DNA of 33,167 nucleotides, from NCBI RefSeq assembly GCF_937859865.1, contig NZ_CALMAT010000137.1, positions 1 through 33,167 of the forward strand, written 5' to 3'. Both the position numbers and the translations under genes were made by a program. Origin of the DNA: an uncultured Mucilaginibacter sp. (GTDB lineage Bacteria > Bacteroidota > Bacteroidia > Sphingobacteriales > Sphingobacteriaceae). Numbering within the stretch: position 1 is the stretch's first letter; each line of letters opens with the position of its first letter. Shown in pieces: positions 1 to 33,167 of the stretch. Under the pieces are notes generated by a model that saw only the letters and a list, made by a program, of their open reading frames with translations, searched no databases and had not been told where the DNA came from.

Positions 1-2
1 AC

Positions 3-677
3 GGTGACATCAAAAAAGTATTGACCACAATGGTTTCCTCGCCCGAATTTTGGGGAAAAGATGCCTTGCGCGAAAAAACAAAATCGCCTTTCGAGCTGGC
101 TATCAGTTCGGTGCGGAGTTTAGATGCTACCATCAGCCAGCCTTATCAATTGTACAACTGGGTTACCAAAATGGGACAGAAAATGTATTATTACCAGGCA
201 CCAACCGGTTTCCCGGACAAAGGCCAATATTGGATCAACACCGGCGCGTTGCTTAACCGCATGAACTTTGGTTTGGCTTTGGCTGCCAATCGTATTCCGG
301 GCATCCAGGTTGATCTGGCTGCTTTAAATAATCACCACGAACCCGAAAGTGCGCAGGCCGCTTTGGTTACATACAGCAAACTGATTATGCCCGAACGCGA
401 CCTCAGCCAAACCATCAAAAGGCTGACACCCATGCTGGAAGACCCCAACCTCAGCAAAAAAGTGGAAGACGCCACGGGCAAATCTGCTCCTGTACAACCG
501 GTGGAAGCTACGCCTCAGCAAATGGTTTTTGCCGATGAAGCCAAAAAAAACACCGATAAAAACAGTATGCCGGCCAACAAAACCTATGTGGCGATGCAAA
601 GCCGGCCAAACAACAATTCGATGCTGGCACAAGTGGTTGGCGTAATTGTGGGTTCGCCGGAGTTTCAAAGACGTTAA
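3..677 (+). CDS. DUF1800 family protein, C-terminal part (5' truncated by window)
   Basis: The reading frame is open from base 3, so the first visible residues (GDIKKVL) belong to a longer protein and the TTG at 21 is not its start. Visible landmarks are VSSPEFW, KSPFELAISSVRSLDA, YNWVTKMGQ, PTGFPDKGQYWINTGALLNRMNF, the usual tail of DUF1800 proteins (normally 450-600 residues). Function is unknown in the family; the members are exported or periplasmic and are almost always encoded just before a DUF1501 protein, as here (34-base gap), so the two probably act together. The last 60 residues are low-complexity, lysine/asparagine-rich and contain an R25 repeat copy. Family assignment is firm; role is unknown. 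Confidence 0.85.
   Translation, partial: GDIKKVLTTMVSSPEFWGKDALREKTKSPFELAISSVRSLDATISQPYQLYNWVTKMGQKMYYYQAPTGFPDKGQYWINTGALLNRMNFGLALAANRIPGIQVDLAALNNHHEPESAQAALVTYSKLIMPERDLSQTIKRLTPMLEDPNLSKKVEDATGKSAPVQPVEATPQQMVFADEAKKNTDKNSMPANKTYVAMQSRPNNNSMLAQVVGVIVGSPEFQRR
544..568 (-). repeat. R25 unit inside the DUF1800 coding sequence
   Basis: On the minus strand the copy reads ATACTGTTTTTATCGGTG followed by a T-run. It is in frame in the DUF1800 gene and supplies the residues TDKNSMP within the poorly conserved C-terminal linker. The head and first stem arm match the ATACTGT subtype exactly; the second stem arm is lost. Confidence 0.65.
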
Positions 678-711
678 TTTTATTCAACACGGATTTTAAT
701 TTTTTCTGATC

Positions 712-1980
712 ATGACATCAAGAAGAGGGTTTATCAAAGCAGGCGGACTGGCACTTTTTGGCATTGGTTTGGGCGGCATCCCGGCATTTGTGGCCGAAGC
801 AGCAGCCAGCGTAAAAAAGCAGGAACTGTACAAAAAGAAAAAAGTGCTGGTCTGCATTTTTCAGCGCGGCGCAATGGATGGCCTGATGGCCGTTACTCCT
901 TTTACCGATACTTTTTTGCAAGCTGCCCGGCCAACGCTTTTTATGTCGGCAGCCAAAAGCAGCAGCAACAAACCACTGATTGACCTGGACGGAAAGTTCG
1001 GTCTGCACCCTTCCATGAATGCTTTTGAACCTTTGTTCCGCGAAAAACGGCTGGCCATTGTACACGGCATTGGTTCGCCAAACAATACGCGTTCGCATTT
1101 TGATGCGCAGGATTATATGGAATCGGGCACGCCATTTAACAAAGGTACGGCCAGCGGCTGGCTTGACCGTGCCATTGGTTTGTTGGGCCACGATGCCGTT
1201 TCTCCTTTTCAGGGTGTCAGCTTAACTTCGGCCATGCCACGCTCTTTTTATGGCGATCATCCTTCGGTCGCCATCAACAATTTGCAGGATTTTGCCATCC
1301 AAATGCGCGGCAACCCGAACGGTGCAAATTTGGCTGCACGTAGTTTTAAGGATTTGTACGACCAGACTTCTTCTTCCCTCTTGAAGCAAACCGGAAAAGA
1401 GAGTTTTGATGCGGTAAAAATGCTGCAAAAAACAGATGTCAAAAATTACCAGCCAGCCAATAACGCCGTCTATCCGACCACCGCTTTGGGCAATGCCTTG
1501 AAACAAATTGCGCAACTGGTGAAAATGGATGTGGGCATGGAAGTAGCTTTTGCCGAATCGGGTGGTTGGGACACGCACTTTAACCAGGGCACCGAAAACG
1601 GCATTTTTGCCCGGAATGTAAGCGATTTAAGCAGCAGCATCGTAGCTTTTTGGACCGATTTAGGCATTTACCAGGATGATGTTACGCTGATGACGATGAC
1701 CGAGTTTGGCCGTACCGTGCACCAAAACGGAACCGGCGGAACCGATCATGGTCGTGCTTCCTGCAATTTTATTTTGGGGAACGATGTCAACGGCGGCATC
1801 GTTCATGGCAACATCAAACCTTTAGCGGTTGAAAACCTGGAAGATGGCCGCGACCTGGCCGTTACCACCGATTTCAGAAGTGTTTTTAGTGAAGTGGCCG
1901 ACAAACATTTAAAAATCAACAATGACCAAATTTTGTTTCCCGATTGGAAAGGCAGCAAAATTGGTGTAATGCAGACATAG
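712..1980 (+). CDS. DUF1501 domain-containing protein, Tat-exported
   Basis: A 422-residue protein. Its N-terminus has a twin-arginine motif (S-R-R-G-F-I-K, residues 3-9) followed by a hydrophobic stretch (GGLALFGIGLGGIPAFVAEA), so export of a folded protein by the Tat system is likely. The body shows DUF1501 landmarks: VLVCIFQRGAMDGL near residue 46, LHPSMNAFEPLF, HGIGSPNNTRSHFDAQDYMESGTP cut here into its pieces, ESGGWDTHFNQ, MTEFGRTVHQNGTGGTDHG. The family belongs to the alkaline-phosphatase-like fold group but its substrate is not established. It directly follows the DUF1800 gene and probably shares its transcript. An R25 unit abuts the stop codon. Confidence 0.9.
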   Translation: MTSRRGFIKAGGLALFGIGLGGIPAFVAEAAASVKKQELYKKKKVLVCIFQRGAMDGLMAVTPFTDTFLQAARPTLFMSAAKSSSNKPLIDLDGKFGLHPSMNAFEPLFREKRLAIVHGIGSPNNTRSHFDAQDYMESGTPFNKGTASGWLDRAIGLLGHDAVSPFQGVSLTSAMPRSFYGDHPSVAINNLQDFAIQMRGNPNGANLAARSFKDLYDQTSSSLLKQTGKESFDAVKMLQKTDVKNYQPANNAVYPTTALGNALKQIAQLVKMDVGMEVAFAESGGWDTHFNQGTENGIFARNVSDLSSSIVAFWTDLGIYQDDVTLMTMTEFGRTVHQNGTGGTDHGRASCNFILGNDVNGGIVHGNIKPLAVENLEDGRDLAVTTDFRSVFSEVADKHLKINNDQILFPDWKGSKIGVMQT

Positions 1981-2004
1981 AATTTTGGGTGGTAAAAACA
2001 GTAT
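1980..2004 (-). repeat. R25 unit, ATACTGT subtype
   Basis: Minus strand reads ATACTGTTTTTACCACCC then AAAATT. It touches the DUF1501 stop codon and fills most of the short convergent gap before the nucleotidyltransferase gene. Head and first stem arm are perfect. Confidence 0.85.
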
Positions 2005-2007
2005 TGG

Positions 2008-2700
2008 TTAAATTGGAATGTTAAAAGCTTCCTTTAATTTAAACAAAAGTATGTTGGCGTCAATACCTGTATAACCGCCTTGTATGTGTGCATATAATCC
2101 TTCTTTAAAATCAGATGTATCAATTACTTTTAAAATTTCTTCCTGCAAATAATTAAATAAGTGTGCTGGCGCTTTATTTAATTGACCTTGCAGGTCATCA
2201 ACATTTTCGAACAGGTACACTAAATCTTCAAAATCTTTACTGGTTCGGTAATCGCCTTTGCCCCGGCCTTTATAAGCTTCCCATTTACTGGCTATAAAAT
2301 ATGGCAATGAAAATATTTTGACTTTTGTTCTTTCATCCAGTTGCGCTGTTACTACATTTTTAAAGCCTTCGGGATACCATTTGTTGCTAAACCCAATAGC
2401 GGTATCATTCGTAGGCATTACATCAACAATAATCCCTTGAATTTTGTACCGGCAATAAACGCCCGATTCAGTATCATTTACAAAACCAACAGCACGTAGT
2501 TTTTCTTCCAATTGTACAAATCCCGAGTAACTAACTATCTCGATAAGTACATCAACATCTTCAGTTGGCCTAACTTCGCCAGCTAAATCTGCATGTGTTG
2601 CATATAAAGAAACCGTTGCACCGCCAACAAAAACAAATGCTTCTTTTAAAGCAGATAAAACTCGTGCAACCGCTTTTATCCTGATAATGTTAGTGTGCAT
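2008..2700 (-). CDS. AbiEii-like nucleotidyltransferase toxin
   Basis: A 230-residue protein with the minimal nucleotidyltransferase core: VFVGGAT (residues 23-29), then R44-P-T-E-D48-V-D50, where the two aspartates would bind metal. This is the pattern of the AbiEii/MNT-like toxins of type IV-style toxin-antitoxin and phage abortive-infection modules; some relatives pyrimidylate tRNA ends. Its start overlaps the end of the upstream winged-helix gene by 11 bases, so the two are translationally coupled, antitoxin first. The middle (SLPYFIASKWEAYKGRGKGDYRTSKDFEDLVYL in pieces) is the usual helical part of such proteins. A degenerate R25-like stretch (2637-2661) encodes residues LKEAF just before the glycine pair, which may be chance. 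Confidence 0.8.
   Translation of the reverse strand: MHTNIIRIKAVARVLSALKEAFVFVGGATVSLYATHADLAGEVRPTEDVDVLIEIVSYSGFVQLEEKLRAVGFVNDTESGVYCRYKIQGIIVDVMPTNDTAIGFSNKWYPEGFKNVVTAQLDERTKVKIFSLPYFIASKWEAYKGRGKGDYRTSKDFEDLVYLFENVDDLQGQLNKAPAHLFNYLQEEILKVIDTSDFKEGLYAHIQGGYTGIDANILLFKLKEAFNIPI
2637..2661 (+). repeat. Possible R25-like sequence in the AbiEii-like gene
   Basis: Reads ATGCTTCTTTTA followed by AAGCAGATAAAA, so head, first arm and second arm are all present although the loop is atypical. It lies in a coding region where an LKEAF sequence could also arise naturally, so this is a weak call. Confidence 0.3.
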
Positions 2701-3196
2701 ATTCCTGCTTAAAAATATCAGCTAACTTGTTGATTGCAATTTCACGTTCCCGTACTTTTCCAATCCGCAGTGCATCCACCAGTGCCAAAACATCGTACAG
2801 CTTTTCGTCTTTTTGTACCGCTAAAACTGAGTTTGGATATAATGGTTGCACAGCTTGTCCTTTTTTTGTTCCAGCAGCATAAGGCCAAACGTAAACATCT
2901 TCGGCAATTAACGCATCTTTAAAAACCGGTGCCGAGTGTGCCGTTGGTATTCCTCTAACTAATGCACCAGCCTGTACCGGAAATACGTATGATAGCCCCT
3001 GGCTTAAAAAATCGAGCAAATTTTTTTTGAAAACTGTCCTTTTTGTTAAATCAATTAAACCGGCAATTTTAGAGCGGTTTAAAGATTCTGAAATTTCGGA
3101 GGTACTAATGTACAAGCTTTTGGCTAGGTCTTTATTTAACCAGTCATCTGATGTTACCAGTATTTTTAACAACACGACAATATCGTGTGGACGCAT
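2690..3196 (-). CDS. Winged-helix antitoxin/regulator of the AbiE-like pair
   Basis: A 168-residue protein from the start chosen here (residue 7, sequence MRPHDIVVLLKIL). The frame also offers an ATG 18 bases upstream at 3214, but the promoter-like -7 box ends only five bases before that codon, which would leave no leader, so the internal ATG is preferred. Residues about 5-60 form a helix-turn-helix with wing (DLAKSLYISTSEISESLNRSK), followed by a charged C-terminal part. The gene precedes and overlaps the nucleotidyltransferase, the arrangement of AbiEi/AbiEii modules in which the first protein represses the operon and counters the toxin. A perfect 18-base palindrome upstream is the likely binding site. 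Confidence 0.7.
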   Translation of the reverse strand: MRPHDIVVLLKILVTSDDWLNKDLAKSLYISTSEISESLNRSKIAGLIDLTKRTVFKKNLLDFLSQGLSYVFPVQAGALVRGIPTAHSAPVFKDALIAEDVYVWPYAAGTKKGQAVQPLYPNSVLAVQKDEKLYDVLALVDALRIGKVREREIAINKLADIFKQEYAH

Positions 3197-3218
3197 TCCA
3201 TTATGCTGTTTCATTTGA

Positions 3219-3253
3219 CAAAGTTAATATTAATTCTCGATTTGCAAATCGAG
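3219..3253 (-). promoter_or_regulatory. Promoter with overlapping palindromic operator
   Basis: Bases 3236-3253 form a perfect palindrome (CTCGATTTG/CAAATCGAG). On the minus strand its centre supplies TTTG (3248-3245), 18 bases ahead of TAACTTTG (3226-3219), which fits the Bacteroidota -33/-7 promoter pattern TTG...TAnnTTTG. A regulator bound to the palindrome would block the -33 box, as expected for autoregulation by the winged-helix protein encoded immediately downstream. Confidence 0.6.
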
Positions 3254-3349
3254 GATTGATGTTCGATGAAGCATCCTAAATAAAGTAAGTAAAGCGCATA
3301 GGAAACTACGATATGCACAGGTTTATACATTTTTACCAGCAAAACAGTT

Positions 3350-3374
3350 GATTTTTACCCGGTAAAAGAAGCAT
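3350..3374 (-). repeat. R25 unit, ATGCTTC subtype
   Basis: Minus strand reads ATGCTTCTTTTACCGGG then TAAAAATC. The inner part TTTTTACC/CGGTAAAA is a near-perfect palindrome. It lies in the divergent gap about 70 bases before the TMEM220-like gene. Confidence 0.85.
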
Positions 3375-3443
3375 TTGATTTTGATAGTTTTTAAAACACT
3401 TTTAGTAAAAAAAATAGTTTAACTGCCTTAACAATCTTTAAAC

Positions 3444-3821
3444 ATGTTCCTAATTATCCTAAACGCTATTTTTTGCCTGGCTTTTCTCAGTTTTGCTTAC
3501 GTCAACTTAAACGACTCGGATGCCTGGCTTTGGGTCAGTATTTATTTGGCCGTAACGGTTTGCTGCGGGCTTTTTGTTTTCAAACTGTATTATCCAAAAA
3601 TCTATCTCAGTTTGATTGCTTTTTATTTAATCTATGCCATTATTCTTTTCTTTGGAAAAGATGGCGTTTTGGATTGGATCACGAAATACAAAACACCAAG
3701 TATTGTAGAAACCATGCAGGCAGAAAAACCATACATCGAAAAAACAAGGGAATTTTTTGGTTTGCTGATTATTACCGGCGCTTTAACAATTGATTATTTT
3801 GCCGTGAAATTCTGGCTGTAA
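3444..3821 (+). CDS. TMEM220-like small membrane protein
   Basis: A 125-residue integral membrane protein with four hydrophobic stretches (about residues 2-22, 28-47, 53-70, 105-122). The sequences AYVNLNDSDAWLWVSIY near residue 19 and KTREFFGLLI near residue 100 match the transmembrane 220 family, whose biochemical role is not known. It is monocistronic: the upstream genes are divergent and the downstream ABC transporter is convergent, separated by an R25 hairpin that can end transcription from both sides. Confidence 0.65.
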   Translation: MFLIILNAIFCLAFLSFAYVNLNDSDAWLWVSIYLAVTVCCGLFVFKLYYPKIYLSLIAFYLIYAIILFFGKDGVLDWITKYKTPSIVETMQAEKPYIEKTREFFGLLIITGALTIDYFAVKFWL

Positions 3822-3831
3822 ATAAATACAT

Positions 3832-3882
3832 CATAAAAGAAGTATCTGTTTTTTAGGATGCTTCTTTTATGCCACCTTTTTT
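3832..3882. terminator. Inverted R25 pair forming a hairpin between convergent genes
   Basis: A minus-strand unit (3832-3845, ATACTTC subtype) faces a plus-strand unit (3858-3882, ATGCTTC subtype). The arms CATAAAAGAAGTATC and GATGCTTCTTTTATG pair over 15 positions with one G-U wobble around a 10-base T-rich loop. The site lies between two genes that converge, so it could act as a bidirectional terminator. Confidence 0.7.
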
Positions 3883-3892
3883 GGTGTCAATG

Positions 3893-5722
3893 TTAATTTA
3901 AAGAAATATCGGTTGCTTGTTTTTGCTGATGGCTCCACAATTTGTTAAACATTTCGCCATGCTCTAATAAAAACTCTAGCGAACCTTCTTCGGCAATACG
4001 GCCTTTATCCAGCACGTAGATGTAATCAAAATGTTGGAGCAAATGCAAACGGTGCAGCGTGGAAATTACAGTTTTACCTTGAAACTCATTAAACAGGTTC
4101 ATATAAATTTCTTGTTCTGTTTTCGGGTCCATGCTGCTGGTAGGTTCGTCCAGCAAAATAATACTGCTGGTTTGGGCCGCCAAAACGCCTCGCGCTAAAG
4201 CCAAACGCTGTTTTTGTCCGCCCGAAAGGTTGACGCCTTTTTCCTGGATCATGGCATTTACGCCGTCTTCCAAATTTTCCAGCACGGGCGAAAGGCGTGT
4301 AATTTCGGATACTCTTTTTACCTCCTCATTTTCGAAAGGCAAACCCAGCGTAATGTTGTACTCGAAAGTAGCTTCAAAAATTTCCGGTTCCTGCGGAAAC
4401 AACGTTACGGAGTTACCAATATCGCTGAAATTTTTTCTGTTATCACCATCAACCGCTAAAGTCGAATGGATAGTTGGCTCATACAAACCACGTAAAAGGG
4501 CAAGCAGTGTACTTTTTCCGCAACCGCTTTCACCAATCAAGGCAATGCGCTGCCCGCGGTGGATATCCAAGTTCATTCCTTTTAAACCGTAAGATTTTTT
4601 CCAGCCAGGAATCGGGCTTAAAATGCCTTGTGCATTTACATTGGTTGGTTCGTTGCCCTTTTTAGGGTGATTATAATTGAGGTTGCGAATGGTTAAGTTC
4701 TGCCAATCTTGCGGCAAACGGCTTTCGTTTAAAGCACGGTGTTCTTTTTCAAAAGCACTTTCAATTACTTTTGCGGTTTCTACATCGGTATGAAACTGAA
4801 CAATTTGTGTGTACTGCTGCGCGAAATCGTTAAAAACGCTGGTAAACTGATTGACAAAACCCAACAGCGTTACCAAACCGCCCAACATAAAAACTTTGCC
4901 CGGCTGATTGTGCTGATAAACGTAACCCACAACCATCACTACATAAATTAAAGCAACCAGCATTTGCGCAGTAAACCATTTCCATTCGTTGATGACCACG
5001 TTCTTTTTGAACGGCGGAAAAACGGCTTGCAATTTTTCCATCAAACCGGTATGAACGCGTTTTTCCAGACGCAAAGTAATCACGGTTACAATGTTGGATA
5101 AGCTGTCGAACAAGTTGGAAGAAACTTTATGTTCGGCTTCGTTCACTTCTTTTAAAGAAGCGATAAAAGGTTTGTCAAATTTCAGGATCACCCAAAAAGT
5201 GGCAAAACCCAGAACGATGGCTATCGCGCCAAACAACGGCGAAAAGTAGAACATTACTGAAAACGAAATGACAAATTTCAAAAGCGATTGCATGTACAAA
5301 AAGCCCGACTGAAAGAAATCGCGCAGCGCAGCATAAGCTTTACGCAAACGGTTGATGGTAGAGCCGCTGTGGTGGTCTTTGTGCCAACCAATTGGAAGAT
5401 GGACCAACTGCTGGTAAAGTTCGTCTAAATAATTTTGGGAGATTTTGAAAGCCAATTTGCGTTCCTGCACGCGCGCCGGGCCGTGAAAAGCCCATTCGGT
5501 TAAACGCAAGGCCAGAAAACCCAAAGCATACAACCAAACGGAAGAAATAGTATGTAAACCATTTTTTTGAATGGAATTGACAAACCAGCCATAAAAAAAC
5601 GGGTTTAAAGCAGCCACCAAATTTGCACCGATAAACAAAGCATAGGTAAGCAGGTAAATTTTACGGTCGTTTTTGGCATAGCGCCAAGCGGTAGCTAACA
5701 AAGAAAAGTACGGGTTTTGCAT
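3893..5722 (-). CDS. ABC transporter, fused permease and ATPase
   Basis: A 609-residue type IV (exporter-fold) half-transporter. Residues 1-320 hold about six membrane helices; the ATPase domain follows with Walker A GESGCGKST (397-405), Q-loop Q444, signature LSGGQKQR (499-506), Walker B IILLDEP (521-527) and H-loop H557. It would form a dimer that exports a lipid, peptide or drug using ATP; the substrate cannot be told from sequence. An insertion of roughly 20 residues (about 352-375, NHPKKGNEP to GWKKSYG) sits between the first strand of the ATPase and the helix-leading segment, longer than usual. It appears monocistronic and diverges from the ClC gene. Confidence 0.93.
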   Translation of the reverse strand: MQNPYFSLLATAWRYAKNDRKIYLLTYALFIGANLVAALNPFFYGWFVNSIQKNGLHTISSVWLYALGFLALRLTEWAFHGPARVQERKLAFKISQNYLDELYQQLVHLPIGWHKDHHSGSTINRLRKAYAALRDFFQSGFLYMQSLLKFVISFSVMFYFSPLFGAIAIVLGFATFWVILKFDKPFIASLKEVNEAEHKVSSNLFDSLSNIVTVITLRLEKRVHTGLMEKLQAVFPPFKKNVVINEWKWFTAQMLVALIYVVMVVGYVYQHNQPGKVFMLGGLVTLLGFVNQFTSVFNDFAQQYTQIVQFHTDVETAKVIESAFEKEHRALNESRLPQDWQNLTIRNLNYNHPKKGNEPTNVNAQGILSPIPGWKKSYGLKGMNLDIHRGQRIALIGESGCGKSTLLALLRGLYEPTIHSTLAVDGDNRKNFSDIGNSVTLFPQEPEIFEATFEYNITLGLPFENEEVKRVSEITRLSPVLENLEDGVNAMIQEKGVNLSGGQKQRLALARGVLAAQTSSIILLDEPTSSMDPKTEQEIYMNLFNEFQGKTVISTLHRLHLLQHFDYIYVLDKGRIAEEGSLEFLLEHGEMFNKLWSHQQKQATDISLN

Positions 5723-5922
5723 AAAAATAAACAGAGGCGATAGATTGCCTTTGCGGAATTGTTACGGTATTAAAAGCTAAAAGATTCGGGGTTGGGGAAG
5801 AAAAATTAACTAAAAGTCCACTTTGAGGATGGGGAAACGGCTGTTTTAAAGTAAGAATAGTACAGCATTAGTAGAAGAATTATTAACGGCCACGTAAGGA
5901 TTATTCCGTTGTGAAAACATTT

Positions 5923-5946
5923 AAGGCGGGGCAACTCGCCTTTTTT
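5923..5946 (+). terminator. Hairpin with T-run before the ClC gene
   Basis: AAGGCG and CGCCTT pair around GGGCAACT and are followed by TTTTTTATTTT. It has the shape of an intrinsic terminator but lies in the divergent gap only about 14 bases before the annotated ClC start, so it may be an attenuator in the leader or the end of an unannotated short transcript. The rest of the 237-base gap (5723-5959) shows nothing else I recognise. Confidence 0.55.
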
Positions 5947-5959
5947 ATTTTCCCTATTT

Positions 5960-7831
5960 TTGCCCCAACCAACCCGTTTTAACTTGCAAAATTATACCCG
6001 CAAAAAAAAGTACGCCCAATTCATCCGCCTGCTAAAAAGCCTTAAAAAGGATAGTATTCTCAAAGCCAAAAGCTACGAAGTTATCCTCACCTGGATCCGT
6101 AACAACGTTTCGCGCAGCCAGTTCCTGTTACTTTCCGGGGTTTTGGTGGGCTTGAGTTCGGGTTTGGCGGGCGTGTTATTGAAGATGCTGGTGCATTACA
6201 TCGAATACCTGATTCACAACCGGGTGCATTTTGAAGAGCAGATTGCATATTACATCATCTTCCCAGTTCTGGGAATTGTACTGGCCACTTTAAGTTCGAT
6301 TACTTTTTTTAGCAGAGAAAAAAGGAGGGGCGTGCCGGCCATTTTGTACGAGATTGCGCAAAATTCCAGTCTGGTTTCTTCCACCAAAATGTATTCGCAA
6401 ATTGTGCAAAGCGCTTTAACCGTTGGGTTTGGCGGCTCGGCCGGGTTGGAAAGCCCCATTGCGGTTACCGGTTCGGCCATCGGTTCCAACTTCGCCAAAA
6501 CGTATAAATTGGATTACCGCGAACGCACGTTGTTGTTGGCTGCCGGCGCTTCGGCGGGTATTGCTGCGGCTTTTAATGCGCCCATTGCAGGTATTATGTT
6601 TGCTTTCGAGATTTTGCTCACCGGTGTTGTTTTTACCGATTTTGTGCCTTTGGTTGTCGCTGCAGTTTGCGGCAGTTTGTTGTCTAAAATTATTCTAAAC
6701 GAAGAAACGCTTTTCCAGTTCCGCACGCGCCATCCGTTCGATTATACCAACATGCCTTACTACATTATTTTGGGCATTTGCTGCGGTTTGTATGCACGTT
6801 ATTTTGTGGTGGTTTCTCAAAACGTAGAACACTTTTTTGCAAAACTGAAAAGAAACCGGATTCAGAAAGCGGTTATCGGCGGCGTGATGCTTTCCGTGCT
6901 TTGCGTATTGCTGCCGCCGCTTTTTGGCGAAGGTTACCAAACGGTAAAAAGTTTGGCTAACGGACAGGTGCAATCAGTAATCTCCGTCAGCTTTTTAAAA
7001 TATTTCCCTTATCATTCCTGGTTCATCCTGCTGTTTCTGGGCTGCGTTTGTGTGTTCAAAGCGTTTGCCACTTCTATTACCATTTATAGCGGCGGTACGG
7101 GCGGAAACTTTGCGCCTTCGCTGGTTTGCGGCGGTACACTGGGCTTTTTTCTGGCGTCGGTTTATGTGCAACTGGGTTTCCCGAATGTGCCGGTCAATAA
7201 CTTGTTGATTGTAGGCATGGCCGGCGTAATGAGCGGCGTGATGTATGCACCTTTGACCGCCGTTTTTTTAATTGCCGAATCCAGTTCCGGTTACGATCTG
7301 TTTATCCCGCTTTTTATCGTTTCGGTGATTTCGTTTGTGATCTCCAAATATTTTTCGCCGATTTCCCCCGATCTGCAAAAGTTGGCGGATGAAGGACAAA
7401 TTTTTACCCGCGAACACGACCGCAACCTGCTCACACTGCTGCATACGCCTGATTTGATCGAAAAGAACATCCAAACCATTGATGTTAACGCTTCTTTTTT
7501 AGATCTGCTGGATTTGGTTCGACAAGGCCATCGTAACTTTATTGCCGTTTTGCAAAATGGCGAGACTTTGGTGGGGATTATTACCTTGGATGACATCCGC
7601 CCGATCATGTTTAACCACGAAATGTACGACGAGCTGGACGTGGAAAAAGTGATGAAAGCACCGCCCGTTTTGGTTGATTTACAAGACGATATGCGCACCA
7701 TCATCCGTAAGTTTGACGATACCAATAACTGGAATTTGCCGGTTGTAGCAAGCGAAAAGTTTGTCGGTTTTATATCCAAGTCAACCGTTTTAAACCAGTA
7801 CCGCGAATTGTTAAAAGGGTATTCGGGTTAA
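5960..7831 (+). CDS. ClC-family chloride channel/transporter with CBS pair
   Basis: A 623-residue membrane protein. ClC signatures are visible: RGVP (123-126, the GSGIP position), G-L-E164-S-P (162-166, gating glutamate present), GGNFAP (381-386). The internal proton-pathway glutamate of exchangers seems to be Ile218 (context AFE-I) and the chloride-coordinating tyrosine seems to be Asp in SPISPDLQ, so proton-coupled exchange may be lost; this rests on alignment by eye. Two CBS domains (about 505-550 and 563-620) form a cytoplasmic nucleotide-sensing tail. The start is unsure: the only early candidates are TTG codons at 5960 and further in, and the 5960 TTG overlaps a TATTTTTG motif resembling a -7 box. 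Confidence 0.88.
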   Translation: MPQPTRFNLQNYTRKKKYAQFIRLLKSLKKDSILKAKSYEVILTWIRNNVSRSQFLLLSGVLVGLSSGLAGVLLKMLVHYIEYLIHNRVHFEEQIAYYIIFPVLGIVLATLSSITFFSREKRRGVPAILYEIAQNSSLVSSTKMYSQIVQSALTVGFGGSAGLESPIAVTGSAIGSNFAKTYKLDYRERTLLLAAGASAGIAAAFNAPIAGIMFAFEILLTGVVFTDFVPLVVAAVCGSLLSKIILNEETLFQFRTRHPFDYTNMPYYIILGICCGLYARYFVVVSQNVEHFFAKLKRNRIQKAVIGGVMLSVLCVLLPPLFGEGYQTVKSLANGQVQSVISVSFLKYFPYHSWFILLFLGCVCVFKAFATSITIYSGGTGGNFAPSLVCGGTLGFFLASVYVQLGFPNVPVNNLLIVGMAGVMSGVMYAPLTAVFLIAESSSGYDLFIPLFIVSVISFVISKYFSPISPDLQKLADEGQIFTREHDRNLLTLLHTPDLIEKNIQTIDVNASFLDLLDLVRQGHRNFIAVLQNGETLVGIITLDDIRPIMFNHEMYDELDVEKVMKAPPVLVDLQDDMRTIIRKFDDTNNWNLPVVASEKFVGFISKSTVLNQYRELLKGYSG

Positions 7832-7836
7832 AGCAG

Positions 7837-7861
7837 ATACTGTTTTTATCGGCATAAAATT
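7837..7861 (+). repeat. R25 unit, ATACTGT subtype
   Basis: Reads ATACTGTTTTTATCGGC then ATAAAATTG, a full unit whose inner stem is TTTTAT/ATAAAA around CGGC. It lies between the ClC and GNAT genes and ends 11 bases before the GNAT start codon, so it would be in the translation-initiation region of that gene. Confidence 0.88.
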
Positions 7862-7872
7862 GAACTTGAAAA

Positions 7873-8283
7873 ATGTTAGCAATCATTAAATCTATCTTGG
7901 CAGAAGAAACTTGGCCGATCCGGCAAAAAGTAATGTATCCTGAATTTGAAATAGACAAAGTAAAACTTTCCGATGATGCTTCCGGCCGCCATTTCGGTTT
8001 GTTTATTGGCAATGAGTTAACAGTAGTGGTTTCAATTTTTGTTAAAGGTGAAGCTTTACAGTTTCGAAAATTAGCAACGCTGACAGCACAACAAGGCAAA
8101 GGTTATGGCAGGCAAATGATGCAATTTATTCTTGGCCTTGCTTCTGCAGAAAACTTGAAAACCGTTTGGTGCAACGCCAGGTTAAGCGCGGCAAATTTTT
8201 ACAAAACTTTTGGTTTTGAAGTTTTTGGGGAAAGCTGGCAGCAAGACGGGCATGAATTTACAGTAATGAAAAAACAGCTTTAA
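7873..8283 (+). CDS. GNAT family N-acetyltransferase
   Basis: A 136-residue single-domain protein. The acetyl-CoA pyrophosphate-binding loop is Q74-G-K-G-Y-G79, preceded by the strand FRKLATLT and followed by a helix; SAANFYKTFGFEV near residue 106 is the usual motif B end of the fold. The acceptor (amine of a metabolite, antibiotic or protein) cannot be inferred. Length is typical. It follows the ClC gene on the same strand by 41 bases with an R25 unit in the gap, and is followed by another unit, so it is flanked on both sides by the repeat. Confidence 0.85.
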   Translation: MLAIIKSILAEETWPIRQKVMYPEFEIDKVKLSDDASGRHFGLFIGNELTVVVSIFVKGEALQFRKLATLTAQQGKGYGRQMMQFILGLASAENLKTVWCNARLSAANFYKTFGFEVFGESWQQDGHEFTVMKKQL

Positions 8284-8284
8284 C

Positions 8285-8309
8285 AGTTTTATGCCGATAA
8301 AAGAAGCAT
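8285..8309 (-). repeat. R25 unit, ATGCTTC subtype
   Basis: Minus strand reads ATGCTTCTTTTATCGGC then ATAAAACT. It starts two bases after the GNAT stop codon. Apart from the head it is the same sequence as the unit at 7837, in opposite orientation, so the GNAT gene is bracketed by inverted copies. Confidence 0.88.
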
Positions 8310-8353
8310 TACAGCAGCAGTTAAACATTTTCGGCACTTTTTAGTTGGATTAC

Positions 8354-8361
8354 TATATTTG
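8354..8361 (+). promoter_or_regulatory. Putative -7 box for the M42 peptidase gene
   Basis: TATATTTG matches the Bacteroidota -7 consensus TAnnTTTG and lies 38 bases before the start codon. A convincing -33 TTTG is not visible at the expected distance, so this is tentative. Confidence 0.4.
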
Positions 8362-8399
8362 CTTTTAAACAAACCGTTTAAAAGGATTTTATAAAAAAC

Positions 8400-9518
8400 A
8401 TGCCCGAAAATACCGAAAAACCCGAAAAAGTACACGTTCCCGTTGTAACGCCCGAATCCCTTTCTTTTTTAGAAAAATACATCAACAATTCCTCGCCAAC
8501 CGGTTACGAAGCTGCCGGGCAGCAAATGTGGCTGGAATATTTAAAGCCTTATATTGATGCGCAATACATTGATAATTACGGCACGGCGGTCGGCATCATC
8601 AACCCCGAAGCCGAATACCGGGTGGTGATTGAAGCACATGCCGATGAAATTTCCTGGTACGTCAACTATATCACCAGCGATGGTTTGATTTATGTGATCC
8701 GTAACGGCGGTTCGGACCATCAAATTGCGCCTTCCAAACGCGTAAATATTTACACTGAAAAAGGGGTGGTAAAAGCAGTATTCGGTTGGCCGGCCATCCA
8801 TACTCGCAGCGGCGGCGAAAAAGAAGAAGCGCCAACATTGAAGAATATTTTTCTGGATTGCGGCTGCACAACTAAAGATGAAGTGGAGAAATTAGGCGTG
8901 CATGTAGGTTGTGTCATTACTTATGAAGATGAATTTATGGTGTTGAACGACCGCTACTATGTTGGCCGCGCTTTGGATAACCGTGTCGGTGGTTTTATGA
9001 TTGCCGAAGTTGCCCGCAAGTTGAAAGAAAACAACATCAAACTGCCTTTTGGTTTGTACATTGTAAATGCCGTGCAGGAAGAAATCGGTTTGGCAGGCGC
9101 GGGGATGATTGCCGAATACATCGAGCCGGATGTAGCCATTATCACCGATGTTACGCACGATACGCAAACGCCAATGATCAACAAAAATACACAAGGCGAT
9201 TTGGCTTGCGGCCGCGGCCCGGTTGTTTCTTATGCGCCTGCCGTTCAGCACAACGTTAATAAACTGCTGGTCGAATCCGCAGAAAAAAACAATATTCCGT
9301 TTCAGCGCCAGGCTTCCTCGCGTTCTACCGGCACCGACACCGATGCTTTTGCCTATTCCAACCACGGCGTTCCTTCGGCCTTAATTTCGTTGCCGCTGCG
9401 TTACATGCACACCACAGTAGAAATGGTGCACAAAGAAGACGTGGACAACGTGATCAGCCTGATTTACCAAAGTTTGCTGAACATCCAGGACGGACAGGAT
9501 TTTAAATATTTTAAATAA
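8400..9518 (+). CDS. M42 family metallopeptidase (glutamyl aminopeptidase/endoglucanase-like)
   Basis: A 372-residue cytosolic enzyme with the co-catalytic two-metal site of M42: H80 and D82 in EAHADE, D193 in GRALDNR, E227/E228 in VQEEIG, D250 in IITDVTHD, and H337 in YMHTT. M42 enzymes form large tetrahedral particles that trim N-terminal residues from peptides; some were first named cellulases (CelM). Length and motif order are normal. It probably has its own promoter (TATATTTG at 8354). It is followed by an R25 doublet that can fold into a hairpin between it and the nucleotidyltransferase gene. Confidence 0.93.
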   Translation: MPENTEKPEKVHVPVVTPESLSFLEKYINNSSPTGYEAAGQQMWLEYLKPYIDAQYIDNYGTAVGIINPEAEYRVVIEAHADEISWYVNYITSDGLIYVIRNGGSDHQIAPSKRVNIYTEKGVVKAVFGWPAIHTRSGGEKEEAPTLKNIFLDCGCTTKDEVEKLGVHVGCVITYEDEFMVLNDRYYVGRALDNRVGGFMIAEVARKLKENNIKLPFGLYIVNAVQEEIGLAGAGMIAEYIEPDVAIITDVTHDTQTPMINKNTQGDLACGRGPVVSYAPAVQHNVNKLLVESAEKNNIPFQRQASSRSTGTDTDAFAYSNHGVPSALISLPLRYMHTTVEMVHKEDVDNVISLIYQSLLNIQDGQDFKYFK

Positions 9519-9524
9519 CAACCA

Positions 9525-9575
9525 AACTTTTATGTGGTAAAAACAGTATGATGCTTCTTTTACCACCTAAAAATC
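9525..9575. repeat. Inverted R25 doublet (hairpin)
   Basis: A minus-strand unit of subtype ATACTGT (9525-9549) and a plus-strand unit of subtype ATGCTTC (9551-9575) face head to head with one base between them. GTGGTAAAA...AG.AT pairs with AT.CT...TTTTACCAC over 16 positions with two mismatches and a G-U. It follows the M42 stop by six bases. The two arms carry different head subtypes, so the doublet is not a simple copied palindrome. Confidence 0.88.
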
Positions 9576-9602
9576 ATTATTAAAAAATCAACCCAAAAAA
9601 CA

Positions 9603-10502
9603 ATGAAACCAACCCTTTTAATACTGGCGGCCGGAATGGCCAGCCGTTACGGAAGCATGAAACAAGTGGACGGCTTTGGCCCGAACGGCGAAACCATTAT
9701 TGATTATTCTATTTACGATGCCATCAAAGCGGGCTTCGGTAAAGTTAGTTTTATCATCCGCGAAGAATTTGTGGACAGTTTTAAGTCGAAATTTGAGCCG
9801 AAACTGAACGGTAAGATTGCAACGGAATATGTGTTTCAAACTTTCAACCTGAAACCTTATGGCATTGATAAAGAGATCGAAAGATCAAAACCTTGGGGAA
9901 CGGCACACGCAGTTTTGGAAGCCAGAAACCAGGTACAGGAACCATTTTGCGTGATTAATGCAGATGATTTTTACGGTGCCGAAGCTTATCAAAAAATGGC
10001 GGCTTTTTTAAACGGGGAAGTTACTGACAACCATTTTTCGCTGATGGGTTACCAAATTGATAAAACTTTGTCGGAGAATGGTTCTGTTTCGCGCGGCGTT
10101 TGTAAAGTTGACGAAAACAACAATTTGGTGGAGATTAACGAGCGTTTAAAGGTTTATGAAAAAGACGGCGTAATTGTGTACGAAGAAAACGGTGTGGAAA
10201 CGCCGCTGCACGAAGATCCACGCGCTTCCATGAATTTCTGGGGGTTTTCTCCGGCTGTTTATGATTTGTTGGAACCGATGTTCAAAGCGTTTGTAGAAGC
10301 TAATGCTGCCGATCCGAAATCCGAATTTTTGTTGCCAAAAGCAGCCGATGAACTGATTAAATCTGGTAAAGCATCTTTCAAAGTGGTTCCAACTTCGGCA
10401 CAATGGTTTGGCGTAACTTACAAAGAAGACAAACCGGTTGTACAACAAAAAATATCAGAACTGGTGGCCAACGGAACTTATCCAAGCAATTTGTGGGGAT
10501 AA
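9603..10502 (+). CDS. Sugar-phosphate nucleotidyltransferase-like protein
   Basis: A 299-residue protein of the NTP_transferase fold. The nucleotide-binding start LAAGMASRYGSMKQ (residues 8-21) matches the G-x-G-T-R signature in its relaxed form, and VINADDFYGAEAYQ (about 119-132) is the metal-binding strand. Such proteins transfer a nucleotidyl group to a sugar-1-phosphate; in this subgroup a partner sugar kinase is common but none is next to it here. Length is typical and the start has no competitor. The gene ends with the best R25-derived terminator in the window. Confidence 0.85.
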   Translation: MKPTLLILAAGMASRYGSMKQVDGFGPNGETIIDYSIYDAIKAGFGKVSFIIREEFVDSFKSKFEPKLNGKIATEYVFQTFNLKPYGIDKEIERSKPWGTAHAVLEARNQVQEPFCVINADDFYGAEAYQKMAAFLNGEVTDNHFSLMGYQIDKTLSENGSVSRGVCKVDENNNLVEINERLKVYEKDGVIVYEENGVETPLHEDPRASMNFWGFSPAVYDLLEPMFKAFVEANAADPKSEFLLPKAADELIKSGKASFKVVPTSAQWFGVTYKEDKPVVQQKISELVANGTYPSNLWG

Positions 10503-10548
10503 CTTCACCGCAATCTTCTCCTTAAAGAGGAAGTAAAAGTTCAGTATA

Positions 10549-10604
10549 GAAATTAAGCCGGTAAAAGAAGTATCAACAAATGCTTCTTTTACCGGCATTT
10601 TTTT
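10549..10604 (+). terminator. R25 doublet forming a strong terminator
   Basis: Minus-strand unit 10549-10573 (ATACTTC subtype) and plus-strand unit 10580-10604 (ATGCTTC subtype). GCCGGTAAAAGAAGTAT pairs with ATGCTTCTTTTACCGGC over all 17 positions (one G-U) around CAACAA, followed by ATTTTTTT. This is a textbook intrinsic terminator built from two repeat units, placed after the nucleotidyltransferase gene. Confidence 0.85.
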
Positions 10605-10647
10605 GGCCTCAACCTAAATCTCAATCAAAAGGTCATCGCTATTGCCT

Positions 10648-10667
10648 CCCTCTCCTCAAGGAGAGGG
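10648..10667. repeat. GC-rich hairpin of another interspersed repeat type
   Basis: CCCTCTCC and GGAGAGGG pair around TCAA, followed by CTGGGGTGAGG. Sequences of this form recur between genes in many bacterial genomes as I remember them. It lies just past the DUF4126 stop codon and may help end that transcript. Confidence 0.6.
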
Positions 10668-10679
10668 CTGGGGTGAGGT

Positions 10680-11159
10680 TTACTTTCTCATCAAAGCCCA
10701 ACCGCCAGCCAGTGAAAGCAAATCTTCTAAACCGCCAACAACCGAATCTTTGGCGTGCAGTTTTTTGTCCACATACTTCCGCAAATAATAACTGCCAAAA
10801 GTAACAGCCAGGGCAGAAGCACCGCCCAAAACCAAACCTTTTGCAATGCCTGCCCTGTTAGACCGGAACAAACCTGCGCCAGCCAAAGCGCCCGAAGCAA
10901 CACGCGCCGCCACTTGCGGAAAAATAATACGGTTTGGCCCATTTGGTATTTGATCGCCCAAAAATTCGCCAGCGGTTAACACTTTGGTAATCACGCCTGT
11001 AACTGGTGATTGCAAAAAGCTCAGGCCTGATTTGGCCAAAGCTTTACTTGGATGTTTGTTTAAAAAATAGCTGAGGACGGTAGGCGCAACGGTGGCACGC
11101 ATTCCGGCAATTGCGCCTAAACCAATGGCTTTTGCAATTATTTTTTTACTGGTTTTCAT
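10680..11159 (-). CDS. DUF4126-like membrane protein
   Basis: A 159-residue protein when started at the ATG at 11159 (MKTSKKIIAKAIGLGAIAGMRATVAP); a longer frame from 11231 exists, but its extra 24 residues are polar, run into a direct repeat, and lack the family pattern. Glycine/alanine-rich hydrophobic segments (GLGAIAGMRAT, VASGALAGAGLF, GLVLGGASALAVTFGSYYLR) and the terminal LEDLLSLAGGWALMRK fit DUF4126 proteins, which are membrane proteins of unknown role. It is monocistronic and convergent with the nucleotidyltransferase gene. Confidence 0.65.
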   Translation of the reverse strand: MKTSKKIIAKAIGLGAIAGMRATVAPTVLSYFLNKHPSKALAKSGLSFLQSPVTGVITKVLTAGEFLGDQIPNGPNRIIFPQVAARVASGALAGAGLFRSNRAGIAKGLVLGGASALAVTFGSYYLRKYVDKKLHAKDSVVGGLEDLLSLAGGWALMRK

Positions 11160-11208
11160 ATCGTTTGTTTGGAAGCTTAACAGGCGGCAGGTGTTATAGT
11201 TTGTTACC

Positions 11209-11266
11209 ATGGTTGATAGTTCATTGGCCATTGGTTATTGGATCATGGTTGATGGTTCATTGGCCA
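11209..11266. repeat. Short direct repeat, GGTTGATGGTT type
   Basis: ATGGTTGATAGTTCATTGGCCA at 11209 recurs at 11245 with one change (A to G), a period of 36 bases, with a third partial ATTGGTTATTGG between them. A related low-complexity stretch occurs at 21271-21307, indicating a second dispersed repeat type distinct from R25. Confidence 0.75.
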
Positions 11267-11372
11267 AGGTAAAGCATTGCGACAACCATACTTTTTGCGG
11301 TAAGAGGAAATTTTGCTGTTGGTCATTTTGCTGTTTGCAAAATTGTGCAAAGTTTGAACAGTTTAACAGTCA

Positions 11373-11397
11373 GTTTTTAGGTCGATAAAAGAAGCAT
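11373..11397 (-). repeat. R25 unit, ATGCTTC subtype
   Basis: Minus strand reads ATGCTTCTTTTATCGACC then TAAAAAC. With the unit at 11682 it brackets the small reading frame at 11576 in inverted orientation, as happens for the GNAT gene. Confidence 0.85.
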
Positions 11398-11524
11398 TAG
11401 AAGCTGGCTTTCAATTGTATTCGCTTTGTTACTAAAAGAAAAGCTTTATTCTATGCTTTGCAAACCTGTTTTTTCTTATTTTTCAATTCGTTTGCTTTGT
11501 TGTGGTGCAACTTTTGCAAATGAA

Positions 11525-11557
11525 TTGGAACTTCTCTTATAAAGAGAATAATTTTTG
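11525..11557 (+). promoter_or_regulatory. Putative promoter for the 31-residue reading frame
   Basis: TTG at 11525-11527 is followed after 21 bases by TAATTTTTG (11549-11557), close to the Bacteroidota TTG...TAnnTTTG pattern with one extra T. The small frame starts 19 bases further on. Confidence 0.4.
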
Positions 11558-11575
11558 TATTTAAAACATTGCCAA

Positions 11576-11671
11576 ATGAACATCGAACATAAACAAACAC
11601 AGCCAATCAGTATCAACATTGTGTTTTTGATCCTTTTTTTAATGATCGTTTTAGGGTTGATCAATAGTTAG
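11576..11671 (+). CDS. Small single-span membrane peptide (31 residues)
   Basis: ATG at 11576, stop at 11669-11671. The product has a polar N-terminus (MNIEHKQTQPISI) and one membrane span (NIVFLILFLMIVLGLI) ending in NS. Its composition is typical of small inner-membrane proteins, it has promoter-like boxes upstream, and it stands alone between two R25 units. No homologue is recognised. The opposite strand also has a 62-residue frame here (11476-11664), judged less likely because it lacks a promoter and ends in a run of polar residues without a pattern. Confidence 0.4.
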   Translation: MNIEHKQTQPISINIVFLILFLMIVLGLINS

Positions 11672-11681
11672 AAATTGAACG

Positions 11682-11706
11682 ATGCTTCTTTTATCGGGTA
11701 AAAATT
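11682..11706 (+). repeat. R25 unit, ATGCTTC subtype, with full tail
   Basis: Reads ATGCTTCTTTTATCGGG then TAAAAATTGGTG. It shows the extended tail ATTGGTG seen in several copies. It lies ten bases past the small reading frame's stop. Confidence 0.88.
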
Positions 11707-11755
11707 GGTGAAGAGAAAATTGTTGAGCATCAAAGCCCTACAGCTTAATCAGCTT

Positions 11756-13741
11756 TTACCTCAGCTCCAAAAAATTGTCCTTTTCGTTCACATCCGCCAA
11801 ACGGTGTGTCGGGTCAATTTCAATCCACTCCAAATCCGCCAACTTGCCATTTAACTCAATAGTGTAAGTTGGATTTGTCCATTTCCAAGCTTGTTCTACC
11901 ACACGCGGAACCGAATTTTCGGCAACTTTTTCGCCAAACATCAAATACATCGGGATATAATGCAACGCTTTTTTGCCGTTTTTAAATGTTAACTGCAAAT
12001 CAATCGGCATCGGCATTTTGCCATGGTTAATCAGCCTGATCTTGGTTTTGTTGCCTTCCTGCCAAACGCTGTCAATACCGTAATCAATTGTTTTGGTAGT
12101 GTTGATCCAATACTCTTTGTACCAGTCCAGTTTCATATTGCTTACCTTTTCGGCTACGCGGATAAAATCGTTGGCGTTAGGGTGTTTCATGTGCCACTCG
12201 CGGTAATATTGCAGCAAAATCTGGTCGCGCGTTTTGGCACCGGTGATGTAGCCCAATTGCTCTAAAAATACTTCCCCTTTGGAATAAGAAGAAATACTGT
12301 AAGCAGCGTTGGTTTCGTAATGATCGGCGTGCGTGGTCAAAGGTTCCTGCAAGCCCAGTTTTACGAAGGCAAAGTAACTTTTGTAAGCCGATTCGTGCGG
12401 TTGTGCGTTCAAAACAGAATCCAAAACAGCCAAACGGGGATCTGCCGGATTGGCCGCCGCCATATTTTTACGCCTAAAAGCAGTATAATCTTTCGTAACC
12501 AAGTTTTCGGCGTAGCTGGTAAAACCTTCGTCCATCCACGGGTATTCACTTTCGTTTGTGGCCATCATGCCTTGGTACCAACTGTGCATCCACTCATGGA
12601 AAACGGTGCCCAAACTTGGTCCGTTAATCAAAGTTGCCATCGGATATTCCATGCCGCCATCGCCGCCATGCACAAAAGAATATTGTTTCCAGTAATAAGG
12701 CCCAAACGTTTTTTGGATGTAAGGCAATTCCTGCACGGCGGCATCCAAAACCTGTTGCCAGCGTTCGTCCCAGTTTTTGCTGTAGTTTTCTACGTTTTGA
12801 TAAATTTCTTTTTGTGCCGGTTTTAGCGCTTCAAACTCTTGCTGCAACTTCTTCGGGTCGCGGTTATAAATAACGTTGATGGTTTTTCCATCTGCAGTTT
12901 GGGCCGATAAATGTTTAAACTCCGGATCGGCAGCCCACATAAAATCATGCACATTTGGCGCTGTAAAATGCCAGGTCAAGGTATTTCCTGCCGGTTGGTT
13001 TACTGTTGTCCCTTTTGCTTCATAGCCAAAACCAATTTGTTGTGGGTTTTGCAGATAACCGGTTCCGCCGATCATGTATTTTTTATCAATCGTGATCTTC
13101 ACATCATAATCGCCCCAAACGCCATAAAATTCACGGGCAACATAAGGCGTTGGATGCCAGCCTTCGTAATCGTATTCGCACATTTTTGGGTACCATTGGC
13201 TCATCGAATAGCGCACGCCGGTTTGCGGGTTATCGCGGCCGCTTCTTCTGATTTGCAGCGGAACCTGTGCTTCAAAAATCATATCAAAAACCACTTTTCC
13301 ATGCGGTAAAATCGGTTTATCCAAATCAACCACCAAAATCGTTTCCTCGGTTTTATACTTTTGCGTGATGCCGTTCATCTTTAGCGACAATACTTTTTGA
13401 TAGCCAATTTCTTCCGGCGTCAACTTTTGGATGCGGTCTTTCACGCGCACGTCCCAATCCTGTTTTTTGTTGATGGTGGTTTTGCCCAGTTCGCGGCTGC
13501 GCGTGTCCATCATGCTGTTGGGTTGAAAAGCGTTCCAGTACAAATGGTAAAAAACGCGTTTCAAGGTATCGGGCGAGTTGTTGGTGTATTCCAGTTTTTG
13601 CGTGCCGGTAAAACGGTTGGTTTGCACGTTCATGTTCACGTCCATCGCGTAGTTTACGTGCTGCTGCCAGCGGTCGGGTTGTGCTATGGTTAGATTTGTG
13701 CTAAAAATTAGGAATAAAAAAGGAAAAAGCTGTTTCATCAT
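11756..13741 (-). CDS. M1 family zinc metallopeptidase, secreted or periplasmic
   Basis: A 661-residue protein with a signal peptide (residues 1-20, cleavage after TIA before Q). The gluzincin site is complete: H382-E383-W-M-H386 with the third zinc ligand E405 eighteen residues after the second histidine (WMDE). The exopeptidase recognition motif is GGMEYP (362-367), a variant of GxMEN with tyrosine for asparagine. M1 enzymes remove N-terminal residues from peptides; this one would work outside the inner membrane. The last 150 residues are a beta-rich C-terminal domain. A palindromic R25 doublet lies ten bases before the ATG, so its hairpin would be in the leader near the ribosome start site. 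Confidence 0.92.
   Translation of the reverse strand: MMKQLFPFLFLIFSTNLTIAQPDRWQQHVNYAMDVNMNVQTNRFTGTQKLEYTNNSPDTLKRVFYHLYWNAFQPNSMMDTRSRELGKTTINKKQDWDVRVKDRIQKLTPEEIGYQKVLSLKMNGITQKYKTEETILVVDLDKPILPHGKVVFDMIFEAQVPLQIRRSGRDNPQTGVRYSMSQWYPKMCEYDYEGWHPTPYVAREFYGVWGDYDVKITIDKKYMIGGTGYLQNPQQIGFGYEAKGTTVNQPAGNTLTWHFTAPNVHDFMWAADPEFKHLSAQTADGKTINVIYNRDPKKLQQEFEALKPAQKEIYQNVENYSKNWDERWQQVLDAAVQELPYIQKTFGPYYWKQYSFVHGGDGGMEYPMATLINGPSLGTVFHEWMHSWYQGMMATNESEYPWMDEGFTSYAENLVTKDYTAFRRKNMAAANPADPRLAVLDSVLNAQPHESAYKSYFAFVKLGLQEPLTTHADHYETNAAYSISSYSKGEVFLEQLGYITGAKTRDQILLQYYREWHMKHPNANDFIRVAEKVSNMKLDWYKEYWINTTKTIDYGIDSVWQEGNKTKIRLINHGKMPMPIDLQLTFKNGKKALHYIPMYLMFGEKVAENSVPRVVEQAWKWTNPTYTIELNGKLADLEWIEIDPTHRLADVNEKDNFLELR
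12462..12486 (-). repeat. Possible R25-like sequence in the M1 peptidase gene
   Basis: Minus strand reads ATACTGCTTTTAGGCG then TAAAAATAT and encodes YTAFRRKN. One base differs from the head consensus and the second arm is shifted. It lies just after the zinc-site region. Could be chance. Confidence 0.3.
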
Positions 13742-13750
13742 GTTTGGTTA

Positions 13751-13780
13751 ATACTGTTTTTATCGGCATAAAAACAGTAT
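13751..13780. repeat. Palindromic R25 doublet in the M1 peptidase leader
   Basis: ATACTGTTTTTAT and ATAAAAACAGTAT pair perfectly over 13 positions around CGGC, so two units of the ATACTGT subtype share one central hairpin. The arm closest to the gene ends ten bases before the start codon at 13741, placing a stable stem next to the translation start. Confidence 0.9.
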
Positions 13781-13874
13781 CTGGCTAAAGTAACATTACG
13801 AGAGAAGTTGTGCAAGCTGGAACAGCAATTTTACAGGTTTTGCTTCGAGGTTTGTTTAGGTTGATTGATTTAAC

Positions 13875-13900
13875 GTTCTTTTTCCTTAATGAAAAAGAAC
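13875..13900. repeat. Hairpin GTTCTTTTTC/GAAAAAGAAC
   Basis: A perfect ten-base stem around CTTAAT. A second hairpin with nearly the same arms lies 290 bases away (14168-14191), suggesting that both belong to one composite dispersed repeat. Confidence 0.65.
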
Positions 13901-14024
13901 CAACGAAATCAAGACAAACCCGATCCCTCCGGGCGTTTTGTCCGGCCTTTCCGCACCTGGGCGGAGACCTGGCACTTCGGAATATCAAGCGATTATTTTG
14001 CACTTTCAAAGGCTGTTTTTTCAA

Positions 14025-14049
14025 ATGCTTCTTTTATCGGCATAAATTA
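14025..14049 (+). repeat. R25 unit, ATGCTTC subtype
   Basis: Reads ATGCTTCTTTTATCGGC then ATAAATTA followed by GGTGG. Full head, stem and partial tail, in the gene-free stretch. Confidence 0.85.
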
Positions 14050-14128
14050 GGTGGATTAGAAAGTACTTTCGTGTTTTTTAAAAACTTGCAGGGCCGCTTT
14101 CAAGGTATGCGCCCAGGCGCGGTGGAAG

Positions 14129-14191
14129 GAATGCCGCCCGGAGGCGATCCGGCATTCTTGATTTTTGGTTCTTTTGATCAAGCAAAAGAAC
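14129..14191. repeat. Two adjacent hairpins
   Basis: GAATGCCG (14129-14136) pairs with CGGCATTC (14150-14157), then GTTCTTTT (14168-14175) pairs with AAAAGAAC (14184-14191) around GATCAAGC. The first is followed by TTGATTTTT, so it could also work as a weak plus-strand terminator. Confidence 0.6.
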
Positions 14192-14217
14192 GCACAAGAA
14201 AAAACATATTTGAAGAA

Positions 14218-14243
14218 GATCCTTCCGCTACGCTCAGGATGAC
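14218..14243. repeat. Dispersed repeat of the GATCCTTCCGCTACG type
   Basis: GATCCTTCCGCTACGCTCAG then GATGAC. I recall closely similar sequences scattered in unrelated bacterial genomes, usually between genes. It is a third repeat type in this window, distinct from R25 and the MITE. Confidence 0.55.
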
Positions 14244-14268
14244 AGAAAAAATCAGAATAACAAATTTC

Positions 14269-15012
14269 CTAAATCCCCAAAACCTGCTTCAACTTAACAT
14301 AACCTGCTTTGCTGACCGGAATTTTTGCACCAGATTTCAAAATCAAAATATGCGTTTCTTTTTCGTAAGGATCAATCCGCGTGATCTGCTCAACCCGAAC
14401 GATGTACGAGCGGTGGACACGCGTAAACAAAGCCGGGTCCAAAATCTGCTCAAAAAAACTCATGGTTTTGTTTTTGAGGAAAGCGCCGCCAGCCGTATGG
14501 ATGTTGACGTAATCGTCCGCCGCTTCCAAATAAATCACTTCCTGAACGGGGATGACTTTAATTTTTGTGCCTGTTTTTACCACAATACGGTCGTGCTGCG
14601 CAGGCGAACTGGCCGCAGTTTCCAGCAAAGCACTGGTTTGTTCTTGTTTTTTAGGTTGATTTTCCAGGAACTTATCAATCGCTTTGTTAAAACGTTCTTT
14701 GCTGAAAGGCTTCAGTAAATAATCAACGGCGTGCGTTTCAAAAGCTTTCAATGCGTATTCATCAAAAGCCGTGGTAAAAATAACGGCAGGCGCGTGGTCA
14801 ACCAATTCCAGCATTTCAAAACCGTTTATTTTTGGCATTTGCACGTCCAGAAAAATTAAATCGGGCTTGTGCTGCATAATTGCTTTTACGCCTTCAAAAC
14901 CGTCGCCGCATTCCTGCGCAACCTGCAACTGCGGAAAATGCTGCAGATATTCCAGCACAATAGAACGTGCCAGCGGCTCATCATCAATAACCAATACTGT
15001 TTTTACCGGCAT
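14269..15012 (-). CDS. LytTR-family response regulator
   Basis: A 247-residue regulator. Receiver domain 1-120 has acidic pocket D10/D11, phospho-acceptor D56 (DLIFLDVQMP) and K101 (DYLLKP). A LytTR DNA-binding domain fills about 140-245 (VIYLEAADDYVNIHT, FTRVHRSYIV). It is the output partner of the histidine kinase encoded three bases upstream and should control genes by binding direct repeats near promoters. The first seven residues and the start codon are encoded by an R25 unit (14994-15018 overlaps the start), which is unusual: the unit forms the first beta strand MPVKTVLV. A further R25 unit lies upstream of the kinase. Confidence 0.93.
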   Translation of the reverse strand: MPVKTVLVIDDEPLARSIVLEYLQHFPQLQVAQECGDGFEGVKAIMQHKPDLIFLDVQMPKINGFEMLELVDHAPAVIFTTAFDEYALKAFETHAVDYLLKPFSKERFNKAIDKFLENQPKKQEQTSALLETAASSPAQHDRIVVKTGTKIKVIPVQEVIYLEAADDYVNIHTAGGAFLKNKTMSFFEQILDPALFTRVHRSYIVRVEQITRIDPYEKETHILILKSGAKIPVSKAGYVKLKQVLGI

Positions 15013-15018
15013 AAATTA
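14994..15018 (+). repeat. R25 unit overlapping the regulator start codon
   Basis: Reads ATACTGTTTTTACCGGC then ATAAATTA on the plus strand; the gene runs on the minus strand, so the complement supplies ATGCCGGTAAAAACAGTAT, which encodes MPVKTV(L). The hairpin loop CCGGCA contains the start codon, so the small stem would sequester it in the messenger. Confidence 0.9.
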
Positions 15019-16083
15019 AGTGTTTGTTTGAAGTATTTGATTTTGTTCGGTTAACGATTGCGGAATTTTAAGCGTGATGCTGAAAAGGTTGTTCTTGGTT
15101 TCGATCTCGATCAGATCATGCCGTGCAAAAAGCAGATACAAACGCCGTTTTACGCCGCTTAAACCAAAACCTGTCCCGCGGTTGGGCGAAGCGGTTTCCG
15201 GATCGAAAGGGTTGCTGATGGTAATTTGCAATTGCCGGTCAACCACCAACGCATTCAGGCCGATGGTTACATCGCCAATCGTATCGTACAAACCAAATTT
15301 AATGGCGTTTTCTACCAAAGGCTGCAGCAACATCGGTGGAATTAGCATGGCATCCGCCGCATCATTGTGGCGCAAAACGGTGGAAAGGCGATGGCCGAAA
15401 CGCACTTTTTCGATATCCAAATACAGTTGCAAATGCTGCAGTTCGTGTTGCAACGGCACCCATTGCTGTTCTTCTTTCAGCGTTCCGCGTAAAAAATCAG
15501 AAAGCTGGTGAATCATTTTTCGTGCTTCGTCCGGCTTAAAACCAATCAGCGCACTGATAGAATTGAGGCTGTTGAACAAAAAGTGCGGCTGCAATTGCTG
15601 GCGCAACTTGTACAGTTCGGCATCGCGGGCCAAAGTTTCGGCGGCCAGTTGCCGGTTTTCGTTGGCTTTCTGGTCCTTCAGCATGTAACGCAAGGCACTC
15701 AGCATTGCCATACAACCGATAATCAGGAACGAAATGGAAAACCGGATGGGCAGGGATTGTATTAAAAAAGCTTTGTAGGCCGGATCCGGAATCAACTGCG
15801 GCAACAGCCATTTGCAGGCGATCAACCAAAACAAACTCAGCACCAAACACAACACCAAAATAAAAACGGAACGGCCTTTTTCGGGCTGGTAATACCGTAA
15901 GTTATTGCTGATGAGCAAACAAGCGCCGGCCAGCAAAAGGTTGGTAACGCCGGCATCCGTAGTTGCAATTTTCCAGCTAAAACCAAAATCATTAAGCAGG
16001 TAACTTTGCAGCACAAACCAGGTAATTAACCCCGTGCCTACCACGGTGCGAAACTTGTTGAACAAAGAGGCCGGCGTTTCCAA
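15016..16083 (-). CDS. LytS-type sensor histidine kinase
   Basis: A 355-residue membrane kinase. Four or more hydrophobic helices cover residues 10-135 with no extracellular sensor domain, then the His_kinase domain with phospho-acceptor H167 in LQPHFLFNSL, N-box N259 (LLQPLVENA) and G-box GTGFGL (303-308). It would phosphorylate the LytTR regulator encoded just after it. No ATG is available near the front; a TTG at 16083 is the first possible start after an in-frame TAA (16116-16114), and that TAA lies inside an R25 unit. It belongs to a three-gene operon with the LiaF-like gene upstream, so envelope stress is a plausible signal. Confidence 0.9.
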   Translation of the reverse strand: METPASLFNKFRTVVGTGLITWFVLQSYLLNDFGFSWKIATTDAGVTNLLLAGACLLISNNLRYYQPEKGRSVFILVLCLVLSLFWLIACKWLLPQLIPDPAYKAFLIQSLPIRFSISFLIIGCMAMLSALRYMLKDQKANENRQLAAETLARDAELYKLRQQLQPHFLFNSLNSISALIGFKPDEARKMIHQLSDFLRGTLKEEQQWVPLQHELQHLQLYLDIEKVRFGHRLSTVLRHNDAADAMLIPPMLLQPLVENAIKFGLYDTIGDVTIGLNALVVDRQLQITISNPFDPETASPNRGTGFGLSGVKRRLYLLFARHDLIEIETKNNLFSITLKIPQSLTEQNQILQTNT

Positions 16084-16104
16084 AAATTGTTTTATTTGAT
16101 GTTG

Positions 16105-16129
16105 ATACTGTTTTTACCGGTATAAAATT
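16105..16129 (+). repeat. R25 unit, ATACTGT subtype, with full tail
   Basis: Reads ATACTGTTTTTACCGGT then ATAAAATTGGTG. It occupies the 50-base gap between the LiaF-like gene and the kinase gene and contains the stop codon that limits the kinase frame upstream. Confidence 0.88.
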
Positions 16130-16133
16130 GGTG

Positions 16134-16910
16134 CTAAAAACTTTTAATGTCTATACCGCCAAAAATAGAAATGCCTTTTAAAACCAAAACTTTTCCGCTG
16201 TTGGCCACATCAGCGTGCGGAATACGTTTATCGTTTACGCCGCCAAAAACCTGGGCAATATCGGCAACTACCTGCCAGTGCGGCGGAACGATCAGTTTGG
16301 TGCCGCCGAAAAGCTGTACCATATCTACCACAACTTGCCCGTTGATATTGGCGTGGCTGAAATCAATATCCGTTCCGCCAAAAATATTCACGATCTCGCC
16401 GCCTTTAAAATTTTTAGAAAACACGTTTTTTTTCGCGCTGCTGAAGATGGAAAAAGTGTTCAAAAAATCTTCGTTTGATTCTGGTTGTGCAGCGGTATGA
16501 CTGGTTTCTTTTGCCGGGTTTGGTTCCGGGTTTAAAAAATCATCGTTGGCAAATGCTTCTTTTACCGTAGTATTTTTAGTGTTGAAATCGTAATTTCTGC
16601 GGAAGATCATCCACAAGCCAACCGCAATAATAATGACCGGCCAGCCAAAATGAAATACATCTACCCCGGAAAACATTTTTTGGAGCAGGAACAGGCCGCC
16701 AACTAAAATTACAATCAGCCAGGATTGGTTGTTCGGGTTGTTGGCACGTTTTACCAAACCAACGATAATCAAAATCATTGGCCAGCTAAACAGCCAGTTG
16801 GGAAAAAAGTAAAAATCGAACTGTTTGAGCAACAAAACCAGGCCGATGCCCATGAGGACAAAACCTGCAATGGCGCGGCCGGATTGTTTTGTATGGTGGA
16901 GGTTGTTCAT
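16134..16910 (-). CDS. LiaF-like membrane protein
   Basis: 258 residues from the preferred ATG at 16910 (MNNLHHTKQSGRAI); an ATG 24 bases upstream is also in frame. Residues 12-105 hold four membrane helices in the LiaI/LiaF pattern (GFVLMGIGLVLLLKQ, FSWPMILIIVGLV). After a low-complexity linker, residues 165-258 repeat FGG motifs (NIFGGTDIDFSHANI, QLFGGTKLIVP, QVFGGVND, SIFGGIDIKSF), the beta-helical C-terminal domain of LiaF proteins. In Firmicutes LiaF restrains the LiaS kinase; here the gene leads an operon with a LytS/LytTR pair, so it may restrain that kinase. The linker contains an R25 copy at 16553. Confidence 0.82.
   Translation of the reverse strand: MNNLHHTKQSGRAIAGFVLMGIGLVLLLKQFDFYFFPNWLFSWPMILIIVGLVKRANNPNNQSWLIVILVGGLFLLQKMFSGVDVFHFGWPVIIIAVGLWMIFRRNYDFNTKNTTVKEAFANDDFLNPEPNPAKETSHTAAQPESNEDFLNTFSIFSSAKKNVFSKNFKGGEIVNIFGGTDIDFSHANINGQVVVDMVQLFGGTKLIVPPHWQVVADIAQVFGGVNDKRIPHADVANSGKVLVLKGISIFGGIDIKSF
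16553..16577 (+). repeat. R25 unit inside the LiaF-like gene
   Basis: Plus strand reads ATGCTTCTTTTACCGTAG then TATTTTTAGTG. On the coding strand it encodes KNTTVKEA (residues 112-119), exactly at the boundary between the membrane part and the linker. Head and first arm are perfect; the second arm is altered. Confidence 0.7.
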
Positions 16911-17042
16911 TGTTTTGTTTAAATGCTGATACAAATGTACCCGAACGGTTTAAAGGGCAAAACAGGAAACAGGTTAAGGTTTGTAAATATTCGGTGAACA
17001 GTGGTGTTTTTCCGGCGGGATTTTTAGGTTGCTGCTATCTGG

Positions 17043-17903
17043 TTAAAGCGTTTCGATTTCGTTTACTGTAAGCCCCGTTGTTTTAGAAATGATTTCTATG
17101 GCGATACCGTTTGCTTTTAATGCTTTAGCAACTTTTAATATACCTTCAGATATGCCTTCCTGTTTGCCTTCTAATCTTCCGTCACCAAAAGCAGTATCTA
17201 TCACCCCTTTTAAATCGCGGTAGGTTTTTAAACTGTTTTCGTAATTGTCTAAGTCTGGGTGGCCAAGTTTTGCAAGTTCTGCTTTTTCAAAAGCCTGGCT
17301 AAATATTTCGTCTTTAAATATGGCCGGGATGGTTTGAAAGTCCTCCAGGTTTTGGATGAAATAAAGCCATTGGTCTAACCGCGTTTGCAACTCTTCTTCT
17401 GTTTTTTTGAAGTTGGGCATCTCCAAATAAATGTAGGTCAGTTTATCATAAAACACCTTTCCGTTCTGGTTTTTTAGTTTGATCGTGTGTACAACTTCGC
17501 TTTTCTCCGGCTCGTTTTCGTAATCATCAAACTTAAAATCCAAGATGCCAATGCAATAAACTGCTTTTAGGTTGTAGTTCCAGTTGCCTTTTTCGGCCTG
17601 TTCCCTTATTGGGAAAGTGGAGTAAAAAACAGTTCTTTCCCTAAAATAATTTTGCTTTGCTTTTTGCAGTTCTACAATAAATTTTTCGCCGTTTTCATTT
17701 TCGCAGTAAATGTCGTAAATGGCTTTTCGGTCTGAATCGGTTTGCCCAAGCTGTTCAGTATTTTTAAAAGAAAGGTTTGCTATTTTATTGGTTTGAGGCA
17801 AAAGCGCATTCAAAAAATCGAGCAATAAAGGTTTGCTGGCTTCTTCCCCAAATATTTTTTTAAAACCGAAATCGGTGAAAGGGTTGATGTATTTTGCCTT
17901 CAT
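17043..17903 (-). CDS. Rpn-family PD-(D/E)XK nuclease (transposase-like)
   Basis: A 286-residue protein beginning MKAKYINPFTDFGFKKIFG, the hallmark of the Rpn/PDDEXK_2 family. The active-site pattern is D64 (AIYDIYC) and E78-L-Q80 (FIVELQK). Rpn proteins are DNA endonucleases that promote RecA-independent recombination and have been tied to mobile DNA and phage defence; they usually act without terminal repeats. Residues 245-255 (GRLEGKQEGISEG) are the usual charged repeat before the C-terminal helix. It is monocistronic and next to a MITE-like element, but nothing shows that it moves that element. Confidence 0.88.
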   Translation of the reverse strand: MKAKYINPFTDFGFKKIFGEEASKPLLLDFLNALLPQTNKIANLSFKNTEQLGQTDSDRKAIYDIYCENENGEKFIVELQKAKQNYFRERTVFYSTFPIREQAEKGNWNYNLKAVYCIGILDFKFDDYENEPEKSEVVHTIKLKNQNGKVFYDKLTYIYLEMPNFKKTEEELQTRLDQWLYFIQNLEDFQTIPAIFKDEIFSQAFEKAELAKLGHPDLDNYENSLKTYRDLKGVIDTAFGDGRLEGKQEGISEGILKVAKALKANGIAIEIISKTTGLTVNEIETL

Positions 17904-18217
17904 AAAATATTATATCGAATCCAAGTTTACATTTTTTCAAAATTTGCACATGCTCATCATTTTAAATATAAATTTTATTAAGCCCGTAATTCTTTTTGTT
18001 TTTAGAGCCTGTTTAAAATTTATTCCGATACTTCTTTTATTACCTAAAAAATTGGCAAGCGCTTGGTTTCGGTTTATTTAAATTGATACAAACACGAACT
18101 TTTATAAGGTAAAAGAAGCATTAACGTTTTTCCTTGTATAAATTCAAACAGGCTTATATTTAAACTTAACATGTTTTGCTGTTTCTTTTAAAATATACAA
18201 GTATTAGTTGTGATTTT
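17904..18217. other. AT-rich gap holding a MITE-like element
   Basis: No gene. The centre is the element at 18005-18153; the flanks are AT-rich with no motif that I can support. Confidence 0.6.
18005..18153. mobile_element. MITE-like element, diverged copy, about 150 bp
   Basis: Left end GAGCCTGTTTAAAATTTAT, right end ATAAATTCAAACAGGC in inverted orientation. Each arm holds an R25 unit: 18028-18052 (+, ATACTTC subtype, tail AAATTGG) and 18097-18121 (-, ATGCTTC subtype). TTA flanks the left end (18002-18004) and recurs at 18154-18156, giving a probable 3-base target duplication if the right tip lost two bases. No reading frame inside, so it would depend on a transposase elsewhere. Confidence 0.72.
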
Positions 18218-19261
18218 TTATCTTTTAAACAAGTTAACAAAAAAGTTTAATAATCCATTTGAGAAAACGGCAAGAATGTTAAAAATAAATGTAATTAAAA
18301 TTTTTTGACCGATAGATTTTAGAATTTCATTATTCTTTTTTTTATTTTCTTCAGTGGCGTTTTCATCTCCCTTTGTAAATTTAAATAAAGTTGAAGTTTT
18401 CAAGCGATTTATATATCTTTCTGTTCTATGAGCCCATAAAGCCCCACTTTCATAAAAAATAAAAAATATTAAGACAGAAACAAGTAATCCACCAAATATT
18501 CTACTCAGAAACACTTTATCAATAGTATCTGTCCAAATAATGTTAAGATATATTTTACTAAGCCAAAACAAGATAATTGAACCTGCAGTGAGTACTAATA
18601 GAAGAAGAAGTTGCCTTATTTTTTTTGTATTTTTTTGTAGGAAGTCTTGTAACTTCCCATTGCCAAAATTTTTTGGTAATGCTTTATGCCAATTTTCTAC
18701 AATTAAAAATATTTCATTACTTATGACAGGGTTGATAAAGTCAATAGAGCAAATTGAATGAGCAAATGCTTCATGTAATTGCTCCTCTTCCTCATGATTC
18801 ATAACAAGTTCAAACATGTCTCTCGGTTTTAATTTTGATCCAATTCGTAGTTTTACTGTATGCCTTTGAGGAAATTTATAGTTTTGTAATTTAATACTAA
18901 AATCCCACGTAATTGTTATGCTTTTTGTTACTGCACTTGTGTGGAATCTTTCTTCGATAAATTGACCCCAAGTTCCAAAATCAAATGTTCTATTATTATC
19001 TAATGAAATAATTATTGTTACTTGATTTGTGATTATTTGGCTTAAATTTAATTTTTCTTGAATGAGGTTATTAAGTTCAATAACGTTACTTTTTGAAACG
19101 ATTTTGCTTTCAGAATAAAATTTGGTTTCTCTGTCTGGCTTTGCATTAATTAAGTAGTAAAAAGATTTAAAGTCTTCGAGAGATATTCCTGAAGTCATTG
19201 CTGTCGTTGTTGTACTGTCAACTATAGCAGGTTGTTCATTTTGGTTGTTTTCTTTTGTCAT
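18218..19261 (-). CDS. Orphan AT-rich membrane protein, unknown family
   Basis: A 347-residue protein that I do not recognise. Residues 1-215 look soluble (a serine/threonine-rich start, then mixed alpha/beta sequence with ITITWDFSIKLQNY and a glutamate-rich turn NHEEEEQLHEAFAH). Three hydrophobic segments follow (about 217-240, 252-276, 322-346), with a lysine/glutamate-rich loop (KGDENATEENKKKNNE) between the second and third. Base composition is markedly more AT-rich than the neighbours, no R25 unit lies inside it, and it stands alone between a MITE and repeat units, so recent acquisition is likely. A membrane-anchored effector with an N-terminal sensor is one possibility, but nothing proves it. 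Confidence 0.7.
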   Translation of the reverse strand: MTKENNQNEQPAIVDSTTTTAMTSGISLEDFKSFYYLINAKPDRETKFYSESKIVSKSNVIELNNLIQEKLNLSQIITNQVTIIISLDNNRTFDFGTWGQFIEERFHTSAVTKSITITWDFSIKLQNYKFPQRHTVKLRIGSKLKPRDMFELVMNHEEEEQLHEAFAHSICSIDFINPVISNEIFLIVENWHKALPKNFGNGKLQDFLQKNTKKIRQLLLLLVLTAGSIILFWLSKIYLNIIWTDTIDKVFLSRIFGGLLVSVLIFFIFYESGALWAHRTERYINRLKTSTLFKFTKGDENATEENKKKNNEILKSIGQKILITFIFNILAVFSNGLLNFFVNLFKR

Positions 19262-19477
19262 ATTGTTATAGTTTAAATTATAGTAAAATCATCAATAATT
19301 AAGTATTTAAACAGATTAATTAGTTCATGATTTGAACAGTTTTTATAACGTCTCACCATCGACCTAATGTAACCAATTGATATATCCATACACTAATTAC
19401 ATAAAAATAAATAATCACTAAATTGAAAATAGGAAACGCTATTAGGGAAAATTATCGTGAAATCGTAAGTAGAACTT

Positions 19478-19541
19478 AATTTTTACCCGATAAAAACAGC
19501 ATCCAACTTTCCGCCAATACTTCTTTTACCACCTAAAATTC
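19478..19541. repeat. Inverted pair of R25 units at the SDR gene end
   Basis: Minus-strand unit 19478-19502 (ATGCTGT, a rare head, then TTTTATCGGGTAAAAATT) and plus-strand unit 19517-19541 (ATACTTCTTTTACCACC then TAAAATTC). The second one overlaps the SDR stop codon. Heads face each other across 14 bases; pairing is weaker than at 9525 or 10549. Confidence 0.85.
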
Positions 19542-20244
19542 ACGGCGTACCCATCGCCACCGGCAACACTTTTCCGTTAAAAAACTTGTGTCCGGTCAAT
19601 GCAAAATCAGCAATGTATTTGCCCATTTCAAAAGCCATTACCGGCGATTGGTAGCCGGGAAAAGCGCGTTCCAACATTTCGGTTTGTGCCGAACCTAAAG
19701 CCAGGCAATTCACTTTAATTTCCTGTGGAGCCAGTTCTTGGGCCAGGCATTCGGTTAAAGTATGCAAAGCAGCTTTGCTTGCCGAATAAGCCGACAAGCC
19801 CACAAACTTCACACTTCCCTGGAAACCGCCCATGCTGCCAATGTTAACGATATGCGAATTTTTTGCCATTAAAAGAAGCATCGCCTGGATTATGCGCACG
19901 TGGCCGAGGTAATTGCTTTGCAGCATTTCCACAAAATCGCTTTCGCCCAATTGGGCAAAAGGTTTGTTGGTTAAAGCCCCAGCGTTGTTGATCAGCACAT
20001 CAATCTTTCCGTCGAAATGCGTTTTGACAAACTGCTGCAAATCGGCGTAATCATCGTGCACAATATCAAAAGCCACGGGATATAAAACGCAATCGGGGTT
20101 TAGCGTGCGGGAAATTTCTAACAAGCGGGCCAGCTTTTTTTCGGAACGCGCCAGGGCAATAATTTGGTGCCCTGGCTGGTGGATTAATTCAATTACCGCT
20201 TCAAATCCTACACCGCTGCTCGCCCCGGTAATTATAATATTCAT
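19540..20244 (-). CDS. Short-chain dehydrogenase/reductase
   Basis: A 234-residue Rossmann enzyme. TGASSGVG (6-13) binds the cofactor, NNAG (86-89) stabilises the sheet, and the catalytic set is S137, Y153 and K157 (YSASK). R33 after the second strand (ALARS) favours NADP(H). Substrate is unknown. It starts ten bases past the flippase-like gene, so both are one operon. Residues 122-130 (MLLLMAKNS) are encoded by an R25-like sequence. Confidence 0.9.
   Translation of the reverse strand: MNIIITGASSGVGFEAVIELIHQPGHQIIALARSEKKLARLLEISRTLNPDCVLYPVAFDIVHDDYADLQQFVKTHFDGKIDVLINNAGALTNKPFAQLGESDFVEMLQSNYLGHVRIIQAMLLLMAKNSHIVNIGSMGGFQGSVKFVGLSAYSASKAALHTLTECLAQELAPQEIKVNCLALGSAQTEMLERAFPGYQSPVMAFEMGKYIADFALTGHKFFNGKVLPVAMGTP
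19857..19881 (-). repeat. R25-like sequence inside the SDR gene
   Basis: Minus strand reads ATGCTTCTTTTAATGGC then AAAAAATT and encodes MLLLMAKN in the helix before the catalytic serine strand. Head, first arm and tail fit; the loop lost its YCGG core. SDR helices at this point are often leucine-rich, so chance is possible. Confidence 0.45.
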
Positions 20245-20253
20245 AAAATCAAA

Positions 20254-21204
20254 TTAAATGGTATTTGGGTTGATAGTTGCCGGTTCCGGTTCGTCGGCTT
20301 TTGGCAAGCCTTCGTTTAGCCGTTTGGTGTTGAAAACATAATAAACACCCAACAGCGAATTTACGGCAGAAGTAAGGTAAAACAACAAACTGACCAAAAC
20401 GGCCAGGCTGGTATCCATGTTAAAATAAGGCGCAAAATTGGTGAAAATGTATTCGCGCGCGCCCAAACCGCCAACGGTTATTGGCACTACGGCCGACAAA
20501 GAAGAAACCAAAAACGTAAACAAATAAGGCGAAAACTTCCCGTTAAAATGCAGTGCCAGCAAGATGAACAAAACGGTAACCACTTGCAGCGATTGCACTA
20601 CAACGGCTTTGGCATGTGCTTCCCAAAAGTAATGCGTGTAATCTTTAAAAAAACGGTGCGCCACAAAATAATATGCAGCCGTGCCAACCACAAAAACACT
20701 AAGCGGAATGCTTAAATGGATGTTGATTTGCGGCAGAAAAGCAACCAGCGCAACGATGATCAAACCGATTGCCCACAAACCGCTTAAACGGTCAAAAAAA
20801 ATCGCCCAAAATACTTTTTTTGCAGGTAGTTTATAGCTTTTGTTGAGGAGCCAGATTTTGTAGCCGTCGCCGCCAATCCCGCCAGGCAAAAACAAATTGT
20901 AAAACAAACCCAGAAAATACAAACGCAAATTGAATAAAAAACCAACTTTTAAATGGATGGATTTAAAAAAACTGATGAGCCGCGACGAAGCAATAATCTG
21001 CGAAACAAAAAAAGTAAGCACGCCAAGCAGTAAATAAACCGGATTGGATTGCGACAGTGTTTTTTTAACCATGTTAAAATCCATTTTTCGCAGCACCAAA
21101 TAAAGCAGCAAACTGGTGAATGCTATTTTTAGAACGGTTTTTACAACATCCCAAAACACTTGTTGTTGGGTTTTTGGCACGGGTGTTTCTTCGGTTTCGG
21201 TCAT
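20254..21204 (-). CDS. Flippase-like/LPG-synthase transmembrane domain protein
   Basis: 316 residues from the ATG at 21204 (MTETEETPVPKTQ); a TTG three codons earlier is also in frame. About eight membrane helices with the family landmarks YNLFLPGGIGGDGYK (about 112-126), FDRLSGLWAIG, and VPITVGGLGAREY near residue 235. These match the UPF0104/lysylphosphatidylglycerol-synthase membrane domain (flippase-like), found in lipid and glycolipid handling proteins. There is no MprF catalytic domain attached. The SDR gene follows in the same operon; the link between them is unclear. Confidence 0.85.
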   Translation of the reverse strand: MTETEETPVPKTQQQVFWDVVKTVLKIAFTSLLLYLVLRKMDFNMVKKTLSQSNPVYLLLGVLTFFVSQIIASSRLISFFKSIHLKVGFLFNLRLYFLGLFYNLFLPGGIGGDGYKIWLLNKSYKLPAKKVFWAIFFDRLSGLWAIGLIIVALVAFLPQINIHLSIPLSVFVVGTAAYYFVAHRFFKDYTHYFWEAHAKAVVVQSLQVVTVLFILLALHFNGKFSPYLFTFLVSSLSAVVPITVGGLGAREYIFTNFAPYFNMDTSLAVLVSLLFYLTSAVNSLLGVYYVFNTKRLNEGLPKADEPEPATINPNTI

Positions 21205-21244
21205 CTTCGTCAAAAATACTAAAATCAGGAAATTTAAAAAGACA

Positions 21245-21269
21245 GATTTAGAGTGATAAAAACAGTATT
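21245..21269 (-). repeat. R25 unit, ATACTGT subtype
   Basis: Minus strand reads ATACTGTTTTTATCACTC then TAAATCT. It lies in the divergent gap between the flippase-like gene and aguB, in the leader region of the former. Confidence 0.85.
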
Positions 21270-21270
21270 G

Positions 21271-21307
21271 GGTTGATGGTTAATAGTTGATGGCTGAAAG
21301 CTGATTG
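21271..21307. repeat. Low-complexity GGTTGATGGTT-type repeat
   Basis: GGTTGATGGTTAATAGTTGA continues with TGGCTGAAAGCTGATTG. It is related to the direct repeat at 11209-11266 and sits immediately next to an R25 unit. Confidence 0.55.
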
Positions 21308-21321
21308 CTCGCGTAAAAACA

Positions 21322-21352
21322 TTGCGCGGGTTCGGTCTTAATCTTATTTTTG
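21322..21352 (+). promoter_or_regulatory. Promoter for aguB
   Basis: TTG (21322-21324) and TATTTTTG (21345-21352) are 20 bases apart and fit the Bacteroidota -33/-7 pattern. The start codon follows 23 bases later. This also argues that the upstream in-frame TTG at 21322 is not a start codon. Confidence 0.6.
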
Positions 21353-21375
21353 CGCTGGTAATTAAAGAAGCGAGC

Positions 21376-22245
21376 ATGTCTAAAGTTAAAGTTGGATTGG
21401 TGCAAATGAGTTGCACGGCAGATAAGGAAGCAAATTTGCAGAAAGCCATGGCCAGAATACGTGAAGCGGCCGCAAAAGGTGCGCAAATTGTGTGTTTGCA
21501 GGAATTGTTTACGTCGTTGTATTTTTGTGATGAAGAAGATTACAACAATTTTAAACTGGCAGAAGCCATTCCCGGCCCGTCAACCGATGCACTTTCCACG
21601 CTTGCTGCCGAATTGAATGTGGTAATTATTGCTTCTTTGTTTGAAAAACGGGCGCAAGGTTTATACCACAATACAACGGCGGTTTTGGATGCCGACGGTA
21701 AATATCTGGGTAAATACCGCAAAATGCACATCCCGGACGATCCCGGTTTTTACGAAAAATTTTACTTTACGCCCGGCGATTTGGGCTACAAGGTTTTTAA
21801 AACCAAGTATGCCAATTTGGGCGTTTTAATTTGCTGGGATCAATGGTATCCCGAAGCTGCCCGCATTACCGCTTTAATGGGCGCCGAAATTTTGTTTTAT
21901 CCAACGGCCATCGGTTGGGCGCATACGCAAGATTTGCCCACCAACACCGAGCAATACAACGCCTGGCAAACCATCCAACGTTCGCATGGCGTGGCCAATG
22001 GTGTGCACGTGGTTAGCGTGAATCGGGTAGGAGAGGAAGCTGGTGTCAAATTCTGGGGCGGATCTTTTATTGCGAATCCGTTTGGGACGGTTATTTACCA
22101 GGCTTCGCATGATGACGAAGAAGTGATTGTGCAGGAATTGAATTTGGCAGAAACGGATCGGTACAGAACGCATTGGCCGTTTTTGAGGGATAGAAGAATT
22201 GATTCTTATCAACCGATAACAAAAAGATTGATTGATGAGGATTGA
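21376..22245 (+). CDS. aguB: N-carbamoylputrescine amidohydrolase
   Basis: A 289-residue carbon-nitrogen hydrolase. The catalytic triad is E43 (CLQELF), K116 (YRKMHIP) and C153 (ICWDQWYPE). The sequences SLYFC, DDPGFYEKFYFTPGD and CWDQWYPEAAR are those of AguB, which cleaves N-carbamoylputrescine to putrescine, ammonia and CO2. The ATG at 21376 was chosen over an earlier TTG because MSKVKVGLVQMSC is the family start and a promoter overlaps the extra codons. aguA, the preceding step of the pathway, is 1.5 kb downstream on the same strand, with an unrelated hydrolase gene in between. Confidence 0.93.
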   Translation: MSKVKVGLVQMSCTADKEANLQKAMARIREAAAKGAQIVCLQELFTSLYFCDEEDYNNFKLAEAIPGPSTDALSTLAAELNVVIIASLFEKRAQGLYHNTTAVLDADGKYLGKYRKMHIPDDPGFYEKFYFTPGDLGYKVFKTKYANLGVLICWDQWYPEAARITALMGAEILFYPTAIGWAHTQDLPTNTEQYNAWQTIQRSHGVANGVHVVSVNRVGEEAGVKFWGGSFIANPFGTVIYQASHDDEEVIVQELNLAETDRYRTHWPFLRDRRIDSYQPITKRLIDED

Positions 22246-22464
22246 AGAAATCGGGAAGATTTGAAATTTGAAAAGTAAAGTTGTAAAATTTAGTGTTTAT
22301 AAATAACACAAATAGATTCTTTCTTACGTTCAAATTTTTCTTTGATTATTTTAATTTATAATTATAGTTAAAGTCAAATTTTATATCTTAATTAGAAAAC
22401 GATACTAAATTACTTCTGCCTGTTAAACGGATCGTTACATTCATCTTTTAATAATAACAATTTT

Positions 22465-23604
22465 ATGCTTCAAGGCTCTCACATAGCTGATAAGTTTTAC
22501 ACTAAGATTTATTGTTCAATAATTCTTAGTGTGATTTTTTGTTCACATTGTTTAGCTCAATCTTCAACAGTCAGCAAAAAAGAAGCTATTGTTATTGATT
22601 CCCTAATGAAAGTTTTTATGTTAAGAAATAGTGTACCAGGTGCATCGGTGGCTATTGTAAAAAATAAAACTATTGTTTGGGAAAAAGGCTATGGTATGGC
22701 CGATATAGAAAGGTCTGTTCCGGCTACTGCTTCAACTATTTACCGCTTAGCATCGGTATCTAAACCAATTACGGCAGTAGCAGTTATGCAATTGGTAGAG
22801 CAAGGAAAAATAGCATTGGATTCACCAATCCAAAAGTACGTGCCTGCTTTTCCAATAAAAAAGTATCCTATCACAACCCGTGAATTGTTATCTCACATGA
22901 CTGGTATTAGGCATTATCAGGGTGATGAATTTAATATTACCCGTTCTTATAAAACACTTACTGAAGCATTAGATATTTTTAAAAACGATAGTTTGCTGCA
23001 AAAGCCAGGAGAGCAGCAAATATACAGCACTTACGGTTATACACTTTTAGGTGTAATTATAGAGTCCGTGTCAGGAAAAACATTTATGAATTACCTGAAA
23101 GAGAATATTTTTAAACCGGCTGGCATGACTCATACTTACGAAGATGAACCGTTAAAAATAATACCAAACCGATCAGCCCCTTATGATACAATTAGTAAAG
23201 GTGTTGTAGGTAATTCTGCCTACGTTAATACCAGTTATAAAATACCTGGTGGCGGTATAATTTCTGATGTTAATGATATGTCACGTTTTATGATTGCCTT
23301 ACAACAGGGGAAATTAATAAAGCCAACAACATGGAAACAAATGACAACAGAAGTAAAGACAGCGAAAGGTGGCCCTACGTACTATGGTTTTGGTTGGATC
23401 ATAGGCTTTCCTCCGGTTCAAGGTTTACCTCATTTGCCTTCTGCTGTGTGGCATGGTGGTGTTCAGCAAGGTTCAACAACGGCCATTTTGATGCTGTTGG
23501 ATAAAGGTATTGATGTAGTTATCCTTTCAAATATGGGAGAGTTAGGTAACGAAATAACAATGACTACCGCACTTATCGCTTCTTCTTTAAGAAATAAAAA
23601 TTAA
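22465..23604 (+). CDS. Serine hydrolase, beta-lactamase/PBP4-like
   Basis: A 379-residue exported protein. The signal peptide spans about residues 12-31 (KIYCSIILSVIFCSHCLA). Class C fold motifs: S97-V-S-K100 with nucleophile S97, Y187-S-T189 (usually YxN, here threonine), and H330-G-G. Such proteins include esterases, D-aminopeptidases and peptidoglycan-trimming enzymes, so true beta-lactam resistance should not be assumed. The gene is more AT-rich than aguB and aguA, has AT-rich gaps on both sides, and lacks R25 units, which suggests later insertion between the two pathway genes. Confidence 0.85.
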   Translation: MLQGSHIADKFYTKIYCSIILSVIFCSHCLAQSSTVSKKEAIVIDSLMKVFMLRNSVPGASVAIVKNKTIVWEKGYGMADIERSVPATASTIYRLASVSKPITAVAVMQLVEQGKIALDSPIQKYVPAFPIKKYPITTRELLSHMTGIRHYQGDEFNITRSYKTLTEALDIFKNDSLLQKPGEQQIYSTYGYTLLGVIIESVSGKTFMNYLKENIFKPAGMTHTYEDEPLKIIPNRSAPYDTISKGVVGNSAYVNTSYKIPGGGIISDVNDMSRFMIALQQGKLIKPTTWKQMTTEVKTAKGGPTYYGFGWIIGFPPVQGLPHLPSAVWHGGVQQGSTTAILMLLDKGIDVVILSNMGELGNEITMTTALIASSLRNKN

Positions 23605-23733
23605 GGGTTGTTAATAACCGATTAAAAGATTTAACACTATTTGCTATGCCCAAATTTTGTCGTTTGCGGATCACAAAATTATGGGCAATTTAAATTTGAA
23701 AGTAGTTTTTTAAGTACATACTATCAATAAAAA

Positions 23734-24825
23734 ATGAATGATAATATATCCAATTATTTTTTAAACTTCCAATCTTCTACACTTTACAATTTCCCCAAAA
23801 ACTTCTACTTTCCTGCCGAATGGGAAAAGCACGAAGCAACCTGGTTAAGCTGGCCGCACAAAGAAGCTTCCTGGCCATCAAAAATCGGGATGATTTACCG
23901 GCAATATGCGGAGTTTATCAAAATTGTGGCTGAAGGGGAATTGGTTAGAATTAATGTTGCAGATGAACAAATGGAAGCGTTTGCCGAACAGCAATTGCTG
24001 GCCGTCGGCGCCGATTTATCCAAAGTTCAATTCTTTTATTTCCCGACCAACGATGCCTGGTGCCGCGATCATGGCCCGGCGTTTCTGGTAAACCGCGATG
24101 CTTCTTTTACCCCTAAAAAATTGGTGTTGGATTGGGGCTACAACGCCTGGGGCGGCAAATATCCGCCGTTTGAGTTGGATGATGTGATCCCCACAAAAAT
24201 TGCGGAACATTTTAACTTGCCGGTTTATCACCCGGGAATTGTGATGGAAGGCGGTTCGGTAGAATTTAACGGAAAAGGAACAGTGCTGACGACGACCGCT
24301 TGTCTCCTCAACCCAAACCGAAACCCACACCTCAACCAAAACCAGATTGAAGATTACCTGAAAAAATATTACGGCGTGCAGCAGGTTTTATGGCTGGGCG
24401 ATGGCATTGTGGGCGACGACACCGATGGACACATTGATGACATCACGCGTTTTGTAAACGAAGATACCGTGGTTACCGTGATGGAGGAAAACCCGGAAGA
24501 TGAAAATTATACCATTTTGCAGGAAAACCTGGAGAAGTTAAAGAGGATGAAATTGTTGGATGGCCGTCCGCTAAACATTATCGAATTGCCGATGCCTGCT
24601 CCCGTAATTTGGGAAGAGACGCGGTTACCGGCCAGTTACGCCAATTTTTATATTGCAAACAAAGCAGTGATCGTTCCCACTTACCGCGATAAAAACGACG
24701 AAAAAGCCTTGCAGATTTTACAGCAATGCTTTCCCGAACGTAAAGTTGTTGGTATAGATTCTACCGATATTATCTGGGGCTTGGGCAGTTTTCATTGTTT
24801 AAGCCAACAGGAACCGGCGGTGTAA
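23734..24825 (+). CDS. aguA: Agmatine deiminase
   Basis: A 363-residue enzyme of the guanidine-modifying superfamily. Landmarks are WPHKEASWP (40-48), WCRDHGPAFLVN (109-120), YNAWGGKYPPFELDD, EGGS (172-175), GDDTDGHIDD with H233, and the nucleophile C355 in GSFHCLSQQ. It converts agmatine to N-carbamoylputrescine, which AguB then turns into putrescine. Residues 122-130 (DASFTPKKL) are encoded by an R25 unit and lie in the loop before the LDWGYNAWGG strand, where relatives differ in length. A palindromic R25 doublet follows the stop codon. Confidence 0.93.
   Translation: MNDNISNYFLNFQSSTLYNFPKNFYFPAEWEKHEATWLSWPHKEASWPSKIGMIYRQYAEFIKIVAEGELVRINVADEQMEAFAEQQLLAVGADLSKVQFFYFPTNDAWCRDHGPAFLVNRDASFTPKKLVLDWGYNAWGGKYPPFELDDVIPTKIAEHFNLPVYHPGIVMEGGSVEFNGKGTVLTTTACLLNPNRNPHLNQNQIEDYLKKYYGVQQVLWLGDGIVGDDTDGHIDDITRFVNEDTVVTVMEENPEDENYTILQENLEKLKRMKLLDGRPLNIIELPMPAPVIWEETRLPASYANFYIANKAVIVPTYRDKNDEKALQILQQCFPERKVVGIDSTDIIWGLGSFHCLSQQEPAV
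24098..24122 (+). repeat. R25 unit inside aguA
   Basis: Reads ATGCTTCTTTTACCCC then TAAAAAATTGGTG: head, stem and complete tail. It is in frame on the coding strand and encodes (D)ASFTPKKLV. It is the best preserved coding copy in the window. Confidence 0.85.
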
Positions 24826-24830
24826 TTCAT

Positions 24831-24862
24831 CATACTGTTTTTATGCCGGTAAAAACAGTATG
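24831..24862. terminator. Palindromic R25 doublet after aguA
   Basis: CATACTGTTTTTA and TAAAAACAGTATG pair perfectly over 13 positions around TGCCGG. It lies five bases past the aguA stop codon. It has the same design as the doublet at 13751 and the coding one at 31197. It could end or stabilise the aguA transcript. Confidence 0.85.
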
Positions 24863-24931
24863 GGTTAAACTGATGAAAGATTAGTTATTAGGCAATTTGA
24901 TGATTTGGCAAAGCACTCCAAAAAAAATTAA

Positions 24932-25001
24932 AGTATAATTTCATCTATTTTTTAAAATAAAATAGTATATCTTTATACTCATAATCGTAAAAAATTATAC
25001 T
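24932..25001 (+). promoter_or_regulatory. Operator-like AGTATA/TATACT sites before the toxin-antitoxin pair
   Basis: AGTATA (24964-24969) and TATACT (24974-24979) form a palindrome with a four-base spacer. Further half-sites lie at 24932-24937 (AGTATA) and 24996-25001 (TATACT, touching the start codon). Their spread around the promoter region fits autorepression by the Xre-type antitoxin. Confidence 0.55.
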
Positions 25002-25574
25002 ATGGAACAAAGTCAGCAAAATGGGAAAAGGCCAGGCACAAAAGCGGTTTCAAAAAAAGCCAAATCCTATTTACGTCCACAAAAACCTGTATCAAAAGTT
25101 GAAGAAGCTGCTGCAAACATGGTTCCCGGGGCAAGCCACCTTAGCAGTAATTTTCTTTCTCATTCGATAATTGCAGAAAAAACGGACAAAGCCGAATGGC
25201 AAATGACCGCAGTGGAAAAAATGAATATGGTGCGGGAAGGTTTGAGCAAAAGGGATTTGGAGAGCCTTAAAAGTAAAACCAACCTTGATTATGATAAGCT
25301 CTCCACTTTACTTGCTACAACCAGGGCAACATTGATCAATAAGAAGGGGACGGAACATTTTAGTGCTGCCCTTAGCGAACGGATATTGAGCATAGCAGAT
25401 ATATACTCTTATGGCTATGAAGTATTTGAAGATGAAACCAAATTTAATGAATGGGTTTTCAGGCCCAACCGGGCATTAGGGGGAAAACAGCCTTTTGAAC
25501 TATTAGACAACCAGTTTGGAAGGGAAGAAGTCAAAAATTTGATCGGCAGAATAGATTATGGCGTGTACGCTTAA
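25002..25574 (+). CDS. Xre/MbcA/ParS-type antitoxin
   Basis: A 190-residue protein with a basic, disordered start (residues 1-45), a helical Xre-like part (MTAVEKMNMVREGLSKRDLESLKSKTNLDYDKLSTLLATTR in pieces, about 66-105) and a C-terminal toxin-binding domain ending FNEWVFRPNRALGGKQPFELLDNQFGREEVKNLIGRIDYGVYA. The pattern 'W...P..ALGGKxPFELL....G...V...L.RI.YG' is that of DUF2384. It is encoded nine bases before the RES toxin and should bind and neutralise it and repress the operon. Confidence 0.9.
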   Translation: MEQSQQNGKRPGTKAVSKKAKSYLRPQKPVSKVEEAAANMVPGASHLSSNFLSHSIIAEKTDKAEWQMTAVEKMNMVREGLSKRDLESLKSKTNLDYDKLSTLLATTRATLINKKGTEHFSAALSERILSIADIYSYGYEVFEDETKFNEWVFRPNRALGGKQPFELLDNQFGREEVKNLIGRIDYGVYA

Positions 25575-25583
25575 AACTTTTGC

Positions 25584-26042
25584 ATGTTAGTTTATCGGGT
25601 TGGCAAAACAAAATATGCAAACGATTTAACAGGGGAAGGGGCCAGGCTTTTTGGCGGAAGATGGAACAACAAAATGATTGGTTGTGTTTACACTTCAGAA
25701 TCAAGGGCTTTAGCGTTGCTTGAATATACAGTCAATATTGCTATAGATGATATTCCGCGGGCTTTAAGTATTACTACAATAGAAATCCCGGATCAACTCA
25801 TTAAGATCTTGAATGAAGCAGATTTGCCCGGCGACTGGAAACATTCGCCTGCTCCGTCATCTGCAAAAAATTTTGGTTCTGATTTGCTATTGGCCGCAAC
25901 CGAACCGGTTATCAAAATCCCCTCTACCGTTATTCCTAATGAATTTAATTATTTGCTAAACCCGCTGCACTCGGAAAGTAAGAAATTTAGGATTATGGAT
26001 ATCAGTGATTTTATTTACGATGTTCGGATAAAAATTGGTTAA
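25584..26042 (+). CDS. RES-domain toxin (NAD+ phosphorylase-like)
   Basis: A 152-residue RES protein. Conserved residues are R26 in FGGRWN, Y36, E47 in ALLEY and S114 in IPSTVIPNEFNYLLNP. Members studied (MbcT, RES-Xre systems) degrade NAD+ when released from the antitoxin. It follows the antitoxin by nine bases. The stop codon TAA is the three-base target site of the MITE that follows, so the element sits exactly at the gene end without altering the protein. Confidence 0.92.
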   Translation: MLVYRVGKTKYANDLTGEGARLFGGRWNNKMIGCVYTSESRALALLEYTVNIAIDDIPRALSITTIEIPDQLIKILNEADLPGDWKHSPAPSSAKNFGSDLLLAATEPVIKIPSTVIPNEFNYLLNPLHSESKKFRIMDISDFIYDVRIKIG

Positions 26043-26205
26043 GAGCCTGTTTAAATTTATATCATAAAATTTTACAATGCTTCTTTTATGCCTATAAATT
26101 TGGTGTGCCCGGATATTTTAAGGGTACAAAAACCACAAAAAGACAATGATTTTTAGGTGGTAAAAGAAGCATGGCAAATAAATTTAACAAAATTTAAACA
26201 GGCTC
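26043..26205. mobile_element. MITE-like element, 163 bp, with TAA target duplication
   Basis: Ends are GAGCCTGTTTAAATTT and its inverse AAATTTAAACAGGCTC, flanked by TAA on both sides (26040-26042 and 26206-26208). Each arm contains an R25 unit (26077-26101 plus, 26148-26172 minus). No coding capacity. The right arm is about 90% identical over 89 bases to the element at 33079. GAGCC ends with T-N-A three-base duplications resemble some IS5-family groups; that assignment is an inference. Confidence 0.85.
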
Positions 26206-27542
26206 TAAATACTTGGCTTGGCTATTCTTTTCCGCCACTTAATCAACTGCCAAACCACTTCTGCAGAAAGCAAAGCGGCAATAGCAAAAACAGCGGGCAG
26301 CCAATTATTGCCATCGGAAGAAAAAGCACCGCCCAAAGCCGTAATGTAAACGCCGAAAGGCAGCAAGGCCATCAAACCTAAACCGTAAACATTAAGCGGG
26401 ATTTTAAAGGGGCGAGGCATGTCGGGCAGTTTGATGCGGAAGATGATCAGCGTAACAAACTCCAAAAATAAAGCGGCGCCGTAAAGGGTTACGTCAATAA
26501 TGAGCAGGTCGGTAAAAGTCCACAAAACCATAAAACTAATTACCACGGAACAAACCAAAATGGAAACGTAAGGTGTTTTGTATTTGGGGTGAAGTTTATT
26601 GATTTTTTTGGGAAGCAGGCCATCATCCGCCATCACTTTTGGCACCCGGGAAACCGAAAGCAGCACGGCCGAATATAAACCCAACGCGCTTGCCATCCCG
26701 CCAAAAGAAAGCAGTGCGCCCAGCCAGCGGCCACCAATTATAAGCCCTACAATCGGGAAGCCTTCTTTTTCCAACTTTGCCGGATCAATATTGGTTTGCT
26801 GCGCGATAAATACCGTTAGAAAATACACCGAAAAAATCAGGATAAAAGCAGTTAACACCGAAATGAGGTAAGTGCGCACAGGCTTGTTCACTTCTTCTGC
26901 GTAAGTGGTTACATTGTCCCAGCCGATGAAATTCCACATGACGGTATAAAGCGCCAAACCCAAAGGGGCAAAGCCAATCCCTTTTAAAGATAAATGCGGA
27001 AAGGTAAAACTGCCGGCGTGCTGACTGAAAGCGATGTAAAAAAGGATGATAAAAGGAGTAAGCACCAACGCACCGAGGAAAACAGAGATTTTGCCAACCG
27101 GCACAATGCCCAAAATATTTAAACCGGCAGACGACCAGATGATAAACAAACAAACCGGGATTTTATAAGCGGCAACTGCGGGGAAAAAGAAAGCGGCATA
27201 TTCGGTGAACAGCACGGGATAAATGGCCAAATCTACAAACGTGTAAAGCCAAGTCCACCAGCCTTCGTACAAAGCCCAACGCAGGCCCAATGCTTTTTTT
27301 ACCCACTGATAATAGCCGCCCGTAACCGGCATCATGCTGTTAAGTTCGAGCACGGTAAAAATGGTTGGGATATCCCACAAAATAGGTGTGATGATGAGCA
27401 GCAGCAACGCGCCGTTTTTGCCGGCATAGCCCAACAAAGGTTCCAAACCATAAGGCCCGCCGGAAACGGTGAGAAAAATAATGGCAATCAAAGGCAGTAT
27501 GCCTAACTTTTTTAGGTTAGAACGAGGGGAGGGCGATATCAT
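26205..27542 (-). CDS. APC-superfamily amino-acid permease
   Basis: A 445-residue transporter with about twelve membrane helices. The first helix has SGGPYGLEPLLGYAG, the unwound glycine-rich segment of the LeuT/APC fold, and helix 2-3 has MPVTGGYYQWVKKALG, typical of this subgroup. Substrate is likely an amino acid or polyamine, but cannot be fixed; proximity to the agu genes makes a polyamine tempting, without proof. The stop codon TAG is formed by the junction of the MITE and its target duplication; before insertion the frame would have ended at the same residue with TAA. Confidence 0.88.
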   Translation of the reverse strand: MISPSPRSNLKKLGILPLIAIIFLTVSGGPYGLEPLLGYAGKNGALLLLIITPILWDIPTIFTVLELNSMMPVTGGYYQWVKKALGLRWALYEGWWTWLYTFVDLAIYPVLFTEYAAFFFPAVAAYKIPVCLFIIWSSAGLNILGIVPVGKISVFLGALVLTPFIILFYIAFSQHAGSFTFPHLSLKGIGFAPLGLALYTVMWNFIGWDNVTTYAEEVNKPVRTYLISVLTAFILIFSVYFLTVFIAQQTNIDPAKLEKEGFPIVGLIIGGRWLGALLSFGGMASALGLYSAVLLSVSRVPKVMADDGLLPKKINKLHPKYKTPYVSILVCSVVISFMVLWTFTDLLIIDVTLYGAALFLEFVTLIIFRIKLPDMPRPFKIPLNVYGLGLMALLPFGVYITALGGAFSSDGNNWLPAVFAIAALLSAEVVWQLIKWRKRIAKPSI

Positions 27543-27777
27543 GAAATAAAGCTAAAAAATAAAAGCGCAGATTGAAAAATGAATAACAGTTTATACGAAA
27601 GTTGCAGTAATATGCTTCGTTTATGCAACAGTTTCTGTTAAAGAAGTAAGTTGATCAGGGTATTTCCTCTTGAAACCTCTTCCTGTACAAGTCGTATAAC
27701 TCCAAATTAAAATTCTACCCGCCAGGATTAAAACAAGTGCGTACCTGCTTTTTAAAATATTCAATCAGATTTATTTT

Positions 27778-30700
27778 ATGTTAAAACAATTACAATTTTT
27801 TATGCTGATGCTGTTTTTAGCAGCAGTTTTTCCGAATAAGGTATTTGCCGGGCTTTTGCTTACCCATAGCTTTGTAAGTTCTACAGCCTTAAATATAAAT
27901 TGTGGTAGTACGATCAGCGCATTAGTTCGTGTTGGCAATAGTTTGGGTGATATTGAAAATGATTGTATGCCAATAAATGCCCAGACGATTACTTTTAACC
28001 CATTTCCTGCTAAAACCTATGGTAACGCAAACTTTAATGCGGGGGCTGCTGCTTCTTCCGGTCTGCCTGTTGCCTATACCAGTAGCAACACAGCAGTAGC
28101 AACAGTTGATGCCGCAGGCAACGTTCATATCCTTTCAGCCGGAACAACTGATATCACAGCTTCACAAGGTGGTGATGCTAATTATAGTGCTGCAACACCT
28201 GTTCAGCAAACTTTAACCGTAAACCCGGCTGCCTTAACCATTACTGCAGATAACCAAAGCAAAACTTATGGAAATGCAAATCCGGTACTGACGGTAAGTT
28301 ACAGTGGTTTTGTTAATGGCGATACACAGGCCAGTTTAACCACGCCGCCTACGGTTAGCACTACGGCGACAACAAATTCGGCAGTTGGTGCTTATTCCAT
28401 CACCGCATCTGGGGCAACATCTGCTAATTATACCATTGCTTATGTAAACGGAACCTTGTCCATTTATCCCGGTATCCAAACTATTTCTTTTAATGTTGCG
28501 CCTAAAACTTATGGCGATCCTGATTTTACGCTGAGTGCAAGTGCTTCCTCCGGTTTGCCGGTAATTTACAGTAGCAGCAATACGGCCGTGGCAACGGTGG
28601 ACGCACAAGGAAACGTTCATATTGTTTCTGCCGGAATTGTTACCATTACGGCTTCGCAACCTGGCAATGGTAATTATATCGCCACAACCAATATCAATCA
28701 ACAATTAACAATTAACAAAGCCGCCCTTACTGTAACGGCAGATAGTGTAAGAAAAGCATACGGAGCAGTTAATCCTGCATTAACAGTAAGTTACAACGGT
28801 TTTGTTAATGGTGATACCCAAGCCAGTTTAATCACGCAACCTACTGTTAGCACTATGGCAACTACAACATCAGCAGTGGGTACATACCCAATTACAGTAG
28901 CTGGTGCTGCAAGTGCGAATTATAACATCACTTATCAGTCGAGCACATTAACTGTTGCAAAAAACAATCAAACGATAACATTTGCTTCCATACCTGCCAA
29001 AACTTATGGTGATGCAGATTTTAATTTATCCGCCTCTGCGTCTTCCGGTTCGGCTGTTACTTATAGCAGCAGCGACCCAACAATAGCAACGGTAGATGCT
29101 GCGGGAAGGGTTCATATCCTTTCGGCCGGAAAAGCTATTATTACCGCTTCGCAAAGCGGAAGCAGCAATTACCAGGCAGCGGCAGACGTGCAGCAAACGC
29201 TAACCGTTAACCAAGCACCTTTAACCCTTACAGCCGACAATGAGACAATAACTTACGGTTCTGCCAGCCCTGCATTAACCATAAGTTACAGTGGTTTTGT
29301 TAACGGTGATACGCCTGCCAGTTTAAGTACCCCTGCTGTAGTTTCTACAACCGCAACAGCTACTTCTGCAGCAGGTACTTATCCGATCACAGTTGCAGGT
29401 GCCGCAAGTGCCAATTACGCCATCACTTATCAAGCTGGCACGTTTACTGTTTTACCAAGCGCACAAAGCATCACATTTCCTGCTTTAACAGCAAAAAACT
29501 ATGGAGACTCTGATTTCAATGTCAATACATCAAGTACCAATACTTCGCTCCCGATAACTTATACCAGCAGCAACCCGGCAGTGGCAACGGTAGATGCGGC
29601 GGGAAAGGTGCATATCCTTTCTGCCGGAACAGCAGTCATCACAGCTTCGCAACCAGCAAACGGCAATTATCAGGCAGCAGCAGACGTACAGCAAACGTTG
29701 ACCGTAAATCCGGCCGCCTTAACCATCACAGCCGATAACAAAACCAAAACACTCGGAACCGCCAACCCTGCATTGACCATAACTTATAGTGGTTTTGTGA
29801 ATGGAGATGATGCAACAAGCCTCAGCACACAACCTACCGTAAGCACCACTGCTTCCGCCACTTCGGCTGCCGGTATTTATGCCATTACCGTAAGCAGTGC
29901 GTCATCAGCTAATTATAACATTACTTATGTAGCCGGTACTTTTAGCGTAACCAACCCAACTATCAGCAGTGTAAGTTTGGCACAGGCAACTATTTTTGAA
30001 AACCAGCCTGCAGGAACATTGACAGGAACATTAAATGCTACTTCGCCTGATCCAAACGCAACTTATACTTATAGTTTAATCACAGGTAACGGAAGCACCG
30101 ATAATTCCTCGTTCAGTATCCAGGGAAATAAAGTGGTTACTGCCAAAAGCCTGGACTTCGAGCAAAAAGCAATCTACAGTATTTTGGTGCGGGCAACCAA
30201 CCAGTACGGCTTGTACCTGGACCAGATTATCACCATCAATTTATCTGATGTAAACGAAGCACCAACGCTTGCCGCTATTGCCAATCAGCAAATCTGTTCT
30301 ACAACTGCTGCACAAACCATCGCTTTAAACGGTATTTCCCCAGGCCCGGAAACGGCACAAAGCACTACGTTAAGTGTCAGTTCAAATAATCCAGGTTTGT
30401 TTAGCAGTTTAAATATTTCTTCCGTTTCGGCTGGCACAGCTACTTTATCCTATCAGTTGGCCGGAACAGGAACTGCAGCAGTTAACGTAACCGTGAAAGA
30501 CAACGGCGGGACGGCAAACGGCGGAACAGATACCTTTAGCCAAACGTTTACCATAAGAGCAAACGAACTTCCGGTTGCATTAATCAATGCCGATAAAGGG
30601 CTGCAAATTTCCAAAGGCGAAACCGTAACGCTAACGGCAAGTGGTGGCGGCACGTACAGTTGGAACACCTCGCCAAACGTGGGCGGTACAAGCAGTTCGG

Positions 30701-31083
30701 CGGTGATTAAATTCCGTCCAAATCAAACTACAACTTACCAGGTAACGGCCAGCAATGCCTCGGGCTGCAGCAGCACGGCCAGCATTACCATCAACGTAAC
30801 CGATGATTATTCGATCCTTCAACCTGCAAATATTTTAACACCAAACGCTGATGGCAAAAATGATACCTGGGTGGTTAAAAACTTGGATTTGTACCCGAAC
30901 AACACGGTTTCGATTTTTGATAAAGGCGGCAGGCTTTTAAACAAGGTTAGCCATTACAACAACGATTGGGACGGTACTTACAACGGCGCACCACTTGCCG
31001 AAGGCACTTATTATTATGTGATTGACTTTGGCCCGGGCAAAGGACTGATCAAAGGTTTTATCACCATTTTGAGAAACAGATAG
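27778..31083 (+). CDS. Large secreted repeat protein with type IX sorting domain
   Basis: A 1101-residue protein with signal peptide 1-24 (ending NKVFA). Four tandem modules of about 164 residues (about 69-233, 234-397, 398-562, 563-726) each combine a Big-like part (NTAVATVDAAGNVHILSAG) and an MBG-like part (ALTITADN.SKTYG, SYSGFVNGDT). Then come a cadherin-like domain (about 727-830), two further beta domains (about 831-1010), and the gliding-motility-associated CHU_C domain (1012-1101: NILTPNADGKNDTW, NNDWDGTYNG, PLAEGTYYYVIDF). It is probably exported through the type IX system and attached to the surface as an adhesin, with the PorP-like protein encoded 43 bases downstream as its partner. 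Confidence 0.92.
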   Translation: MLKQLQFFMLMLFLAAVFPNKVFAGLLLTHSFVSSTALNINCGSTISALVRVGNSLGDIENDCMPINAQTITFNPFPAKTYGNANFNAGAAASSGLPVAYTSSNTAVATVDAAGNVHILSAGTTDITASQGGDANYSAATPVQQTLTVNPAALTITADNQSKTYGNANPVLTVSYSGFVNGDTQASLTTPPTVSTTATTNSAVGAYSITASGATSANYTIAYVNGTLSIYPGIQTISFNVAPKTYGDPDFTLSASASSGLPVIYSSSNTAVATVDAQGNVHIVSAGIVTITASQPGNGNYIATTNINQQLTINKAALTVTADSVRKAYGAVNPALTVSYNGFVNGDTQASLITQPTVSTMATTTSAVGTYPITVAGAASANYNITYQSSTLTVAKNNQTITFASIPAKTYGDADFNLSASASSGSAVTYSSSDPTIATVDAAGRVHILSAGKAIITASQSGSSNYQAAADVQQTLTVNQAPLTLTADNETITYGSASPALTISYSGFVNGDTPASLSTPAVVSTTATATSAAGTYPITVAGAASANYAITYQAGTFTVLPSAQSITFPALTAKNYGDSDFNVNTSSTNTSLPITYTSSNPAVATVDAAGKVHILSAGTAVITASQPANGNYQAAADVQQTLTVNPAALTITADNKTKTLGTANPALTITYSGFVNGDDATSLSTQPTVSTTASATSAAGIYAITVSSASSANYNITYVAGTFSVTNPTISSVSLAQATIFENQPAGTLTGTLNATSPDPNATYTYSLITGNGSTDNSSFSIQGNKVVTAKSLDFEQKAIYSILVRATNQYGLYLDQIITINLSDVNEAPTLAAIANQQICSTTAAQTIALNGISPGPETAQSTTLSVSSNNPGLFSSLNISSVSAGTATLSYQLAGTGTAAVNVTVKDNGGTANGGTDTFSQTFTIRANELPVALINADKGLQISKGETVTLTASGGGTYSWNTSPNVGGTSSSAVIKFRPNQTTTYQVTASNASGCSSTASITINVTDDYSILQPANILTPNADGKNDTWVVKNLDLYPNNTVSIFDKGGRLLNKVSHYNNDWDGTYNGAPLAEGTYYYVIDFGPGKGLIKGFITILRNR
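27982..29955 (+). repeat. Four tandem ~493-bp coding repeats (Big + MBG modules)
   Basis: Module starts are near 27982, 28477, 28968 and 29464, each opening with a QTI/QSI-(T/S)-F codon string. Related strings recur at DNA level, such as CATATCCTTTC.GCCGGAA. The copies differ throughout, so the array is old, but it remains a possible site for recombination that changes adhesin length. Confidence 0.85.
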
Positions 31084-31126
31084 AACGAGTTTGAAGCCAT
31101 TTACCCTGACCAAAAAAATAGCAAAC

Positions 31127-32062
31127 ATGAAAAAATCAACACCAGCCCTGATTGTAAAACAGGTAAAACATATTTTAAAAGCAACCTTGCTGCTTGCTGT
31201 TTTTATGCAGGTAAAAACAGTATCGGCGCAGCTAAACCCTTATTCCGCCATGTACTATCAAAACCAGTACTTAAACAACCCTGCAATGGCCGGGCTGGAC
31301 AAAGGGCTAAACGTAAACCTGGGCATACGCCAGCAATGGGCAACCATGCCGGGCAGCCCGCGCACGCAAGTGGCAACTTTGGATTATAACGCCGGTAAAA
31401 ATGTTGGACTTGGGCTAAACGTAAGTAACGACCAAACCGGTTTACTGCGCCAAACGCGCGCCCTGGCCACTTATGCTTATCATGTAAAATTAGGAAGCAA
31501 CAACCAGCAATTAAACTTTGGCCTTTCTGGTGGGATAACCAGCGTGCGGATTGATTATAACAGTGTAAACGGCGACCAGGGCGATGCGCAGGTTGACCGT
31601 TACAACCAACAGCGTGCTTACCTGGACGGCGATTTTGGCGCATCCTACACCAGCAACAATTTAACAGTTCAGGGCGCTATCCCAAACCTCAACCATTTTT
31701 TCAGGAACAATACCGCTATTTTGGGTATAGACCGCTCTGTTTTTTTTACGGCCGTTAGTTATAAGTTTGGCCTTGAAAATGTGCTGGACGGATCTACCAT
31801 CGAACCTAAAATTGTTTACCGCAGGGTAGAAGGTTACAAAGATATTTTTGATGCTGGCCTAAACTTTACTTTGAAAAACGAATTGCTGCACTTTTACACC
31901 ATGTACCATAGCAGCCAAAGTGAAAGTTTTGGTTTTGGCGCCAACATCAGCAAAAATGTACAACTGATGCTTTTTTATACCACCGAAACCTCGCCTTTAA
32001 AAACTTATACCAACGGCAGTTTTGAATTGGGGCTGAAACTGCACTTGTACAAAGAAAGATAA
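31127..32062 (+). CDS. PorP/SprF-family type IX secretion partner
   Basis: 311 residues from the ATG at 31127; an upstream TTG at 31091 is less likely. The signal peptide runs to about A34 (VSA before QLNP). The mature part begins with YQNQYLNNPAMAG, the usual start of PorP/SprF proteins, followed by an outer-membrane barrel pattern (LGIRQQW, GLGLNVSNDQTG, HVKLGSNNQQLNFGLSGG) and a final strand ELGLKLHLYKER. Family members bind type IX cargo with CHU_C domains at the surface, matching the gene just upstream. Residues 24-32 (AVFMQVKTV) are encoded by an R25 palindrome, which puts polar and charged residues just before the cleavage site. Confidence 0.9.
   Translation: MKKSTPALIVKQVKHILKATLLLAVFMQVKTVSAQLNPYSAMYYQNQYLNNPAMAGLDKGLNVNLGIRQQWATMPGSPRTQVATLDYNAGKNVGLGLNVSNDQTGLLRQTRALATYAYHVKLGSNNQQLNFGLSGGITSVRIDYNSVNGDQGDAQVDRYNQQRAYLDGDFGASYTSNNLTVQGAIPNLNHFFRNNTAILGIDRSVFFTAVSYKFGLENVLDGSTIEPKIVYRRVEGYKDIFDAGLNFTLKNELLHFYTMYHSSQSESFGFGANISKNVQLMLFYTTETSPLKTYTNGSFELGLKLHLYKER
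31197..31220. repeat. Palindromic R25 doublet inside the PorP-like signal peptide
   Basis: CTGTTTTTA and TAAAAACAG pair perfectly around TGCAGG and the right side continues as TATC, so the minus-strand unit ATACTGTTTTTACCTGC is complete. Apart from one loop base it matches the non-coding doublet at 24831 across this core. Confidence 0.85.
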
Positions 32063-32063
32063 T

Positions 32064-32088
32064 GAATTTAGGGCGGTAAAAGAAGCAT
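32064..32088 (-). repeat. R25 unit, ATGCTTC subtype
   Basis: Minus strand reads ATGCTTCTTTTACCGCCC then TAAATTC. It begins two bases past the PorP-like stop codon. Confidence 0.88.
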
Positions 32089-32105
32089 GGCCACAAAAGC
32101 CGAAA

Positions 32106-32138
32106 AAGCCTGCCATCATAAATTTGGTAGGCTTTTTT
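32106..32138 (+). terminator. Intrinsic terminator after the secreted protein/PorP genes
   Basis: AAGCCTGCC pairs with GGTAGGCTT (one G-U) around ATCATAAATTT and is followed by a T-run. It lies between two inverted R25 units, and is itself unrelated to them. Confidence 0.8.
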
Positions 32139-32181
32139 GATAGAAACAATTTGATTCAACCCAAATAAACAATAACAAAGA

Positions 32182-32206
32182 ATGCTTCTTTTATCGCCCT
32201 AAATTT
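32182..32206 (+). repeat. R25 unit, ATGCTTC subtype
   Basis: Reads ATGCTTCTTTTATCGCCC then TAAATTT. With the unit at 32064 it forms a long-range inverted pair sharing the same rare loop (YCGCCC), which suggests that both came from one copy or one event. Confidence 0.88.
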
Positions 32207-32274
32207 ATTGCAATTTAAATGAAACAGAAGTTATATGGGCAAAGCCAAAAGGCAATTTAAAAATCCTGTAAAAC

Positions 32275-32316
32275 AACAACAGAGGTTGTGTAACTAAACA
32301 CACAACCTCTGTTGTT
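32275..32316 (-). terminator. Strong 17-bp hairpin after the winged-helix gene
   Basis: AACAACAGAGGTTGTGT and ACACAACCTCTGTTGTT pair perfectly around AACTAAAC. It starts 25 bases after the stop codon of the minus-strand gene. There is only a short T-run on the minus-strand exit side (TTGTTTT), so it may be a terminator or an RNA-stabilising stem. Confidence 0.75.
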
Positions 32317-32341
32317 TAAAAAACTAAAAGCTTTTTGCTTT

Positions 32342-32836
32342 TTATTTGGGCAAAGAATATTTGTCTCTTCTGCCTTCTTTAGTTGCTGTTAACAAGCCTC
32401 TTGATTTCAGGTTAGAAAGTACACTTGCAATTTGTTTAAACAATTTATCGCCGTCGCTTTGCGGTTCATATTGAGCCATTGCATTGGCAATGTCCTGTCC
32501 GAAACCTTCGCCGATTTCATTCAAAGCAAATGCAATCTTACCGCCTAAAGATAAGTCTTGGGTATATTCTTTCGGAACTTCCAAAGCTTTCGGGGCCTTT
32601 GGGGTTTTTGCAGGTTTTGCTTCTTTCTTTTTTGCTGGTTTTGCAGCAGTTTCTTTGTCTTCTGCTTGTTCCATCACCGCATCCAAAATATTGTCTTTGG
32701 ATTGCTTGGCCGATTTTGACGGCGAAGCACTGCTAAAAGCATTCAACAAGTCTTCGTACTTTTTAGCCTCTGATTGGATGGTTTTGATCTTATCTTTAAG
32801 ATAAGCAACGATCTCTTTTTCTGTTACGTTTGCCAT
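32342..32836 (-). CDS. Histone-H1-like protein with C-terminal winged helix
   Basis: A 164-residue protein that I cannot assign to a named family. Residues 1-40 predict a coiled coil (EKEIVAYLKDKIKTIQSEAKKYEDLL). Residues 65-87 are a lysine/proline/alanine-rich linker (AKPAKKKEAKPAKTPKAPKA) like those of histone H1-type bacterial proteins. Residues 95-164 look like a winged helix (KIAFALNEIGEGFGQDIANAM, IASVLSNLKSRGLLTATKEG, RDKYSLPK). A dimeric DNA-binding nucleoid or regulatory protein is the best reading. It is monocistronic with a strong hairpin after its end. Confidence 0.7.
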   Translation of the reverse strand: MANVTEKEIVAYLKDKIKTIQSEAKKYEDLLNAFSSASPSKSAKQSKDNILDAVMEQAEDKETAAKPAKKKEAKPAKTPKAPKALEVPKEYTQDLSLGGKIAFALNEIGEGFGQDIANAMAQYEPQSDGDKLFKQIASVLSNLKSRGLLTATKEGRRDKYSLPK

Positions 32837-33078
32837 GTAAAATTGTATGTGAGTTTATAATCAACAATGATAAACAAATTATCAAATCAAAAACTGCCTG
32901 GATGATAAAATTGTTTTTTTTAGGTCAACATAGATAAACAAGCATTGTTTCAATTTAAACAATTAAAAGGTTGTAATAATTGCAGCGTTTACTTGTATGT
33001 CTTTTTTTAAGTTTTAAGTATCAATTATAATATCTAACAGCAGGGTTAAAAAAAGTCAACTTGCTATTTGTTTTTTTA
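32837..33078. other. AT-rich upstream region of the winged-helix gene
   Basis: No gene or R25 unit. The stretch is AT-rich with no palindrome that I can support as an operator, and leads into a MITE copy preceded by TTA. Confidence 0.5.
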
Positions 33079-33167
33079 GAGCCTGTTTAAATTTTGTTAG
33101 CCTTATTTGCCATGCTTCTTTTACCATATAAAATTCATTGTCTTTTTGTGGTTTTTGTGCCCTTAAA
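33079..33167 (+). mobile_element. MITE-like element, left part (cut by window end)
   Basis: Starts GAGCCTGTTTAAATTTTGTTA after TTA (33076-33078) and contains an R25 unit at 33112-33136 (ATGCTTCTTTTACCATA then TAAAATTC). Over its 89 visible bases it differs from the inverted right arm of the element at 26043 at about eight positions. The other end lies outside the window. Confidence 0.85.

Follow-up and report, generated by a model that had tools for sequence, protein, structure and literature searches.

The analysed window, a stretch of 33,167 nucleotides from an uncultured Mucilaginibacter species, contains a two-component operon in which a gene for a LytS-type histidine kinase is followed by a gene for a LytTR response regulator. 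A short repeated motif spans the junction between the two genes, and another unit of it precedes the kinase gene:

14269..15012, minus strand: LytTR response regulator, with a receiver domain (PF00072) and a LytTR domain (PF04397)
14994..15005, minus strand: 12-nt constant core of the motif in its AC form, TAAAAACAGTAT, regulator codons 3-7, over ancestral codons 1-5
14994..15023, minus strand: 30-nt motif unit, ACACTTAATTTATGCCGGTAAAAACAGTAT, spanning the kinase stop and the regulator start
15010..15012, minus strand: regulator start codon ATG, within the variable part of the unit
15016..15018, minus strand: kinase stop codon TAA, within the unit, with the regulator ATG 3 nt further on
15019..15057, minus strand: C-terminal tail of the kinase, 13 codons (SLTEQNQILQTNT), confined to the motif-bearing clade
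15016..16083, minus strand: LytS-type histidine kinase (PF06580), with a TTG start kept in the three motif-bearing species
16103..16134, minus strand: further motif unit, between the stop codon of a LiaF-like gene and the kinase start

The minus strand at the junction reads ACACTTAATTTATGCCGGTAAAAACAGTATTGG, and the regulator open reading frame (15012..14269) encodes a protein with the N-terminus MPVKTVLVIDDEP. The codons in frame directly 5' of the regulator ATG are TTT and then the stop codon TAA, which makes the ATG at 15012 the sole plausible start of the regulator. The sequence and the reading of the open reading frames bear out the proposal of a first-pass annotation that the start codon and first codons of the regulator lie within a repeated motif. 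The annotation placed the repeat at 14994-15018. The overlap with the 5' end of the regulator gene stands, whereas 30 nt (14994-15023) is the better length for the unit, which also includes the kinase stop codon. The small stem that the unit was thought to form is not significant: the predicted fold of 14994-15023 has a minimum free energy of -1.2 kcal/mol and a z-score of 0.37, no better than shuffled sequences.

The motif was aligned from 441 cores in 433 kb of the genome to which the window belongs, and the statistics of its genomic context rest on the same 433 kb. The aligned cores follow roughly the pattern ACACYRA-W4-(N5-7)-GTAAAA(GA/AC)AG[CT]AT. The constant part is the nearly invariant 12-nt core TAAAA(GA/AC)AG[CT]AT; because the core was also used as the seed of the search, its precise positions are in part given by construction, and the conservation tests are independent of that. 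Leftwards of the core are 5-7 variable bases, a tract of A or T, and ACACC, and this left part of the motif is weaker. The loop varies freely (TGCCGG, GGTGG, TAGGG, and others), and loops of the TGCC type contain ATG, so that a start codon can fall in the loop. Core positions 6-7 have two near-exclusive forms, GA in 292 and AC in 88 of the 380 distinct units that match the strict pattern, mixed forms being rarer. No long-range covariation or correlation between distant positions was found among these 380 units.

The repeat is much more frequent than chance would give: the sequence GGTAAAARMAGYAT has 1,377 copies in the genome and its reversed control none. The looser pattern TAAAARMAGYAT has 3,710 copies in the same genome (20 for the control), 3,246 in Mucilaginibacter arboris, and 2,655 in a lichen MAG, and between 15 and 69 copies in each of five related genomes. 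The 13-mer GTAAAAGAAGCAT is present in 905, 664, and 394 copies in the three motif-bearing genomes, compared with 0-4 in each of 298 additional family genomes. The over-representation is extreme and lineage-specific, as it is for the DNA uptake sequences called DUS and USS. Comparable dispersed "dialect" motifs were sought in other Mucilaginibacter, and the candidates were rejected: the top over-represented 10-mers inspected in loci of 12-20 kb are tandem arrays or hairpin REPs. The REP-like hairpin repeats of these other species, GTAGAGACGCGATACTTCGCGTCT, GTCATTGCGAG, and GAAACAAGTTC, differ from the motif, and still other Mucilaginibacter have tandem arrays of 7-9 nt. The hairpin repeats lie in the following loci of other Mucilaginibacter:

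L083:5986-14551, L062:6768-11640, L105:4175-15724, and L052:10818-15424

The unit is present at the kinase/regulator junction in all three species of the GTDB genus, which are that of the window, M. arboris, and the lichen MAG. Among 78 orthologous loci outside this clade, 77 lack GGTAAAARMAGYAT and one has a single copy. The sequence at this place is missing from all 78 orthologues, confirming the repeat as clade-specific; repeat-free orthologues with identical nucleotides here, which the first-pass annotation had named as evidence against its proposal, were not found among them. Orthologues without the unit have a regulator N-terminus of the MKRVLI type (M-K-R/Q-V/A-L-I in the outgroup Mucilaginibacter examined). 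In the same outgroup species the kinase ends with KIPQ and usually one more residue, and the kinase stop and regulator start most often overlap as ATGA. The three motif-bearing species share a homologous 13-residue kinase tail, followed by TAA-TTT-ATG-C(C/A)G-GTA-AAA-A(C/A)A-GTA-TTR. Their net gain in the junction alignment is 49 nt, a length counted by hand. The ungapped alignment pairs the regulator codons GTA AAA ACA GTA TTG with the ancestral ATG AAA CRN GTA TTR, indicating that the core sits on pre-existing codons. An ancestral-type 12-mer from M. agri, TGAAACAAGTAT, has three mismatches to the core, and the M. arboris core at this junction contains one mismatch (TAAAAAAAGTAT). Insertion of a whole unit would leave extra residues in the regulator; just two were added, which places the gain upstream, where it comprises the kinase tail together with the new ATG.

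The probable course of events is that, before the three known species diverged, the core arose over regulator codons 1-5 by the change of an ATGAAACAAGTAT-like sequence to GTAAAAACAGTAT, which would have erased the old regulator ATG. The 49-nt gain directly upstream would then have provided a new ATG, two codons 5' of the old one and within the motif's variable part, as well as the 13-residue kinase tail and TAA-TTT-ATG instead of the ATGA overlap. This gain could itself be an insertion that brought the left half of the unit. The regulator now starts six bases upstream of the ancestral ATG, and the former overlap has become a 3-nt gap. Shine-Dalgarno sequences are reported to be generally missing in Bacteroidota (PMC6847099), and coupling via the kinase stop is therefore plausible both before and after the change. 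Translational coupling was probably kept across TAA-TTT-ATG, which still fits termination-reinitiation, so that the effect on coupling to the kinase suggested by the first-pass annotation does not appear to be large. Apart from the 13-residue kinase tail and the two extra regulator residues, the change probably had little functional consequence.

Conservation of the motif was compared between species in alignable orthologous DNA of approximately 80% identity. The core is wholly identical in 167 of 339 comparisons, which are non-independent because both directions were counted, versus 11 of 54 for permuted motifs. Most fixed core positions reach an identity of 0.93-0.97 and the W tract one of 0.90-0.92, and immediately outside the core identity falls to about 0.6-0.7; the footprint thus comprises the core and the W tract. 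At sites within open reading frames, third codon positions are 95.2% identical between species in cores versus 62.8% in flanks, indicating constraint or drive at the DNA level. Of the 26 orthologues in M. arboris that are not identical, 16 are set apart by a single core substitution. Gaps of 6 nt or more occur in 5 of these 26 and in 3 of the 12 non-identical orthologues in the lichen MAG, and no clean 30-nt insertion was found in the alignable orthologous DNA of either comparison; intergenic alignments are often too poor to exclude insertion there. Exact cores (397) outnumber cores with one mismatch (173). A neutrally decaying mobile repeat should give many more near-misses, and the excess of exact cores argues against such a repeat. 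As in DUS and USS, the sites are conserved at the DNA level above background and change by point mutation. One copy that lies within a gene was compared with 1xkn:

24098..24127, minus strand: motif unit within the coding sequence for agmatine deiminase, shared by all three species

The residues encoded by this copy align to 1xkn without an inserted segment. Another unit, at 31194-31223, encodes FMQVKTVSA at the apparent end of the signal peptide of a PorP/SprF-like protein, and M. arboris has a one-mismatch form in the same place.

Strict units are located between open reading frames or over their ends in 65% of cases, even though a loose caller assigns 88% of the 433 kb sampled to open reading frames. 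The remainder are in open reading frames on both strands and avoid the frames that would yield a stop or CFFY. The spacing is approximately 1 kb (1.4-1.6 kb for merged sites). The orientation is near balanced, with a weak strand bias (56:45, 67:89, and 60:71 on long contigs) and a modest lean to one strand in some contigs of the genome (33:20 in C18 and 28:16 in C46). Inverted pairs at most 20 nt apart are about six times as frequent as expected, and their loops are more complementary than shuffled ones. Two such pairs follow genes in the window:

9520..9580, no strand assigned: inverted motif pair behind a gene that ends at 9518, showing compensating base changes across species
10544..10609, no strand assigned: inverted motif pair that folds as a terminator-like hairpin behind a gene that ends at 10502, conserved in all three species

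The fold z-scores are -7.0 for the pair at 10544-10609 and -4.1 for that at 9520-9580, and the pairing is kept across species. The lack of a strong orientation bias and the terminator-like inverted pairs are also features of DUS and USS.

The window contains further arrangements of repeats. Two units, at 13749-13782 and 24830-24863, are fully palindromic with a 12-6-12 organization, ATACTGTTTTTA-N6-TAAAAACAGTAT; one is positioned 8 nt 5' of a start codon and the other just past a stop codon, and M. arboris has similar palindromes. The 28-nt copies at 9551-9578 and 26145-26172 are identical. A 93-nt inverted repeat has arms at 26117-26209 and 33075-33167 that are 92% complementary, and the second arm stops exactly at the contig end. 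Positions 28072-29942 include four internal repeats of about 495 nt, 65-78% alike in DNA, in an open reading frame of 1,101 amino acids. In M. arboris, an intergenic stretch (L132:16221-16750) holds approximately ten units repeated in tandem every 55 nt.

The motif is very probably maintained at the DNA level rather than being a mobile repeat, as which the first-pass annotation described it. A small mobile repeat of the REP, MITE, or SDR type that spread in the genus and entered the junction of kinase and regulator would account for the clade-specific 49-nt gain, the enrichment outside open reading frames, the tandem array of M. arboris, and the identical 28-nt copies. Nevertheless, this origin is improbable, because the core covers ancestral codons 1-5 and contains no additional residues, differences between species are mostly single substitutions and not clean insertions, synonymous positions are conserved, and exact copies outnumber one-mismatch copies. 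Furthermore, distant positions are uncorrelated, whereas copied subfamilies would correlate. A REP system with a Y1/RAYT transposase was rejected, since many genomes without the motif also have Y1 genes and the contig with the genome's own copy has just three cores; the distribution of RAYT does not match that of the motif. A mobile origin is thus rejected for the copies within genes, including that in the agmatine deiminase gene, which lacks an inserted 30-nt segment, and some intergenic copies may be insertions. An RNA element with a conserved stem was discarded on the basis of the missing covariation and the fold at the junction.

The maintained motif could instead be recognized by a DNA-binding protein specific to the genus, such as a nucleoid, chromosome-segregation, or global regulator protein, with selection on binding and no role in uptake. 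Conservation of in-gene copies at the DNA level, the resemblance of a core with a spaced A/T tract and of the full 12-6-12 palindromes to a protein site, and the failure to find a type IV pilus (T4P) ATPase all agree with this explanation. It is, however, unlikely: some 3,700 sites gained in one genus require very strong, new selection, the sites occur in both orientations and in genes on both strands, and their abundance, spacing, inverted terminator pairs, and divergent flanks jointly fit uptake sequences. A polar replication or repair motif such as Chi or KOPS might be as abundant and genus-wide and lean modestly to one strand in some contigs. It is highly improbable here, because strong co-orientation over long chromosomal stretches is absent, the motif is enriched in inverted pairs, and known Chi sites are much shorter than its unit.

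The reading favored here is that the genus-wide motif works like a DNA uptake sequence (probability about 0.55). It is likened to DUS and USS, whose decisive trait is preferential uptake, and not classed with them. Copies would arise mainly via substitution or recombination and would be driven up or kept by preferential uptake of incoming DNA that carries the motif. ComEC and DprA, which are near-universal, were found in the motif-bearing genomes. No T2SSE/T4P ATPase, an enzyme that is encoded in several genera of the family, scored above the Pfam cut-off in the three motif genomes. A single uptake signal with two core forms, here GA and AC, would be unusual, which counts against the uptake reading, as does the location of 65% of units outside open reading frames. 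More tentatively, the motif may represent a recent uptake-sequence system of one Bacteroidota genus that operates without the canonical type IV pilus ATPase and whose drive remodelled gene junctions, such as that of the kinase and the regulator, where the motif would have overwritten the old start codon. Uptake sequences are known from Pasteurellaceae and Neisseriaceae (PMC7811141, PMC1939737), and in the literature searched none was found for Bacteroidota, nor any paper that links uptake sequences with Bacteroidota and competence. If the uptake reading is correct, the motif would be a third, independent, and apparently recent origin of uptake sequences, and the motif-free sister species would allow the origin, drive, and receptor of such sequences to be studied. 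The junction also shows that, in a two-component operon, a genome-wide motif can come to contain both the stop codon of one gene and the start codon of the next.

The DUS of Neisseria is 10-12 bp long, occurs once per approximately 1.1-1.5 kb, and is in the majority of cases outside genes (PMC2397512). Its conservation is 97% versus 85%, its flanks are more divergent, its near-misses are one base off, and its close inverted pairs are terminators (PMC2397512). DUS are also reported to be missing from newly acquired DNA. The Mucilaginibacter motif is similar in its spacing, conserved core with divergent flanks, one-base near-misses, inverted-pair terminators, and location mostly outside genes. 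It differs in its sequence and phylum, its two core forms, the A/T tract beside the core, and the T4P ATPase that was not found. The 29-bp USS of Haemophilus influenzae, aAAGTGCGGTnrwttttnnnnnnrwtttw, has a strong core and spaced T tracts, lacks orientation bias, is inside open reading frames in 65% of cases, and has a suggested point-mutational origin (PMC1939737). The motif shares with it a core with a spaced A/T tract, the absence of orientation bias, copies within genes, and a suggested origin by point mutation; its sequence is different, and about 35% of its units are inside open reading frames. Like REP/REPIN and other small dispersed repeats, the motif is short, abundant, mostly intergenic, and at times in inverted pairs. 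Unlike REP/REPIN, which are held to spread as copies, it turns over by substitution in alignable DNA, has no subfamilies, and has no transposase of matching distribution. Rickettsia palindromic elements are repeats of a similar scale that are in frame within genes and are held to insert, whereas the in-gene sites of the motif that were tested, at the kinase/regulator junction and in the agmatine deiminase gene, are without inserted residues.
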